Part shown: piece by piece, positions 1-64,000 of the stretch | Numbering within the stretch: the stretch's first letter is position 1 | Layout: each line of letters opens with the position of its first letter | Origin: Thermococcus piezophilus | GTDB taxonomy: Archaea > Methanobacteriota_B > Thermococci > Thermococcales > Thermococcaceae | Direction: 5' to 3' | Assembly (NCBI RefSeq): GCF_001647085.1 | Contig: NZ_CP015520.1 | Span: forward strand, 1,260,219 to 1,324,218 | Length of the DNA: 64,000 bases | Position numbers and translations under genes: made by a program | The notes under the pieces: model-generated | Seen by the model: only the letters and a program-made list of their open reading frames with translations | Database searches by the model: none | What the model was told of the DNA's origin: nothing

Positions 1-1
1 C

Positions 2-553
2 GTGAGTGAATCCCTCTGAAGGCGCATAGACAGGCCTCACAAGAGCCTGAGCCTTGAGAAAATACTCAATGGAATGCTTGAGTTTAGGGACGGCTTCGAC
101 AGAACCCTCGTTACTGGGACCATGCTCATCAACTTCGGCTATGGAAACGAGTTTGAGAAGCTTGCCGAATTTTTGAAGGAACTTATGCCGGATAAAGCTT
201 ACATAGCCGTCCCTACGAGGCCACCGGCTGAGTCATGGGTAAGACCCGCTGATGAGGAGACAATAAACCGTGCATTCCAGGCATTCGCTGAAGTTCTCGG
301 AGATGAACACATTGAGTATCTTATCGGCTATGAAGGGAACGCTTTTGCATTCTCTGGGAACATTGAAGAGGATCTGTTGAGCATCACTGCCGTCCATCCA
401 ATGCGCGAAGAGGCAGTTATGGAACTCCTGAGGAGGGCCAACGCCGACTGGGACACTGTTGAGAATCTTTTGAGTGCGGGACTGCTAATAGGACTGGACT
501 ACAATGGAAGGAAATTCTACATGAGTTCACTGAGGAGCAGGAGAAAACCTTAA
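2..553 (+). pseudogene. Radical SAM protein (COG0731-like), C-terminal part with in-frame stop; cut by window edge
   Basis: The reading frame from base 20 encodes RRIDRPHKSLSLEKI and continues through TRPPAESWVRP to a C-terminal helical part. This resembles the second half of wyosine-type radical SAM oxidoreductases (COG0731), where a KINRPH...SLEKI stretch precedes the RPPAE segment. In the same frame a TGA lies at 17-19, directly before the conserved segment, and the CxxxCxxC cluster motif would lie outside the window. The first in-frame ATG is at 74, but starting there would remove a conserved helix. I therefore read it as a broken gene, although an independent shortened protein or a base error cannot be excluded. 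Family assignment is moderate; function is unknown. Confidence 0.5.
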
Positions 554-586
554 TTACTTCCCACAGCGAGTTTATCCGGGGGAATT

Positions 587-2032
587 ATGTGTGAGTATAC
601 ATATGAGAACAGTAGGAAGTGTAGACTAAAGGCTCTAGAAGGCTCCCAGTACTGTGCCCTCCACATACCGTACGAGGAAGGTGAGCGTTTATTTGGGGAT
701 GAAATAAGGCGCATTAAGGAGGAGACGTTTCTGAAGAGGTTAAAGTCGGGCCAGACGTATTTTGAGGGGGTCTACCTCTACGAAGTCACGATAAGCGATT
801 TCAGGGCCAAGAAGCCGATAGTCTTCAAGAACTCTCACGTTAAGACGTTGCTCTTCGATGACGTGAGCATTCCCGGGCTGACCTTCTACAACTCTTCGGC
901 TGGAAGAATTGTGGTCTTTGGGAGCGAAGTCGGAACGCTCCTCGTTCACGGCTCACGGATTTTCGGTCTCAACATTCTCCGCGTGAAATTTTCGAACTCG
1001 ATATACATTAAGGACTCCAGCGTCCGCTACTTCATGCTGAATTCGACGGAGTACATCGGAAAGGCGGAGAAAGGTGAAGAGGAATATGGTGAGAGAAAAA
1101 CAGCAACAGGAAGAATAGAACTAGCCAACCTGAGGGATGTACGGAGGATAGGTATAAACGTCAGGTATCCCCTCATGAAGCGTCTCCTCGAAGAGCACGG
1201 GATAAAGATCTCTAGTTCCGCGGAGAGAACCGTCAAAGCAACAGCCCTCGTCCTCAGGAACGTCCAGTTTGACCAGTCAGCGCGCTTTAAGAGGGAGGTC
1301 AGGCTGAGTGTGAGGCACTTCCACGGCCAGATTGTTCTCGAGAATCTCCACGTGTTCGGACACGCGGAGGTGCTCGGTGGTAGAATAAAGATTCCTGAGT
1401 TCGTCCACGTCACTGTGATGGGGAACTTCATATTCCGACGGGTTAGTTTCTACGGCGATGCAACCTGGAACGTAACCGTTCTCCCCCATCTGCCCCTTGA
1501 GCTCAACGTTGAGGGTTTTGTGGTCGTCGAGGAGTGCCGCTTCAACAACCCGAGGATGTCTGAGATATTCTACCGCATCGCCAGGACGAGCTGGGAGAGA
1601 AACGGGGACCTTGAACGCGCGGATGAATACTACTACCTTGAGATGGTCGCCAAAAGGCATGCGCGGCTAACTGCGAAGGTTAATGGTCTTAAAAAGGCCC
1701 TCCTAAAGCTGGAGGGAATATTCGAGTGGCTCTTCGCTGACCTGACGTGCAAATATGGAACGGACTGGAAGCGGCCCATACTTCTGTGGCTTGCCGCGGT
1801 GAACATTTTCTTTCCCCTTCTGTTCTTCCTGACTAAGAGCGTCCAGGGCCTCAGTGGGACGATGGGGTTCTTTGACTACGAGTACTTCAGCGTTGTCACT
1901 GCCACGACCCTCGGCTATGGTGACTACCACCCGATAGGAGTTGGTAGGGCTATTGCATCCGTTGAGGCACTATTCGGAATGTTCATGTGGGCTGTGTTCC
2001 TAACAGTCTTCGCGAGGAAGTACATGAGGTGA
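587..2032 (+). CDS. Potassium-channel-like protein with large N-terminal scaffold domain
   Basis: 481 residues. The N terminus has a small possible zinc knuckle (C2, C12, C23, H26). Residues about 55-330 form a series of short hydrophobic strands resembling pentapeptide-like or beta-helical scaffolds (inference). The C terminus has one membrane helix (about 401-420), a pore loop with the selectivity filter TLGYGD near residue 442, and a second helix (about 455-478). This is the two-helix pore layout of KcsA-type potassium channels. A GGGGG ribosome site precedes ATG 587. The next gene starts four bases after the stop, so the two may share a transcript. The cytoplasmic domain probably senses a ligand; I do not recognise it as a known regulatory module such as RCK. 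Confidence 0.72.
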   Translation: MCEYTYENSRKCRLKALEGSQYCALHIPYEEGERLFGDEIRRIKEETFLKRLKSGQTYFEGVYLYEVTISDFRAKKPIVFKNSHVKTLLFDDVSIPGLTFYNSSAGRIVVFGSEVGTLLVHGSRIFGLNILRVKFSNSIYIKDSSVRYFMLNSTEYIGKAEKGEEEYGERKTATGRIELANLRDVRRIGINVRYPLMKRLLEEHGIKISSSAERTVKATALVLRNVQFDQSARFKREVRLSVRHFHGQIVLENLHVFGHAEVLGGRIKIPEFVHVTVMGNFIFRRVSFYGDATWNVTVLPHLPLELNVEGFVVVEECRFNNPRMSEIFYRIARTSWERNGDLERADEYYYLEMVAKRHARLTAKVNGLKKALLKLEGIFEWLFADLTCKYGTDWKRPILLWLAAVNIFFPLLFFLTKSVQGLSGTMGFFDYEYFSVVTATTLGYGDYHPIGVGRAIASVEALFGMFMWAVFLTVFARKYMR

Positions 2033-2036
2033 GCCT

Positions 2037-3179
2037 ATGAGGATCGGTTTAATCATAAACCCTATAGCCGGAATGGGGGGCAGGATAGCCCTGAAGGGAA
2101 CTGATGGAGTTGTCGAAGAGGCCGTGAGGAGGGGGGCCAAGCCGATAGCTAAAGATATCGTGAGGCTTTTTCTTGGGGAGCTGTCTCATTACGAAGAGTC
2201 CCGTTCAATTGAGTTCCTCACAGGCCCGGATGGCCTCGGTGAAGAAGTGCTGGAGGAGTTCAATTTTTCCTTTGATGTTATCAGGCATAGGGACGTTTCC
2301 TACCGTGAAATTAGTGGGCTCAAGCTCCCGGATACGACCGCAGAAGACACCCAAAAGCTCGCCAGGGGGATGCTCGGGAAAGTTGAACTTATCGTCTTTG
2401 CCGGCGGCGACGGGACGGCGAGGGACGTTTACTCCACCGTTGGAAATGAAGTCCCAATCCTCGGCATCCCGACGGGGGTGAAGATGTATTCTGGAGTATT
2501 TGCAACTTCACCAGAGAACGCAGCAAAGATTATCGTGGGGCTCATCAGAGGAAATGCTCGAATCCTCGAGAGGGAAGTTATGGACCTTGACGAAGAGGCC
2601 TACAGGCATGATGAAGTAAAGCCGAGACACTACGGCAAAGCCCTCGTTCCGTGTGTCGAGACCCTTGTGCAGGGGAGCAAGGAAGCCACCCCTCTGGATG
2701 AAGGAGAGGAGCTTGAAGCAATAGCCAAGGCATTGGCCGAGGAAATCCTCGAAAGCGATGGGATCTACTTCCTCGGTGCCGGCTCGACGATAAAACGAAT
2801 CAAGGATACGATTGGCATTGATGGAACCCTCCTGGGTGTGGACGTCGTTGAAGTTAAGGACGGAAAAGCCCGGCTCCTTGTGAAGGATGCGGCTGAAAAA
2901 GACCTCCTTAAGTTCGTCGATAATAACCCCAAGATAGTTGTTACTGTCGTCGGCGGCCTCGGGTTCCTGTTCGGCAGGGGCAATCAGCAGTTCTCGGCGG
3001 AGGTGCTGAGGAGAATCCCCAAGGAGAATATAATCGTTGTGGCATTGCCCTCAAAGATACGGGACGGGATTATCAGGGTTTACACTGGTGACAGAGACGT
3101 GGACGAAAAGCTGACTGGCTACATAAAGGTGCGCGTGAGTCCGTGGATGGAGAAGATGGTGCGGGTCATAAAGAGCTGA
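2037..3179 (+). CDS. ATP-NAD kinase family protein (AcoX-like, COG3199)
   Basis: 380 residues. The N terminus reads GLIINPIAGMGGR, and AGGDGTARD near residue 125 is the GGDG motif of NAD kinase and diacylglycerol kinase folds. The length and the C-terminal extension fit the archaeal AcoX-like branch rather than the shorter housekeeping NAD kinase. It may phosphorylate NAD or a related nucleotide in the cytoplasm, but the substrate of this branch is not settled. It starts four bases after the channel gene, suggesting co-transcription. No disruption is seen. Confidence 0.75.
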   Translation: MRIGLIINPIAGMGGRIALKGTDGVVEEAVRRGAKPIAKDIVRLFLGELSHYEESRSIEFLTGPDGLGEEVLEEFNFSFDVIRHRDVSYREISGLKLPDTTAEDTQKLARGMLGKVELIVFAGGDGTARDVYSTVGNEVPILGIPTGVKMYSGVFATSPENAAKIIVGLIRGNARILEREVMDLDEEAYRHDEVKPRHYGKALVPCVETLVQGSKEATPLDEGEELEAIAKALAEEILESDGIYFLGAGSTIKRIKDTIGIDGTLLGVDVVEVKDGKARLLVKDAAEKDLLKFVDNNPKIVVTVVGGLGFLFGRGNQQFSAEVLRRIPKENIIVVALPSKIRDGIIRVYTGDRDVDEKLTGYIKVRVSPWMEKMVRVIKS

Positions 3180-3228
3180 ACCAAAGACCTTTTAAATTGT
3201 GTTACTTTTTTTGCGTTTGGTGATACGA

Positions 3229-3957
3229 ATGAAGATTCTCGTCAGCGGTAAAGGTGGCTGTGGGAAGAGCACCATAACGGCCATGCTCGGTAAATATCTG
3301 GAGGATAAGGGCTACAGGGTCCTGATAATCGACGCCGATGAATCTAACCCGGGTCTCTACAGGATGCTTGGATTGCCAAAGGTTAAGACTCTAGCTGAGC
3401 ATCTAGGTGGCAGACGGGGAGCAAAGATTCTCATGGCGGCAGAGGGTAAGGGAGAGCTCGACGAGGAGCTCTTCAACTGGACCCTTGATGATATTCCAGG
3501 GAAAATACTCGCAAGGAAGGGCAACCTCGCCGTTCTGACCATAGGTAAGATAGAGGAAGCAGAAGAGGGCTGTGCCTGTCCCTACGGCTTCCTTGCCAGA
3601 AAGCTCCTTGAGGGCATAAATCTGGATGATAACGGGGTACTCATCATTGATACTGAGGCTGGAATAGAGCACTTTGGAAGGGGTATTGACCGGTACGTTG
3701 ACGTCATCATAGACGTTGCCGAGCCTTCGGCCGAGTCTCTCGAACTGTCAAAGAAGATTGAGGGTCTGGCCGGGAGCCTCGGTCTCAAGCACGTCCTGGT
3801 TCTCAACAAGGCCCTGCCTGGCATAGAGGACAAGCTCCCCGTTAAGCCCGATGTCGTTATACCCTATGACCAGCGCTTTATCATAGAAAGTCTTGAAGGC
3901 AGGGAGATCAGACCTGTTTCGCAGGTGGAGGAGCTGTGGATGAAAATAAGCGGATGA
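3229..3957 (+). CDS. CooC-like MinD-family ATPase (metal-centre maturation)
   Basis: From ATG 3229 the protein begins MKILVSGKGGCGKST, a deviant Walker A (KGGxGKST) of the MinD/CooC group, with DADESNP as the switch region and a CACP (CxC) motif near residue 115. In CooC proteins a CxC pair binds nickel or zinc at the dimer interface and the ATPase helps load nickel into CO dehydrogenase. No CO dehydrogenase gene is visible here. The neighbours downstream are SufS and hyp genes on the other strand, so a role in metal-cluster maturation is plausible but inferred. GGTGA at 3219-3223 supports this start over the upstream GTG at 3199, and TTTTAAAT just before 3199 is a likely TATA box. Confidence 0.72.
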   Translation: MKILVSGKGGCGKSTITAMLGKYLEDKGYRVLIIDADESNPGLYRMLGLPKVKTLAEHLGGRRGAKILMAAEGKGELDEELFNWTLDDIPGKILARKGNLAVLTIGKIEEAEEGCACPYGFLARKLLEGINLDDNGVLIIDTEAGIEHFGRGIDRYVDVIIDVAEPSAESLELSKKIEGLAGSLGLKHVLVLNKALPGIEDKLPVKPDVVIPYDQRFIIESLEGREIRPVSQVEELWMKISG

Positions 3958-4019
3958 AGTTATTTTTCTCTTTTAAGCCGCTTTGGCATGCATTTGCAGG
4001 GAAATAGAAAAGGGTCGGG

Positions 4020-5219
4020 TCACTCCCTGAGATTCCTCACGAGCTCTTCCATAACGCTCAGGAAGGTCTCGACCTCTTCAATGCTGTTGTAGACGTGGAA
4101 CGATGCCCTCACCGTCCCGTTTATTCTCAGTTTCTTCATCACTGGCAGCGCACAGTGGTGGCCCGAGCGAACCATGATGTCGTGGTCGTCGAGTATGGCC
4201 GCGACGTCGTGTGGATGAAGCGGCGGCACGTTGAAGCTGACAACACCTGCGTGCTTTTTCAAATTGTGCGGCCCGTACCATGGAATCTCGAGCTCGTAGA
4301 GGCCTTCGGTGGTCCTCTTAACGAGCTTGTACTCCTGCTTTTCGATTTTGTCTAGTCTAATCCTCTCGATGTAGCGGATTCCGGCAGCCAAACCGATCGC
4401 ACCACCGATGTTTGGCGTTCCGGCCTCGAAGCGCTCTGGTGGCTCGGTGAGCTTGTATCCGTCGAGCGATACGTCCTCTATCGTTCCGCCTCCAATGAAA
4501 GGCGGCTCGAAGGTCTCAAAGAACTCCTCCCTGATGTAGAGTGCGCCTATTCCAGTTGGTCCCATCGGGCCTTTGTGGCCGGAGAAGGCCAGGAAATCGG
4601 CGTGGAGCTTCTTAACGTTAACTTCCATGTGGCCGGCGCTCTGGGCGGCGTCGACTACGAATATCGCGCCTTCATCCTTGGCCATCTTCCCGAGCTCCTC
4701 GACCTCGTGGATAACACCGAGAGCGTTGGAGACGTGCTGAACTGCCACGAGCCTTGCTCCCTTGATTTTCTTCTCCGCGTCGCTCAAATCGAGGTTGCCC
4801 TCGTCGTCGCCCTCTATGAACTCCAGTTTGAGGCCGAGTTTTTTGGCTAGACGCTGCCAGGGCAGTAAATCGGAGTGGTGCTCGTAGGGTGTGGTCACGA
4901 TTCTGTCTCCCTTCTTGAAGAGATGCTCAAGGCCAAGCGCAACCAGGTTCAGGCTCTCGCTCGTGTTCTTTGTAAAGACTATCTCTTCGAACTTTGCCCC
5001 GATGAAATCTGCCACGATCTTTCTGGACTCCTCGTACTTGTGGGTCGCCATCTGGGAGAGCCTGTGAACTCCCCTGTGGACGTTTGCTTTGTACTTGAGG
5101 TAGTACTCATCCATCGCCTCTATTACGGGCTTCGGCGTGAGTGAAGTCGCCGTGTTGTCGAAGTAGATAACCTCGCTCGTCAGGGGTATGTCCTTTCTAA
5201 CATCGTCGGGAATCCTCAC
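4020..5219 (-). CDS. sufS: Cysteine desulfurase, SufS-type
   Basis: 399 residues, class V aminotransferase fold. Visible markers are the PLP lysine in FSGHKGPMGPTG, the cofactor region VVDAAQSAGH, and the active-site cysteine in SGHHCALPV. The enzyme takes sulfur from cysteine as a persulfide for Fe-S clusters and thiolated cofactors, using PLP, in the cytoplasm. This matters locally because hydrogenase and formate dehydrogenase subunits in the window carry many Fe-S clusters. The start overlaps the stop of the 97-residue gene upstream by four bases (ATGA type), so the two are translationally coupled. Length is normal for the family. Confidence 0.9.
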   Translation of the reverse strand: MRIPDDVRKDIPLTSEVIYFDNTATSLTPKPVIEAMDEYYLKYKANVHRGVHRLSQMATHKYEESRKIVADFIGAKFEEIVFTKNTSESLNLVALGLEHLFKKGDRIVTTPYEHHSDLLPWQRLAKKLGLKLEFIEGDDEGNLDLSDAEKKIKGARLVAVQHVSNALGVIHEVEELGKMAKDEGAIFVVDAAQSAGHMEVNVKKLHADFLAFSGHKGPMGPTGIGALYIREEFFETFEPPFIGGGTIEDVSLDGYKLTEPPERFEAGTPNIGGAIGLAAGIRYIERIRLDKIEKQEYKLVKRTTEGLYELEIPWYGPHNLKKHAGVVSFNVPPLHPHDVAAILDDHDIMVRSGHHCALPVMKKLRINGTVRASFHVYNSIEEVETFLSVMEELVRNLRE

Positions 5220-5509
5220 GATACCACCTCCAGAACTCCAGCACAGTCGTATATGATTCTAGCAATCTCCTCGCTTTTCTTCGAGTCTTCGAGAAGCTTG
5301 ACGATTATTTTGCCGCTGGGATAAACGCTGACCTCATAGCCGTCCATCTCCAAGATCAGCATCATCCCGGGGAAGAGCCTCTTGATAGTATAGCCTCTTT
5401 CCTTTAGACATTGGGCGGTCTTGGTAATGTCCACTTCAATCTTTTTATCCCAGGAATAGCCGCTTATTACAGTCCCCTTCATAGTAACACAGGGTTTCAC
5501 TATTATCAT
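5216..5509 (-). CDS. Small conserved protein upstream of SufS, TBP-like fold possible
   Basis: 97 residues, no membrane segment. The middle, with YEVSVYPSGKIIVKL followed by a helix, is reminiscent of one repeat of a TATA-binding-protein-like fold (a vYpSGKiivkl strand pair then a helix), but this is pattern impression only. Four bases of overlap with sufS indicate an operon, with a TATA-like element (CTATAAATC on the minus strand) at about 5541-5551. Three cysteines (residues 7, 34 and 89) could bear on sulfur handling. Function unknown; an accessory role with the desulfurase is the best contextual guess. Confidence 0.6.
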   Translation of the reverse strand: MIIVKPCVTMKGTVISGYSWDKKIEVDITKTAQCLKERGYTIKRLFPGMMLILEMDGYEVSVYPSGKIIVKLLEDSKKSEEIARIIYDCAGVLEVVS

Positions 5510-5588
5510 GCTCTCACCAATTGAAATCTCGAAGAAGGACGATTTATAGCTTTCCTAAACTCAAGGTTAAGGACAAAAATGGGAAAAA

Positions 5589-6599
5589 TCAGCAGACCCT
5601 CGGAACCGGGTCTCCAGCTGGCGGTTCCAAAAACCTCTTTCCGCCTATGCCCGTCTCAACTAAGACCTTTCCGCGGTAGTCTTCAATAACCTCGCCGATT
5701 ATGGCAGCGTTCCTTCCTTTCTCCGTTTTCCTCATCGCTTCAAGAGCATCCTCAGCGTGCTCTTTTGGAACTATCATCACGACCTTGCCCTCATTAGCCA
5801 CATCGAAGGGGCTTATTCCGAGCATCTCACTGGCTGCCCTTACCTCCGGCTTTATAGGCACGTCTGCCTCGCGGATGAGTATGCCCACGTTGGCCTTTCT
5901 GGCCATCTCATTGAGGGCGTTGCTTAAACCACCCCTCGTCGGGTCCTTCATGGCGTGGATGTTCTCCCAGCCTATTGCGTCTGCCACAGATTTAACCACT
6001 TCCCAAACAGGTGCCACGTCACTCTTCAGCTCGGTCTCAAAGGCAATTCCCTCGCGGTGGCCCATCAGGGCTATCCCGTGGTCTCCTATCGTCCCGCTAA
6101 CTAAAACAACGTCCCCCACTTTGGCCCCAGCGTCGCTTATCGGCCTCTCAGCTATTCCTATGCCTGCGGTGATGACGAAGATGCCTATGTCGTCTTCCAC
6201 AACTTTGGTGTCGCCAGTAACTATTGGAACGGGCACTTCCTTTGCCGTCTCGTCCATCGAACGGAGGATTTTAATGAAGTCCTCACCGTCGAAGCCTTCC
6301 CCGATTATCATTGAGTTTGCCAAGGCTATGGGCTGGGCCCCCATAACGGCTAAATCGTTGACCGTTCCGCTGATTGCCAGGCGTCCTATATCGCCGCCAG
6401 GGAAGAATATGGGCCTAACAGTGTGGCCGTCGATAGTGAAGACGACGTGCTTATCCCCGAAGGGTATCGTTGCACCGTCGTCTAAAGCGTCCAGTCCTAT
6501 TCCTCCCGCACTATTGAGGCTCAGGTTCTTCAGTATCACATCCCTCAGGAGCTCTTCCATTATTTCTCCACCGGCACCGTGCTCGAGCTTGATTTTCAT
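5589..6599 (-). CDS. hypE: Hydrogenase maturation factor HypE
   Basis: 336 residues ending PRVC. The C-terminal cysteine is the site carbamoylated by HypF and dehydrated to thiocyanate, which supplies the cyanide ligands of the [NiFe] active-site iron. The N terminus (LEHGAGGEIMEELL) and the ATP-binding PurM/ThiL-like core (GLDALDDGATIP, TGDTKVV) are intact. It acts in the cytoplasm with HypF and the HypC-HypD complex encoded just upstream on the same strand. The gene has its own 160-base upstream region. Confidence 0.95.
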   Translation of the reverse strand: MKIKLEHGAGGEIMEELLRDVILKNLSLNSAGGIGLDALDDGATIPFGDKHVVFTIDGHTVRPIFFPGGDIGRLAISGTVNDLAVMGAQPIALANSMIIGEGFDGEDFIKILRSMDETAKEVPVPIVTGDTKVVEDDIGIFVITAGIGIAERPISDAGAKVGDVVLVSGTIGDHGIALMGHREGIAFETELKSDVAPVWEVVKSVADAIGWENIHAMKDPTRGGLSNALNEMARKANVGILIREADVPIKPEVRAASEMLGISPFDVANEGKVVMIVPKEHAEDALEAMRKTEKGRNAAIIGEVIEDYRGKVLVETGIGGKRFLEPPAGDPVPRVC

Positions 6600-6760
6600 T
6601 TTTTATCCCTCCAACAGGCTTTTAGTTCAAAACTAACGAGCTATGGGGAATTCTCTCCTAACAGCGGCGAGGATTTTATTCTCCTCTGTGGATTTCACGA
6701 CTCGATTCCTTTTCATCCTCTCACCTTTGCAACCTATCGCCCTTTCGGCATTTAACCTTT

Positions 6761-9073
6761 TCACAGCATGAGGTCCTCCCCACTCAGGTATCCCTCAAGG
6801 TACAATCCCCCGAGGAAGGCTTGGCCAACGTTTATTCCGTTGTCTCCCCTTGGAACTTCGTAGGTTGAGTAGAACTTCAGACCGTTGGCCTCAACGATCT
6901 TCCTTACTGTCTTTACGATGAGTTCGTTGAATGCAACGCCACCGCTGATTCCAACGTTCTTGACCCCGAACTCTTTAGCTTTTTCCACAGCTATCTCGCC
7001 GAAAGACCTCGCGAGGGCGAGGTGAACCGAATAGGCGACATCAGCGGGTGCGGCGTTCACTTCTAGGGCCTGCCTGAACATCTCCTCGACCTTTATCAGT
7101 TCACCCTCCGCCGGAACAGTAAAGCCGAGGTCGTTCTTGCCGCGCATGGCGAAGCTCTCAAGCTTCATAGCCGGTTCACCCTCGTAGTGCCTCCTGTAGG
7201 CCACGTTAAGCAGGACGGAGAAGGCATCGAGCACCCTTCCGGTTGAGGAGGCGTAGGTAGTGTTCACTTCCTTTGCCAGCTGGGTGAGGATGACGTTGAA
7301 CTCGACCCTTCTGTAGGGGAGGCTCTCTACCGCCTTCGGGCAGCACTTCTCGATAATTTCCTCAAGCTCATCTATGCCGTAAACATTACTGAGGATTCCC
7401 ATTAACGCCCTGAGTGGGTAGTAACTGGCTAGATCCCCACCGGGAAGTGGATAGTAGTCAATGTGGGCCAAGCGCTCGACATCCTCGTAGCTGAGATATA
7501 TCACCTCACCACCCCAGGTGTGGCCGTCAGTTCCGTAGCCGACGCCGTCGACCGCTATGCCCACTATCTCGTCGAGGTTGTGCTCGGCCATCACTGAGGC
7601 TATATGCGCGTAGTGGTGCTGAACCTGCAGGAACTCGACGCCAAGCTCGTTGGCCATCTCCATCGCGAGCTTAGTGGTGTTGTATGAGGGGTGAAGGTCC
7701 GCCACGATCAAATCCAGCTTTTTGATGCGGAGTATCTTCTTGAAGTGCTCTATGGCTTGCCGCATGAACTCCAAGACTTCAACCTTTGAGGTGTTGCCTA
7801 TGTACTGGCTTGGGTAGATTTTTCCGTTCTTGGAAAAGCCGAAGGCGTTCATGAGCTCTGCTCCCATGGCTAATCCTCTGTACCCGAAGGGTATCCCTAT
7901 CGAGAGCGGAACAAAGCCGCGGGAGCGCCTGATAATGGCTCTCTTGCCGTCCACAAAGCGGACTACGCTGTCGTCGGCTCTGTTAAGTATCTTCCTGTTG
8001 TGGAGCAGGAGGTAATCGGCCATCGCTTTCAGTTCCTCGAAGGCCTTTTCATTGTCCTTGACCATTGGCATTCCGGGGTAGTTGGCGGAGGTCATGACAT
8101 AAACGGGGGTTTTTGAGTAGTGGAAGAGTATATAATGCGTCCCCGCGTAGGGGAGCATGACTCCGATGGTGTGGAGCCCAGGTGCGAGTATCTCCGGGAG
8201 TGGGAAGGGTTCCTTCTTGCGGAGCGTCACGATGGGCTTGCGGTAGCTCGTGAGTTCCTCCAGCTCTTCTGGACCGATAAAGGCGAACTCCTTTATCGTC
8301 TCGATGTCCTTTGCCATTATCGCGAAAGGCTTCTGGGGGCGGAGGGTCCTTTTCCTGAGCTCCTCTACGACGTCTTCTCTAGTGGCGTCGCAGGCGAGGT
8401 GAATTCCGCCGATTCCCTTGATAGCCACGATGTAACCCTTGTCTATCAGCTCGGCGGCTTTCTTCAGGGGGTCGCCGATTATCTCTTCGCCGTCGTTTGT
8501 ATAGAGCCTGTAACTTGGCCCGCAGACGGGGCAGCATACCGGTTCGGCGTGATAGCGCCGGTTGAGGGGGTCTTTGTACTCACTCTCGCAGAAGTCACAC
8601 ATCGGGAATTCCTTCATGGTTGTGTTCTCGCGGTCGTAGGGCAGATCCTCAATTATCGTGAACCTCGGCCCGCAGTTAGTGCAGACGATGAAGGGATACA
8701 TGTAGCGCTTGTTTGTGGGGTCAAAGAGCTCTCTGACGCAGTCGTCGCAGATGCTCACATCGGGGGGAATTATTGAGTCTCCTTCAGAGCCTCCAGGGGA
8801 GCTCTTTTCAATATAGAATCGGTCAAAACCTTGAACTGGAACCTCTCTTTTCTTGATCCTTTCAATTCTGGCGAGAGGGGGGAGTTTCTCCCTTAAATCG
8901 CGCAGAAAAGAGTTGATATTCTTTTCGTGGCCTTCAACTACTATTTCCACTCCTGCATCTCCGAGGTTCTTGACATAGCCCTTCAAATCATGCTCGTGAG
9001 CGATCCTGTAGACGAATGGCCTGAAACCAACGGCCTGAACGATACCCTGAACGTGAATCCGGTAAGCTTTCAT
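6761..9073 (-). CDS. hypF: Carbamoyltransferase HypF
   Basis: Large multidomain protein of 770 residues. In order: acylphosphatase-like domain with VQGIVQAVGFRPFVYR near the start; two zinc-finger blocks with CxxC pairs (CDDC, CTNC, CDFC, CPVC); a YrdC-like domain; and a Kae1-like carbamoyltransferase domain (AVDGVGYGTDG, GISGGVAFN). HypF uses carbamoyl phosphate and ATP to carbamoylate HypE. I chose ATG 9073 because GGTGAG lies five bases upstream; the GTG at 9082 overlaps that site. A TATA element (CGTATAAAGG on the minus strand) is at 9106-9115 with a SurR-type motif just upstream. Confidence 0.95.
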   Translation of the reverse strand: MKAYRIHVQGIVQAVGFRPFVYRIAHEHDLKGYVKNLGDAGVEIVVEGHEKNINSFLRDLREKLPPLARIERIKKREVPVQGFDRFYIEKSSPGGSEGDSIIPPDVSICDDCVRELFDPTNKRYMYPFIVCTNCGPRFTIIEDLPYDRENTTMKEFPMCDFCESEYKDPLNRRYHAEPVCCPVCGPSYRLYTNDGEEIIGDPLKKAAELIDKGYIVAIKGIGGIHLACDATREDVVEELRKRTLRPQKPFAIMAKDIETIKEFAFIGPEELEELTSYRKPIVTLRKKEPFPLPEILAPGLHTIGVMLPYAGTHYILFHYSKTPVYVMTSANYPGMPMVKDNEKAFEELKAMADYLLLHNRKILNRADDSVVRFVDGKRAIIRRSRGFVPLSIGIPFGYRGLAMGAELMNAFGFSKNGKIYPSQYIGNTSKVEVLEFMRQAIEHFKKILRIKKLDLIVADLHPSYNTTKLAMEMANELGVEFLQVQHHYAHIASVMAEHNLDEIVGIAVDGVGYGTDGHTWGGEVIYLSYEDVERLAHIDYYPLPGGDLASYYPLRALMGILSNVYGIDELEEIIEKCCPKAVESLPYRRVEFNVILTQLAKEVNTTYASSTGRVLDAFSVLLNVAYRRHYEGEPAMKLESFAMRGKNDLGFTVPAEGELIKVEEMFRQALEVNAAPADVAYSVHLALARSFGEIAVEKAKEFGVKNVGISGGVAFNELIVKTVRKIVEANGLKFYSTYEVPRGDNGINVGQAFLGGLYLEGYLSGEDLML

Positions 9074-9122
9074 TCCTCTCACCGGTTTCTCTTTAATGTT
9101 TACGGCCTTTATACGTTTCTAA

Positions 9123-9139
9123 AACCAAAAGTTAAAAAC
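9123..9139 (-). promoter_or_regulatory. SurR-type binding site upstream of hypF
   Basis: Read on the minus strand the bases are GTT-TTT-AAC-TTTTG-GTT, an exact match to the extended SurR consensus GTTn3AACn5GTT described for Pyrococcus. It lies seven bases upstream of the hypF TATA box (9106-9115). In Pyrococcus, sites upstream of BRE/TATA go with activation by reduced SurR, the regulator that switches between hydrogen production and sulfur reduction. Activation of hypF in the absence of sulfur is therefore the inference. No surR gene is in the window. Confidence 0.6.
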
Positions 9140-9165
9140 TAGGAGCGAGTTCTAAACCTTTGGTG

Positions 9166-10269
9166 TCAGAATAACGCCCCGTACTTGTAGAAGATGCTGC
9201 AGGTTCCCTCGTAGGACACCATGCATGGGCCAACTGGATGTCTCGGAGTGCACGTCTTCCCAAAGTGCGGGCACTGCGGTGGAAGTGCCAAGCCGCGCAG
9301 TATTGCCCCGCAGAGACAACCCTTCTCTAAGTCTGGTAGCTTGGGAACCTCTGGGTTATAGTAGGTTCTTATCTCCAGCTCCTTCCACTCTTTCTTCAGC
9401 TCAAGTCCGCTCTTGGGAATAACCCCCAGGGCGCGCCATTTTGCGTCCGTTACCTCAAAGAATTTCTCGGTGAGAGCCTGAGCGGTGACGTTGCCCTCAT
9501 ACTTGACAGCCCTCGTGTACTCGTTGATTATCTCAACTCTGCCTTCTTTGACCATCATTATCAGGAGCAGGATCGCGAGGAGCATGTCAACCGGTTCGAA
9601 GCCGGCAACAACCTGGGGAACGCCGTACTCAGTGGTTATGTATTCCCAGCCTTTCACTCCTATTATTGTGGAGACGTGGCCGGGGTCTATTAATCCGTGG
9701 AACCTCGTGCCCTGTTTCACCAGAGCCTCAACTGCTGGGGGCGTTAAGCGGTGAACGGAGTAGATTTTGAAGTTTTCAATTCCTTCTTCAACGACCGCGT
9801 TGAGCATTCCAGCGGCTGGGGCAGTGGTGGTTTCAAAGCCAGGGCTGAAGTGAACTACTGTTCTGTCGGGGTTTTCCTTGGCGAGCTTGTAGGCGTCAAA
9901 GATTGAATATACCACCCTGACGTCGTAGCCTTCGCTCTTCAGGTCGGCGAAGCTTCCTCTTGGTGTTGGTATCTTGTACATGTCGCCGAAGGTAGTGAGG
10001 ATTATCTTGTCACCTTCCTCATAGGCCCGGCGCATTATCTCCTGCATCTTGACTATGTCCTCGACGGGCGTTATGCAGACGGGACAGCCAGGGCCGCTGA
10101 CGATTTTGACATTCTCTGGAAGCAGTGATCGGATTCCGCTCCTCGTTACCGTGTCCTCATGGGTTCCGCAGACGTGCATGAAACGAACTTCTTCGAGGCC
10201 CTTTGCCTCTTCGTGGATTTCCCTGACTATCTTCTGAGCTAGTTCCTTGTCTCTGAACTTTTCGAGCAT
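9166..10269 (-). CDS. hypD: Hydrogenase maturation factor HypD
   Basis: 367 residues. Conserved motifs are present: FMHVCGTHE near residue 32, SGPGCPVC near residue 60, and a C-terminal cluster-binding region with CLCGAIL, QCPHFGKTC and GPCMVSYEGTC. HypD carries a [4Fe-4S] cluster and with HypC forms the scaffold on which Fe(CN)2CO is assembled. It starts one base after the hypC stop, so both are on one transcript. The cysteine set appears complete. Confidence 0.95.
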   Translation of the reverse strand: MLEKFRDKELAQKIVREIHEEAKGLEEVRFMHVCGTHEDTVTRSGIRSLLPENVKIVSGPGCPVCITPVEDIVKMQEIMRRAYEEGDKIILTTFGDMYKIPTPRGSFADLKSEGYDVRVVYSIFDAYKLAKENPDRTVVHFSPGFETTTAPAAGMLNAVVEEGIENFKIYSVHRLTPPAVEALVKQGTRFHGLIDPGHVSTIIGVKGWEYITTEYGVPQVVAGFEPVDMLLAILLLIMMVKEGRVEIINEYTRAVKYEGNVTAQALTEKFFEVTDAKWRALGVIPKSGLELKKEWKELEIRTYYNPEVPKLPDLEKGCLCGAILRGLALPPQCPHFGKTCTPRHPVGPCMVSYEGTCSIFYKYGALF

Positions 10270-10270
10270 T

Positions 10271-10516
10271 TCAATCCCTCCGCGGGAGTCCTCCGCCCCG
10301 GGTTATTCTAAAGACTTCGTCCCATGCTTCGAGTATCTCCTTAGCGCGCTCCTCGTCCAGCTTTTCTATTGCGAAGCCCGTGTGCACAATCACGTAATCG
10401 CCAACCTCGACATCAGGAAGCAGGTCAAGGCGCGCTTCCCTCTTTACGCCTCCGAAATCAACAATCGCAACGTTTCCGTTGATTTCGAGAACCTTAGCTG
10501 GAACCGCCAGACACAT
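10271..10516 (-). CDS. hypC: Hydrogenase assembly chaperone HypC
   Basis: 81 residues when started at ATG 10516, giving the family N terminus MCLAVPAKV in which Cys2 is the essential iron-ligand residue. GGTGA lies just upstream of this ATG, and a longer start would bury Cys2. HypC partners with HypD and delivers the Fe(CN)2CO moiety to the hydrogenase large subunit. A TATA-like CATTTAAAAAG (minus strand) sits at about 10548-10558. The region between this promoter and the divergent tetR gene is about 290 bases. Confidence 0.94.
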   Translation of the reverse strand: MCLAVPAKVLEINGNVAIVDFGGVKREARLDLLPDVEVGDYVIVHTGFAIEKLDEERAKEILEAWDEVFRITRGGGLPRRD

Positions 10517-10598
10517 TTCTCTCACCTGTTTCTAGGTTTGCCAGGGGCTTTTTAAATGTTGCATAAAAAAGAATTTCATGTAACTTCAACTAAAAGGA

Positions 10599-10620
10599 TA
10601 ATCTCTCCAACTGGAGATTA
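10599..10620. repeat. Inverted repeat between hypC and tetR
   Basis: The core TCTCCA-AC-TGGAGA (10604-10617) is a perfect 6+2+6 palindrome, flanked by TAATC and TTA. It lies upstream of the hypC TATA box and well upstream of the tetR promoter, in otherwise AT-rich non-coding DNA. A regulator site acting on hypCD is possible; nothing ties it to a named protein. Confidence 0.35.
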
Positions 10621-10774
10621 CAGTTCCACCTCAAGACCTGATTAAACTCGCAAACTAAAAAATTCTCAAGGACTAAGGGGCTTGTCCTCCTTTAGGAGCT
10701 CTTCTTACCTCCATGATGAACACAAGTCTTCCCCGCGAATTATTTGAATTGCCGTAACTTTTTTATATAACGCC

Positions 10775-10792
10775 ACTGACCTCGCAGTCAGT
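10775..10792. promoter_or_regulatory. Operator overlapping the tetR promoter
   Basis: ACTGAC-CTCGCA-GTCAGT is a perfect inverted repeat with 6-base arms, placed directly after the TATA box TTTTTATATAA (10760-10770) and spanning the expected transcription start. The same two arms occur at the fdhA promoter (11742-11755) with a 2-base spacer. Self-repression by the TetR-type protein encoded at 10814 is the natural inference. Confidence 0.65.
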
Positions 10793-10813
10793 ATAACGCG
10801 GGGAGTGCTGGGA

Positions 10814-11365
10814 ATGTACACCAGAGAGAGGATACTGAAAGCTGCAGAGGAACTCTTTGCCGAGAAGGGCTACGATAAAACTACCGTTGATGAAATCGTT
10901 GAGAGGGCAGGGGTTGCTAAGGGCACTTTCTACAACTACTTTAAGAGTAAAGAGGAGCTGATAAAAATCGTCGCTCTCCAGTCCCTGCCGTACTCTGCAA
11001 TAAGGGAGGAGCTTGAAAGAGAGCACGAGAGCCTTACGGAGTTTCTGCACAGTATTGCAAAGGCGTACATTGTATATTACTGCGATCCGGTCTTGCGATC
11101 CCTATTCTTCTACACGCTGGCAGTAAGAGGCAAAATAAAAGATGTCGAGGAAATCCACAGGACATTCTGCACAGAGGCGATTTCCAAGGGTGCCAAGAAA
11201 ATATCTCAGCTCGCAAACGTGGATGAAAAAACTGCCCTGGTGGTTTTTAAGGCGTTTTATGGTGCCCTCTTTTCGAGAGTGGTTTTTGTTGAATATTCGT
11301 GCACCCCGGATGTGGATTACGTTTCAGAACTCATCAAGTTAATAGAGAAAAGTTTGAAAAACTAG
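10814..11365 (+). CDS. TetR/AcrR-family transcriptional regulator
   Basis: 183 residues from ATG 10814, chosen because GGGAG at 10801-10805 is well spaced. The N-terminal helix-turn-helix is clear: TTVDEIVERAGVAKGTFYNY, then FKSKEELI. The C-terminal half is a helical ligand/dimer domain of unknown ligand. The gene stands alone in front of the formate dehydrogenase-hydrogenase cluster, same orientation, and identical half-sites lie at its own promoter and at fdhA. It probably represses both. Formate, CO2 or a redox-linked metabolite as inducer is speculation; TetR regulators are relatively uncommon in Thermococcales, so lateral acquisition is possible. Confidence 0.9.
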   Translation: MYTRERILKAAEELFAEKGYDKTTVDEIVERAGVAKGTFYNYFKSKEELIKIVALQSLPYSAIREELEREHESLTEFLHSIAKAYIVYYCDPVLRSLFFYTLAVRGKIKDVEEIHRTFCTEAISKGAKKISQLANVDEKTALVVFKAFYGALFSRVVFVEYSCTPDVDYVSELIKLIEKSLKN

Positions 11366-11741
11366 GCGGTGCTGTGAATAATTTTTTGCATAATCCCGTT
11401 TTCTTGAGCATCTTTGTGCATTTGGGCGTTATTGTCCGGGAGTGGTAAACATAATCACTAAATGGGTCCTTTCTCATTTGGAAAATCTGTTTAACTTAAG
11501 GATGTTTTTTGTGTTCATCTCGTTATTGTAGTTCAAAGTGCAGATCCATATACGCGAATTGTTGCCCATTTTAGCATTCTCATTCCGGTCTGAATAATAT
11601 AATTTTGGTGGACAACAAAATCCATACTTTTTGTTACCAATTGACCAAAGAACACAAACTTGCACTAAAAACCAACTGTGTGTACAATACAACGTTAAGG
11701 AAAACTATTTAAATGATTTATTACTCACTGCATTTGAGTAA
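11366..11741. other. AT-rich non-coding region upstream of the formate hydrogenlyase cluster
   Basis: About 375 bases without a convincing gene; the only ORFs are short and lack family features or ribosome sites. It is markedly more AT-rich than its surroundings. The fdhA TATA box (CTATTTAAATG, about 11705-11715) lies at its end, giving an expected transcription start near 11738, right before the operator at 11742. The length leaves room for upstream regulator sites; I find no full SurR or TGM match here. Confidence 0.6.
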
Positions 11742-11755
11742 ACTGACTAGTCAGT
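11742..11755. promoter_or_regulatory. Operator at the fdhA promoter
   Basis: ACTGACTAGTCAGT is a perfect 14-base palindrome positioned about 30 bases after the TATA box (about 11705-11715) and about 24 bases before ATG 11779, at or just after the expected start of transcription. Arms match those at the tetR promoter (ACTGAC and GTCAGT), although the spacer is 2 rather than 6 bases. Such placement suits repression of the whole 16-gene cluster. Confidence 0.68.
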
Positions 11756-11778
11756 CATAGCCGACTTGGGTGATGCAT

Positions 11779-13842
11779 ATGGCAGAGAAGTTGGTGCCAG
11801 TAGTCTGCCCGTGGTGTTCCGTTGGTTGTAGGTTCTACATAGTAAATGTGAATGGATACCCCAAGAAGATCGAGTTCGACTATGAGAATGACATCAGGAA
11901 CCACGGCAAGCTCTGTCCAAAAGGTGTCGCTGCCTTCCAGTACCTCAGACATCCGGACAGACTCAAGAGACCTCTCAAGAGAGTCGGCGAGAGAGGCGAG
12001 GGCAAGTTCGTGGAGATAAGCTGGGATGAAGCAATTAAGGAGATCGCACAAAAACTAAGTGAAATCAAGGAAAAGTACGGTCCTGAGGCTCTTGCCTTCC
12101 TTGGGAGTGAGAGGTGCTCCATAGAGGAGAACTATGTTCTCCAGAAGCTGGCTAGAGCTTTAGGCACCAACAACCTTGACTACGTTTGTAGAATGTGTCA
12201 GTCAACGGCCGTTGCTGGCAAAGGAATGCTTCTTGGGCATCCTGGTCTTACGAATCCATTCGAGGACATCTTTAAGGCTAAAGTTATCGTTCTTTGGGGA
12301 TACAATCCAGCCGCAACTAATCCGGTTTTCTTCGGCCAGTACATTGAGAAGGCAATTCTCGACAACAATGCCACTCTCATTGTCGTTGACCCGAGGAAAA
12401 CGAAGACCGCCAAGTACGCGGACATACATCTACAACCCTATCCCGGAACTGACCTTGCCGTTGCACTGGCTATGCTCAACGTCATAATCACCGAGGAGCT
12501 CTACGATAAGGACTTCGTGGCGGAGCGCGCGGAGGGCCTTGAGGAGCTCTCCAAGACCGTCGAAAAGTACACTCCAGAATGGGCTGAGAAGGTCAGCGGC
12601 GTTCCTGCTGAGCTCATAAGGAAGGCCGCAATCACCTTTGCAACGGCCGGAACCGCGGCCCTGCTAACGAACGAGGGAGTGAACCAGCACGCCAACGGAA
12701 CAAGGACAGTTATGGCCCTCACCGAGATGATGGTTCTATGTGGCTACTTCGGAAAGGAGGGCGTCATGTCTGGAGCCATACCCGGTGCTCACAACGGTAT
12801 GGGTGCTGGACTCATGGGTGTAGAACCGGATGCACTGCCAGGAAAGTTCCCACTTCACGCCGAAGAGCACAGGAGGAGAATTGAGGAAGTGTGGGGCTTC
12901 AAGATTCCGGAGAAGCCTGGAATAACTTACGTTGAAATGGTTGATGCGCTCCTTAAGGGCAAGCTCAAGGCCCTCTACGTTATGGGAACCAATCCTGCAA
13001 AATCCCTTCCAAACCTTAAGAAGGTTGAGGAGGCCTTTAAGAACATTGAGTTCCTCGTTGTCCAGGACATCTTCCTCACTGAAACCGCGAGATACGCTGA
13101 CATGGTCCTTCCAGCGGCCGCATGGTTTGAGAAGGATGCAACTGCTGTAAGCTTCGAGAGGAGGGTTCAGAGGAGCTTTAAGGCTGCTGATGCGCCAGGG
13201 GAGGCCAAGCCGGACTGGGAGATTATCGTAATGCTCGCGAAGGAGCTTGGACTTGGGGAGTACTTCAACTACTCCGATGTGGACGATATACTGAGGGAGA
13301 TAAACAGAACTATTCCATTCCTCACCGGCGCCACACCAGAGAGACTCAAAAAGAATCTTAAAGGCTGTATGACACCGTGTCCAGACGAGAGCACCGAAAC
13401 ACCGAGACTCTTTGTCCAAGGCTTCCTGACGCCGAACGGAAAGGCCCAACTCATCCCTGTGGAGTATGAAGAGCCCGGAGAGGTTCCAGATGAGGAATAT
13501 CCATTCTGGCTCACCAACTACAGGTTCGTTGGTCAGTTCCACACCGGAACTATGAGCCACAGGAGCAAGAGCCTGAGCAAGAGGTGGCCGGAGGAGTATG
13601 TAGAGATTAACGAAAACGATGCCAAAAGGCTTGGCATAAAGGACGGCAACCTCGTGAAGGTTGAAACAAGGAGAGCAGCGCTGGTTCTCAAGGCCAAGGT
13701 TACACCGCACATCAGGGAGGGCGTCGTTGCCGTGCCGTGGCACTGGGACTTCAACTATCTGACCACCGATGTCCTTGACGAATACGCCAAGATGCCCGAG
13801 TTGAAGACGGCCGCATGTAGAATCTCCAAGGTTGAGGGGTGA
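11779..13842 (+). CDS. fdhA: Formate dehydrogenase catalytic subunit (molybdopterin/tungstopterin, FdhF-like)
   Basis: About 687 residues. The N-terminal [4Fe-4S] site is CPWCSVGC plus a later KLCPKG. The catalytic stretch is VCRMCQS; by counting from ATG 11779 the second cysteine is residue 140, the position of Sec140 in E. coli FdhF. The neighbouring His of FdhF is Gln here. Other family markers are GYNPAATNP, GVNQHANG and the C-terminal MopB domain (PHIREGVVAVPWHW). It should oxidise formate to CO2 with a bis-MGD cofactor (Mo or W) and pass electrons to FdhB. In-frame GTG 11770 and ATG 11773 precede ATG 11779; the latter fits the GGTG at 11769-11772 best. Confidence 0.85.
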   Translation: MAEKLVPVVCPWCSVGCRFYIVNVNGYPKKIEFDYENDIRNHGKLCPKGVAAFQYLRHPDRLKRPLKRVGERGEGKFVEISWDEAIKEIAQKLSEIKEKYGPEALAFLGSERCSIEENYVLQKLARALGTNNLDYVCRMCQSTAVAGKGMLLGHPGLTNPFEDIFKAKVIVLWGYNPAATNPVFFGQYIEKAILDNNATLIVVDPRKTKTAKYADIHLQPYPGTDLAVALAMLNVIITEELYDKDFVAERAEGLEELSKTVEKYTPEWAEKVSGVPAELIRKAAITFATAGTAALLTNEGVNQHANGTRTVMALTEMMVLCGYFGKEGVMSGAIPGAHNGMGAGLMGVEPDALPGKFPLHAEEHRRRIEEVWGFKIPEKPGITYVEMVDALLKGKLKALYVMGTNPAKSLPNLKKVEEAFKNIEFLVVQDIFLTETARYADMVLPAAAWFEKDATAVSFERRVQRSFKAADAPGEAKPDWEIIVMLAKELGLGEYFNYSDVDDILREINRTIPFLTGATPERLKKNLKGCMTPCPDESTETPRLFVQGFLTPNGKAQLIPVEYEEPGEVPDEEYPFWLTNYRFVGQFHTGTMSHRSKSLSKRWPEEYVEINENDAKRLGIKDGNLVKVETRRAALVLKAKVTPHIREGVVAVPWHWDFNYLTTDVLDEYAKMPELKTAACRISKVEG

Positions 13843-13847
13843 TTTAA

Positions 13848-14345
13848 ATGAGCAAGAAGATATTTATCGATTTTAAGCGCTGTATCGCTTGTAAGGCCTG
13901 TGAAGTGGCCTGTGAGATGGAGCACGGGGAGGCAAGGATTAGGGTTTTTGAGTTCCCCGACTTGACCAGCGTCGCCTTCAACTGCCGCCACTGTGAAAAG
14001 GCCCCATGCGTTGAGGTCTGCCCAACCAACGCGCTCTCCAAGGACGATGATGGCGCAGTCGTTCTCGATCCCCTCAAGTGTATCGGCTGTCTCATGTGCG
14101 GTCTGGCCTGTCCATTCGGCATTCCAAAGATAGACGAGTACAACAAGATAATGGACAAGTGTGACCTCTGCGCCCACCGCAGAGCAGAGGGTAAGCTTCC
14201 CGCATGTGTCTCAGCGTGTCCAACTGAGGCCCTCAAGTACGGCGACATAAACGATGTCCTCTGGGCCAGAGAAGGAAAGATAGTTGCCGAGTTTAAGGAC
14301 ATTGGTGACAGGACCAACGTCCTCGAGGCCTACCTCATCAGATGA
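13848..14345 (+). CDS. fdhB: Formate dehydrogenase iron-sulfur subunit (HycB/HydN-like)
   Basis: 165 residues with four cysteine groups typical of four [4Fe-4S] clusters: CIACKACEVAC, CRHCEKAPCVEVCP, CIGCLMCGLACP and CDLC with CVSACP. This is the HycB/HydN electron carrier that links formate dehydrogenase to the membrane hydrogenase. It starts five bases after fdhA and its stop region overlaps an upstream in-frame start of the next gene. All cluster ligands appear present. Confidence 0.9.
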   Translation: MSKKIFIDFKRCIACKACEVACEMEHGEARIRVFEFPDLTSVAFNCRHCEKAPCVEVCPTNALSKDDDGAVVLDPLKCIGCLMCGLACPFGIPKIDEYNKIMDKCDLCAHRRAEGKLPACVSACPTEALKYGDINDVLWAREGKIVAEFKDIGDRTNVLEAYLIR

Positions 14346-14359
14346 AAGGAGGTGCCGGG

Positions 14360-15811
14360 ATGAACGCCTCTCCCTTCATCATATCTTTTTTAATTCCCCT
14401 CATCCTTGGTCCCTTTCTGTTTAAGCTGGACGGTAGAAAAGCTGATGTGTTCATGCTCATCGCCGTTGTGTCTTCCTTCCTTGTTAACCTTGTGGGAGTC
14501 CTCGAATACCTAAAGGTCGGTGGCGCTCATCACATCGTTTACCTCGAAACTTCCTCCCTCGGTGAGGTGTACGGCGTTATAATCGACCCGATGAGTGTTC
14601 TGGTTGGTTTCATAGTTAGCCTCGCCGGCGTGCTGTTCCTTCTCTACGCGGTTGATTATATGAGCGAGAGAAACAAGCAGCACCCCGTCTACTCTGATAA
14701 GGGCAGGTTCTATGCGTGGATGGTCATCTTCGTCGGGGCAACGCTGGCATTCATATACTCCTCCACAACGCTTCAGCTGCTCATATTCTTCGAGATAATG
14801 GGGCTCGCCTGCTGGGGTGTTGTTGGATACTATAGAAGTCCAAAGGCCGAGAGAGCGGCCTATAAAGCTCTCCTCGTGCCCAACTTTGGTGCCATGATTG
14901 GCCTCTACACCACCGTTGGCATTGGCATCCTCAAACTCCACGATCTTAGTCTTTACGCTCTTCAGAACCTGAATGATGAGCTCAAGCTTTTGGTCTTTTT
15001 GGGTATAATGGTTGCTGCTTTCACCAAGAGTGCCCAGTTCCCACTCTATTCATGGCTTCCTGATGCAATGGCTGCTCCAACACCTGCTTCCGCTTTTCTC
15101 CACGGTGCTGCAATGGTTGAAATGGGAGTTTACCTGCTCGCTAGGGTCACCCAGTTCATGCAACCGATTCCGGAGACAGCTTTCTACGTTATGCTCGTCT
15201 TCGTGTCGCTAACTTTACTCATAGCAATCCTCTACTACCCGCTCCAGAAGGACGCCAAGAGACTCCTTGCTTATTCAACCATAGCAGAGGCAGGAGTGAT
15301 GTACGTTGGCGTGCTCTATGCCGTGTTTGGCTCTGTCTACGGCCTCCAGGCGGCCATGTTCCAGCTGGCTAACCATGCTTTCGTCAAGGGTCTTGCCTTC
15401 CTCACCGCGGGAACCTTCAGTTACGCTTTTGGAACGCTCGACATGGAAAAGATTAGGGGCCTCGGAAAGCTCGTTCCGGTCGTTGGTGCAAGCTGGTTCC
15501 TGGCCCTTCTCGGCCTGGCTGGAGTTCCCCCGCTCGGCCTGTTCTTCAGCAAGGCGTATCTCTTCATGAACGCGTCTTCAATAACCAGCTGGGTTGGCTG
15601 GATTCCGCTCTTCCTAGTGCTGGCCGATGCCACGGTTTTCCTTGCGGTATCTCTCGGATGGATTAAGAGGATGGTGTTCAGCGAGCCCCTCCAGGAGAGT
15701 GCAGAAGTTTCCCCGCTGATGCGCTTTGTCCTCGTGGTTTTAATAATCCTGTCCATCGTTGCGCCGTTCCTAAGCGTGAAGCTCGTGACTCAGATAGGGT
15801 TCATGGGGTGA
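14360..15811 (+). CDS. Membrane hydrogenase antiporter-like subunit (NuoM/HyfB/MrpD family)
   Basis: About 483 residues, strongly hydrophobic with roughly 14 membrane helices. The family core, FTKSAQFPLYSWLPDAM and then TPASAFLHGA, contains the conserved lysine and histidine of the proton or ion path. ATG 14360 follows GGAGGTG at 14348-14354, so the in-frame ATG at 14342 is unlikely. Within the complex it would translocate H+ or Na+ driven by electron flow from formate to protons. Confidence 0.85.
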   Translation: MNASPFIISFLIPLILGPFLFKLDGRKADVFMLIAVVSSFLVNLVGVLEYLKVGGAHHIVYLETSSLGEVYGVIIDPMSVLVGFIVSLAGVLFLLYAVDYMSERNKQHPVYSDKGRFYAWMVIFVGATLAFIYSSTTLQLLIFFEIMGLACWGVVGYYRSPKAERAAYKALLVPNFGAMIGLYTTVGIGILKLHDLSLYALQNLNDELKLLVFLGIMVAAFTKSAQFPLYSWLPDAMAAPTPASAFLHGAAMVEMGVYLLARVTQFMQPIPETAFYVMLVFVSLTLLIAILYYPLQKDAKRLLAYSTIAEAGVMYVGVLYAVFGSVYGLQAAMFQLANHAFVKGLAFLTAGTFSYAFGTLDMEKIRGLGKLVPVVGASWFLALLGLAGVPPLGLFFSKAYLFMNASSITSWVGWIPLFLVLADATVFLAVSLGWIKRMVFSEPLQESAEVSPLMRFVLVVLIILSIVAPFLSVKLVTQIGFMG

Positions 15812-15817
15812 TGTGGG

Positions 15818-17791
15818 ATGATGGAAATTTCAATCGCGCTCTACTCACTCTCAGCGATTTCCGGTCTGATAAAGGATTTTAGGCGGAGCATTAAGATTTC
15901 AAGCGTCCTCTCAGCCATAGCATCCCTATCCCTTCTGGGCGTAACTGTTCATGCCCTGTCCAGGGGGCTTCCCGTTCGGGAGAGCTTTTTGGGCATTCCC
16001 CTAATCATAGACAGCCTCTCCCTCCCGTTCCTGTTCATCATAGCCCTACTCAGCCTCGTGGTTTCAGTGTACTCCATTTCATACATGGAAGTTCACAGAA
16101 CTACCGGAAGACCGCTGGCATATGCACTCCTATACAGCACGTTTGTGATATCAATGATTTTCGTGGCTCTGACGTCAAACCTGCTATGGTTCGTCTTCTT
16201 CTGGGAGCTGATGACTCTAACGTCCTTCGTCTTTGTGAGCTGGAGGCAGCAGGACGCTGGAATTAAATACCTCATCACGATGCAGGTGTTTAACACGGTG
16301 CCCCTCTTCGTGGCCCTCGGCATAATCTACTCCGCCACCGGGAGCTTCAGCGTTGATTACGCCACGCTTAAGACATCTTCCCTTTCTCCGACCCAGATCA
16401 AGCTGCTCTACGCGATGTTCCTTGTAACATTTCTTGCAAAATCTGGGAGTGTTCCATTCCAGTTCTGGGTGCCCGATGCGTATCAATCTGCCCCCAGCAA
16501 TATAGCCTCGCTGATGGCCGGTGCGATGGAGAAGATGGCGATTTACGGTCTGATAAGGCTCCTCTGCAACGTCCTACCATGCAGTGAAGGCATTGGTTAC
16601 GTTCTCGTTATCGTTGGTATACTTACCATGACCTTCGGAACCATCTATGCCCTCAGAGAAACCCACGCGAAGAGGCTCCTCGCTTACTCAAGCGTTGGAC
16701 AAATGGGCTACATCTGGTTCGCGGTAGGCATGGGCATGGTCTTCTTAGCAAAGGGCATGGAGAGCCTGGCTTACCTGGCCTTCCTCGCCGGAGTCTTCCA
16801 CTCCTTCAATCACGCACTCTTCAAGGGACTACTCTTTCTCATCTCGGGCAACTTCGAGTACTCCGCCGGAACGGCTGACCTCAACGAGCTTGGTGGCTTG
16901 AGGAGGGCAATGCCGTACTCGTCGCTCTTCACCGCCATAGGTGCGCTCTCCCTCGCTGGAGTGCCCCTCTTCAGTGGCTTCCTCTCGAAGTGGATGATTT
17001 ACCAGGCTGGCTACTACTCTGGAATCGGCCTCTTCGTCTTTGGCTCCGTAATGGCGGTGTTTATGAGTGCCGTAACCTTGGCGTACTCGCTCAAGCTCTA
17101 CACCTCTGCCTTCGGAGGCGAACCGAACGAGAGAACTGAGAACGCCAGGGAAGTCCCGTCGGGCATGCTCCTCGGTGAGGGAATTATTGCCTTAACTTCA
17201 CTTGCCGTTGGAATACTTCCGGCTATCGCTTACCCGATATTAACGATTTCATTGAATGGCAGCGACGTCACCGTTACAATGGGTTCTATATCCACTGACT
17301 TTGAGTACTTCTCGCCAATAGCCCTGCTCCTTGCGGTTTCATTTATTGCGGTTGCTTCGTACTTCGTCTTCAGGCCAAAGACGACCAACGTCAAACCATG
17401 GAACGCTGGAGCGCTTTTCCTGCCGGAAGAGAGGTATGGAGCGAAGGCCAGGGACTATTACAAACCGTATTTCACTGAGATGAGCGGTATCTACACCCTT
17501 GGAAGCGCCGCTGGCAAGGTTGGAAGGGCCCTCCTCTCTGCCCTGATGTCCATCTACCTCGTTCTCGCCAGGGGCCTCGTCTACACCGGCAGGGAGAAGA
17601 AGCGCTCCTTCACCCTTGACGAGCTTCGACAGAGTACCGTCAGGTACCTGGACGAGGCATTCTTCGCGCCGATGATGGATCTACTCAAAAACATCGCCGT
17701 GCTGGCAGCGGGCATCTCGGTGTCCATGGACGAGCTCTTCCTGGCTTCAATGCTGACCACGGTGATAATACTCGCACTCCTTGTGTTGTGA
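15818..17791 (+). CDS. Membrane hydrogenase antiporter-like subunit, long form (NuoL/HyfB family)
   Basis: 657 residues. The NuoL/MrpA-type core shows FLAKSGSVPFQFWVPDAY and PSNIASLMAGAMEKMAIY, with many membrane helices. The last about 150 residues form a soluble segment plus a final helix, as in HycC/HyfB. It lies between the shorter antiporter-like gene and the HycD-like gene, fitting a HycC equivalent in the formate hydrogenlyase membrane arm. ATG 15818 and ATG 15821 are adjacent and cannot be told apart. The C terminus overlaps the spacer of the next gene. Confidence 0.85.
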   Translation: MMEISIALYSLSAISGLIKDFRRSIKISSVLSAIASLSLLGVTVHALSRGLPVRESFLGIPLIIDSLSLPFLFIIALLSLVVSVYSISYMEVHRTTGRPLAYALLYSTFVISMIFVALTSNLLWFVFFWELMTLTSFVFVSWRQQDAGIKYLITMQVFNTVPLFVALGIIYSATGSFSVDYATLKTSSLSPTQIKLLYAMFLVTFLAKSGSVPFQFWVPDAYQSAPSNIASLMAGAMEKMAIYGLIRLLCNVLPCSEGIGYVLVIVGILTMTFGTIYALRETHAKRLLAYSSVGQMGYIWFAVGMGMVFLAKGMESLAYLAFLAGVFHSFNHALFKGLLFLISGNFEYSAGTADLNELGGLRRAMPYSSLFTAIGALSLAGVPLFSGFLSKWMIYQAGYYSGIGLFVFGSVMAVFMSAVTLAYSLKLYTSAFGGEPNERTENAREVPSGMLLGEGIIALTSLAVGILPAIAYPILTISLNGSDVTVTMGSISTDFEYFSPIALLLAVSFIAVASYFVFRPKTTNVKPWNAGALFLPEERYGAKARDYYKPYFTEMSGIYTLGSAAGKVGRALLSALMSIYLVLARGLVYTGREKKRSFTLDELRQSTVRYLDEAFFAPMMDLLKNIAVLAAGISVSMDELFLASMLTTVIILALLVL

Positions 17792-17801
17792 GGTGATGGT
17801 G

Positions 17802-18704
17802 ATGGACTACGTAAGCATTATCGCTGCTCCGATCGTCCTCTTCCTCCTTCCACCGTTCCTTGATGGAATAGGGAGAAGGATAAAGGCAAGGATTCAGTAC
17901 AGGAGAGGACCGCCTATAATGCAGACGTTCTACGACCTCGAAAAGCTTCTCAAGCTGCCGTCAGTGCTTCCAACTGAGAGCATAATTTTCAGACTGGCAC
18001 CGTACATAGCCCTGGCATCTGCCATTGCCGGCGGCCTAATGCTTCCCTTCGGAAGCGAGTCGGTGTTGGCTTTTGGAAAGAGCCTCATAGTGTTCTTCTA
18101 CGTCATGGCGATGGTCAGCGTAGTGATGATACTCGCCGCTTTCTCCGTCCAGAACGCGTTCTCTCACATAGGCGGACACAGAGAGGTCATGCTGATACTC
18201 TCGATTGAGCCAGTGCTGGCTGTCGTCTTCGGTGTCCTGGCATTCAAGCTTGGAACGCTCAACGTCGCTGAGATGCCCTTCAGCGCTAACCTCTCGCTTT
18301 CCGTTGCCCTCGCTTACATCCTGCTGGCTTATGCGGTCTACGTTGAGAGCGGATTCGTTCCATTTGACATAGCTGAGGCGGAAACCGAAGTAATCGGGGG
18401 TCCCCTTACAGAGTACAGCGGAAGGCTCCTCGGAATCTTCAAGTACGCCCTGCTGATTAAAAGGATTGTCCTGCTCTGGTTGCTGGCGTCCATGATTGTG
18501 ATTCCCGCCATGAGGTCTCTCGGTATAACAAGCTCAATGGCACTGCTCGTCGCCCAGCTGGTCGCTACGTTTCTGCTTTATTCGCTTGCCGTGGCCGTTG
18601 AGGCTGCAAACGCCCGCCTGAGGATCGACCAGGCGGTTTCCCTTAACAAGAAGGTCTTCCTGATGTCCCTTGCTGTCCTGATAATAGCGCTGGTGGGGTG
18701 GTGA
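17802..18704 (+). CDS. Membrane hydrogenase subunit, NuoH/HycD family
   Basis: About 300 residues, roughly eight membrane helices. The cytosolic loop RIKARIQYRRGPPIMQTFYD and the acidic stretch VPFDIAEAETEVIGGPLTEYSG are the NuoH/HycD signatures that contact the hydrogenase module. ATG 17802 has GAGGTG just upstream; the reading frame opens earlier with TTG inside the previous gene. The subunit anchors the peripheral arm and likely links electron flow to ion movement. Confidence 0.9.
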   Translation: MDYVSIIAAPIVLFLLPPFLDGIGRRIKARIQYRRGPPIMQTFYDLEKLLKLPSVLPTESIIFRLAPYIALASAIAGGLMLPFGSESVLAFGKSLIVFFYVMAMVSVVMILAAFSVQNAFSHIGGHREVMLILSIEPVLAVVFGVLAFKLGTLNVAEMPFSANLSLSVALAYILLAYAVYVESGFVPFDIAEAETEVIGGPLTEYSGRLLGIFKYALLIKRIVLLWLLASMIVIPAMRSLGITSSMALLVAQLVATFLLYSLAVAVEAANARLRIDQAVSLNKKVFLMSLAVLIIALVGW

Positions 18705-18707
18705 GAT

Positions 18708-20459
18708 ATGGAGTGCAGCGTGTGTGCGGGTGGATGCAGATCGGCTGAAGTTGAGGACGTCCTTGAGGATGGTCATCTAAAGGAATTCGTGGAGAAGTTT
18801 AGGAGATCGATTTTCGAGTGCAAGAAGCTGACGAGGAACCAGTACCTGTTCATCGTTGATAAAGATACACTTCCGGAGATGGTGCTCCACTGGCACAACC
18901 ATCCCGAGCTGAAAGAAACTCACTATTCAACGAGCATCGGGACGGATGAGAGGAACATCGCCGGAAAGTTCGCCTACGCTCCGGTGATAAACGTCACCGT
19001 TGAGCCTGGAAACGGGGAGAGGAACTACTGGGTTATTCTGAAGGCCTACCTCGACGAGGACAACCCAGAGTTTCCATCAATAGCCGCAAAGCTTCCCGCG
19101 GCTTTGTGGGCGGAGAGGGAAGTCTACGACCTGCTCGGCTTCAACCCCAAAGGCCATCCGGATTTGAGAAGGCTCATACTCCCGGAGGATTGGCCCGAGG
19201 GTGTTTACCCGCTTAGGAAGGACCATGACTACAAGGCCTCGCCGATGGATACGCCAAAGTGTTACTACAAGCCCGGGCCGCCCGACACAATGACGGTTCC
19301 AATCGGCCCGTACCACCTGGCGCTCGACGAGCCGGCCCACTTCAGGATATTCGTCAAGGGAGAAACGGTGGTTGACGTTGACTACCGCGGCTTCTACTCC
19401 CACAGGGGAATTGAGAAGATAGGTGAGGGAAGACTGACCTACAACCAGGTGCTCTTCATAGCCGAGAGGGTATGTGGAATCTGTGGCTTCCAGCACTCGA
19501 CGAGCTACGCCCAGGCGGTTGAAAACATAGCCGGCATTGAAATTCCCGAGAGGGCCATGTACATAAGGGCGGTAATGCTTGAGCTTGAGAGGATTCACTC
19601 CCACATGCTCTGGGCCGGTGTTGCGGCCCATTTGACGGGCTTTGACACGGGATTCATGCACGCTTGGCGCGTCAGAGAGCCCGTCATGTGGCTCGCTGAG
19701 AGGCTCACCGGCAACAGGAAGACCTACGGACTCAACATCGTCGGAGGGGTTAGGAGGGACTTCCTCGACTACCGCAAGGAGATGATAATGGAGAAGATCA
19801 AGGAGCTCAGGAGGCAGGTCGAGGAGTTCATCGAAATAGCGACCGGTACGGCAACCTTCGTCAAGAGGGCCGAGGGGGTTGGAATTCTGCCGTACAAAGT
19901 GGCCAAGGCTTATTCGGTCCTCGGTCCGAACGGTAGGGCCAGCGGGAGGAACATTGACATTAGAAGGGATCAGCCGTTCGCAGCATACAAGGATTTGGAC
20001 TTTAAGGTTCCAGTCTACAAGGAGGGCGACGTCTTGGCAAGGTTCCTCATCAGGATGGACGAGGTTCTTGAGAGCATCTGGCTCATCGAGCAGGCCATTG
20101 ATCAGATGCCAGGAGGAGACGTCTTCATGCCGATAGGGGAGCTCCCGGAGTATGAAGAGGCCCTTGGCTACAGTGAAGCTCCAAGGGGTGAAGTCATCCA
20201 CTACGTCATGACTGACAAGAAGAACAAGGTCTACCGCTGGAAGATCAGGGCGCCGACTTACAACAACCTTCCAGCTGTTCCGGAGATGCTCAAGGGTTAT
20301 AGCGTTGCCGATGCCCCGCTCATCATAGCGAGCATAGATCCGTGCTACTCCTGTACGGAGAGGGTCCAGATAGTGGACGTTGAGACCGGAAAGGCCCAGA
20401 CTCTGAACGAGCAGCAGTTCAACATGCTCTCGATAGAGAAGGGCAAGGGGGTGGCCTGA
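18708..20459 (+). CDS. [NiFe]-hydrogenase large subunit, group 4 (NuoC-NuoD fusion, HycE-like)
   Basis: 583 residues. Residues about 1-170 are the NuoC-like domain and the rest is the catalytic NuoD-like domain. Nickel ligands lie in ERVCGICGFQHST (L1) and DPCYSCTERV (L2). HycE is cut by HycI after the Arg of DPCxxCxxR; the same site here would remove about 31 residues, and a HycI-like protease is encoded at 27501-27977. An unusual N-terminal motif CSVCAGGC (C3, C6, C10) may bind metal. The protein reduces protons with electrons from formate. Its stop overlaps the next start by one base. Confidence 0.93.
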   Translation: MECSVCAGGCRSAEVEDVLEDGHLKEFVEKFRRSIFECKKLTRNQYLFIVDKDTLPEMVLHWHNHPELKETHYSTSIGTDERNIAGKFAYAPVINVTVEPGNGERNYWVILKAYLDEDNPEFPSIAAKLPAALWAEREVYDLLGFNPKGHPDLRRLILPEDWPEGVYPLRKDHDYKASPMDTPKCYYKPGPPDTMTVPIGPYHLALDEPAHFRIFVKGETVVDVDYRGFYSHRGIEKIGEGRLTYNQVLFIAERVCGICGFQHSTSYAQAVENIAGIEIPERAMYIRAVMLELERIHSHMLWAGVAAHLTGFDTGFMHAWRVREPVMWLAERLTGNRKTYGLNIVGGVRRDFLDYRKEMIMEKIKELRRQVEEFIEIATGTATFVKRAEGVGILPYKVAKAYSVLGPNGRASGRNIDIRRDQPFAAYKDLDFKVPVYKEGDVLARFLIRMDEVLESIWLIEQAIDQMPGGDVFMPIGELPEYEEALGYSEAPRGEVIHYVMTDKKNKVYRWKIRAPTYNNLPAVPEMLKGYSVADAPLIIASIDPCYSCTERVQIVDVETGKAQTLNEQQFNMLSIEKGKGVA

Positions 20460-21076
20460 TGGCCCAGGCGATTTCATTCACCGACAGGCTCAAGTTCTGG
20501 AAGCGACCAGAGGAGGACGTTAAGAAGGCTCCTGTTACGACATCTTATCCTTTCGTTGACATTGAAAAGCCACCGGAGTACAGGGGTATACCTCACATAG
20601 ATCCCCATCTCTGCATTGGCTGTGGTGCCTGTGTTAGGGCCTGTCCACCGGATGCCCTAACGATAGAGTGGGACTTTGAGAACGGGAGGAAGAGGATAGT
20701 CTTCAACGCCGCGCGCTGTATAAGGTGCCACCGCTGCGTCGAGGTCTGTCCAACCGGTGCGATGCAGGGCACGACGAGGTTTGAAATAGCGACGCCGAAC
20801 AAGGAGGACCTCATCGAGGTCGTTGACCACAAACTCTACAGGTGCCCGCGCTGCGGAAAATACGAGGAGTTCACGGAAAGACAGGTTCAGAAGATGTTTC
20901 AGATTCTGCCGAAGGAAGTCATTGACCAGCACGGCATAGCCGAGAGGGCTTTTCTCTGCAGGGAGTGCAGGATGGAGGAGAGCGCCAAGACCTTGGCGGT
21001 TCAAGGGCCCTACGCTGACAGCCTTCTCCTTTCCCTCTATCCGAGAGGCTCAAAGGTGATGGGTGAGAGGAGATGA
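20459..21076 (+). CDS. Hydrogenase ferredoxin-like subunit (NuoI/HycF family)
   Basis: 205 residues. Two [4Fe-4S] clusters are indicated by CIGCGACVRACP and CIRCHRCVEVCP. Beyond the standard domain, CPRCGKYEEF and CRECRM form a probable zinc or rubredoxin-like site in the C-terminal third. The subunit carries electrons from FdhB to the small subunit. Start and stop overlap both neighbours (1 and 4 bases), showing tight coupling. Confidence 0.9.
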   Translation: MAQAISFTDRLKFWKRPEEDVKKAPVTTSYPFVDIEKPPEYRGIPHIDPHLCIGCGACVRACPPDALTIEWDFENGRKRIVFNAARCIRCHRCVEVCPTGAMQGTTRFEIATPNKEDLIEVVDHKLYRCPRCGKYEEFTERQVQKMFQILPKEVIDQHGIAERAFLCRECRMEESAKTLAVQGPYADSLLLSLYPRGSKVMGERR

Positions 21077-21873
21077 GCGGGTTGAAGTCTGTTTGGGTAT
21101 TCCACGTTGACAGCGGAAGCTGCAACGGCTGCGACATAGAGATACTTGACGTGCTCACGCCATACTATGATGTGGAGAGGCTCGGAATAAAGCTCGTGCC
21201 GAGTCCAAGACATGCCGATGCCCTCCTCGTTTCAGGCCCACTCACGAGGCAGACTTACTACGCTGTCAAAGCCGCCTACGAGGCGATGCCGCCAAAACCG
21301 AGGATAGTTGTGGCCGTAGGTACCTGCGCGTCCAGCGGGGGTATATTCTACAATGGCTATCCAATCTATAACCCGAACCCGGAGAGAGGAAGCGACAGGC
21401 TCAGGACGGGCGGAATAGAGGTTCTCCTGGCAGAATACGGGAAAAAGCCAGACATATACATTCCGGGATGCCCGCCGAGCCCGGAGGAGATACTCTATGG
21501 TTTAGCCCAGCTCCTCGGCCTGAAGGAGAAGAAGATGAAGGGCGAGTATTACTATGCAGACGAGATTGAGTTCGTCCTGCCCGACAGACCCATCGAGGAA
21601 AGGATTTACCTGACGCTCAGAGAATCCCTAAGGCGCGTCGTGGGGTACTTCGATAGGGAGAAGGTTCTCGAGGACTTCATGGCCCTCGTGGAAAAGGCCC
21701 AGGAGAGCGAGAACCCGAGGAAGAGGCTCCACGAGCTTGTTACTGGCTACTTCCTGAGGGAGAAGGACTCCCGTGTGAAGTTCGCGATAAGGTTCCTCGA
21801 AAACGAGTACTGGAGGTTGAAGGATGCCTATGAAAAGAGGCACCTGGCACTTGTTAAAGCTGGTTTACGTTAA
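21073..21873 (+). CDS. [NiFe]-hydrogenase small subunit (NuoB/HycG family)
   Basis: 266 residues. The proximal [4Fe-4S] ligands are in GSCNGCDIE, VGTCASSGGI and PGCPPSPEEI, as in NuoB/HycG proteins that hold a single cluster. The C-terminal about 90 residues (rich in Lys, Arg and Glu) extend beyond the core. It relays electrons to the nickel site in the large subunit. It overlaps the preceding gene by four bases. Confidence 0.92.
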   Translation: MSGLKSVWVFHVDSGSCNGCDIEILDVLTPYYDVERLGIKLVPSPRHADALLVSGPLTRQTYYAVKAAYEAMPPKPRIVVAVGTCASSGGIFYNGYPIYNPNPERGSDRLRTGGIEVLLAEYGKKPDIYIPGCPPSPEEILYGLAQLLGLKEKKMKGEYYYADEIEFVLPDRPIEERIYLTLRESLRRVVGYFDREKVLEDFMALVEKAQESENPRKRLHELVTGYFLREKDSRVKFAIRFLENEYWRLKDAYEKRHLALVKAGLR

Positions 21874-22129
21874 TCCACCTTACTTCTCAAAGGCGATGGC
21901 GCATTTCGCCGGCGACATGGCCGTGTTAGAGGAAATAGGAACGCTGAATGAGAAAACCGTCGAGATAATCAAGGAGAGCCTCGGGACAAAGGGAAACGAG
22001 ATAGACCTGTCTATAGGCGACCTTATACTGATACCAGTTGAAAGATTGCCCGAGAACGATAGGAATCTCCTCTTAAAGGTCGCCCAGGAGCTTGAAGCGG
22101 ACGCCAAGCTCAAGATAGTGAGGAGGTGA
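21824..22129 (+). CDS. Small soluble protein of the hydrogenase cluster, function unknown
   Basis: Up to 101 residues, no cysteines and no membrane segment. The annotated frame begins inside the small-subunit gene (50-base overlap). ATG 21824 and ATG 21830 are the only nearby in-frame ATGs; the next one would delete a quarter of the protein. The sequence reads as a compact alpha/beta domain. It sits exactly between the hydrogenase and antiporter gene sets, followed four bases later by mnhF, so it may be a complex-specific assembly or linker factor. I do not recognise a family. Confidence 0.6.
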   Translation: MPMKRGTWHLLKLVYVNPPYFSKAMAHFAGDMAVLEEIGTLNEKTVEIIKESLGTKGNEIDLSIGDLILIPVERLPENDRNLLLKVAQELEADAKLKIVRR

Positions 22130-22133
22130 GGGT

Positions 22134-22418
22134 ATGAGCCTTGAGTCCCAGTTCTTCCTGCTGATGAAGTTTGTGATACCGGTTTATCTGCTGGCTTTCA
22201 TTATCTATGCCGTCAGAGCCTTCAAAGGTCCCACAATAGTGGATATTATCCTTGCTGTTGACTGTCTCTCTTTCGATGTGGCAGCGTTCATGGCCATCCT
22301 TGCGGTTTACTTTAAGAGCGTTTACTTAGTGAGCGGGGCTATAATACTCGCTCTTTGGGCGTACCTGCTGGATATCTACGTTGCAAAGTACTTGGTGAGC
22401 AGGGAGGTGGGAGCATGA
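22134..22418 (+). CDS. mnhF: Na+/H+ antiporter subunit MnhF/MrpF
   Basis: 94 residues with three membrane helices. The motif RAFKGPTIVDIILAVDCLS near residue 25 is typical of MrpF (RxxxGPtxxDRvlalD). It opens the antiporter half of the cluster and overlaps mnhG by four bases. MrpF is a structural part of the Mrp complex in the cytoplasmic membrane. Confidence 0.87.
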   Translation: MSLESQFFLLMKFVIPVYLLAFIIYAVRAFKGPTIVDIILAVDCLSFDVAAFMAILAVYFKSVYLVSGAIILALWAYLLDIYVAKYLVSREVGA

Positions 22419-22765
22419 GCGTTCTGTTTTACATAGGAGCGCTCCTGATAGTCATTGGTGGCATCTGCGACTTATTTGGTGCCCTTGGACTCTTAAAATT
22501 CCCGAACTTTTACGTTAGGTTACATGCTGCTACGGTAGGAACTATTGGAGGAGCAGTAGTGCCGTTATTCGGCGTTGCCCTGCTTGCCCTCGGTGCGGAC
22601 TTCCTCCCCCACAGGTACGCCATCGCTGGTGCAAGCTTCATCACCGGCATAATAGTCCTCCTCGCAGCACCAGCGGGCGCTCACGCTTTGGCCTACGCTG
22701 CTCACAAGGCCAAGCTCGTGGAGTGGAAGCCAAAAGTCGACCACCTCAAGGAGGTGAGAGAGTGA
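22415..22765 (+). CDS. mnhG: Na+/H+ antiporter subunit MnhG/MrpG
   Basis: 116 residues from ATG 22415, preceded by GGAGGTGGG and overlapping the mnhF stop in an ATGA arrangement. Three membrane helices; the segment GLLKFPNFYVRLHAATV with GTIGG after it is the MrpG signature. A membrane component of the antiporter module. Confidence 0.87.
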   Translation: MSVLFYIGALLIVIGGICDLFGALGLLKFPNFYVRLHAATVGTIGGAVVPLFGVALLALGADFLPHRYAIAGASFITGIIVLLAAPAGAHALAYAAHKAKLVEWKPKVDHLKEVRE

Positions 22766-23016
22766 TTGAAATCCACCTGCTTATCCTCAGCCTTGCCCTC
22801 ATCCTGGGATTCATAGCCAGCTATCTGGCGGTGATGGAGAGAGATCTGCTTAAGGCAGTGGGCTTTTCCTCTGTCCAAGCAATAGCCTACGCCATAGCAT
22901 TCTACATCCTGATGGCGCCGGACATAGTTCTCGCCTACATAGCGATAGCCGTGGGAATATACTCTGCCCTGCTGATATTCGCCATCAGCAAGACCGAGAG
23001 GTACGAGGTGGTGTGA
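22762..23016 (+). CDS. MbhD/DUF4040-like antiporter subunit (MrpA C-terminal type)
   Basis: 84 residues from GTG 22762, which follows GGAGGTGA and overlaps the mnhG stop. Two to three membrane helices, corresponding to the DUF4040/MbhD part that in bacteria belongs to the long MrpA subunit. In archaeal Mbh-type complexes this part is a separate gene, as here. The earlier in-frame ATG at 22723 lies inside mnhG and is unlikely. Confidence 0.78.
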   Translation: MIEIHLLILSLALILGFIASYLAVMERDLLKAVGFSSVQAIAYAIAFYILMAPDIVLAYIAIAVGIYSALLIFAISKTERYEVV

Positions 23017-23790
23017 ATGAGGGGCAAGGGCCTCATCACGGCGGTTATAATCCTGACCTTCGCCGCGCTCATGACTTACGCTGTTGTCTCCCTCCAGGTC
23101 TTCAGCGAGGGTACCGGAGTCAGACCTCTCGGCGAATTCTACTTAGAAAACAGTTATTTCGGGGATTATTCTGCTAAGAGTCCTGAGGTTGTTACCTCAA
23201 TCCTCTGGGACTACCGTGGCATTGACACGCTCTTTGAGACTGCAGTGTTCTTCCTCGCAATAATTGGAAGCTTAACCATCTTCAGACTCACCAAAGAGCA
23301 GGAGAAAGAGGTCAAGAAGGTTGAAAGCGCTCCAACCGAGCTGACACCAATAGTGAAGGACGTTACTAAAGTTATCGTTGCGATGATTCTTGCCGTTTCG
23401 GCCTCGATTGCTCTACACGGTCACTTAACGCCTGGTGGTGGTTTCCAGGGTGGTTCGGCTTTGGCAGTTGCTCCATTGTTGATAATCGCAGCTTACTCCA
23501 AGTACGCCCTCGAAAAGAATGGCCTGGATAAAACGAGAGCATTAATCCTTCGTTCCATTGGTCTCCTGGGAATTGCTCTCGTAGCGTTAGTCCCCTTGCT
23601 CAGCGGTGGTTTCGTCATGCAGAACCAGCCGATATTCCCTGCTGAAATTGGAGGCCAACTTATCGGTGGTTCCCTAATCTACTACAACTTCTTCGAGTTC
23701 CTGGCCGTTGGCGCTGGATTCACGGCGGTATTCCTCCTCCTAAGCATCCCAGAAGAAAAATTCAAGAAAATCCTGGAGGTGAAGAAATGA
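23017..23790 (+). CDS. mnhB: MbhE-MnhB fusion antiporter subunit
   Basis: 257 residues. Residues about 1-100 (two helices and a loop containing DYRGIDTLFETAVFF) match the MbhE or MrpA-tail type. Residues about 115-250 are MnhB, with the signature HGHLTPGGGFQGGSAL. In Mbh-type clusters these parts are often separate genes (MbhE, MbhF); here they form one frame. It directly abuts the previous stop and overlaps mnhC by four bases. Confidence 0.85.
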   Translation: MRGKGLITAVIILTFAALMTYAVVSLQVFSEGTGVRPLGEFYLENSYFGDYSAKSPEVVTSILWDYRGIDTLFETAVFFLAIIGSLTIFRLTKEQEKEVKKVESAPTELTPIVKDVTKVIVAMILAVSASIALHGHLTPGGGFQGGSALAVAPLLIIAAYSKYALEKNGLDKTRALILRSIGLLGIALVALVPLLSGGFVMQNQPIFPAEIGGQLIGGSLIYYNFFEFLAVGAGFTAVFLLLSIPEEKFKKILEVKK

Positions 23791-24179
23791 GCACTTCAGA
23801 GTTCCTGTGGGCTTACCTCTGGGTCGTCTTACTGCTCACGCTGGCGGTATCGCTGTACGGCATAATCGCTAGGCCGAACATGCTGAAGAAAATTATATCC
23901 CTCACGATACTCGGCGATGCCGTCAACGTCATGGTCGTTCTCATAGGCTACCGCCTCACCTATCCAATCGCCCCGCCAATACTGCCATCGCTCTCAAAAG
24001 AAGCGTTGGAGGGGTTTGTGAGTTCTGCCGTTGACCCGCTTCCGCAGGCGCTCGTTATCACTGCGGTCGTCATAGGAATGGCGGTGAACATACTCCTCGC
24101 GGTGCTGGCGATACAGCTCTACCGTCTCTACGGCACGCTCGACGTGAGGGAGATAGCGAAGAGGGGTGGTGAGGAATGA
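23787..24179 (+). CDS. mnhC: Na+/H+ antiporter subunit MnhC/MrpC (NuoK-like)
   Basis: 130 residues, three membrane helices. The NuoK/MrpC fold is seen in GIIARPNMLKKIISLTILGD and DPLPQALVITAVVIGMAV, with the acidic residue expected in the third helix region. Overlaps of four bases on both sides mark it as part of a single operon. Confidence 0.87.
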   Translation: MSTSEFLWAYLWVVLLLTLAVSLYGIIARPNMLKKIISLTILGDAVNVMVVLIGYRLTYPIAPPILPSLSKEALEGFVSSAVDPLPQALVITAVVIGMAVNILLAVLAIQLYRLYGTLDVREIAKRGGEE

Positions 24180-24661
24180 GGGGGGTCATTCCAACGGCCC
24201 TGCTCGCGTTCATCACGTACATAATCTTCACTGGTTCAAGCAGTCCCTACGATCTGTTCACTGGAGCGGTTGTGGCAGTAGGAGTAGGATTGCTTATGGG
24301 TAAATACGTTGTTCAGAATGATGCCAAGGCCATAAATCCAGTGAGGTGGCTGTGGGGTGTCATTTACTTCCTCTGGTATATGCTCGTGGCAGAGACGAAG
24401 TCCCACATAGACGTCATGATTAGGACAACCACCGGCAACTACAACCCCGGAATAGTTAAGGTGCCTATTGGTGTCGAGACAAGCTACGCTAAGACCCTCG
24501 TGGCGAACTCGATAACCAACACGCCCGGAACGGTCGTGGTGGACATGGACGAGAAGTACCTCTACGTGAACTGGATTGACGTGACGACTCTGGACCCTGA
24601 GAAGGCTAAGGGAGAAATCTCGGCGGACTTTGAGAGGTTCGCGAAGAGAATATTCGAGTGA
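24176..24661 (+). CDS. mnhE: Na+/H+ antiporter subunit MnhE/MrpE
   Basis: 161 residues: two to three N-terminal membrane helices, then a cytosolic domain containing SYAKTLVANSITNTPGTVVV, the hallmark of MrpE. It completes the set of small subunits; order F-G-(MbhD)-(MbhE/B)-C-E-D follows archaeal hydrogenase-linked Mrp modules. Confidence 0.88.
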   Translation: MRGVIPTALLAFITYIIFTGSSSPYDLFTGAVVAVGVGLLMGKYVVQNDAKAINPVRWLWGVIYFLWYMLVAETKSHIDVMIRTTTGNYNPGIVKVPIGVETSYAKTLVANSITNTPGTVVVDMDEKYLYVNWIDVTTLDPEKAKGEISADFERFAKRIFE

Positions 24662-24671
24662 GGTGAGGGGC

Positions 24672-26237
24672 ATGGATGTGGTTGGACTGACACCAATCAT
24701 TCCAGTACTGTTTGCCTTTGGCCTTCCTCTTACGTCGATTATTATCAAGGGCAACAGGAAGATAATCCAGGCTTATGCTTTGGTGGGCACGGGATTAACT
24801 TTAATCAGTGCCTTTAAGCTCTTCCAGCTGGCCTACTCCTCGGATAAACCGCTGATTTACACCTTTGGTAAGTGGGTCGCTCCGATAGGCATAATCTACG
24901 AGGTTGACAGAACTAGCGCTCTCATAGCCCTGGTTACAGCTGCCCTGATGTTCCTGATTGCGATTTACAGTTACCGTTATTTGGAGCACGAGGAGGGCTT
25001 AGAGTGGTACTATACCCTCTACCTCGGCCTTGAGGCTGGTTTACTCGGCGTTCTCCTTACGGGTGATGCATTCAACCTCTTCGTCATGATTGAAGTAACA
25101 AGCATCGCAGCATACGCCCTCGTGGCGTTCTACAGGGGAAGGAGGGATGCCGTGCACGCTGCTCTTAAGTACGCATTCATAGGCGCCATAGGAACCACCA
25201 TGTACTTCCTCGCGCTTGGAATACTCTACGGCGCCTTTGGCACGGTTAATCTTGCCGATTTGACGGCAAAGGTTCACGGAATGGACTTCCCTCTAACTGG
25301 TGCTCCAGTTGGGGATATCGTAGTTGCCTCGGGTGTTGCTTTGGCCTTGGCCACCTGGGCGTTCTTGATTAAGTCCGCCATAGTCCCGAACCACTTCTGG
25401 CTCCCAGAAGCCCACCCAGCAGCGCCGAGTTCAATCTCGGCTGTACTCTCCGGACTGGTCGTCAACGTCGGTGTTTACTCACTCATCAGGTTCCTCTACA
25501 CCGTCTATGGCGGCGAACTCGCACCGGGCTTGGCGAAAGTAGTTGGTACCCTTGGAACGGTGCTCATTGCCCTTGGTGCAATCTCGGCACTCTTCGGGGC
25601 CCTTATGATGAACGCCCAGAGAGACGTGAAGAAGCTCATCGCCTACTCCACGATAATGCACATGGGTTATCTGTTCATGGCCGTTGGCCTGGGCACCCAA
25701 CTTGGACTCCAAGCGGCACTTTTCCACATCATTAACCATGCCATCGCCAAGGCCCTCCTCTTCCTCGCCGCTGGGATGTTCATCCATGCCGCTGGCTCAA
25801 GGGACATCTCGGACCTGGCAGGCCTCGGCAGGCAGATGCCCGTCGCCACCTTCAGCCTGGCCATAGCAACGCTGAGCCTCGTCGGAATCCCGCCATTCAA
25901 CGTGTTCTTCAGCAAATTGTTGCTCTTCAACGCTTTGATGGAGAAAAGCTTTGCCCTAGCAATGGTCATAGTTGTCAGCTCAGTCACTGCGCTCGTTGCC
26001 TACATGCGCGTCCTCTACAGGGTATGGCTCGGCAAGCCGTCCAGAGAAGTGGTAATGGGAGAATCCGGGAGCATGGCATTCGTGGTGCTCCTGCTGGCGG
26101 CTGCGGTTGTTGTGATCGGCCTCGCCGCGCCGGTGATACTCCAGCACTACATCGAACCTGCCGCGGCCCAGACGATGGACTACAGGCTTTACATTCAAAC
26201 CGCCTTGGAGTATGCATCAAGATTAAAAATCCTCTAA
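24672..26237 (+). CDS. mnhD: Na+/H+ antiporter subunit MnhD/MrpD
   Basis: 521 residues from ATG 24672, with GGTGAGG upstream; the longer frame starting at 24630 overlaps mnhE without a ribosome site. About 14 helices, with FLIKSAIVPNHFWLPEAHP and PSSISAVLSGLVVNVGVYSL carrying the conserved lysine of ion-translocating subunits. It probably exchanges Na+ for H+, turning the hydrogenase's ion movement into a sodium gradient for ATP synthesis, as proposed for formate-grown Thermococcus onnurineus. Confidence 0.9.
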   Translation: MDVVGLTPIIPVLFAFGLPLTSIIIKGNRKIIQAYALVGTGLTLISAFKLFQLAYSSDKPLIYTFGKWVAPIGIIYEVDRTSALIALVTAALMFLIAIYSYRYLEHEEGLEWYYTLYLGLEAGLLGVLLTGDAFNLFVMIEVTSIAAYALVAFYRGRRDAVHAALKYAFIGAIGTTMYFLALGILYGAFGTVNLADLTAKVHGMDFPLTGAPVGDIVVASGVALALATWAFLIKSAIVPNHFWLPEAHPAAPSSISAVLSGLVVNVGVYSLIRFLYTVYGGELAPGLAKVVGTLGTVLIALGAISALFGALMMNAQRDVKKLIAYSTIMHMGYLFMAVGLGTQLGLQAALFHIINHAIAKALLFLAAGMFIHAAGSRDISDLAGLGRQMPVATFSLAIATLSLVGIPPFNVFFSKLLLFNALMEKSFALAMVIVVSSVTALVAYMRVLYRVWLGKPSREVVMGESGSMAFVVLLLAAAVVVIGLAAPVILQHYIEPAAAQTMDYRLYIQTALEYASRLKIL

Positions 26238-26263
26238 ATCTTTCAATTTTTGGAGGTGTTGGA

Positions 26264-26704
26264 ATGAGCATTGAGGCAGCAAAGCAAAAGCTTTTTCAGC
26301 GGATAATGAAATTCTACAGTGACAATCTGCTCTCCGTGGTCTTCTATGGGGCACACCTGAAGGACGAGCTGGATGAGATTGATGTCCTTGTAATCATTGA
26401 TAAGCCCTATGACCCGGTCAAGCTCAACCGGGTGGCGGACTTTATAGAAAACATCAAGGAGCCCGTTGAGGAGGAGTATGGCTATTTCATAGCTTTCGAG
26501 CTCTACACCAGGGAAGAGGCGGAGAACTTTCACTCGTCCTTCCTCGACGTTGCCAAGGCCCACGAGATTGCCTACGACAGAGACAACTACTTCCAGAACC
26601 TGCTCAGAGAGATGCTAAATCCTAAGAAGACTATAGAGTACGTGAAGTACATAAGTACCATCGAGTACATCCCGGTGGAAAATGAGCAAAGGGAGGAGAA
26701 ATGA
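26264..26704 (+). CDS. Nucleotidyltransferase-like protein of unknown role
   Basis: 146 residues from ATG 26264 behind GGAGGTG at 26252-26258. The segment [20 protein letters not shown] resembles the G-S...D-x-D region of minimal nucleotidyltransferases (MNT/DUF4898-type), though the serine after glycine is replaced and catalysis may be lost. It follows mnhD by 26 bases and overlaps mobA by four bases, so it may be transcribed with either. Function unknown. Confidence 0.6.
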
Positions 26705-27282
26705 TAGGAGCCGTTCTGGCGGGGGGACAGGGAAGGCGTTTCGGGGGCGATAAGCTGCTCTTCAGGATAGACGGAAAGCCCCTCATAGCTTACGCCATCG
26801 AGAGCCTCGAGGCCGCTAGGGGGATAGACGAGGTCGTGATAGTTGCCTCTCCAAAGAATGCGGGAAACATGGAAAAACTCGGCTACGAGGTCATCGTTGA
26901 CGGGCTGATGGTCGGTCCCATAGGGGGCATCTACACTGCATTGAGCCTCGGTGATGCCTTCGTGGTAGCTGGGGACATGCCCCTAATAGTCACAGAATTC
27001 GTTGATTACATAATCCATGAATTCAGGAAAAGTGGAAAAGCGGTCTGCGTTCCGCGCTGGAGCAACGGCTACCTGGAGCCACTGCACGCGACCTACTCTG
27101 CGGGGTTCAGAAAAATCCTCGAGGAGCAGATTACGAGCGGGGACTACATGATAAGGAAAGCCATAGAGAGGATCAACACCTGCTACCTGCCGATAGAGGA
27201 GCTCCCGGAGAGGTGGCGCGAGAGCTTTTTCAACGTGAACAGAAAGGAGGATTTGAGAAAGTTTCCTAAGTCCTCTTTCTAA
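26701..27282 (+). CDS. mobA: Molybdenum cofactor guanylyltransferase (MobA-like)
   Basis: 193 residues. [15 protein letters not shown] is the nucleotide-binding motif of MobA, and VAGDMPLI is the metal-binding GDMP motif. MobA attaches GMP to molybdopterin to give the MGD cofactor needed by FdhA-type enzymes. Its place directly after the formate hydrogenlyase cluster supports supply of cofactor to FdhA. Length is normal and the frame is intact. Confidence 0.87.
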
Positions 27283-27286
27283 TCCG

Positions 27287-27490
27287 CTATTTCTTGGCCT
27301 CTGGCAAATATGCTACGGTCAAGGCCAGAAGGGGGAACGAGCCGAGAAGAATTCTGTCGAGGTAGTAAGTCAGGAACGCCAAAGTCAAGAGACCGTCTTT
27401 CAGCTTCTCCCCGTTGCTGGTCTCTTCCATAAAGTCGAGCAGAAAGAAAACGAAGGAAGCAACGGATGAGGGGGATGAAAATAATCCTCA
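27287..27490 (-). pseudogene. Remnant of a small membrane protein gene (frameshift)
   Basis: On the minus strand, one frame gives RIIFIPLI and then, after a shift near 27466, a second frame gives VASFVFFLLDF, a short polar stretch, LLTLAFLTYYLDRILLG and a final hydrophobic segment ending AKK before a TAG at 27287-27289. Joined, these make a plausible membrane protein of about 65 residues, but no in-frame ATG with a ribosome site is found. I read it as decayed; a sequencing slip is also possible. Confidence 0.35.
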
Positions 27491-27500
27491 GGTCATTCCT

Positions 27501-27977
27501 TCATCCCTGTGAGTTGAGAATTTTGGCAATGGTCTCAGCAAGTAGCTCGGCTTTTTCCTTTATCACCTCGGTCGGCTCCTCGAAGAGGCCCATCAAGCGG
27601 GGCTGGCAGCCGATAAGGATGAACTCAGCATTTACCATTGTCTTCATGAACCGCGTTATGAACTTGAGGGGAAGCCCGTGGGTAGACACTGCCTCGCCCA
27701 AGGTTCCCTCAGGGTCGGCTACGACGAGCTCTCCATGCTTTCCGCCGAAGTCCACGGCATCAATGAAGACCACTAAGTCGGGCTTAAACTCCGCTATCCT
27801 GCCCGTGTAGTTCTCTGGCACTTCCCCGCAGTTGAGTACGAGGACGTTTTCTTTCTTGATGAGTTCCTTCAGCCTCTTTGCGACGAGAACGCCAAAGGCG
27901 TCGTCTCCGCGAATGTCGTTCCCGATACCGCAGATTACAACCCTCTTAGCGTTCTGGAAGAGTTTTTCAAGTTCCAT
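27501..27977 (-). CDS. hycI: Hydrogenase maturation endopeptidase (HycI family)
   Basis: 158 residues. GIGNDIRGDDAFG is the conserved G-x-N-x-x-x-x-D-D/E nickel-sensing motif, and FIDAVDFGG and STHGLPL are the further metal-site blocks. HycI-type proteases remove the C-terminal tail of the large subunit after nickel insertion. The likely local substrate is the HycE-like protein at 18708-20459, which has the DPCYSCTER cleavage context. It is downstream of hypB and hypA on the same strand, 27 bases after hypB. Confidence 0.88.
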   Translation of the reverse strand: MELEKLFQNAKRVVICGIGNDIRGDDAFGVLVAKRLKELIKKENVLVLNCGEVPENYTGRIAEFKPDLVVFIDAVDFGGKHGELVVADPEGTLGEAVSTHGLPLKFITRFMKTMVNAEFILIGCQPRLMGLFEEPTEVIKEKAELLAETIAKILNSQG

Positions 27978-28004
27978 CGTTTCACCCCAGAAGAAAATAG
28001 GAAA

Positions 28005-28736
28005 TTAGAGCTTCTCCACCACTTCCCTTATCTTTTCCGCGAACTCCGTCTTCAGGAGCTCCTCTGGTTTCCCTATCTTCTCCTCCAGGTCAGTGTAGAA
28101 CGGGATCCCTGCCAAGTACGAGACGTCAAGCTTCTCCGCCAGCTCCTTCACATCCTTCTCATCGTTTAGTTTCATGTTCTCGATAACACCAACGATCTTG
28201 TGCTTCTCTGCCTTAAGGAGCTCTATCAGCTTCCTCACTACGTTGAGGGCCAGCTTTGACGGCGTTGCAACGACGATGAATTCTCCACCCTTAAGGAACC
28301 TCAGCACGTCGAGGAACTGGTCTCCCAGACCTGGAGGCATGTCAATGATGAGATAGTCCAGCTCATCCCAGCGCGTTATGGTGAGGAGCTCTATTAGAGC
28401 GTCGCTCACCTCCATTCCCCTCATAGGGGTTGGCTTATCCTCTGAGTAGTACACAATGCTCATGAACTTTATTCCGTGAACCGTCGGGGGAACAACGCCC
28501 TTGTCCTCCTCCGGGAACTCCTTCGGCTCGAAGCCGAGGACTACGTGGTCGCTCGCACCGTGGAAGTCGAGGTCGAGGAGGCCAACTTTATAGCCCTTCT
28601 CGGCAAGAACGAGGGCGAGAGTTGTCGCGGTTAGGGACTTTCCAACGCCACCCTTGCCGCTGACAACTGGGATTATGCGCTCTACCCTTTCAAGCCTCGC
28701 CTCTATGCCCTTGACGCGGGGATCTATGGCTATCAT
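28005..28736 (-). CDS. hypB: HypB, Mrp/MinD-type ATPase of Thermococcales (nickel insertion)
   Basis: 243 residues. VVSGKGGVGKSLT is a deviant Walker A, and DLDFHGAS and IIDMPPGLGD follow, as in Mrp/MinD ATPases. It lacks the GTPase motifs and histidine-rich tail of bacterial HypB. In Thermococcus kodakarensis the gene next to hypA encodes exactly this atypical HypB, an ATPase that forms a complex with HypA for nickel delivery. The four-base overlap with hypA supports that pair here. Confidence 0.85.
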   Translation of the reverse strand: MIAIDPRVKGIEARLERVERIIPVVSGKGGVGKSLTATTLALVLAEKGYKVGLLDLDFHGASDHVVLGFEPKEFPEEDKGVVPPTVHGIKFMSIVYYSEDKPTPMRGMEVSDALIELLTITRWDELDYLIIDMPPGLGDQFLDVLRFLKGGEFIVVATPSKLALNVVRKLIELLKAEKHKIVGVIENMKLNDEKDVKELAEKLDVSYLAGIPFYTDLEEKIGKPEELLKTEFAEKIREVVEKL

Positions 28737-29152
28737 GCCTCTCCCTCCTTCTCGATTTTTATCCCGCTTATGTAAACTCCTCTGCCCTGGATGACTTCGA
28801 AATCGTGGCTACCGCACTTCGGACACGCTAAAAAGGCGTGAACAACCTCTGGAATGAAGTGTATGTCCTCTTTTATGCGTTCGTCAAATCTGTCCCTGAC
28901 TTCCTTGAGCTTCCACTCGTGGCCGCAGCTCCTGCACCTGAAGACTGCCTCTTCCTCGATGAACTCTATCTCGGCTCCTTCTCCTATGGTGCCCTTGAGG
29001 AGTTCCCTCATGGCAAATTCGACTATCTCGGCGTTGACATCCTGGAGCTCTCCGAGGACTACCTGGATTGCCAGAAGCTTTTTTGCGCCCTCCCTCTGGA
29101 CGTAGTCGAGGGCGGTCCTAACTATTCCATCAGCCAGAGCCCACTCGTGCAT
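28733..29152 (-). CDS. hypA: Hydrogenase nickel-incorporation protein HypA
   Basis: 139 residues from ATG 29152, giving the family N terminus MHEWALADGI in which His2 is a nickel ligand. A GGTGAT ribosome site precedes it; the upstream in-frame extension to 29230 would hide the ligand. The zinc site is formed by CRSC and CPKC. A long insert between the two CxxC pairs is typical of Thermococcales HypA. The TATA box CTTTTTAAGG (minus strand) lies near 29183-29193. Confidence 0.93.
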   Translation of the reverse strand: MHEWALADGIVRTALDYVQREGAKKLLAIQVVLGELQDVNAEIVEFAMRELLKGTIGEGAEIEFIEEEAVFRCRSCGHEWKLKEVRDRFDERIKEDIHFIPEVVHAFLACPKCGSHDFEVIQGRGVYISGIKIEKEGEA

Positions 29153-29298
29153 GGTATCACCGCTAACTTTCTGGGTAGTTCCCTTAAAAAGTGTTGAGTT
29201 TTCCAATGTTATGTTTACGTTATCTTTCACTTGGAACTTCCCAATTTTGGCCTCAAAATGCTTTTAAGCCTCTCCCCCGACTGCTTCTGGGGAGGGGA

Positions 29299-30011
29299 AT
29301 GGTACACGGCCACTCCCACGAGGGCATGAAATCTAGGATTGTCTTCTCCATAGTTCTGAACTTCGTAATAACGCTTGCCGAGGTCGTAGGAGGAATCCTC
29401 TCCGGGAGTTTAGCTCTCCTGAGCGACTCGCTCCACAACTTCAGCGACGCGATGAGTCTTTTAGCGAGCTATCTAGCGATAAGAATCGGCGAACGCGAGA
29501 GAAACGAGAAGTACACCTTTGGCTACAAGAGGGCCGAGATACTCGTCACCTTTGTCAACTCTGCCGTCCTCGTCGGCGTCGCCCTCTTCCTGCTCGTGGA
29601 GGCCTACAAGCGCTTCAGGGACCCCAATCCCATAGACACCGACCTCATACTCGTGGTGGCGATTATTGGACTTCTGGCGAACCTTCTCTCTGTTCTCCTC
29701 CTCCACGAGCACGCCCACGAGAGCATCAACGTCCGCTCCGCTTACCTTCACCTCGTGAGCGACACGCTGTCTTCGGTGGCTGTGGTGGCCGGCGGTCTGG
29801 CCATAAGATACTACGGCCCCCTCTGGATCGATCCCCTCGTTACCATACTCATTTCACTCTACATCCTCCGTGAGGGCTACTTAAAGAAAGCGTTGATGTT
29901 CTCATGGAGGCATCGCCCGGGCTTGACTTCGATGCAATAAAGGCAGAACTTGAGTCAATTCCCGGCGTTAAAAATGCTCAGCGTATCATTGACGAGATCA
30001 AAAAGATTTAG
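29299..30011 (+). pseudogene. CDF-family divalent cation transporter, frameshifted and with shortened C-terminal domain
   Basis: Start ATG 29299 (MVHGHSHEG). Six-helix CDF core is intact, with the zinc-site residues SLALLSDSLHNFSDA and a later SAYLHLVSDTLSS. Near 29880-29888 the frame breaks: frame 1 ends at TAA 29940 after MFSWRHRPG, while the minus-one frame reads KESVDVLMEASPGLDFDAI and continues to TAG 30011, which is the expected cytosolic domain. That domain also seems to lack the middle HHxHxW strand region. One missing base accounts for the shift. Real inactivation, programmed slippage at TTAAAGAAA, or an assembly error are all open. Confidence 0.7.
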
Positions 30012-30086
30012 AAGGGTGAAACAGGAAAAGTGAGAGCACCACTTTGGTTCTCCATATTTCTTAGATGAAACCACTCATACCCTGCC

Positions 30087-31100
30087 TCATGTTTTGGGGC
30101 CGGAAAGTACGTGCACGATAGTTTTAACCCCCGTTACAGTCCACATTGCTAGGAGCAGCCAGTACAGGGCGAAGCCGAAGTTAACGATTGAACTTATTCC
30201 GAAAGTCGTCCCAACGTTGTATGTGGCACTTACGTAGGCTCCGAAGGGGAATATAAAGGCCCACCAGGCTAAACTATAGGGCAGGTTGAGCTTTCTGATG
30301 TAGTGGATGGTCAGCAGGACTGCCATGACGAACCACCAGACGCCGAAGCCCCAGAAGAACAAGCCAAAAGCTAAGAGCGGTTCCTTGACGGGTATGAAAT
30401 CGGAAGCTTTAACGAGGGCGTAGAGGGTTGAGGTTCCAGCCCCTATCGGACCGAGGTTTATCCATATCGAAGGCGCTATGCTGCAGGGCATCGGCTCGTG
30501 AGTTATGAGTCTATACATCACAATGGCAAAGAGTGCTAAATACAGGAAGAACCCAGCGCCCCAGGCGAAGTAGTTGATAAAGGTCATTAGTTCTCCAGTA
30601 GCTCCGCTGGTCAGAGTCATGAGCTTCGCCCCGCTTAGCGGAATGACTATCAGTCCCACCGGCGGAATGAACCAAGCGGGTGTTATAGTCTTGGTATCTA
30701 CCCCTTCGCTCGTGAAAACGAGGAATGGAATCATTAAGGCGAAGAATATCGTCAGCGGTGTCCCGGCGAGCCAGAAGGCCCACGCCACACTTGTATTCCC
30801 GAAGACCATGAGGTAATCGGCCGAGAGGACGAGCATCGCTATGGCTATCGTTCCGTAGAAGTTGCCGAGGACTGGATGGTGTAAATCCGCAAGCGCGTTC
30901 TCTCGGTATTTAACCCAGCGGAGAACCCACGGAATCAGCAGAACGAAGAAGAGGGCAGTGTTGAAATAAACGAGGAACTCGGCGAAATTTTCAAGGATTG
31001 TGAGCTTTGAGGAGTAAGCTTTGCTCACCAAAGCTAACGCTCCTGTGCCCATGACGCTCGCGAACCAGCTTGGGGCGAAGTCCTTTACGTTCAGCTTCAT
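30087..31100 (-). CDS. TDT/SLAC1-type membrane transporter (TehA-like)
   Basis: 337 residues from ATG 31100, with GGTGAT directly upstream and a TATA box (minus strand TTTATATATG) at about 31129-31138. About ten helices. The N-terminal FAPSWFASVMGTGAL matches the start of the tellurite-resistance/dicarboxylate transporter family (TDT, including SSU1-type sulfite exporters and plant SLAC1 anion channels). Anion or sulfite export is possible; the substrate cannot be told from sequence. Confidence 0.8.
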   Translation of the reverse strand: MKLNVKDFAPSWFASVMGTGALALVSKAYSSKLTILENFAEFLVYFNTALFFVLLIPWVLRWVKYRENALADLHHPVLGNFYGTIAIAMLVLSADYLMVFGNTSVAWAFWLAGTPLTIFFALMIPFLVFTSEGVDTKTITPAWFIPPVGLIVIPLSGAKLMTLTSGATGELMTFINYFAWGAGFFLYLALFAIVMYRLITHEPMPCSIAPSIWINLGPIGAGTSTLYALVKASDFIPVKEPLLAFGLFFWGFGVWWFVMAVLLTIHYIRKLNLPYSLAWWAFIFPFGAYVSATYNVGTTFGISSIVNFGFALYWLLLAMWTVTGVKTIVHVLSGPKT

Positions 31101-31158
31101 ATCACCACCAAGATGTATGAAAAAAATTTCATATATAAATCTTACGGCAACTGAAAGT

Positions 31159-31533
31159 TCAGAACTCGTGTCTTCCAAAGTCTCCTTTGCTTCTCCAGTC
31201 GGGGTCGGTCTTCAGCGTGCCCTTGGCGAGCCCTTCGAGAACATCTCTAACTTTTCCGCTCACGCCAGTGATTACCTGAACCCCCATGGTGTTGAAGTAG
31301 GCGATGGCTCTCCTCCCCATGCCGTAGGCAAGGACGACTTCTCCCCCGTGCTCCTTAATAAAGGCGGGTAGGTCTCCAGATTCATGCTCCTTAAAGGGTA
31401 CCTCTATAACCTCCGATCCTTTAACTGTCCCATCCTCGACATCGATGAAAACGACGTATCTGGCCCTTCCGAAGTGCTCGCAAACCTCACTCTCAAGGCC
31501 GCGATTGTCCTTTATTGGTACGGCTATCCTCAT
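31159..31533 (-). CDS. NifX/NafY-like dinitrogenase iron-molybdenum cofactor domain protein
   Basis: 124 residues from ATG 31533 (MRIAVPIKDN). The domain shows EVCEHFGRARYVVFID and GMGRRAIAYF, the fold of NifX/NafY/VnfX proteins that bind metal cofactors; free-standing copies are common in archaea without nitrogenase. It may carry an Fe-S or Mo/W species. It shares its upstream region with the divergent FmdE-like gene. Confidence 0.82.
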   Translation of the reverse strand: MRIAVPIKDNRGLESEVCEHFGRARYVVFIDVEDGTVKGSEVIEVPFKEHESGDLPAFIKEHGGEVVLAYGMGRRAIAYFNTMGVQVITGVSGKVRDVLEGLAKGTLKTDPDWRSKGDFGRHEF

Positions 31534-31664
31534 AGCATCACCATCGGCCCATAAAACCTCATTCATTAAAAACCTACCGCAACCATAAGGTTAATAGCAC
31601 CTATAATAACACTTAGACCAAAAATTATTAAAGGCGTGTTACTGTTACTGTTATTGGTGATACT

Positions 31665-32333
31665 ATGCTCGCGCTCAACCGCCTCGTGGAGGAGCGGAAC
31701 GCGGAGGAAATCCTCGAAATCGCAAAGGAATTCCACGGTCACGTCTGCCCCTATTTGGCTCTTGGAATAAGGGCCTCGCTGATAGCGATGGAGGAACTAG
31801 GTGTTGGAAGGCTCGACCACTCGGGAAGTGTTGATGAGTCCATCCTTGCCATGGTTGAAATTAATAGCTGCTTCACAGATGGCGTTCAAGTAACCACAGG
31901 ATGCACGCTGGGCAACAACTCCCTCATATACCTCGACCTTGGAAAGACAGCCCTCACACTGGTCAAGCGCTCCGCATGGGAAGGAGTCAGGGTTTACGCA
32001 GACGCCGAAAGGCTGAGGAAGTACTACCCTCCTGGAGCAGTTGAGCTCTTCAACAAGGTTGTCAAGGAGCGGAAGGGGACTGAGGAGGAAAGGAAACGCC
32101 TCTGGGAGCTATGGGAGGAGATAGCAAAAACCATGCTCTACCTCCCGAGGGAGGAGTTCAAAATCGAGCGCGTCAAGGTTCCGCCAATCGAACAGGCGCC
32201 AATAGTTGAGAGCATCCGCTGCTCTCGCTGTGGCGAGCTGGTCATGGGCAATAAAGTGGTTTACATAAACGATGAGCCCTTTTGTTTCCGCTGTGCGGGA
32301 GAAACCTACCGCGCGGTGATCGGGGGGGGATAG
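31665..32333 (+). CDS. FmdE-like protein with C-terminal zinc ribbon
   Basis: 222 residues. The N-terminal FmdE domain has FHGHVCPYLALGIRAS and the cysteine block EINSCFTDGVQVTTGCTLGN. The C terminus holds a zinc ribbon (CSRC and CFRC). FmdE was named from formylmethanofuran dehydrogenase operons, but this organism type has no methanogenesis; stand-alone FmdE proteins may handle metals. It is followed 22 bases later by a metal-type ABC importer, suggesting a shared role in uptake of iron, molybdate or tungstate. Confidence 0.85.
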   Translation: MLALNRLVEERNAEEILEIAKEFHGHVCPYLALGIRASLIAMEELGVGRLDHSGSVDESILAMVEINSCFTDGVQVTTGCTLGNNSLIYLDLGKTALTLVKRSAWEGVRVYADAERLRKYYPPGAVELFNKVVKERKGTEEERKRLWELWEEIAKTMLYLPREEFKIERVKVPPIEQAPIVESIRCSRCGELVMGNKVVYINDEPFCFRCAGETYRAVIGGG

Positions 32334-32355
32334 TTGACGTCTCGGGGGTGATTAG

Positions 32356-33492
32356 ATGAGGAAGGTTCTGGCCCTACTTCTCGTTCTGCTGGTTGTCTCT
32401 GTAAGCGGGTGCATAGGCACGACGGAAAATCCAACCAATACTGCAACCACAGAGCCCGGTTCGGCTTACGTAACTGTGACGGATCTGCTTGGAAGAACCG
32501 TTGAGGTTCCTGCAAATGTAAGCAGGGTTGTAGCCGCTGGACCTGGAGCTTTGAGGCTGATAGTTTATCTAAACGCGAGCGACATGGTGATTGGAGTCGA
32601 GGACTTCGAGAAGCGTTACAACTACGGCAGGCCCTACATACTCGCCCATCCCGAGCTCAAGGAGCTGCCCACCATAGGACCGGGTGGCCCAGGAAAGCTT
32701 CCCGATTTGGAAGCACTGGTTAAGCTCAAACCGGACGTGATATTCATTACCTACGTTGACGCCAAGACCGCCGACGACATTCAAGAGAAGACAGGCATCC
32801 CAGTTGTAGTCCTCAGCTACGGCCAGCTGGCTACCTTCGACGACGAGGAGCTCTTTAAGTCCCTCGAGCTGGCAGGTAAAATCCTCGGAAAGGAGAAGCG
32901 CGCGGAGGAGGTTATAAATTTTATCAAATCCATCCAGGACGACCTCATGAAGCGCACCGAGAACGTTGAAAGCCCGGCTGTTTACGTCGGTGGAATAGGC
33001 TACAAGGGAGCTCACGGCATAGAGAGCACTGAGGCTGATTATCCGCCCTTCGTGGTTCTTCACGCCAAGAACGTCGCTGATGAGCTCGGTGAAGGGCACA
33101 AGTTCATTGATAAGGAGCAGCTCCTTGAGTGGAACCCGGACTACATCTTCATCGATGAAGGTGGCTTAAAGCTCGTCCTTGATGACTACCAGAAAGACCC
33201 GAACTTCTACAACTCCCTCAAGGCCGTTAGAGAGGGCAACGTCTACGGAATCCTCCCGTACAACTTCTACACCACCAACATCGGAACCGCTTTAGCGGAC
33301 GCCTACTTCATCGGAAAGGTCCTTTATCCCGAGCGCTTTGAAGACGTAAGTCCAACCAAGAAGGCCGACGAGATATACACCTTCCTCCTCGGGAAGCCCG
33401 TCTATACGGAGATGGCCGAGCAGTTCGGCGGCTTTGGAAAGATCGACCTCGCCAACGGAACCGTTAAGTACTCACTGCCTACTTCACCGTGA
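32356..33492 (+). CDS. ABC transporter substrate-binding lipoprotein (FecB/BtuF/MolA-like)
   Basis: 378 residues. A signal peptide ([15 protein letters not shown]) ends in a lipobox cysteine at residue 19, followed by a Thr/Asn-rich linker. The mature part begins [19 protein letters not shown], typical of periplasmic-binding proteins of PF01497, with helical-backbone fold. Substrate could be iron chelate, cobamide, or molybdate/tungstate as in the MolBCA system of the same transporter class. It forms an operon with the permease and ATPase genes that follow. Confidence 0.87.
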
Positions 33493-34532
33493 TGGCCATG
33501 GACTACGAGGGCTACGTTGCCAGGAGGGGGCTTATAGGCTTCTTCCTTCTTTTCCTTCTCCTCCTGGTTAGTCTCTACTCTCTGGCAAATGGAGCCTACA
33601 GCCTCTCAGTACGGGAGGTCATCGAGGCCCTTCTCGGTAACGAGAGCGGGAGCTCTAAGCTCGTCGTCTGGAACATCCGCCTGCCGAGAATTGCCGCGGC
33701 ACTTCTTGTGGGGGCTTCCCTTGCCATAGCTGGAGCGGTCATGCAGGGCTTCCTCAGGAACCCTCTCGCCACTCCGTTCACGATGGGCGTTTCACACGGG
33801 GCGATGTTCGGCGCCTCTCTGGCGATACTCCTGGGAGCGGGCTACGCGGAAAGCTCGGGCAGGATTTCGCTCAGCAATCCCTACGCGGTGGTTATTTTCG
33901 CCTTTCTCGGGGCGATAAGTGCTACCGCGGTTATCCTTGCCCTCGCCAAACTCAAAGGCCTCAGTCCCGAGGCCATAATTCTTGCTGGAATTGCCATGAG
34001 CTCCCTCTTTGTAGCCCTAACGACACTCGTCCAATACTTCGCCGACGAGCTCCAGCTGGCTGCAATGGTCTACTGGAGCTTCGGCGACCTCGGCAGGGCG
34101 ACGTGGAGGGAAGACGGAATAATGTTTGCCATCTTCCTTCCCGTTTTTGCCTACTTCGTTATCAAGCGCTGGGACCTTAACGCCTCGGCGATGGGAGATG
34201 ATGTTGCAAAGTCGGTCGGTGTAGAGGTCGAGAGGGTTAGACTTATCTCGACGTTTCTGGCTGCACTGATAACAGCAATCAGCGTGGCCTTCGTTGGGGT
34301 AATAGGCTTCGTCGGCTTAATAGCTCCCCACGCAATCCGGCTCATCGTCGGCGGTGACTACCGTTTCCTCATTCCCCTTTCTGCTCTAACCGGGGCTCTG
34401 CTCCTCCTCGCGGCGGATACAGTTGCGAGGCTGGCTTTCTCACCGATGATCCTGCCCGTTGGCGTTGTGACCTCCTTCCTCGGTGCGCCGACATTCATAT
34501 ACCTCCTCATAAGGATGGAGGGGCGGCGATGA
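33492..34532 (+). CDS. ABC transporter permease, FecCD/BtuC family
   Basis: About 346 residues, roughly ten helices. RLPRIAAALLVGASLAIAGA and then GFLRNPLATP are the conserved entrance of FecCD permeases, and VGFVGLIAPHAIRLIVGGDY is the ATPase-contact loop region. The start region overlaps the lipoprotein stop (GTGATGG), so ATG 33492 or 33498 is used. Inner-membrane channel of the importer. Confidence 0.9.
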   Translation: MAMDYEGYVARRGLIGFFLLFLLLLVSLYSLANGAYSLSVREVIEALLGNESGSSKLVVWNIRLPRIAAALLVGASLAIAGAVMQGFLRNPLATPFTMGVSHGAMFGASLAILLGAGYAESSGRISLSNPYAVVIFAFLGAISATAVILALAKLKGLSPEAIILAGIAMSSLFVALTTLVQYFADELQLAAMVYWSFGDLGRATWREDGIMFAIFLPVFAYFVIKRWDLNASAMGDDVAKSVGVEVERVRLISTFLAALITAISVAFVGVIGFVGLIAPHAIRLIVGGDYRFLIPLSALTGALLLLAADTVARLAFSPMILPVGVVTSFLGAPTFIYLLIRMEGRR

Positions 34533-35305
34533 AGGCAGTAAAAGTCAGAAACCTGCGCTTCACCTACAACGGCTCCGAGGTGCTGAGAGGCATAAACCTG
34601 GAAGTCGAGGAGGGTGAGTTCATAGCAATCCTCGGACCGAACGGCGCTGGAAAGAGCACGCTCCTGAGATGCATCGCGGGAATCCTTCACTGTGAGGGTG
34701 TTGGGGTTCTGGAGAGACCCATCGAGAGCTATCCCAGAAAAGAGCTCGCGAGGGTTTTAGCATATGTTCCCCAGAGAAGTGAGCCCGGCTTTATGACTGT
34801 CTTTGACACGGTTCTCCTCGGCAGGAGGCCTTACATGGGGCTACGGCCCTCGAAGAGAGATATTGAGGTTGTTAAGAAAACCCTCGAAAAGCTCGGTATC
34901 TCTCACCTCGCCCTCAAGCCTACCAACAGGCTCAGCGGCGGTGAGCTCCAGAAGGTCAGTATAGCGAGAGCGTTAGCCCAGGAGCCGAGAATCCTCATGA
35001 TGGACGAGCCCACCAACAACCTCGACCTGAAGAGCCAGCTCGAGGTGATGGAGATAGCCAGGGATTTCGCGCTCTCGGGAGGAACTTCAATAGTGGTCAT
35101 GCACGACGTCAACTTGGCCCTTCGCTTCGCCGAACGCTTCGTCTTCATGAAGAATGGAGAGATAATAGCCGACGGTGGGAGGAAAGTCCTCAAGCCAGAG
35201 CTTTTCGAAGAGGTCTATGGTGTAAAAGTTGAGGTGGGAGAAATAAGGGGAATTCCAGTGATCGTTTCCCTCTCACATCTCGGCCTCTCCGAGGAATTCA
35301 AGTAA
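34529..35305 (+). CDS. ABC transporter ATP-binding protein, FepC/BtuD type
   Basis: 258 residues. Walker [10 protein letters not shown], signature [15 protein letters not shown] and Walker [12 protein letters not shown] are all present. It energises the permease above and overlaps it by four bases. Its last about 33 bases overlap the convergent TPR gene on the other strand, so the two transcripts meet tail to tail. Confidence 0.93.
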
Positions 35306-36232
35306 GTCAAGCAACCTTCTGTCTTTGACTTTCTCGATGAATTTTCTGACCTCTTCCATGTCAGCCCTTCCATCTTTGTAGAGGGCTATAGCCTTAACAC
35401 CTTCGAAGAACTCCTTGAGCTCTGGCAGAGCGTTGGCGAACATGTCCATGTGGAGATAAACCGTCTCGAAGTCGTCCTCGAGCATCAGCTGCCAGATGAC
35501 GTCGATGAGCGCGTCGAATGCCACGTCGTAGTACTCCGTACCCTTTGCCCTCGTTAGGGCGTAGAGGCACTCCTGCAGGGCGGCATCGTAGTTCTCGTCG
35601 TCCTCGAATATCTCCTCGTAGGAGAGGTGTAGCTCAGCCAGGAGTTTATCGTTGCCCATAGCTTTGGGGATGACTCCAGCGAGCATGGCCTTGGCCTTGT
35701 AAGGCTCCCCCATCTCGAAGGTTACGTATGCCTTGTAGACCGCTATGTGCAGCACCTCTTCCTCCTTTCCAAGCTCTCTATAAATCTCCTCTGCCTTCTC
35801 CATGAGCTCGAGGGCCTTTTCGTACTCCTGGATCTCCTCGTGGATGAGCGCCATGTTGTAGTAAATCTTCGCTATGTTCTCCTTGTTGCCCTTCTCGGTC
35901 TCTTCCTCTAGGAGAGCCCTGTAGAGGTCGAGGCTCTTCTCAAGCTCGCCGAGGAGGTAGTAAAGGTCAGCAAGCTGGAATTTGGCTTCGAAGGTGTCCT
36001 CCTCCTTGGCCATCTTCTCGAACTCGCTTATCTTATCCACACCGAGCAGCTCGTGGAAGTAGTAAACGATGAGCTTGTAGAGTTCGGGGTCCTTACACTC
36101 AAGGGCGAGCTTTTCAGCTTTTTCGAGGATCTCCGTGAGCTCCTCATCGCTCAGCCCTTCCACCTTGTAGTAGAGGAGGCTCGCCACTTTTTTGCAGTCC
36201 TTCTCCTCAACTGCCTTTAGAATTTCCTCCAT
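35273..36232 (-). CDS. Tetratricopeptide-repeat protein
   Basis: 319 residues, strongly acidic and helical. Several TPR-like units are visible in residues about 85-190, such as AKIYYNMALIHEEIQEYEKA followed by LELMEKAEEIYRELG. TPR arrays mediate protein-protein contacts; the partner is unknown. It is transcribed alone, divergently from RNase Z, and its 3' end overlaps the ABC ATPase gene by 33 bases. Confidence 0.82.
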   Translation of the reverse strand: MEEILKAVEEKDCKKVASLLYYKVEGLSDEELTEILEKAEKLALECKDPELYKLIVYYFHELLGVDKISEFEKMAKEEDTFEAKFQLADLYYLLGELEKSLDLYRALLEEETEKGNKENIAKIYYNMALIHEEIQEYEKALELMEKAEEIYRELGKEEEVLHIAVYKAYVTFEMGEPYKAKAMLAGVIPKAMGNDKLLAELHLSYEEIFEDDENYDAALQECLYALTRAKGTEYYDVAFDALIDVIWQLMLEDDFETVYLHMDMFANALPELKEFFEGVKAIALYKDGRADMEEVRKFIEKVKDRRLLDLLEFLGEAEM

Positions 36233-36321
36233 CTATATACACCTCAAAAATTAGTTCGCCTAGGCATATTTAACGGTTTGGCCACTGCTAACTTTTTAAC
36301 CTCTCTCACGGAGATGAAACC

Positions 36322-37251
36322 ATGCTTGAAGTGATCTTCCTGGGTACCGGCGGGGTAATGCCCACCCTCGAAAGGAACGTTCCAACCATAGCGCTCCGCT
36401 ATAAGGGTGAGATAATACTCTTCGATGTTGGAGAAGGTACGATGAGGCAGATGAACACTGCAAAGCTCAGCCCGATGAAGGTTGAAAAGATATTCATCAC
36501 CCACTTCCACGGTGACCACTACCTCGGCCTGGCCGCACTGATACAGACCATGAATCTTTGGGGCAGGGAAAAGCCCCTCCACATCTACGGGCCAAAGTAC
36601 ACCTTCCAGTTCGTCCAGAACTTCCTGAACAGTGGCTTCTTCAGGCCCGGCTTTGATATACACGTCCATGAGCTCGGCGAGACCAGACTGGAGTTCGGGG
36701 ACTATGAAATCTGGAGCTTTAAGGTTGAGCATGGCGTTCCTGCCCTCGGCTACGTTTTCAAGGAGAAAGACAGAAGGGGCAAATTTCTGCCGGAGAAACT
36801 CTCAGAATACGGCCTGAGCGGGGGGCCGATTCTGGGAAAGCTTGAGAAGCAGGGTCAAATCGAGTGGAACGGTCGAATAATCCGCCTGGAGGACGTGATC
36901 GGACCGAGGAGGAAGGGTGTTACGGTGGTTTACACCGGCGATACCGAGCCGTGCGAGAGGGTACGGCTCTTCTCTGAAAACGCCGACCTGCTCATCCATG
37001 AGGCGACTTACCTAACTTCGGACGACAGGGGCGAGAGCTACCACTCGACCGTCGAAGAAGCCTGTCAGACGGCCAAGAAGGCCAAGGTTAAGCTTTTGGC
37101 GTTGTTCCACAGGGCCTTCCGCTATACTTACGACGAATACGCGGCAAAGGCGAGGGAATTGTGCGATGTCCCATTTGTGGTCCCTAGGGACTTTGACGTT
37201 CTGACCTTCAAATCTGGGCGCTGGGAAATGAGAAACCTTCGGGAGGATTGA
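36322..37251 (+). CDS. rnz: Ribonuclease Z (tRNA 3' processing)
   Basis: 309 residues, complete short-form RNase Z. The metallo-beta-lactamase zinc motif is THFHGDHYLGL near residue 60, with FDVGEGTMRQM before it, the PHYTGDT-type block (VVYTGDTEPC) and HSTVEEA plus ALFHRAFRY later. It cleaves tRNA precursors after the discriminator base. The TraB-like gene follows three bases after. Confidence 0.92.
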   Translation: MLEVIFLGTGGVMPTLERNVPTIALRYKGEIILFDVGEGTMRQMNTAKLSPMKVEKIFITHFHGDHYLGLAALIQTMNLWGREKPLHIYGPKYTFQFVQNFLNSGFFRPGFDIHVHELGETRLEFGDYEIWSFKVEHGVPALGYVFKEKDRRGKFLPEKLSEYGLSGGPILGKLEKQGQIEWNGRIIRLEDVIGPRRKGVTVVYTGDTEPCERVRLFSENADLLIHEATYLTSDDRGESYHSTVEEACQTAKKAKVKLLALFHRAFRYTYDEYAAKARELCDVPFVVPRDFDVLTFKSGRWEMRNLRED

Positions 37252-37253
37252 CA

Positions 37254-37934
37254 ATGAGCTACCTGCGCTACGTCAAGCTTATCGGAACCATGCACGTCTC
37301 CCCAAAGAGTAGAGAGGAGGTAATAATGACCATCCTCTCTGAGAAACCTCATGCAGTTGCGATAGAACTCGACAGGACGCGCTTTTTAGCCATGAGCCAG
37401 AACCGTAACGTTAGCCTCGAGGATGCCCTCCGCTACGGAAAGAGGGGGCTTATAAACTACGTTCTGGCTAAGGTCGAGGAGAAACTCGGAGAAGAGTTCG
37501 GGATGAAGCCCGGAGAGGAAATGAAGGCTGCGATAAGCGCCGCCCAAACCTTCGGCGTCCCGTTATACCTCATCGATGAGGACATCAACGTCACACTCGC
37601 CAAGATCGCCGCCGCACCATCGCGCGAGAAGCTCCTGATGGCACTGGAGAGCCTCAGCATATTTCTGCCCTTAAATCTCGGAGAAATCTCTGATCCAATG
37701 GCAGACTACAGGGTGATGATGCTCCAATTCAAGCGTCGCTACCCCTACCTCTATCGCGTCCTCGTGGAGGAGCGCAACGAGATAATGGCTCGCAATTTAA
37801 TCTCGATCGTGGATTCTCTGAGAATCCAGGGTGTTAAAAAGCCGAAGGTTATCGCGGTTGTGGGCCTTGGCCATAAACCGGGCATCGAGCACATACTAGA
37901 CAGGGAGAGGGTGGAAAGTTTTTACCTACAATAG
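37254..37934 (+). CDS. TraB-family protein (COG1916)
   Basis: About 226 residues from ATG 37254, with GGGAGG upstream. The motif LIGTMHVSPKSREEV at the N terminus and AVVGLGHKPGIEHIL at the C terminus (GTxHV and GxGH boxes) mark the TraB/PrgY/GumN group, thought to be membrane-linked or peptidase-like proteins that process signals. This copy lacks the C-terminal membrane helices seen in longer relatives. Substrate unknown. Confidence 0.82.
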   Translation: MSYLRYVKLIGTMHVSPKSREEVIMTILSEKPHAVAIELDRTRFLAMSQNRNVSLEDALRYGKRGLINYVLAKVEEKLGEEFGMKPGEEMKAAISAAQTFGVPLYLIDEDINVTLAKIAAAPSREKLLMALESLSIFLPLNLGEISDPMADYRVMMLQFKRRYPYLYRVLVEERNEIMARNLISIVDSLRIQGVKKPKVIAVVGLGHKPGIEHILDRERVESFYLQ

Positions 37935-37950
37935 GTAATTGGTGATCCAC

Positions 37951-38126
37951 ATGGAACACAGGCAGCTTAAGTGCCCCTCTGTGGGGGGACCGCCTTCCGG
38001 GTTGAAGAGGGAAAGCTCGACAGCAAGTGGGGTTTAACTGCCCACAAGGTTAAGATAGTAATCTGCAGGAACTGTGGCTACGTGATGATGTTCTACAAGG
38101 GCAAGACCATTTGGGACTTTGACTGA
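37951..38126 (+). pseudogene. Small zinc-ribbon protein with one-base deletion
   Basis: ATG 37951 (GGTGAT upstream) opens MEHRQLKCP, then the frame fails in a run of C at about 37970-37975. Adding one C restores a 58-residue protein: CPLCGG, a charged middle (FRVEEGKLDSKWGLTAHKV), then CRNCGY and a final WDFD. Such two-CxxC ribbons are common small nucleic-acid or protein binders in archaea. Because only one base in a run is lost and all else is conserved, a sequence error is as likely as true loss. Confidence 0.6.
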
Positions 38127-38175
38127 TTTCGTTACTTTTATATTGGGAAGTGGGGAGGATTTCTGGGGATTCACC

Positions 38176-38355
38176 ATGAAGGACAGGCTGGAGAAGATGT
38201 TCAACGTGAGGGTCTTGGAGATAGAGGAGCTCGACGACAAGATAATCGTCTACGTCCCGGAGGACCAGGTAAGGATAGCCGTTGGCAGCGGCGGGGCAGC
38301 TGTGAAGGCCGCCGAGCTCGTCATCGGCAAGATGATTGAGGTGAAAGGTAGATGA
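38176..38355 (+). CDS. Small single KH-domain protein
   Basis: 59 residues from ATG 38176. The stretch KIIVYVPEDQVRIAVGSGG followed by AAVKAAELVIG is a minimal type II KH core, with GSGG as the RNA-binding GxxG loop. It resembles the NusA KH domain in isolation. A TATA-like TTTTATATTG lies at 38135-38144. The stop overlaps the protease gene start by four bases. Likely binds RNA; its target is unknown. Confidence 0.72.
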   Translation: MKDRLEKMFNVRVLEIEELDDKIIVYVPEDQVRIAVGSGGAAVKAAELVIGKMIEVKGR

Positions 38356-38966
38356 ATCTCCCCACAGGGGAGCATCTCCCCGGAAGGCCATACCTCCACG
38401 GGAGGGAGCTGGAAGACTTAGCGGTGTCCTTCCTCGTCCTTGTCTTGTTATTTTCCAACTTCGACCCGTACGACATTCCCTACGTGCTCGTCGCGGTTCT
38501 CACTGCGTTCATCTTCCACGAGCTGGCCCACAGGGAAGTGGCGAGGCGCTATGGCTACATCGCCTTTTACAAGCGCTGGGACGCTGGAATAGTCCTTGCT
38601 CTACTAATCGGCATCTTCACCAAGCTGCTCACGGGCAATACGTGGATATTTGCATCACTTGGGGCAGTCCACATCTACGCGCCCTACCAGTACTGGTACG
38701 ACAAGGAGGCCTATGGCAAAATAGGCCTCGCGGGACCTCTGACGAATATAGCCGTTGGAATCGTTGCTATAGTCCTGATGCGCCTCCTTACACATTTCAC
38801 GATACCCTGGTATGTACTAAGGGCGACCGCCGGTGTGAACCTCTGGCTGGCCTTCTTCAACCTCCTGCCCATCCCTCCGCTTGATGGCTGGAAAGTGCTC
38901 CGCTGGAACACCGGCTACTGGGCAATAGCCATAGGCGTTGCCTACCTCCTCAGAGCCTTTATATAA
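38352..38966 (+). CDS. Site-2-type membrane metalloprotease (M50)
   Basis: 204 residues with about six helices. The zinc motif FHELAHREVARRYG (HExxH) near residue 56 and the second motif NLLPIPPLDGWKV near residue 175 are both present, as in S2P family intramembrane proteases. These cut membrane-bound regulators or clear peptides. It is coupled to the KH-domain gene by a four-base overlap; the pair is a conserved Thermococcales arrangement as far as I recall. Confidence 0.88.
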   Translation: MNLPTGEHLPGRPYLHGRELEDLAVSFLVLVLLFSNFDPYDIPYVLVAVLTAFIFHELAHREVARRYGYIAFYKRWDAGIVLALLIGIFTKLLTGNTWIFASLGAVHIYAPYQYWYDKEAYGKIGLAGPLTNIAVGIVAIVLMRLLTHFTIPWYVLRATAGVNLWLAFFNLLPIPPLDGWKVLRWNTGYWAIAIGVAYLLRAFI

Positions 38967-38980
38967 CACTTACAGTGATA
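38964..38980. promoter_or_regulatory. TGM sugar-regulator site before glucose-6-phosphate isomerase
   Basis: TAACAC-TTACA-GTGATA matches the Thermococcales glycolytic motif TATCAC-n5-GTGATA with one change. It lies directly after TTTATATA (38958-38965), a likely TATA box. Sites placed after the TATA box are those repressed by Tgr/TrmBL1 when sugar is absent. Confidence 0.7.
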
Positions 38981-39030
38981 TAGAAGCGAAAGGTTAAAAG
39001 CCAAATAGCGATTTTTGAGTGGTGATATGG

Positions 39031-39600
39031 ATGGAGTACAAGGCCCCGATTGGTGTTAAGATCGACCTCGAAACTGGGGTCATCCTGGATGCTAAAAAGC
39101 TCGTTAGGCGCCTGAGTGACCTCAAGGGCTATTTCCTCGATGAAAAAGCCTACGAAGAACTCCTCAAGGATGACCCCGTTGTCTACGAGGTCTACGCGAT
39201 TGAGCAGGAAGAAAAGGACGGCGATTTGAACTTTGCCACGACGGTTCTTTATCCTGGCAAGGTCGGCAACGAGTTCTTCTTCACCAAGGGCCACTACCAC
39301 TCGAAGGCTGACAGGGCGGAGATATACTACGCCATAAAGGGCAGAGGTGGCATGCTCCTTCAGACGCCAGAGGGAAAGGCCGAGTGGATTCCGATGGAGC
39401 CTGGAACCGTCGTTTACGTCCCGCCCTACTGGGCCCACAGGACGGTGAATACTGGGGATGAGCCATTCATATTCCTGGCTATCTATCCAGCCGATGCCGG
39501 CCACGACTACGGCAGCATAAAGGGGAAGGGCTTCTCGAAGCTGGTGGTTGAGGCGGACGGGGATGTCAAGGTCATCGATAACCCGAAGTGGAAGGTCTGA
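39031..39600 (+). CDS. pgiA: Glucose-6-phosphate isomerase, cupin type
   Basis: 189 residues from ATG 39031, preceded by GGTGA at 39021-39025. The sequence follows Pyrococcus cupin isomerase closely: YKAPIGVKID at the start, TKGHYHSKADRAEIYY with the metal-binding histidines, VYVPPYWAHRTVN and PADAGHDYG near the end. It interconverts glucose-6-phosphate and fructose-6-phosphate in the modified Embden-Meyerhof pathway and in gluconeogenesis. This gene is intact although the glucokinase next to it is not. Confidence 0.94.
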   Translation: MEYKAPIGVKIDLETGVILDAKKLVRRLSDLKGYFLDEKAYEELLKDDPVVYEVYAIEQEEKDGDLNFATTVLYPGKVGNEFFFTKGHYHSKADRAEIYYAIKGRGGMLLQTPEGKAEWIPMEPGTVVYVPPYWAHRTVNTGDEPFIFLAIYPADAGHDYGSIKGKGFSKLVVEADGDVKVIDNPKWKV

Positions 39601-39646
39601 GCTCTTCTCTTTTTCTTACCGCAATCCTTATTAACTTGCTCTATTA

Positions 39647-39663
39647 TACCACTCCCAGTGATA
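39647..39663. promoter_or_regulatory. TGM sugar-regulator site before the ADP-glucokinase remnant
   Basis: TACCAC-TCCCA-GTGATA matches TATCAC-n5-GTGATA with one change, ending three bases before ATG 39667 and after a TATA-like TTATTAA (about 39629-39635). The placement is that of a repressed glycolytic gene. The site has been kept although the gene it served is broken. Confidence 0.68.
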
Positions 39664-39666
39664 TAA

Positions 39667-41023
<1,357 letters not shown>

Positions 41024-41100
41024 GTTTTCCTTCTTCCCCCCTAAAGTTAAAAACTTTGAAGGACAAAGATACTCAGAGTCAAACTGGTGGGGGTGGTTCA

Positions 41101-42482
41101 ATGAAGACGTTGATTCTCGCGGGGGGTAAGGGGACACGTCTCTGGCCTCTTAGCAGGGAGCTGATGCCCAAGCAGTTTATCAGAATACTGGACAACTATT
41201 CTCTCTTTCAGAAGACGGTTCAGAGGGCGCTGCTGTTCTCCAGACCTGAGGAGATCTTTATTGTAACCAATAATAAGTATAAGTTCCGGGTTCTCGACGA
41301 CCTGCGTGAGCTCGGCCTTGAGCTTCCAGAAAGGAACATTCTCCTTGAGCCGATCGGAAAGAACACTCTTCTAGCTATCTTCTGGGGAATAATGAAGATA
41401 GAGGAGGCATTTGGGGATTCCATTGTGGCTGTTCTCCCGTCGGACCACATGATAGATACCAATGAAAATTACCTGAATGCATTCCAGAGCGCCGAGAGGC
41501 TTGCTCGTGATTACCTTGTAACCTTCGGGATAAAACCAACGAGACCCCACACGGGCTACGGCTACATAAAGCCCGGCGAGAGACTGAAGGGTGGATATAA
41601 GGTTGAGGAGTTCAAGGAGAAGCCTGATTTTGAAACGGCGAAGCGCTACGTCGAGGAAGGCTACTACTGGAACAGTGGCATGTTCATGTTCGACACGGAA
41701 CTCTTCATTGAAGAAGTCAAGAGGTTGGCTCCGGAAGTTTACGATGCCTTTGAGAGTACCAATAGCGTCGAAGATGCATACGGGCTGGTTCCGGACCTTT
41801 CGATTGACTACGGAGTAATGGAGAAGACTGATAAAGCTGCAGTCGTTCCGCTCAACGTTTACTGGAATGACTTGGGTAGTTTTGATGCACTCTATGAGGT
41901 TCTCGACAAAGATGAGAACAACAACGCGGTAAAGATTAGGGGAGCCAAGGGATACCATGTGGGAGTGGATTCGAAGAACAATCTAATCCTAACAGAGCGC
42001 TTAACGGCAACCGTTGGTGTCGAGGATTTGATAATCATAGACACGACGATGCCCTGCTCGTTGCCCATTGCGGTGATAGTCAGAAGGTCACGGAGGTTTA
42101 CAGGAGGCTCAAGGAGAAAGGCGACGAGAGAGTTTTCGTCCACAAAACTGCCCACAGGCCCTGGGGAAGCTATACCGTCCTTGAGGAGGGCGAGCGCTAC
42201 AAGATAAAACGCTTGACCGTTTTGCCCGGCAAAAAGCTTAGCCTCCAGATGCACTACCACAGGAGCGAGCACTGGGTTGTCGTGAGGGGAACGGCGAAGG
42301 TTCTCGTTGGCGATGAGGAAATTCTCCTGCGGCCTGGTGAGAGCACCTTCATTCCTGCTGGAGTTAAACACAGGCTTGAGAACCCTGGAAAGGTCGTCCT
42401 TGAGGTCATAGAGACCCAGATCGGTGAATATCTAGGGGAAGACGACATAGTCCGCTTTGATGACGACTTCGGGAGGGAATAG
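41101..42482 (+). pseudogene. manC: Mannose-1-phosphate guanylyltransferase / mannose-6-phosphate isomerase, frameshifted
   Basis: ATG 41101 starts MKTLILAGGKGTRLWPLSRE, the GT-A nucleotidyltransferase motif; EFKEKPDFETAKRY and YYWNSGMFMF follow. Near 42043-42048 one base is missing (GACACGACGAT, expected GACAC-C-GACGAT), after which the second frame continues DALLVAHCGDSQKVTEVYRR and the cupin domain (KLSLQMHYHRSEHW, STFIPAGVKHRLENPG). Together these give a normal 460-residue bifunctional ManC/AlgA enzyme making GDP-mannose for glycan synthesis. All else is conserved, so an assembly slip or recent mutation is likely. Confidence 0.75.
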
Positions 42483-42484
42483 TC

Positions 42485-42889
42485 ATGGCCAAGGAAGAGA
42501 AGGTCAAAAACTGCGGCGATGGCTGGGAACGGTTCAGCGGGGGAATATCTTCCCTATCCATCAGCCTGCTCTCAACGCTGCTTTTTATTCTTGTGATTTC
42601 CTACTTCATGATGAAGGGCCCGCAGGGAGTTCAAATAAACATCCCCGTGGAGGGACAGACCGTTACCGTGAACTATCCTGAAGTCAAGGTTCCGATAGAC
42701 TTTCTGGCGATTAGGAATTCGGTGATTTACCTCTTTGGGGCGATACTCCTGGGACTGCCAGTGCCTCTCTTCTCAGAGAAGCTCAGACCGCTGAAGATAG
42801 CTATATCGCTGTTTCAGGTCGGGGTCTTCGTCTATGCGCTCTACATCTTCGTGAGGGTGATACTGGATTTCACCAGCGCATTTATGTGA
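42485..42889 (+). CDS. Small membrane protein, unknown function
   Basis: 134 residues with about three helices (residues 20-45, 75-97, 103-128) and an extracytoplasmic-like strand segment VQINIPVEGQTVTVNYPE between the first two. It starts two bases after the manC frame and is followed by a DMT transporter gene 10 bases later, suggesting an operon. I do not recognise the family. Confidence 0.65.
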   Translation: MAKEEKVKNCGDGWERFSGGISSLSISLLSTLLFILVISYFMMKGPQGVQINIPVEGQTVTVNYPEVKVPIDFLAIRNSVIYLFGAILLGLPVPLFSEKLRPLKIAISLFQVGVFVYALYIFVRVILDFTSAFM

Positions 42890-42899
42890 GGTGTTAAAC

Positions 42900-43772
42900 A
42901 TGGAGCCCTGGTTCGCGCTTTCTTTTCTTTCGGCCCTCCTCCTCGCGATGGGAAACATACTGATGAGAATTAAGTTTGCCAAGGGTAGGGATTTCTGGGA
43001 TACTATAATCGAAGCCATGTTCTGGGGACTGATAGTTCTGGTGCCCTTTTCCGTCCAGGAGCTCTCCTCAAAGCACTACGCGATAACGCGTGACCAGGTG
43101 TTGCTTTACTTGATCGTCGGTCTACTTCAGTTTTTCCTCTCCAGGATAGCGTACTTCAAGGCTGTCGAGCTTGGAGGGGCCTCGGTTGCTTCCACAGTCT
43201 CTTCAGCCTCCGAGCCGATACTGACGGCCCTCCTCGCCGCCCTGCTCATACGTGAGGTTATCGGCCTTAAGCTCGCTTTGGGGGCTGTCCTCGCCACTTT
43301 CTCGATGTTCCTTCTTCACGTGGGCTCAGCTGGGTCCTTCAGTGGTCCTACGAAAGCTATGCTTCTTGGGATGGGAGCGGGCTCGATGGCGGCCTTAACC
43401 GCGGTCATGCTCAGGTACCTCTCGCTCACGAGCGTGATGGCATTTCCCACCACGGGAGTCCTCATAGGACAGGGCATCGCCCTCGTGGCCCTGCTCCTTT
43501 TCATGGGGATTCGGGGAAGATTTCCCAGGTTTTTTCCTAGAAGAGCCATACTCTTCGCCGGAGTTTCCCTATCTTTGGCCCACGTCATGAGGTTCGGGGC
43601 CCTAGCTCTGGGGAGTGCAACGGAAGTCACGGTCGTGGTTCTTTCTTATCCCGCCCTTATAGTGATCCTCGGGGCCTTTGTTAAATCGGCCGGGGAGAAC
43701 ATCACACCTTATAAGGTGGCCGCCGTGATAGGTGTTGTTATAGCTAACGCCCTTATGGTTTCGGCGGGGTGA
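42900..43772 (+). CDS. EamA/DMT-family membrane transporter
   Basis: 290 residues from ATG 42900, with GAGGTG upstream. About ten helices in two repeats; PILTALLAALLIREVIG and PALIVILGAFVKSAGE are EamA-type repeat ends with a conserved proline-centred turn. Drug/metabolite or nucleotide-sugar export is possible in this family. Placement between glycan-precursor genes is suggestive only. Confidence 0.82.
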   Translation: MEPWFALSFLSALLLAMGNILMRIKFAKGRDFWDTIIEAMFWGLIVLVPFSVQELSSKHYAITRDQVLLYLIVGLLQFFLSRIAYFKAVELGGASVASTVSSASEPILTALLAALLIREVIGLKLALGAVLATFSMFLLHVGSAGSFSGPTKAMLLGMGAGSMAALTAVMLRYLSLTSVMAFPTTGVLIGQGIALVALLLFMGIRGRFPRFFPRRAILFAGVSLSLAHVMRFGALALGSATEVTVVVLSYPALIVILGAFVKSAGENITPYKVAAVIGVVIANALMVSAG

Positions 43773-43776
43773 TAGA

Positions 43777-46158
43777 ATGGAGGGAACTTTCGAAAAGAGC
43801 TTTGAGCTTTTTACCCTGATAGACGATACCTTCAGAAACGTGCTCATTGGAATACTCGGCATAATCCTTGCAATTCTTGCCGTGGAACCTTCCCCCATTG
43901 AGGTGAGTGGGAGCATGCTCTCTATCCTTCCCACCCCCTACTGGGCATTCCTGATGTTGGTTTCACTTATTCCCCTTATCCTCATGGTCTCAGGGGTTTA
44001 CGGTTGGGTGTACGCCCGCCTTCTGGAGAGAAGTGGAAAATCTTTTCTGAAGCTCCTTAATGTGTTTGTTGATTTCAGGAACTTCATAAAGGCGCTCATT
44101 ACTGGGGGTCTCCTTCTCATCCTCTCTGCGATGGCAGTAAGGTTGCTCGACGACGGGACTCTGCTGCTCTTTTACTCATACATCCTTGTGATTGTCGAAG
44201 TCAACCTCTTTGCGTTTTTCATCTATTTTATGTACAGGCTCTTCGTTGAAGTTTCGGAGATCCATCTCATTCTACCGAGAGAAAGGCCAGAGGAAATGGA
44301 GCACGTCGTAAACCTCTCCCAGGGCCTCAGAAAGGTGAGAAGGCTCAGCAACGAGACGTTTATCGTTTCGGGTCTTATAATAACCCTTCTCGTATCAATG
44401 GGAATTGTGTTCTCTTCTATAACCCAGCTTGGCGGCTCCGTGGGGAGTGTGGACTGGTGGTACGTGCCTTTGGCGCTGATTCTCTGGCTACCTTTGGGTC
44501 TTTTTGCGGCGTTTTTCATGAAGTCATATGAGCTGGGGGTGGAATCTTTGGGTAAGCACCTCCTTGACGACTACGACATCGTGATATTCCTGACGGGATT
44601 CGAGTATGGGGATATACCGAGGAGCTTTTCCCTAATATTGGCAATAGAAAGCGTTTTGAAGAAATTCAAGTCCAAGGAAATCCCAAAGAACACTTACTTC
44701 CGGAGCCTTTCAACCGACCGAGTGGCGACTATGATAGCGGGCGTTGGTCTCGCCGGAAAGGTTCCATATCCCGACAGCGAGATATATCGCGTGGGGAAGA
44801 GTGACGATGGAAGGCTGGTTATAGTGGAGAGCTACGATTCACTCGGCGGGATAATGAACCTAATCCCTCCCCTTCTCCTGCCGGAAGAAGCCGCTAAGAA
44901 GGGCCTTACGAGTGTCTCCAGCTCTCCTGTTCCGATTTTGGGAACGTTCCCCTATGCCCTAAAACTCGCCATTGAAGTTAAAGAAGGGAATGTTGACCTT
45001 GAGGGTATTTTTAAGGAGGTGTTCGGTTCCGGACAGGTTGGGTACTTCCCGGCAATACTTGCACACGTTCTCGAAGAAGTCCGACAGCCACTCGGCGTGG
45101 AAAAGCTTAAGGTGGGCGTCAGGTTTGAAGTGAGTGCAGATGCTATACGGGAGGCAGTGAACCACAAAGAGGAGCTCGTCGGGATTATCGTTGACTTCAT
45201 AAACGACCTAAGGGAGTCCGGTCTTTCTGAGGCGCTTTTCTATTCGGTTTGTCACCCGGACTTCTGCGAGAGGGATAACGAGGATCCCCACGTGGTCCTT
45301 CACATCCGTGGATACAACGAGGAGCTTCCTGAAGGGGCGGTCGAGTACCCCCTGCCACTGCTGGTTCCCATAATCTCGGTTCGTGCCCTAGAGAAAATCC
45401 TGGGACTCTACACCCAGAAAAATCCTCCCCATGGGAAAAAGCTCAAGATGGCGGTCGTTGCTTTGGGTTCGATCCAGTCAAACCCCGTTATTCACTACGT
45501 TATCGCCCACAACCGGTGGGTAGGGAGGGCGAGGGGAATCTATGACCTCTCGAATCCCTTCGACTGCGAGGAGTTCAGGATGAAGAGATATCGGCAGGGG
45601 CTGACGGTCAAGAGCGTTGGGCCGCTTCAGTTCTCTGTAAGCGGTTACGATCCTAAGGTCAGAAAGATAGTGACGGGCTTCGCGTGCGGCAGGGAAACAG
45701 AGAACAACTGCTTCCTGGTGGGTATGGTACCTTTCTCGTTCCTCTACTTCCCGTACAGTCCGCTCCACAAGGTAGTCCTCAGGGTAAGGGATGCGCTGAA
45801 GGCCCGCGGGCTTGAGCCTAGGGAAGTCTCAGTGGACTTCTGGACGCTTAGCGGTGCGGGACATCCAGGGGCTATATCAACTATCATAGGTGCCATGATC
45901 CTCCCCTGGCTGCTGAAGAGCCTTGAGGGGGCTGTCATGAGGACGGAACTTCTAGATGACAATGACCCCACTTTCTACATAGTCTCCTTCCCCATTGATA
46001 AGACCCTGAGACTTCTCTCAGAGGATGGAAAAGGAACCGCACCCTGCTCCAACTTGGGCTCCATAAACTCCTGCTACACGGTCTTCGAGGAGATGGTTAA
46101 GGCTCTGGAGTCTGGGGAGGTTAAGCCGCTTAAGGTCGTTGGAATGAGGGTTGATTGA
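43777..46158 (+). CDS. Large membrane protein, unrecognised family (possibly DUF2070-like)
   Basis: 793 residues. The first about 260 residues hold six or seven membrane helices in pairs; the remaining about 530 are a soluble domain with few low-complexity parts. Visible islands are IVESYDSLGGIMNLIPPLLL, HVVLHIRGYNEELP, FACGRETENNCFLVGMVP, SGAGHPGAISTIIGA and a C-terminal GSINSCYTVFEEM. A resemblance to archaeal DUF2070 is only an impression. ATG 43777 follows GGTGA at 43769-43773. It is flanked by a transporter and by phosphomannomutase in the same direction. Confidence 0.7.
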   Translation: MEGTFEKSFELFTLIDDTFRNVLIGILGIILAILAVEPSPIEVSGSMLSILPTPYWAFLMLVSLIPLILMVSGVYGWVYARLLERSGKSFLKLLNVFVDFRNFIKALITGGLLLILSAMAVRLLDDGTLLLFYSYILVIVEVNLFAFFIYFMYRLFVEVSEIHLILPRERPEEMEHVVNLSQGLRKVRRLSNETFIVSGLIITLLVSMGIVFSSITQLGGSVGSVDWWYVPLALILWLPLGLFAAFFMKSYELGVESLGKHLLDDYDIVIFLTGFEYGDIPRSFSLILAIESVLKKFKSKEIPKNTYFRSLSTDRVATMIAGVGLAGKVPYPDSEIYRVGKSDDGRLVIVESYDSLGGIMNLIPPLLLPEEAAKKGLTSVSSSPVPILGTFPYALKLAIEVKEGNVDLEGIFKEVFGSGQVGYFPAILAHVLEEVRQPLGVEKLKVGVRFEVSADAIREAVNHKEELVGIIVDFINDLRESGLSEALFYSVCHPDFCERDNEDPHVVLHIRGYNEELPEGAVEYPLPLLVPIISVRALEKILGLYTQKNPPHGKKLKMAVVALGSIQSNPVIHYVIAHNRWVGRARGIYDLSNPFDCEEFRMKRYRQGLTVKSVGPLQFSVSGYDPKVRKIVTGFACGRETENNCFLVGMVPFSFLYFPYSPLHKVVLRVRDALKARGLEPREVSVDFWTLSGAGHPGAISTIIGAMILPWLLKSLEGAVMRTELLDDNDPTFYIVSFPIDKTLRLLSEDGKGTAPCSNLGSINSCYTVFEEMVKALESGEVKPLKVVGMRVD

Positions 46159-46171
46159 GGAGGTGAAAGAC

Positions 46172-47539
46172 ATGGGAAAGCTGTTCGGAACCTTCGGCGT
46201 CAGGGGGATAGCCAACGAGAAGATAACCCCCGAGTTCGCGCTTAGGATGGGTATAGCCTTCGGAACGATGCTGAAGAGGGAAGGAATGGAGAAGCCGCTG
46301 GTAGTTGTCGGCAGGGACACCCGCGTTAGCGGCGAGATGCTCAAAAATGCCCTAATAAGCGGTCTCCTCAGTGTTGGATGTGACGTTATCGATGTCGGAG
46401 TCGCTCCAACTCCAGCCATACAGTTCGCCTGCAGGTACTTCAAGGCCGACGGCGGAGCGGTAATAACGGCAAGCCACAACCCGCCTGAATACAACGGCAT
46501 AAAGCTCCTCGAGCCCAACGGCATGGGCTTGAAGAAGGAGAGGGAGGCGGTAGTTGAGGAGTTGTTCTTCAACGAGGACTTCGACAGGGCCAAGTGGGAC
46601 GAAATCGGGGAGGTTAGAAAGGAGGACATAATAAGGCCCTATCTCGACGCCATAAAATCTAGGGTGGACGTTGAGGCAATAAGGAAGAGGAAGCCATCCG
46701 TAGTCGTCGATACGTCCAACGGTGCCGGCTCGCTCACTTTACCATACCTTCTCATGGAGCTGGGCTGTAAGGTCGTCAGCGTAAACGCCCATCCAGACGG
46801 CCACTTCCCTGCGAGAAATCCTGAGCCCAACGAGGAAAATCTTAGGGACTTCATGAAGGTTGTCAAGGCTCTCGGGGCGGACTTTGGAGTGGCTCAGGAC
46901 GGAGATGCCGACAGAGCCGTTTTCATTGACGAGAACGGCAACTTTGTTCAGGGTGATAAGACCTTTGCGCTGGTTGCCGATGCCGTTCTCAGAGAAAACG
47001 GCGGAGGGCTGCTTGTCACAACCGTCGCTACCTCCTACCTGCTTGATGACATAGCCAAGAGGAACAATGCCGAGGTAATGCGCACGAAGGTCGGCGACCT
47101 TATAGTGGCGAGGGCTTTGTTGGAGCACGACGGAACCATAGGTGGCGAGGAGAACGGCGGCGTAATCTTTCCAGACTTTGTCCTCGGCAGGGATGGGGCC
47201 ATGACAGCGGCAAAAATCGTGGAGATATTCGCGAAAAGCGGTAAGAAGTTCAGCGAGCTTATAGATGAACTCCCCAGGTACTACCAGTTCAAGACGAAAA
47301 TGCATATCGAAGGCAACAGGAAGGCGATAGTCGCTAAAGTGGCTGAGTTGGCCAGCGAGAGAGGTTACACCATCGATACAACTGACGGAACCAAGATACT
47401 CTTCGACGACGGCTGGGTATTGGTCAGGGCCAGCGGAACGGAGCCGATAATAAGGGTTTTCAGCGAGGCGAAGAGCAAAGAAAAGGCAAGGGAATACCTC
47501 GACCTTGGCTTGGAGCTTTTGGAGAAGGCTATAGCTTAG
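46172..47539 (+). CDS. Phosphomannomutase/phosphoglucomutase (GlmM-like)
   Basis: 455 residues from ATG 46172 with GGAGGTGA upstream. Active-site serine loop ITASHNPPEYNGIKL, metal loop AQDGDADRAVF, sugar loop GEENGGVIFPDF and phosphate loop VRASGTEPIIRV are all present. It interconverts hexose-1- and hexose-6-phosphates (mannose, glucose or glucosamine forms) for GDP-mannose or nucleotide sugars. The 3' end overlaps the convergent cbiO-like gene by 11 bases. Confidence 0.9.
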   Translation: MGKLFGTFGVRGIANEKITPEFALRMGIAFGTMLKREGMEKPLVVVGRDTRVSGEMLKNALISGLLSVGCDVIDVGVAPTPAIQFACRYFKADGGAVITASHNPPEYNGIKLLEPNGMGLKKEREAVVEELFFNEDFDRAKWDEIGEVRKEDIIRPYLDAIKSRVDVEAIRKRKPSVVVDTSNGAGSLTLPYLLMELGCKVVSVNAHPDGHFPARNPEPNEENLRDFMKVVKALGADFGVAQDGDADRAVFIDENGNFVQGDKTFALVADAVLRENGGGLLVTTVATSYLLDDIAKRNNAEVMRTKVGDLIVARALLEHDGTIGGEENGGVIFPDFVLGRDGAMTAAKIVEIFAKSGKKFSELIDELPRYYQFKTKMHIEGNRKAIVAKVAELASERGYTIDTTDGTKILFDDGWVLVRASGTEPIIRVFSEAKSKEKAREYLDLGLELLEKAIA

Positions 47540-48329
47540 CCCTTTTCCATTCTTCGAGTATTTTTCTTGCCTCTTCAACGTTCCTTGGAACCTTCAGCCC
47601 CAAGCTTAGGAACAGCTCCGCGATGGATGGGACCTCAAGGTTGTGCTCTCTAAGGAGCCTGGGATTACCGAGTATCTCCTCAGGCGTTCCGACGGTTATT
47701 ACTTTCCCACTGTCCATCAGGGCTATCCTGTCGCAGAGGGTCAGATATTCTGCCTCGTGGGAGGCCAGAATTACCGTCTTCCCTTCCTCCTTCATCCTCC
47801 TTATCAACTCCCCGAGGAGCCGTTTTCCCTTGAAATCAAGGTTGGCGAAGGGCTCGTCAAAGACGATGATTTCGGGTTCCATTGCAAGAATCGTGGCTAT
47901 TGCTATCCTCTTCTTTTCGCCGAAGCTGAGCTCCTTTGTTTCCCTGCTGGCGTAGTCTTCCATACCGACCTGTCTCAGTGCCCACAGGACTCTCTCCCTC
48001 ATCTTCTCCCCGCGGAGACCGAGGTTGTAGGGGCCGAAGGCAACGTCCTCGAAGACAGTCGGCGAGAACAGCTGGTCGTTTGGGTCCTGAAAGACGATGC
48101 CAACCTTCCTTCGAACCTCCTTGGGGTTCTTAGCGGGATCGAGGTCGTCTATAATCACCTTTCCCTTCTTCGGCTTCAGTATGCCGTTGAGATGAAGAAC
48201 AAGCGTGCTCTTTCCAGCCCCATTGGGTCCAAGAATTCCGAAAATTTCTTCCCCTTCGATGGTGAGGTTCACACCCCTCAGGACCTCTCTTCCTGCGTAC
48301 GAGAAGTGAACATCCCTCAGCTCTATCAT
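47529..48329 (-). CDS. cbiO: Cobalt/nickel ECF transporter ATPase (CbiO)
   Basis: 266 residues with Walker [10 protein letters not shown], signature LSFGEKKRIAIATIL (a typical CbiO variant) and Walker B IIVFDEPFANLD. It powers the CbiMNQ complex upstream, with which it overlaps by four bases. Nickel is the likelier need because hydrogenase maturation genes dominate the region; cobalt remains possible. Confidence 0.9.
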   Translation of the reverse strand: MIELRDVHFSYAGREVLRGVNLTIEGEEIFGILGPNGAGKSTLVLHLNGILKPKKGKVIIDDLDPAKNPKEVRRKVGIVFQDPNDQLFSPTVFEDVAFGPYNLGLRGEKMRERVLWALRQVGMEDYASRETKELSFGEKKRIAIATILAMEPEIIVFDEPFANLDFKGKRLLGELIRRMKEEGKTVILASHEAEYLTLCDRIALMDSGKVITVGTPEEILGNPRLLREHNLEVPSIAELFLSLGLKVPRNVEEARKILEEWKRAKL

Positions 48330-48994
48330 ATCAGCAGACCCCCGATGGCGAGGAGCATCAGCAGTCCGATTGAGAAATTTGGACGTGGTTCTTCTAGTCT
48401 TGGGAACTCGCCAAAGCCCCTTGAGAGCATTGCCTTATAAATTCTCCCGTTTCTAAGGTATGCCCTCACAAAAATTTCGCCTATGAGTGCTCCAAGTTTC
48501 CGGTAGTATTCCTTTCTCCCGATTCCAAAGGCCCTGGAATCGAGGGCCCGCTTCATCCTCTCGGCCTCCTCTGCAAAGAGGTCGAGGTAGCGGTATGTGA
48601 ACGCGAGCGTCAGGATGAGCATCCTCGGAAACTTCAGGGTCTCCATCTCTGCGAGTATCCTTGAAAAGCCGACCGAGCTGGTTATCACTACGGCGGTTCC
48701 CGCGGATAGAAAGGCCTTCCCAAGGAGAAGGAAGAATAAATAAAGTCCCTCGTGGGTTATTGACCCTATGTGGGTATCGAGAATTGGTCTTCCAGGATTG
48801 AAGAGGGCAAGGATGAAGAGTAGCCCCTCGAACCCGAGGAGGAATCCGAGGTTGAGGAGAACTCTCTTCTTAAGCCTCATCATAATGGCTACAGCGAGGA
48901 ACAGGAGGGCAAAATAAGCTAACTCACTCAGGCTTTTTCGGGTAACGACGCCAATCGCGTAAATAAAAATGAACGGCAGGTACACTTCAGGCAC
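48326..48994 (-). CDS. cbiQ: ECF transporter transmembrane protein CbiQ
   Basis: 222 residues, about five helices. The cytoplasmic coupling motifs are ERMKRALDSRAFG and then RNGRIYKAMLSRGFG, the two Ala-Arg-Gly-type boxes by which CbiQ contacts the ATPase. It overlaps both neighbours (4 and 8 bases). Confidence 0.88.
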   Translation of the reverse strand: MPEVYLPFIFIYAIGVVTRKSLSELAYFALLFLAVAIMMRLKKRVLLNLGFLLGFEGLLFILALFNPGRPILDTHIGSITHEGLYLFFLLLGKAFLSAGTAVVITSSVGFSRILAEMETLKFPRMLILTLAFTYRYLDLFAEEAERMKRALDSRAFGIGRKEYYRKLGALIGEIFVRAYLRNGRIYKAMLSRGFGEFPRLEEPRPNFSIGLLMLLAIGGLLI

Positions 48995-49235
48995 CCTTGG
49001 CGAGCTTTGCTAAGCCGTAGCCAACCATGAAGGTCAAGGTTACTCCGAGGAGCCCCATGGCGAAGCTCTGGACCCAGCTTTCGCCATAATCGAGGGGGGC
49101 GTGGTAGATGGGATTCTCTTCGAGGCCGACCTTTTCCATGGTGGCCTCTAAACCATCGGGATTGCTCGAGGCCAGCGGAAGGACTATGGCCAATATAACG
49201 ACTATGACGGTGAGCCCATTCACTATCGTCCTCAT
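48987..49235 (-). CDS. PDGLE-domain / CbiN-like subunit
   Basis: 82 residues with two membrane helices and an extracytoplasmic loop containing SNPDGLEATMEKVG. The PDGLE motif characterises the small subunit found with CbiM in nickel and cobalt ECF importers (NikN/CbiN role). It overlaps cbiM by four bases. Confidence 0.85.
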   Translation of the reverse strand: MRTIVNGLTVIVVILAIVLPLASSNPDGLEATMEKVGLEENPIYHAPLDYGESWVQSFAMGLLGVTLTFMVGYGLAKLAKGA

Positions 49236-49846
49236 GCGGTCACCCCCTCTATCTCGGGAAGCTTCATCCTAACGGCCTGGACGATGAGTATAGTGAGTAT
49301 GGCCTCGCCGATGCCGATTATAGCATGATAGCTTATCATCAGGGTGAGAACTTTGGTGAAGGGCAGGCTCTGGCTGAGGCCTATCTCGATAGCAGTCATC
49401 GTTGCTCCCAGGAGCACCGAAAGCCACGCGGCAAAGCCCATGGCGAAAGCCTCATTGATGTTCTTCAGCCTGGTGTAGATAGCGTAGCCAACGAACGCTC
49501 CGATAAGACCCATGTTGAGGATGTTCGCCCCCATGGCCATTATTCCACCGTCGCCGAATAGAAATGTCTGGATGAGCAGCACCGCAGTCATGACTACTAC
49601 CGCCGCGTACGGGCCAAGCATTATGGCCACGAGCGTCGCTCCGAGCAGATGCCCACTGACTCCCCCGATTATCGGGAAGTTGACCATCTGGGCCGCGAAG
49701 ATTCCAGCCGCAAAGAGGCCGAGGAGAGGTATCTTCTCTTCCGGAAAGTCCCCGAGCTTTTTAATTGAGTACAGAATGCCCGCTATGGTTACTGTGTAAG
49801 TCATTATTATAACTGGTGTGCTCAACAACCCGTCTGGTATGTGCAA
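49232..49846 (-). CDS. cbiM: Cobalt/nickel transporter substrate-binding subunit CbiM/NikM
   Basis: 204 residues. The N terminus MHIPDGLLS is the hallmark: the free amino group and His2 bind the metal. About six helices follow. The gene heads the operon cbiM-N-Q-O; on the minus strand a TATA box TTTTATATAG lies at about 49900-49909. No obvious NikR palindrome is seen in the short upstream region. Confidence 0.92.
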   Translation of the reverse strand: MHIPDGLLSTPVIIMTYTVTIAGILYSIKKLGDFPEEKIPLLGLFAAGIFAAQMVNFPIIGGVSGHLLGATLVAIMLGPYAAVVVMTAVLLIQTFLFGDGGIMAMGANILNMGLIGAFVGYAIYTRLKNINEAFAMGFAAWLSVLLGATMTAIEIGLSQSLPFTKVLTLMISYHAIIGIGEAILTILIVQAVRMKLPEIEGVTA

Positions 49847-49986
49847 TTTATCTCCCTCCTTGACCCAAGGGTGTTATTAAAGTCAAAAAAGATAGCACTA
49901 TATAAAAGTGTTTCTGCAACCCGGTATTATTAACCATGGGTTGGATGTACCAGAAGCCAGTAAGAGACCTGAAAAAGGGAAGAAAA

Positions 49987-50787
49987 TCAGAGGTAGCCCC
50001 TGTCCTCTTCCTCTGGTGTGGGGGGCATCGCCTGCTCAAGCATGGCTCTCTGCATCTCCTGAACCTTCTTGAGTATCTCCTCGGTTTCTTTTGCACGCTC
50101 ATCGAGGGCGCTCATGTCCAGTTCAATGCCAAGTATCTTGGTTGCAGCACTGAGGATGGATTTAGCCGCTTTGGCATCGACGATGTAGCCGAGGCTCTCC
50201 CCGAGGAGCGATATCCCAAACATGCTCCTGAGCTTGCCCACACCGAGAAGCAGTCCGGCGGCACCAACTATAGCGCCTCCCTCGTCCTCCCTCCATACGA
50301 CCTCTACCTGGCAGCCTTCCAGCTTGGCTTTGTAGTATTCAACCAGCTCCTCGTGGGTCACCGCCGCTAAAACCTTCGGCTCGCCTTGAAGCTCTGGCAC
50401 CTGATAGCCGCCCATCGTGATGATTTCCCTTACTCCGAACTCGCTCACGAAGTCAAGCATTTTGCCAACGACCTCGAAGTGGCCGGGACTGTCTGTTGGA
50501 GGAACCTGCTGGTCACCTGTGATAATTATGAGGTCTCTCCCGTTCTCGTCGGGGTTCTTCCAGTAGTAGAACTCGTTCTTCATCAGCTCAACGACGGAAT
50601 TCTTCTTGATGAGCACTTGGTGCATGAAGTGCGGTGAGTAAAGTTCGGCGAACTTAACTGCCTCAAGCTCCTGAATCAGGTGCTCGGCTGCGAGCTTTCC
50701 AACGAGGCCTATACCCGGGAGCCCCTCGATGAACACGGGGTCTCTCAGCTGAGGCCTCTCGTAGACGTAAATCCTGGTTTCCTTCAT
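49987..50787 (-). CDS. PAC2-family proteasome assembly chaperone homologue
   Basis: 266 residues. The PAC2 domain shows FIEGLPGIGLVGKLAAEHL and GIREIITMGGYQVPE-like blocks, as in archaeal PbaB/PbaA-type proteins. Some archaeal members help proteasome assembly or bind as decoys; others are uncharacterised. It follows nop10 by four bases in the translation cluster. Confidence 0.87.
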   Translation of the reverse strand: MKETRIYVYERPQLRDPVFIEGLPGIGLVGKLAAEHLIQELEAVKFAELYSPHFMHQVLIKKNSVVELMKNEFYYWKNPDENGRDLIIITGDQQVPPTDSPGHFEVVGKMLDFVSEFGVREIITMGGYQVPELQGEPKVLAAVTHEELVEYYKAKLEGCQVEVVWREDEGGAIVGAAGLLLGVGKLRSMFGISLLGESLGYIVDAKAAKSILSAATKILGIELDMSALDERAKETEEILKKVQEMQRAMLEQAMPPTPEEEDRGYL

Positions 50788-50791
50788 GCTC

Positions 50792-50968
50792 TCACCCCTT
50801 GGTTAGCCCCAACTGCTCGCGCTTAAGCCTCCGCCTGTACTCGCCGTAGGGATCTTCTGGCGAGAACCTCGGCGGATGGGCCACTCTTGTCTTGGCCCCG
50901 CAGACGGGGCAGGTCTCCTTTAAAGTATAGCGCCCGCATTCGGGGCACTTCCTTATGCGAAACCTCAT
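50792..50968 (-). CDS. nop10: H/ACA RNP protein Nop10
   Basis: 58 residues, MRFRIRKCPECGRYTLKETC at the start with a two-CxxC zinc ribbon (CPEC, CPVC) and the conserved tail RFSPEDPYGEYRRRLKRE. Nop10 stabilises the Cbf5 pseudouridine synthase in H/ACA guide-RNA complexes. Its order after aIF2-alpha and before PAC2 is typical of archaea. Confidence 0.95.
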   Translation of the reverse strand: MRFRIRKCPECGRYTLKETCPVCGAKTRVAHPPRFSPEDPYGEYRRRLKREQLGLTKG

Positions 50969-50979
50969 GCAAATCCCCT

Positions 50980-51807
50980 TTAGGCGCCTCTCCTCTTTAT
51001 CTTCTTGATTCTCTTCTCCTTCCTCAGGAGGGTTGCCTCTCCGCCCGCCTGCTTTATGACTCTGAGAATCTCCTCGGCGATGTCCTCAAGAACCTCTTCG
51101 GCCTTGTAGTAGTCGGGTGCAGTTATGTCTATCCTGTATCTCGGCGCTCCCTGGTATGTGAACTTGACCTCGATGTCCTTCTCCTCGTTCACCCTGTCCC
51201 TGGCCCTTATGAGGGCCTCCTTGATGATCTCAATGCCGTTTGGCTTTGGCACGGTTATCTCGAACTCCGCATCAATGGTAACGGTTGGAACCTCGACGTA
51301 GTTGGTGACTACCTCGTTGAGGGGCTCGAACCACTCGTCTGGGATTATGCCCTTCAGAACCTCTATGCCATTCTGGGCCGCGTCCTCAAAGGCGGCGTAA
51401 ACTTCTCCATACTCCTCCTCGAGCGGAACCCAGACCTCGCGCCAGGCCGTATCGAAGTCCTTTCCGAGCTTTTCTGCCGCCATCTTGAGAAGGTTCTCTG
51501 CCTTCTGAGCGCGCTTGTACTCCTGGAGCTTGGCCTTTCTCTGCTGCTGGTTCACCCTTTTGAGGCTTAAATCTATGTGTCCCTTGCTCGGGTCTACCCT
51601 GATAACCTTGGCCACTATCTTCTGGCCCTCCCTGACGAAGTCCCTGATGTTCTTAACCCATGTGGAGGCGACCTCGCTTATGTGCATGAATCCCTCCTTA
51701 CCGGGGTACTCGTCGAGCTTGAGAAACGCACCGTAAGGATGGATGCTCTTGACAGTCGCGATGACAAACTCTCCCTCTTCAGGGTACTCCTTGGCTTTCC
51801 TCGGCAT
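50980..51807 (-). CDS. Translation initiation factor aIF2 subunit alpha
   Basis: 275 residues from ATG 51807, with GAGGTGG upstream; the longer GTG at 51816 overlaps that site. The N-terminal S1 domain reads ATVKSIHPYGAFLKLDEYPG and HISEVASTWVKNI, followed by the helical and C-terminal domains. With the beta and gamma subunits it brings initiator tRNA to the ribosome. Confidence 0.95.
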   Translation of the reverse strand: MPRKAKEYPEEGEFVIATVKSIHPYGAFLKLDEYPGKEGFMHISEVASTWVKNIRDFVREGQKIVAKVIRVDPSKGHIDLSLKRVNQQQRKAKLQEYKRAQKAENLLKMAAEKLGKDFDTAWREVWVPLEEEYGEVYAAFEDAAQNGIEVLKGIIPDEWFEPLNEVVTNYVEVPTVTIDAEFEITVPKPNGIEIIKEALIRARDRVNEEKDIEVKFTYQGAPRYRIDITAPDYYKAEEVLEDIAEEILRVIKQAGGEATLLRKEKRIKKIKRRGA

Positions 51808-51902
51808 TTTAACCACCTCAAAATTTTCTCTACCTGAGTAATTTACGGAAAGAGGTTTTTAAAGTTTAGCAGAAGGCTGAAAGGGAAGAGAAGGAAAGGC
51901 GT

Positions 51903-52100
51903 TCACTCGAGAACCTCGAGTATCTTGGCCTTGATAACGCCCTTACCGCCAGTGGGCTCGACGAGAGTAGCACCGCAGACGAGGCACCTAACGGTGGTAG
52001 CCGGGTTGCTGAAGACTATCTGCTCGTTGCCGCAGTCGATGCACTTGACGCGGAGGAACCTGCTCCTCGGCATCGGGATGAGGTTCTTCGGGAGCGCCAT
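51903..52100 (-). CDS. rps27e: Ribosomal protein S27e
   Basis: 65 residues. The zinc site is CIDCGN and CLVCGA in the frame of the family ([19 protein letters not shown]). Small-subunit protein; starts three bases after L44e, so both are made from one transcript with aIF2-alpha. Confidence 0.95.
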
Positions 52101-52103
52101 GCA

Positions 52104-52388
52104 TCACACCTCCACGAGCTCGAACTTCTTAACGCGGAAGCCCTGTCCCCTCGTGTGGGCCTTACCGCAGACGGTGCACCTGAACCTAAGGTCGAGCTTC
52201 TTGACTGGCTTTTCCCTTCCAGCTGGGTTCGGCCTCGGGAAACCGCGGTAACCCTTCATGATTCTCCTGAAACGCCTCTGACCCTGGCTGAGCTCGCTCC
52301 TTGGCCTCTTCTTGACCTTCTCGACCTTGTGGATGGTGTGCTTCTTACAAAACGGACAGTAAGTCCTTATCTGCTTTGGATACTTCAT
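52104..52388 (-). CDS. rpl44e: Ribosomal protein L44e
   Basis: 94 residues from ATG 52388 ([18 protein letters not shown]). The zinc ligands are CPFC and [23 protein letters not shown] is the conserved basic middle. GAGGTGAG precedes the ATG. The frame is open further upstream to 52445, but that stretch is best read as a 5' leader with hairpin potential (CTCGG-GGGTGT-CCGAG on the minus strand). Confidence 0.95.
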
Positions 52389-52595
52389 TCTCTCACCTCC
52401 ACAGAGGGCCCGGTGGGTTCTTCTCCTCGGACACCCCCGAGCCATAAGGGATTATCCTGCAACCCTCGCTAATCGTGAGGCTTTAAAAATGTTTTTGCTA
52501 TCGACTGGGACGAATTCCAGTGGACTCTCAAAGCGGAGTGAAGGAAATCGAAAGTGGACCCTGCTGGAGAAATTGGAAGAAAATACCTGGCTGAC

Positions 52596-52775
52596 TCACT
52601 CGGCTGGCGCGTAGTAGCAGCGCTTCGGCGAGATTATCTTGCCCTCTTTTTTCAGAATCTTTATCGCTTTATCGACTTCTTTCTTGTCGATGCCGGCAAG
52701 CTCGGCTATCTCCTTGCTCTTAAGTGGCTTTCCAGCTTCTTTTAAAACCTTGAACACCAGCTCAACCTCGCTCAT
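52596..52775 (-). CDS. Small winged-helix DNA-binding protein
   Basis: 59 residues from ATG 52775, with GGTGA upstream. It is almost only a winged helix-turn-helix: LKSKEIAELAGIDKKEVDKA as helix-turn-helix and KKEGKIISPKRCYYAP as the wing. Such mini-regulators are common in Thermococcales; target unknown. Confidence 0.78.
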   Translation of the reverse strand: MSEVELVFKVLKEAGKPLKSKEIAELAGIDKKEVDKAIKILKKEGKIISPKRCYYAPAE

Positions 52776-52836
52776 TCTCATCACCTTTGGAGTTTGTCAA
52801 AAGAACCTAAAATGTTTGAACTTAAAAGCTTATTGG

Positions 52837-53418
52837 TTAAAACTGAAGGATGAATGGAACCGCAAATGGAACGAGAGCAGTGAGGATGAACCCGTGGACA
52901 AAGGCTATTAGAGCGACTTCACTCCCGCCGAACTTGGTCATTATTGGCAGGGTGGTGTCCATGGTCGTTGCCCCACCCATTGAGACCGCTAACTCCTTGG
53001 GAATTCTTTTGATTGCAACGGGATAGAGGAGAACCGTGAATATCTCCCTCGTCAGGTTGGCGAGGAAGCCCAGGGTTCCGTAGACTGCCGAGTATTGGGC
53101 TATCAGCGGCCCGGTTAGGCTGTACCAACCGCAGCCCGCTGAAACGGTAAGCCCCCATTTCAGGTCTATCCCGAGGATCAGCGAAGCTGCCAGCCCTCCA
53201 AGGAGAGAACCTGCGAGGGTTCCAAGGGGCAGCTTGAGGGCGAGCTTTCCGAGCTTTCGTATCTCTTTGATCCTGAAGCTCTGGGCGAGGTCTATGCCAA
53301 TCAGGAATATCAGGATGTAGAGCATTATCTCGTGCAGGTTGCCGAAGTCCGGGGCGTAGAAGTGACCGACCAGTATTCCCACAAAAAGGGAAGTCAAAAC
53401 GTAAGCCAGGAACCTCAT
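52837..53418 (-). CDS. LysO-type lysine exporter, C-terminal part (DUF340)
   Basis: 193 residues, about six helices, with SAGCGWYSLTGPLIAQY and SMGGATTMDTTLP, features of the LysO/YbjE family C-terminal domain. In bacteria LysO is one protein; here the N-terminal part is a separate gene upstream that overlaps by four bases. Lysine or related amino acid export is inferred from the family. Confidence 0.82.
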   Translation of the reverse strand: MRFLAYVLTSLFVGILVGHFYAPDFGNLHEIMLYILIFLIGIDLAQSFRIKEIRKLGKLALKLPLGTLAGSLLGGLAASLILGIDLKWGLTVSAGCGWYSLTGPLIAQYSAVYGTLGFLANLTREIFTVLLYPVAIKRIPKELAVSMGGATTMDTTLPIMTKFGGSEVALIAFVHGFILTALVPFAVPFILQF

Positions 53419-53660
53419 CTTCTTCCCCCCAGAAGCAGTGCCACGCCGACGCTACCGACTATTGTTAAGGCCGCGAAGATTATTGAAGAAGTGAAGAGCC
53501 ATAGGGCGTTGATTTTGACCTTTCCAGCCTCAACCCCCATGAAGAATATCAGTAACAAGAGTGCAGCGCTCATTGGGAGATCCACGTTGACTTTTTTGTT
53601 CTTCCGCCTTAGAAGGTACCCTATGAGGACTCCCAAAAGCAGGGGAATGAATATGTTCAT
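53415..53660 (-). CDS. LysO-type lysine exporter, N-terminal part
   Basis: 81 residues with three helices. LLLGVLIGYLLRRKNK and ALLLLIFFMGVEAGKVK match the N-terminal domain of LysO. The ATGA overlap to the C-terminal gene shows deliberate gene splitting rather than frameshift damage; split forms are usual in archaea. Confidence 0.8.
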   Translation of the reverse strand: MNIFIPLLLGVLIGYLLRRKNKKVNVDLPMSAALLLLIFFMGVEAGKVKINALWLFTSSIIFAALTIVGSVGVALLLGGRR

Positions 53661-53697
53661 GCAGCGAAGTTCCTCTGAAGGTTAATAAACGTATCGA

Positions 53698-53766
53698 GGG
53701 GCTCGGTGGGTGTTCACGTCATCATTCCGCATCGTCTCAGCATGCTTGCTAATCGTCATCGCCCGT
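53698..53766 (-). ncRNA. Candidate C/D box guide RNA
   Basis: On the minus strand: C-like box GCGATGA (GATGA at 53756-53760), D' box CTGA (53737-53740), C' box TGATGA (53719-53724) and D-like box CCGA (53703-53706). Guide spaces are about 15 and 12 bases, and GGGC/GCCC ends (53761-53764 with 53699-53702) can pair as a terminal stem. A TATA box CTTTAAAAG (53786-53794) sits about 25 bases upstream of the expected 5' end. C and D each deviate by one base from consensus. Targets were not searched. Confidence 0.5.
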
Positions 53767-53843
53767 TTTAGTTATCCACACCCGCTTTTAAAGCTATGCT
53801 AAGGTTTTTATGAGGAAGCATTCAACCGTCTCCGGTGGTGGTT

Positions 53844-55040
53844 ATGATTCGCGCATCTAAGAGGGCCATGGGCATTGAATACGCCATAAGGGATGTTGTC
53901 CTTCCTGCCAGAGAGCTTGAAAAGAAGGGGATAAAGGTAATACGACTCAACATAGGCGATCCCGTCAAATACGACTTCCAGCCGCCCGAGCACATGAGAA
54001 AGGCCTACTGCGAGGCCATCATGGAAGGCCACAACTACTACGGAGAGAGTGAGGGAGACTTTGAGCTTAGAAAGGCCATCGTTGAACGCGAGAAGAAAAA
54101 GAACGGTGTTGATATAACGCCCGACGATGTGCGCGTTACTGCGGCGGTTACGGAAGCCCTGCAGTTCATATTCGGTGCCGCCATCGACTCGGGGGATGAG
54201 ATTCTCATACCTGGTCCGAGCTATCCGCCCTACGTTGGCCTTGTAAAGTTCTACGATGGCATCCCCGTCGAGTACAGAACCATTGAAGAAGAAGGCTGGC
54301 AGCCCGATGTCGATGACATAAGAAAGAAGATAACCGAGAGAACGAAGGCAATAGCCGTCATCAACCCTAACAACCCGACTGGTGCCCTCTACGATAGGAA
54401 GGTTCTGAAGGAGATACTCGATATAGCCTGCGAACACGGCCTTTTCGTCATAAGCGACGAGATATACGACCTCATGACCTACGATGGAGAGCACGTTTCT
54501 CCGGCTTCCATCACTAAGGACGTGCCAGTTATAGTTATGAACGGCCTCTCGAAGGTCTACTTCTCCACCGGCTGGCGATTGGGCTACATGTACTACGTCG
54601 ATCCCGAGGGCAAGCTCGACGAGCTGAGGGAAGCGATAGACAAGATGGCGAGGATAAGACTATGTCCGAACACACCTGCTCAGAAGGCAGCCATAGCTGG
54701 CCTCACGGGTCCGATGGACTACCTCAGGGAATACATGGTGAAGCTCAGGGAGAGGAGAGACTACATCTACAAGCGCCTCAACGAGATACCGGGAATAAGC
54801 ACCCAGAAGCCGCAGGGAGCCTTCTACATCTTCCCGAAAATTGAAGAGGGCCCATGGAAGAGCGACAAGGAGTTCGTCCTCGACGTCCTGCACGAGGCTC
54901 ACGTACTCTTCGTCCATGGATCCGGCTTCGGAAGGAACGGTGCCGGGCACTTCAGGGCGGTCTTCCTGCCGTCGGTTGAGATACTGGAGCAGGCCATGGA
55001 CAGCCTTGAGGCCTTCATGAGGAAGAGGCTAAGTTCCTGA
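53844..55040 (+). CDS. alaT: Alanine aminotransferase
   Basis: 398 residues from ATG 53844. Class I/II aminotransferase with NPNNPTGALYD, SDEIYDLMTYDG and the PLP lysine in NGLSKVYFSTGWRLGY. The N terminus MIRASKRAMGIEYAIRDVV is close to Pyrococcus alanine aminotransferase. The enzyme makes alanine from pyruvate and glutamate; alanine is an electron-sink product in Thermococcales. Confidence 0.88.
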   Translation: MIRASKRAMGIEYAIRDVVLPARELEKKGIKVIRLNIGDPVKYDFQPPEHMRKAYCEAIMEGHNYYGESEGDFELRKAIVEREKKKNGVDITPDDVRVTAAVTEALQFIFGAAIDSGDEILIPGPSYPPYVGLVKFYDGIPVEYRTIEEEGWQPDVDDIRKKITERTKAIAVINPNNPTGALYDRKVLKEILDIACEHGLFVISDEIYDLMTYDGEHVSPASITKDVPVIVMNGLSKVYFSTGWRLGYMYYVDPEGKLDELREAIDKMARIRLCPNTPAQKAAIAGLTGPMDYLREYMVKLRERRDYIYKRLNEIPGISTQKPQGAFYIFPKIEEGPWKSDKEFVLDVLHEAHVLFVHGSGFGRNGAGHFRAVFLPSVEILEQAMDSLEAFMRKRLSS

Positions 55041-55087
55041 TTTCCTCTTCATTTTCTCTGGTGGGGAAAGAAAAATAATGAGAGTTC

Positions 55088-55997
55088 TCATGGACCGATT
55101 ATTTTGTAGGCTTTTACGCTGTTCCATGTTTTGATGTAAACTATGTTTCCATCAATTTTCCCATCCTATGGCCGCTCATTGAAGCTCTTGCAGGCAATTT
55201 TGATTAAATGGCCTGCCATGTAAATGCAGACTCCGTTCTTTTTTCGCCTTTCTCATTTTTAAGATAATATGCCACTGCAACGTGGCTGTCATCAGCGTCT
55301 ACAAGCACTCTAATTCCAAGGCCCTCGCCGTTGATGCTTGTAATTGTTTTCCTCTTAACTTTTTCCCTTCCACAATGTAAAGGATTACTTTAGCCTTAAG
55401 GGAAGACCACCCTCTATCTGGCCACCCAACGGTCACGTAAGCTTTGTCACCGATAATTCTGACATCAGAGATATGGGCTCCCAAAACATCGGGGTAGAAT
55501 CTGAATGTTGTCTCTCCAGTAGAGATATTTATGAGATATGCACAGGACTTACCTCAGAGTCAAATGGGGCAGAACTAACTAGAATGAGACCGTCTCGGGT
55601 GTACCTGAGTGGGTATCCTGAAGAAAGCCTCCACCATTTGAGGCTCATATTGTAATCAAACAATGCCAAAGTTGTTCCGGCCCAAGACCTAGAGCTCCCA
55701 GGGTAGTAGGCGTAAACTAATATGCCTTCAGGAAGACATAGGTGCACTCCTTTAACTCTTCTTATACTTTGCTATGGGAGTCTGATTCTGGATAAAAGTG
55801 AAGTTCACAAAATGGTTACGCTTATATTGATAGTACTCGGTTTTAATATGGATATTTGGGGGACAATGCAAAGCGCTCGAGGCTTCTTCAAAATCTACAT
55901 CTTTCACATCTGCTGGAATAAGTAGGCCTTTGGGTAGAAAGAATACAAAGAGCAAATAAAAGATTAAAATTGAAATTGCCGCTTTATTTCGGCCCAT
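55088..55997 (-). pseudogene. Decayed secreted protein gene
   Basis: Minus strand. It begins MGRNKAAISILIFYLLFVFF (signal peptide) from ATG 55997, then continues through at least four frame changes (near 55765, 55540, 55370, 55197) and an in-frame TAG near 55168, ending KAYKIIGP at TGA 55088-55090. Readable pieces such as LALFDYNMSLKWWRLSSGYP, FYPDVLGAHISDVRIIGDKA and LVDADDSHVAVAYYLKNEKG suggest a beta-rich extracellular protein (propeller-like repeats, inference) of about 300 residues. More than one lesion makes true decay likely. Confidence 0.6.
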
Positions 55998-56011
55998 GTA
56001 TCATCACCACT

Positions 56012-56280
56012 TTACCACCCAGTCCCATCCACACAGGCTTCCATATGTATCCTTAGTACAAACCACGAAATTTTGAGACCTTGCTTGATCCGGTGCAAAA
56101 CATTCACCACAGTGTGTATTTGCCCACTTGCAGGAACTTCCGACATCTCCATACTTGCGTTCTGGCAGGTCTTTGAGGTGGCGTAGAATTCCCGGATTGT
56201 TCCTTTCTGTATGTACTCGAGACTACTCAAAACGAACAGTCCAATAAAACATTACTGCCCATTTCCGCATTTGCCCCTTT
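56012..56280 (-). pseudogene. Decayed cysteine-rich small protein gene
   Basis: Minus strand, directly before the decayed secreted gene. One frame gives a hydrophobic stretch FIGLFVLSSLEYIQK; after a shift near 56203 another frame gives NNPGILRHLKDLPERKYGDV, then GSSCKWANTHCGECFAP and CTKDTYGSLCGWDW before a TGA at about 56012. Five cysteines after a signal-like segment suggest a disulfide-rich exported or membrane-anchored peptide of about 80-90 residues. Family unknown; frames joined by inference. Confidence 0.4.
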
Positions 56281-56432
56281 CCCAGAGGATTACTAGGTAT
56301 AATCATTGCAAGTTTTGTATAACACTTTCGCTCCAAGAATACATAAATTAAAAACTCCCGTTGGCCAAACTACTGCCTAAAACTAAAAATTCGGTTTTGT
56401 TCAACATATTGAAAGTTATTTGTGACTTTGCT

Positions 56433-56636
56433 TCATCCACCCGAAACTACAGGAATAACCTCCACGTAGTCACCATCTTTCACGTTCTCGTCCTCCAGGG
56501 CAACGCGGCCGTTGAGCTTCGCTATCGCACTCTCTGTGTTGAAGCCCACTTCGCGGAGAACATCTGCAATCTTCATTCCCTTCCTCCACTCAGTTTCCTT
56601 CTCTATTCCTCTTCCAATGACCTTGACCTTGATCAT
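56433..56636 (-). CDS. MoaD/ThiS-type ubiquitin-like sulfur carrier (SAMP-like)
   Basis: 67 residues from ATG 56636 ending VSGG. The beta-grasp pattern (IKVKVIGRG at the start, IAKLNGRVALEDENVKDGDY, VEVIPVVSGG at the end) and terminal Gly-Gly are those of MoaD, ThiS and archaeal SAMPs. The thiocarboxylated end donates sulfur to molybdopterin or tRNA, or tags proteins. A molybdopterin role would fit FdhA, but the gene is far from it. GGTGGTGA precedes the start. Confidence 0.85.
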   Translation of the reverse strand: MIKVKVIGRGIEKETEWRKGMKIADVLREVGFNTESAIAKLNGRVALEDENVKDGDYVEVIPVVSGG

Positions 56637-56680
56637 CGTCACCACCGAAAGGCATATCTTTTAAGCGTTTATAAAACCTC

Positions 56681-56746
56681 CCGGCCGATGAGGAAAGTTT
56701 GGCCCGGCACCGAGGGGGTGATGAGGGCCACTGCTTCTTAGGCCAT
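56681..56746 (+). ncRNA. Possible C/D box guide RNA
   Basis: Boxes in order: C-like CCGATGA (56685-56691), D'-like CCGA (56710-56713), C' GTGATGA (56718-56724), D-like CTTA (56737-56740). The ends GGCC (56683-56686) and GGCC (56741-56744) can pair. A TATA-like CTTTTAAG lies at about 56658-56665, 20-25 bases upstream. Two boxes deviate from CTGA, so this is weaker than the candidate at 53.7 kb. Confidence 0.33.
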
Positions 56747-56762
56747 CAACTTTTGCACCAGC

Positions 56763-56973
56763 AAGCTTTTTCCAAAAGCTTGACCAAAAGAGTTCCCCTT
56801 CTGTTGAGTTGGAGGGGAATGGTGGCCAGTGAAAGCAACGCTTTGCGTTAGCAAAAGGTTGTTTGGGGTGTGGGGGCGTTAGCCCCCCGGAGTTTTAAAG
56901 AAGAACGGGGTCGTGGGGCGAAGCCCCACTACGGGGGTTTAAGATACAGAGAGATAAGGGGGCGGAGCCCCTT
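56763..56973. repeat. Row of five short tight-loop hairpins
   Basis: Five perfect or near-perfect stems with 3-4 base loops in 211 bases: AAGCTTTT-TCC-AAAAGCTT (56763-56781), AACGC-TTT-GCGTT (56837-56849), GGGGGC-GTTA-GCCCCC (56872-56887), GTGGGGC-GAA-GCCCCAC (56913-56929), and AGGGGGC-GGA-GCCCCTT region (56957-56973, one G-T pair). The last three share the core GGGGC-n-GCCCC. No ORF with family features covers the stretch. It lies between the candidate RNA and tRNA-Cys. Function unknown; terminators, a structured RNA or a small mobile repeat are options. Confidence 0.7.
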
Positions 56974-56984
56974 GTCTTTCGTTA

Positions 56985-57059
56985 TGGAGCCGGGAGGGGG
57001 ATTCGAACCCCCGTAAAGTGGATCTGCAGTCCACCGCCTCACCTCTAGGCTATCCCGGC
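56985..57059 (-). tRNA. tRNA-Cys (anticodon GCA)
   Basis: Minus strand. Acceptor GCCGGGA pairs with TCCCGGC; anticodon arm GTGGA-CTGCAGA-TCCAC gives GCA; T arm GGGGG-TTCGAAT-CCCCC. The CCA end is encoded. All arms fold without mismatch. It is 20 bases from the tRNA-Ser gene on the same strand, likely co-transcribed. Confidence 0.95.
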
Positions 57060-57079
57060 ATTCGACCCAGAGAAAGATT

Positions 57080-57165
57080 TGGCGCCGCGGAGGGGATTTG
57101 AACCCCTGTGGGCCACGCCCACCGGCTTAGCAGGCCGGCGCCCTACCAGGCTAGGCTACCGCGGC
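57080..57165 (-). tRNA. tRNA-Ser (anticodon GCT)
   Basis: Minus strand. Acceptor GCCGCGG pairs with CCGCGGC; anticodon arm CCGGC-CTGCTAA-GCCGG gives GCT for AGC/AGU; a long variable arm (GTGGGCGTGGCCCAC) marks class II tRNA; T arm AGGGG-TTCAAAT-CCCCT. CCA is encoded. A TATA box (AACTTAAAAACC, minus strand) lies near 57206-57217. Confidence 0.95.
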
Positions 57166-57275
57166 ACTCCAATGCCCGAGTTATATGAGCTGGAGGGGGT
57201 TTTTAAGTTTTTTGGAAGATACTAGAGATGCCAGCATTGGCAAACCATAAATACCTTCTAGAGTAGGTATCCCCG

Positions 57276-58526
57276 ATGACCCAGCTTTTCAATTCCAAGC
57301 TCTGTGCCGTCTGCAAGGGCAGAAAGCTCCTCTGCGGCAGACCAACCTGCCCGATTCTCGAAAGGTTCAGGGTAGCCAAGAGAGTCGAGGAAAGGCTCAA
57401 CAAGCGCCACCTCTTCGGCTCATCCCCGCCAAGCATCTTCGTCGGTGAGTATGGCTATCCCAAGGTTAGAATCGGCCCTCTTGTGCCGCCGATTGAGGGA
57501 AACACGAGCCACCTAGATAATCCCCTCAAGTGGGAGAACAATACAATAAAGGACATCCTCTACTACCGCTCGCTATTGGTTATGGGCGAGACAACGGCAG
57601 ACATCCACGTAAGGAGGAGCGGAAGAATACTCGGCGAGGTTCAGGAGCTGGCCATGTCGATAAGGCCAGTTGACAGCGAGATACTCTTGAAGAGAAAGCC
57701 CGTTTTTAAAGTCCTTCCAAGTGAGTTTGCCCCGCCAATAGGGCCGAAGGCGGAGCTTTTGGACTTTGAGCTCACGGAGAACCCTAAAATACCGCGAAGA
57801 ACCGACTACGTGGTGAGCGACGAGCTCAAGGCCGAGCAGGCAATAATGCGCCTCTACAACTGGGGCTTCGACGAGTACTATATTATAAGGCTCCTCTCTG
57901 CGGGATTGCTCGGGCTTGATAAGAAGCTCGTGCCAACGAGGTGGAGCATAACGGCTGTCCAGGACACCATAGGGAACAACCTCCGGAGAGAAATCCTCAG
58001 TTATCCAGAGATAAACGATTACGAGGTCTACTTCTACGAATTCCTCGGCAACCGCTATGCGATTCTCCTTATGCCAGAGAGCTACGCCTTCGAGCTGCTT
58101 GAGGTCTGGCTTAAGGGTTCGCTCTTCGGAAGTGAGGCGCCGAGTGTTATCCATGACTACGAGGACTTCCGCGGAAGAACGGGATACGTAAAGGAAACGG
58201 CCGGAGCCTACCACGCAGCCCGTCTGAGCGTTCTTGAAGCTTTGAGAGCGAGGGGGAGGCAGGCGAGGATTGTTGTTTTCCGCGAAGTCACTCCGAAGTA
58301 CTACGCTTCCGTCGGTGTCTGGCAGATAAGGCTGGGCGTTAAGAAGGCTATGGAGAACCCGGTTGGGCGCTTCTCGATGCTCAATGAAGCCCTAGAGGCA
58401 ATAAAGCGTCGCCTTGAGCATCCGTTCGAGAAGTATCTTGCAAGGAGCCATATACTCGGCAGTCTAGCGAGGCAGAAAACCCTTGACGAGTGGCTCGGAA
58501 AGAATTTATACCGCCTCACCGAATAG
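57276..58526 (+). CDS. nreA: DNA repair protein NreA
   Basis: 416 residues. The N-terminal zinc motif CAVCKGRKLLCGRPTCPIL and the segment SPPSIFVGEYGYPKVRIGPL are typical of archaeal NreA/NreB. Near the C terminus QKTLDEWL fits the PCNA-interacting (PIP) box by which NreA contacts the sliding clamp. NreA in archaea is linked to repair of mitomycin C damage. The frame is intact; it stands alone after the tRNA pair. Confidence 0.9.
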   Translation: MTQLFNSKLCAVCKGRKLLCGRPTCPILERFRVAKRVEERLNKRHLFGSSPPSIFVGEYGYPKVRIGPLVPPIEGNTSHLDNPLKWENNTIKDILYYRSLLVMGETTADIHVRRSGRILGEVQELAMSIRPVDSEILLKRKPVFKVLPSEFAPPIGPKAELLDFELTENPKIPRRTDYVVSDELKAEQAIMRLYNWGFDEYYIIRLLSAGLLGLDKKLVPTRWSITAVQDTIGNNLRREILSYPEINDYEVYFYEFLGNRYAILLMPESYAFELLEVWLKGSLFGSEAPSVIHDYEDFRGRTGYVKETAGAYHAARLSVLEALRARGRQARIVVFREVTPKYYASVGVWQIRLGVKKAMENPVGRFSMLNEALEAIKRRLEHPFEKYLARSHILGSLARQKTLDEWLGKNLYRLTE

Positions 58527-58599
58527 CGGGTGGATTATGACCACTCCATCTCACTGAGAGGTGATGAGTGCACGTCAGCTGACACTTGGAGGTAGTGAC

Positions 58600-59721
58600 A
58601 TGAGAAAAAAGCTCGCTCTCGTAAGCATCGATGGCAACGGGGTCTACAACCTCAAGCACATGCCCTTCCTGGGCGAGCTGGCTGAGTCGGGGGAGCTTGC
58701 CGTCGTCGATTCAATCTTTCCAACGTTAACTGACTTAGTCCACACCAGCGTGATGACGGGGGTATGGCCCAAGGATCACGGCGTCGTCGAGAACGGCTAC
58801 TACGACAGGCTGGCTGATAGGAAGGTGAACTTCTATGGCTATGAGGTGGCCTTCAACCCCCACCGGGTCATAAAGGCCCCTACCATCGTTGACCTGCTCC
58901 GTCCGAGGGGTGTCAGAACGGCCGCGGTAAGCGGCTACACCATGCCGCCATTCAGCGGGACAGACGTTAGGATCTTTCCCCCCTTCTTTGCAAGCGACAA
59001 GATGTACCGCCAGTATGGACGTGACTGGAGGAAGGACGTCTGGGTCATGAACTCGGCCATTTACCTATACGAGGAATGCAAACCGGATTTGCTCCTTGTC
59101 CACTTCGCCTCGATAGACGGCATGGGCCACGATTTCGGGCCGCTGAGCGAGGGGGCTTTGAGGGCTGTTAAGATCGTCGATACCGCCGTCGGAACCCTCT
59201 GGGAGCGCATGAAAGACGAGTACGCATTCATAATCTTCGCCGACCACGGACAGGAGGAAGTTCACACCTGGGTGAACCTGAAAACTTACCTCAGGAAGCA
59301 CGGCATCGAGACGCTCCGTGTCTCCTCTGGCGGTGGGGTTCACGTTTATCTCAGAGACCCGAACCAGACCGAGGATGCCTTTGAGGTTCTCCGAAGAGCG
59401 CCGGGGGTTAAAGAAGTCTTTTTCCGCGATGAGCTATCCCACCTTGACACGCCCCTGAGCGGCGAGCTGATAGTCTCGGCCAAGCCCGGCTACTGGTTCT
59501 GCTCCCACAGAATGTGCAGGGGGATTAAGGGTGAAAGCCACTGGGTAATGGGCATGCACGGCTCGATGAACGAGCCGGTTGTTAAAGTCCCACTCATACT
59601 GTGGGGATTTGAGAACGTTGAGCTTGAAAACGCGGGCCTCATGGACATAGCGCCGACGGTTCTGGACTTCTTTGGCTTAGAAAAGCCCGGAAACATGGTG
59701 GGAAAGAGTTTGATAAAATGA
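58600..59721 (+). CDS. Alkaline phosphatase/phosphodiesterase superfamily protein
   Basis: 373 residues from ATG 58600, behind GGAGGT. Metal-site blocks: LVSIDGNGVYN, nucleophile region FPTLTDLVHTSVMTG, HFASIDGMGHDFG, FADHGQEEVH and GMHGSMNEP. This is the pattern of type I phosphodiesterase/nucleotide pyrophosphatases with two metal ions. No signal peptide, so it acts in the cytoplasm. Substrate unknown; a phosphate ester or nucleotide is likely. Confidence 0.85.
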   Translation: MRKKLALVSIDGNGVYNLKHMPFLGELAESGELAVVDSIFPTLTDLVHTSVMTGVWPKDHGVVENGYYDRLADRKVNFYGYEVAFNPHRVIKAPTIVDLLRPRGVRTAAVSGYTMPPFSGTDVRIFPPFFASDKMYRQYGRDWRKDVWVMNSAIYLYEECKPDLLLVHFASIDGMGHDFGPLSEGALRAVKIVDTAVGTLWERMKDEYAFIIFADHGQEEVHTWVNLKTYLRKHGIETLRVSSGGGVHVYLRDPNQTEDAFEVLRRAPGVKEVFFRDELSHLDTPLSGELIVSAKPGYWFCSHRMCRGIKGESHWVMGMHGSMNEPVVKVPLILWGFENVELENAGLMDIAPTVLDFFGLEKPGNMVGKSLIK

Positions 59722-59732
59722 AAAGTTGGGGT

Positions 59733-61750
59733 TCACTCCTTCTTTCTCAGAAGGAGGACGAGCAGGGAAAGGATAGATAATGCCCCAACGCCACATATCG
59801 AGAACCTGTTGCTCTCTCCTTTTTCAGATGTCGAGTGGGTTTCGGTGGCCGAGGTAGCGTCGTGAAGGATGGCTGCAGACGTTGTTGTGGTCATTGTCGT
59901 TGGAGTGACGTTCGTAGAGCCGCACCCTTTCAATCCATCCTTCACAAGATTTTCCGTCCAATTGAGCCATGCATAGACGTGGGGTGGATACGAGAACTCC
60001 GCCCAGCGGAAGTCGCTGTCTAGGGCCTGGGCAAGTCTATAGAGGGCCTTTTCGTAGATTTCATCCTTCCCACAATTCTCAAGGTACTCGCGCGTGAGGT
60101 TGTACACCTCTTCGTCGTGCTCCCACATCGGACTCTGCACCGAGGCCTTCTCCTTCGTCCATTTGTTCCACGAACAGAGCCAGGAAGTGGTTAGAGAAGT
60201 GATATTCTTTTAGGGCTGGAGCTCGTTAACCGCTTCCCCAAGGGTTACAGTCTTGATTAGTCCTTTCTCCTGAGCCTCCTGAAGGTACTGAAGGAGGTAC
60301 TCGAAGTACTTTGCATTTAAGCAGGGATTGGGGGGAGAATAGTATCCAGTTCTCGCTGTCTGCCGCTATCGTGACAACTTCCGCGTTCGGGGTCACCTTC
60401 CCTTACCATGAGGATTTCGTCCTCGCTCCTGAAGTTGTTAAAAGCGAAGTCGTCGCTTATGGTATGATTCCTGAACAGAACCCTGATCGAGGAGTTTTCA
60501 ATTCCGTAGAAGTGGTACGGTGAGTAGGGGTAGATGACATTCAGGTGGCAGCGGTCGTCGAGGACAGTGTACCTGGCACCGTGCTCCTCGAGCAGGGGAA
60601 CGAGCTTCGGGCTGAAGGCCATCTCCGGGAGCCACATACCGCTCGCGTTTACACTCATAACTCCCTCCGTCGTTCTCTTTCCCAGAGAAAGCTCATAATC
60701 CAGTATATCGAACCCGCCGTAGCGTTCCGCGAGGTAGCCGCTTATCGGATGGGCAAAGTAGCTGGAGAGTATCTCTATTTGGCCCCCTCTCGTATAAGTC
60801 TCTGTACAGTCTCATCGCTTCCCTGACTTTTTCGGCCTCGGGACTCTCTGGCGTGAAGCACTGGTAGGAAGGATAGCTCTGGCCAGCCGGTGTTTGTGAG
60901 GTTCCACCGCCAGAGGATGAAGGGGAAAGGTGGTAGGTCATCTTAATCTCAGGGTACTTCTGGAGAATCCATGCGTGGAAGTAGTAGGCGCCGCCGTCAT
61001 AGTAGGGTTCAAGTTCGTCCTCGTAGGTGTGCACGAGGGCCCAGGGGCCGTGTAGCGTCCCGTTGGGCCAGACTTCGGGGCTCTGATGGTGGTGCCAGAC
61101 AAAGACTACCTTGAGGGGCTTTCCCTTCTCGAAGGCCCTCATAGTTGTGCTTGCGATGATTTCTCCCTCTAGTCAGGTCCTCGTCAGAGTCCACCAGGCC
61201 AAGGGCTTCCACCTTTGTTCTGAGTCTCACCCAGTTATTCTCCTCGATGTGACGTTGCCCGTTTTCCATCCATATCTCCTGCTCATCGCCGGGCTTTCCA
61301 AGGTAACCTGATAGGCCATGGCATAGCCGAGATCAAAGGAGTCTCAGCTCACGAGACTTTTGAATGTGGAATTTCCAGTGTTGGTGTACGTCACGTTTAG
61401 GAGAGCCCTGTTGGAGTCGAGAACCCGAAACCTCTTCTCTACGAGCAAAGAACCGTCCTTTAAGGTGCCCCTAATGACACCTTCATTCTCAGAAATCTCA
61501 TACTCCCCAGTTGAGAGGTTTCCTTGCCATGGCTCGCTCAGCAGCCAGTCCCAGAGGGGATATCTCTGTCCGAGTGCACCCTTCTCGCCGGCACGATAAC
61601 GTTCACTCCCTCGAGCTCCCAGGAGCCTAGGCGAAATCCTGCTGGGTTTATGCCAACTCCCTCATACCCAGATGTCGCTACAGTTGAAGCCGCGGATGGA
61701 ATAAGACTGAGGAATAGAATTGCCAGGATCAGCAGAGATGCTGGCCTCAT
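59733..61750 (-). pseudogene. Secreted GH57-type glycoside hydrolase, decayed
   Basis: Minus strand from ATG 61750 (MRPASLLILAILFLSLIPSA signal peptide). Pieces in successive frames: an N-terminal beta-rich part, then the GH57 catalytic barrel with KPLKVVFVWHHHQSP, GQIEILSSYFAHPISGYLAE and the nucleophile block GMWLPEMAFSPKLVPLLEEH, a Thr-rich linker, and a final ICGVGALSILSLLVLLLRKK resembling the CGP-CTERM surface anchor. Lesions: frame changes near 61590, 61290, 61165, 60790 and 60395, further shifts near 60330, and stops at 61344-61346 (TGA) and 60210-60212 (TAA). About 670 codons in all. The live enzyme probably acted on alpha-glucans outside the cell. Confidence 0.8.
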
Positions 61751-61752
61751 GA

Positions 61753-61769
61753 TATCACCGAAAGAGATA
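61753..61769. promoter_or_regulatory. TGM-like site before the GH57 remnant
   Basis: TATCAC-CGAAA-GAGATA differs from TATCAC-n5-GTGATA at one base. It ends three bases from the GH57 start codon and lies after a TATA-like element (minus strand GGTTATTTAGC, about 61778-61788). This position is that of sugar-repressed genes under Tgr/TrmBL1. Confidence 0.55.
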
Positions 61770-61921
61770 CACTCGGAGCTAAATAACCTTGCCACATGGA
61801 CAGCGGGCGATGAGGAAATTTAGAAACTCGATGCCTGCCAGAATATGGCCCGACGGCTATGAAAAACTGGCTTGATAATTTTTAGCCAACAATAAGAAGG
61901 GAAGAAGAAACCTGCCAGCCC

Positions 61922-62569
61922 TCACCTTGAGGACTGGGCAATCCTCTCTATCTCTTCCTTCTTGCTGTAGGCGAAGCTCTTCGGGTCCTTGTTGGCAGCA
62001 GCGATTATCTCCTCGGCAAGGGCCTGGGCGTAGCTGGTCTTGTTGCGGTAGCACTTGGCGCTCGCACCGAGGGCGATGTTCTTGAGGGCTATGTCGAGTC
62101 TCCTGAGTGGTGAAACGTCAACGGCCATGTGGTAGCGGATTCCACCGAATGCAATGGTGGTCGTATCTTCCCTTGGGGCGGAGTTCTCGATAGCCCTTAT
62201 GAGAACCTGAATTGGGTTCTGCTTTGTCCTCCTCTCGATGATCATGAAGGCCTCCTTGACAACCTCGTAGGCCTTCATTTTCTTGCTCATGAGGGAGCGG
62301 TGCTCTCTCCTCATGAAATGGCCGCCGACCTTGTGGCTGCTGGCACCGCTGCGCATGACCTTGTTGATGAGCCTCTCGACGATGTGAACCTGGGCCTTGC
62401 CGAAGGGCTTCTTGGCGTACCTTCCGTGGCTGTGCGGAAGAATCCTTGGCTCAAGGTTGATGTAGGGCCTGAGCGAGGGGTCGTTCACAACGACATCCTC
62501 AACGCTCCACCTGCCCATGACCTTGAGCTCCTTAGGCTGATAGAACCTCCCGGTAAGCGGCTTGGCCAT
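61922..62569 (-). CDS. rps7: Ribosomal protein S7
   Basis: 215 residues from ATG 62569, with GGAGGTG upstream; the GTG at 62578 overlaps that site. [20 protein letters not shown] and [15 protein letters not shown] are characteristic. It binds 16S rRNA at the head of the small subunit and ends the Rpo1C-L30e-NusA-S12-S7 operon. Confidence 0.95.
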
Positions 62570-62574
62570 GTCCT

Positions 62575-63018
62575 TCACCTCCTTGGCTTCTCCTTCCTGC
62601 CCTTGACGAGCTCCTTGAGGGAGACCCTGTTCACCTTGACGACCTTGTACCTGATTCCTGGGATGTCACCCATCGAACCACCCTTTGGACCGCCGATTCC
62701 CTCGATGATAACCTCGTCGTGCTCGTCGATGTGGTTTATAGCGCCGTCACCAGGGGTGAAAGCGGTAACGACCTTACCGTTCTTGATGAGCTGAACCCTA
62801 ACGGCCTTACGCATTCCAGAGTTGGGCTGCTTTGCCTCGACGGCTATCTTCTCAAGGACTATACCCTTGGCCTGCGGGGCTCCCTCAAGCGGGTCGCTCT
62901 TCTCCTTGAGCCTGAGTACCCTTCTCTTGTACCTAATGTCGCTCCAGCGGAACTTCTTCCTCTTGAGCTTGAGCTTCCTACCGGCAAACTCTCCATACGG
63001 AGCCTTCTTTCCTGGCAT
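62575..63018 (-). CDS. rps12: Ribosomal protein S12
   Basis: 147 residues from ATG 63018. The decoding-centre loop [20 protein letters not shown] and the [15 protein letters not shown] segment are intact. It overlaps no neighbour but is spaced by only five bases from S7. Confidence 0.95.
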
Positions 63019-63028
63019 GAGCATCACC

Positions 63029-63768
<740 letters not shown>

Positions 63769-63781
63769 CAATCACACCTCC

Positions 63782-64000
63782 CTACTCCCTTTTCGGTCTC
63801 AGGGGGAGATTCATTGCCAGCCTGACTATTCCCGTTCCGACTGGAACGGGCTGTCCGATGAGCACGTTCTCGACGACACCGTTGAGCGGGTCAACCTCGC
63901 CCCTCTCGGCCGCCTCGAAGAGGTGCTGAGTGGTTATCTCAAAGGCAGCCCTGGCCAGCACGCTGGCCTTCTCCCCGACTATACCGTGCCTGCCTATGGG
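63782..64000 (-). CDS. rpo1C: DNA-directed RNA polymerase subunit Rpo1C (A''), C-terminal end, cut by window edge
   Basis: The visible 72 codons encode [18 protein letters not shown], then [39 protein letters not shown] and the end RPKRE before TAG 63782-63784. This is the conserved C-terminal end of the largest polymerase subunit. The rest lies beyond 64000. Confidence 0.95.

Follow-up and report, generated by a model that had tools for sequence, protein, structure and literature searches.

Thermococcales can produce hydrogen from formate or operate this conversion in reverse. Their hydrogen metabolism is controlled by the sulfur-responsive regulator SurR, which also acts on formate hydrogenlyase (fhl) operons other than those considered here (PMC10025317). 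According to the sections of that review that deal with the fhl groups (Holden and Sistu 2023), Groups 2–4 lack SurR sites and their control mechanism is called unknown; a TetR/AcrR gene stands about 350 nt upstream of every Group 4 fhl operon except one, and the group is further marked by co-directional orientation of tetR and by the lack of a neighbouring formate-transporter gene or hydrogenase operon (PMC10025317).

The fhl cluster analysed here lies in a stretch of 64,000 nucleotides of the Thermococcus piezophilus genome, hereafter the window, and resembles the Group 4 operons described in the review in two respects: a co-directional tetR gene stands upstream, and no SurR site is present (SurR reads GTTn3AAC, and this motif, GTTNNNAAC, occurs in neither intergenic region, 10526-10813 or 11366-11778). 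We infer that the window's cluster is probably a Group 4 fhl system. The sections of the review on Group 4 give no operator, autoregulation or second target (PMC10025317), and our search of the open-licence literature returned no report of an operator or regulon. The first-pass annotation had suggested that a cluster-specific repressor would be a new circuit; the occurrence of tetR upstream of fhl was already in print (PMC10025317), and the novelty lies in the operator and the regulon. Our comparison of sequences points to a dedicated, cluster-specific and self-regulating TetR repressor of one archaeal formate hydrogenlyase lineage, a reading to which we assign a probability of about 80%.

FadR of Sulfolobus acidocaldarius is likewise an archaeal TetR-family repressor with very few genomic sites that acts on its own gene cluster, and its binding stoichiometry depends on the operator, as set out in the portions of the paper cited here (PMC6449355). 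Its fold is similar to that of the window's regulator (6en8; TM-score 0.76 by query length), with 22% identity over the fold alignment; it differs in controlling fatty-acid genes and in binding acyl-CoA (PMC6449355). FadR and PfmR of Thermus thermophilus are likewise TetR-family regulators of a thermophile. A likeness between the Thermus FadR consensus and the window's operator was rejected, as the consensus in the part of the publication cited (TTRNACYNRGTNYAA; PMC5597230) differs in both half-site and spacing.

The regulator and its two palindromes

The regulator gene encodes an N-terminal helix-turn-helix domain of the TetR_N family (PF00440, 78.3 bits against a cut-off of 24). Its predicted structure is all-helical, with ten helices and a mean pLDDT of 93.1; the 50 structural matches listed by Foldseek are TetR-family chains throughout, and the top one among those listed is PfmR (3vpr). 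The named NCBIfam equivalogs assign it to no described regulator: 22 families matched, none above its cut-off, and the best was of the ScbR type (63.8 bits against 150). In the recognition-helix region, all 30 homologues have AKGTFY without variation. A trait of the TetR/AcrR family, a palindromic operator near the regulator's own promoter and a neighbouring one, appears to be present as well.

Table 1. Genes and candidate control elements of the tetR–fdhA region, in window coordinates.
Feature	Position	Strand	Basis or remark
TATA-like octamer TTTATATA, tetR promoter	10762..10769	+	sequence; starts 15 nt before the operator core
tetR operator ACTGACCTCGCAGTCAGT	10775-10792	.	conserved core TGAC-N6-GTCA, here TGACCTCGCAGTCA, at 10777-10790
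TetR-family regulator, 183 aa	10814..11365	+	ATG at 10814; PF00440, E 3.8e-22
Decayed upstream operator TGACCAAAGAACAC	11642..11655	.	relic, 102 bp before the fdhA operator
TATA-like octamer TATTTAAA, fdhA promoter	11706..11713	+	
fdhA operator	11742..11757	.	palindrome ACTGACTAGTCAGT at 11742-11755; composite TGACYRGTCAGTCA, here TGACTAGTCAGTCA, at 11744-11757; three half-sites
fdhA, formate dehydrogenase alpha subunit, first cluster gene	11779..13842	+	TIGR01591, 713 bits against a cut-off of 666
4Fe-4S protein, fdhB-like, second cluster gene	13848..14345	+	PF13247, E 7.4e-26
Co-directional membrane hydrogenase and antiporter-like frames, formate hydrogenlyase cluster	14342..26237	+	named by resemblance only

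The first-pass annotation had described two palindromes on either side of the tetR gene, one directly after the tetR TATA box and the other near the expected start of fdhA transcription, and all of these positions hold (Table 1). The genes tetR and fdhA are co-directional and separated by 413 nt. Elsewhere in the window, positions 587-2032 encode a protein of 481 aa whose C-terminal domain is of the ion-channel type (PF07885) and whose long N-terminal part has no Pfam match.

The pattern ACTGACN{0,12}GTCAGT matches the window twice; 100 shuffles averaged 0.02 matches, and no shuffle gave as many as two. In the whole genome (1,928,800 bases) it occurs only at the tetR and fdhA sites. A spread of the half-sites over unrelated promoters, named in the first-pass annotation as grounds for refutation, was looked for genome-wide and is not seen. 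The shorter N6 consensus TGACYNNNNRGTCA is by itself not rare, with five places in the genome against eight for a reversed control pattern; within the window it is restricted to the tetR and fdhA sites, and it fell in both intergenic regions in none of 20,000 first-order Markov sequences (in either region in 43). The remaining three genomic matches lie within reading frames, and a wide regulon was rejected on this ground. The other two fdhA genes of the T. piezophilus genome have no operator site. Loose matching of ACTGACNNGTCAGT, with up to two mismatches, found fewer places (23) than the control did (34) and is therefore uninformative. Two off-cluster matches of ACTGACNNGTCAGT, one within a GalT-like frame in G070 and the other at the end of a phosphoesterase frame in G067, have no N6 motif and were taken as chance.

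Conservation of the operator and its distribution

We compared the surroundings of 30 TetR homologues; nine more members of the group enter the counts below but not this comparison of loci. The result indicates that the conserved element is TGAC-N6-GTCA, equally spaced at tetR and fdhA. Two features put forward in the first-pass annotation do not survive this comparison: the 6-base arm ACTGAC is not conserved as a half-site, since among the six orthologous loci that keep the tetR site it occurs in the window only, the other five having AATGAC or GATGAC; and the spacer difference of six against two bases, raised there as a caution, is an artefact of where the arms were bounded, both window sites containing TGAC-N6-GTCA.

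Eight genomes have a regulator orthologue of at least 80% identity, and the tetR-promoter site was found in six of them (as TGACCTCGCAGTCA, TGACCTCCCAGTCA or TGACTAAGCAGTCA) and not in the other two, G037 and G070. Over the 30 loci, the N6 consensus stands at the tetR promoter in 25, including most homologues of 35-43% identity; it is missing from G037, from G070 and from three loci of genus g3, and autoregulation is therefore not shared by all. In G037 (L009) and G070 (L010), the tetR operator is eroded and the fdhA operator intact, and autoregulation may be lost there.

The fdhA promoter carries the stricter composite, whose outer pair is likewise TGAC-N6-GTCA and whose positions 7-10 (GTCA) are variable at tetR sites. 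The difference between the two window operators is therefore the third half-site, at fdhA. In both operators, half-site centres are 10 bp apart, and a separation of about one helical turn suits a TetR-type dimer. The flanks vary among the 28 same-orientation fdhA sites compared (24 distinct 26-mers), and because the fixed letters are demanded by the pattern itself, our case rests on where the pattern is located and not on an alignment of fdhA sites.

We sought the composite in 94 Thermococcaceae genomes of about 1.0-2.4 Mb each. It occurs 62 times, in exactly the 39 genomes that have a close-group TetR homologue (E at most 2e-30); the other 55 all lack it, including ten in which the best TetR match reaches only 4.5e-13 or weaker; the reversed control of the composite occurred twice in the 94 genomes. 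When the search was widened to 115 genomes of the phylum, these 94 included, the 21 genomes of other families contained no composite. The co-occurrence in relatives that the first-pass annotation had anticipated is borne out: operator and regulator group together in 39 genomes and are both absent from 55.

All 62 composite sites lie in the formate hydrogenlyase cluster, 39 at fdhA and 23 upstream of tetR, which leaves little room for chance. At fdhA, 37 sites have midpoints 23.5-31.5 bp before the fdhA match; the other two, on broken contigs of G048 and G051, stand at the distance after tetR that is usual for fdhA sites and are followed by a cut-off fdhA. The composite is asymmetric, and in three of the 39 genomes (G048, G059 and G067) its orientation at fdhA is the opposite one. 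These genomes are related and so are not independent samples, for which reason a Fisher value for the co-occurrence is no fair measure of probability. Moreover, this fdhA lineage is hardly ever seen apart from the TetR, which partly confounds operator, regulator and operon.

The regulator of G088 is 42% identical to that of the window and 72% identical to that of G004, its FdhA matches that of the window at 91% identity over the first 556 residues, and the operator is still present. The regulator thus seems to have been exchanged and the operator retained (L012, L060; contig C120); with the genome 75% complete and the contig 3.1 kb long, the assembly here may be chimaeric. In G038, TGACTAACTAGTCA follows the TATA box of a second fdhA (74% identity), which suggests that the regulator acts in trans; the second fdhA of G089 has no operator site. 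The second fdhA cluster of G038, on contig C5 (L181, L089), includes hydrogenase-like frames, and no second close-group TetR was found in that genome.

The 23 distal composite sites, about 216-569 bp upstream of the tetR match, point to a second target. In 15 of 15 loci with a distal composite, the best-scoring or tied TATA-like octamer starts 16 nt earlier, and in 11 of the 15 a frame of 128-130 aa follows downstream; the one such frame that was scanned (G025, L096:12675-13061) belongs to DUF302 (PF03625). By whole-genome search and reading of the coordinates, a DUF302 match adjoins tetR in 20 genomes, 19 of which have the distal composite (the exception is G059). Four genomes (G018, G020, G021 and G046) have the distal site and no DUF302 gene there, and in G020 a 22-residue frame at the site resembles the start of DUF302; the genome of the window has two DUF302 matches elsewhere and no distal site. 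The small DUF302 gene sits between a hypC-like gene and tetR.

Promoter geometry, proposed mechanism and alternatives

The centre of an archaeal TATA box lies about 27 nt before the transcription start (PMC5316973, in the part cited here), which places the tetR operator of the window, like the distal operators, between TATA box and start. The 15-nt offset between octamer and operator core at tetR is repeated in the five other orthologous loci that keep the site, where the octamer is best-scoring or tied. At fdhA, the operator begins 37-38 nt after the TATA start in seven of the eight window-lineage loci, and in the remaining 20 loci 28-31 nt (17 loci) or 21 nt (three loci) after it; the fdhA operators therefore lie at or just past the expected start, except in the three loci with 21 nt, where they precede it. 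The tetR operator of distant relatives lies anywhere from 13 to 46 nt from the best TATA-like octamer, which leaves the blocking geometry at tetR doubtful there. Transcription starts of T. onnurineus TON_0281/0282 were sought in the published main text and are absent from it. In G087 (L008), the fdhA promoter lacks its TATA/BRE stretch, with no TATTTAAA left; the operon may be silent there or may use another promoter.

We propose that a TetR dimer would read TGAC-N6-GTCA through half-sites one helical turn apart; that at tetR, where the operator takes up the space from TATA box to start, the bound protein would hinder RNA polymerase and so bring about autorepression; that at fdhA, binding just past the expected start, or at the start in most distant relatives, would repress the operon; and that the regulator would leave the DNA once a signal acts on its all-helical domain. 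Because the fdhA operator has a third half-site that is lacking in tetR operators, fdhA is probably bound more tightly than tetR, or by a second dimer: three half-sites would leave room for a QacR-like pair of dimers on one operator. The first-pass annotation's dedicated local switch, targeting both fdhA and the promoter of the regulator itself, gains strong support from the comparison (39 against 55 genomes; 62 of 62 sites), with binding, repression and any response to formate as the parts that we infer.

The regulator might instead activate fdhA, or repress and activate from different sites, with the upstream operator serving activation or a loop. An exact upstream copy of the consensus is present in five of ten loci, 103-104 bp away in four, including G004, and 60 bp away in the fifth (G087), and a site about 104 bp off could act by looping or activation; in addition, FasR, among the closest folds listed, is described as an activator in the part of the source cited (PMC7382501). 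The common sites, however, span the region from the TATA box to just past the expected start, where activators rarely sit, and the upstream site is decayed in the window and has no exact copy in G040, G026, G037 (where a copy with one mismatch remains) or G088, all of which makes activation improbable. It is also quite improbable that another DNA-binding protein of the fhl lineage reads the operator and that tetR is a mere neighbour. Regulator, operator and operon are co-inherited, so co-occurrence cannot fully separate the two readings; but the tetR and DUF302 promoters carry the operator too, the operator stays with tetR at the far end of the cluster in G004, where the gene lies about 15 kb from the fdhA operator and still has its own, and fdhA genes of the 54-56% lineage in the TetR-free genomes G002, G003 and G034 are without the composite.

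That the palindromes arose by chance, or form hairpins in the transcripts, we consider barely credible. Location of 62 of 62 sites in one cluster excludes chance. A hairpin would fit the window's fdhA site, which lies in or near the expected 5' leader, but not the window-lineage tetR and distal sites: these begin 15-16 nt beyond the first base of the TATA-like octamer, which places them ahead of the expected transcription start and outside the transcript. A TetR repressor dedicated to this cluster remains our preferred reading. The defined operator, its positions and the list of 39 genomes make the SurR-free control of fhl experimentally tractable, and natural operators of a strong and a weak type, together with a heat-stable repressor, could provide a genetic tool for hyperthermophiles.

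Expression data and candidate signals

Published expression data hint that the inducing state is growth on peptides rather than formate. In what follows, we assume that Hyg4-I of T. onnurineus is a TetR-linked cluster. The Group 4 fhl of T. paralvinellae is expressed less on formate than on maltose or peptides (PMC10025317, in the section reporting Topcuoglu 2018), so formate induction is not suggested; Hyg4-I of T. onnurineus is expressed less on formate and on CO than in yeast extract-peptone-sulfur medium, in the part of the study cited (PMC5316973); and the fdh-mhy operon of T. litoralis, which is not tied to this lineage, is reported in the relevant passages to be raised by growth on peptides and lowered there by sulfur (PMC2432063). 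Of these three expression sources, only the review concerns operons that are stated to have the tetR gene, and its relevant section groups maltose with peptides (PMC10025317). In the portion cited of a further paper, fhl is said to answer to SurR only and not to formate, a statement in which the two fhl operons are not separated (PMC11959275).

C119, in the ligand domain, is unchanged across all 30 homologues, and a cysteine stands at this column in none of the 22 bacterial relatives aligned. In a separate scan, the best 80 of 331 relatives comprise three Thermococcus contigs and 77 bacterial ones. A second cysteine is present in all 30 homologues, in the C163 column in eight and two columns earlier in 22. 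Given that C119 is invariant and the second cysteine is kept within two columns, it is conceivable, though on the whole unlikely, that the two form a thiol sensor and that the regulator is a second, SurR-independent sulfur/redox switch for hydrogen metabolism. If so, operators of graded strength (the composite at fdhA and DUF302, the plain N6 element at tetR, and in some relatives a further upstream site) would tune the venting of electrons as H2 during growth on peptides. The response of the T. litoralis operon to peptides and sulfur would fit such a switch. The likeness of the modelled fold to regulators that respond to acyl groups, FasR (TM-score 0.81) and Sulfolobus FadR, which stand among many similar TetR folds, may be taken as a weak clue to the ligand.
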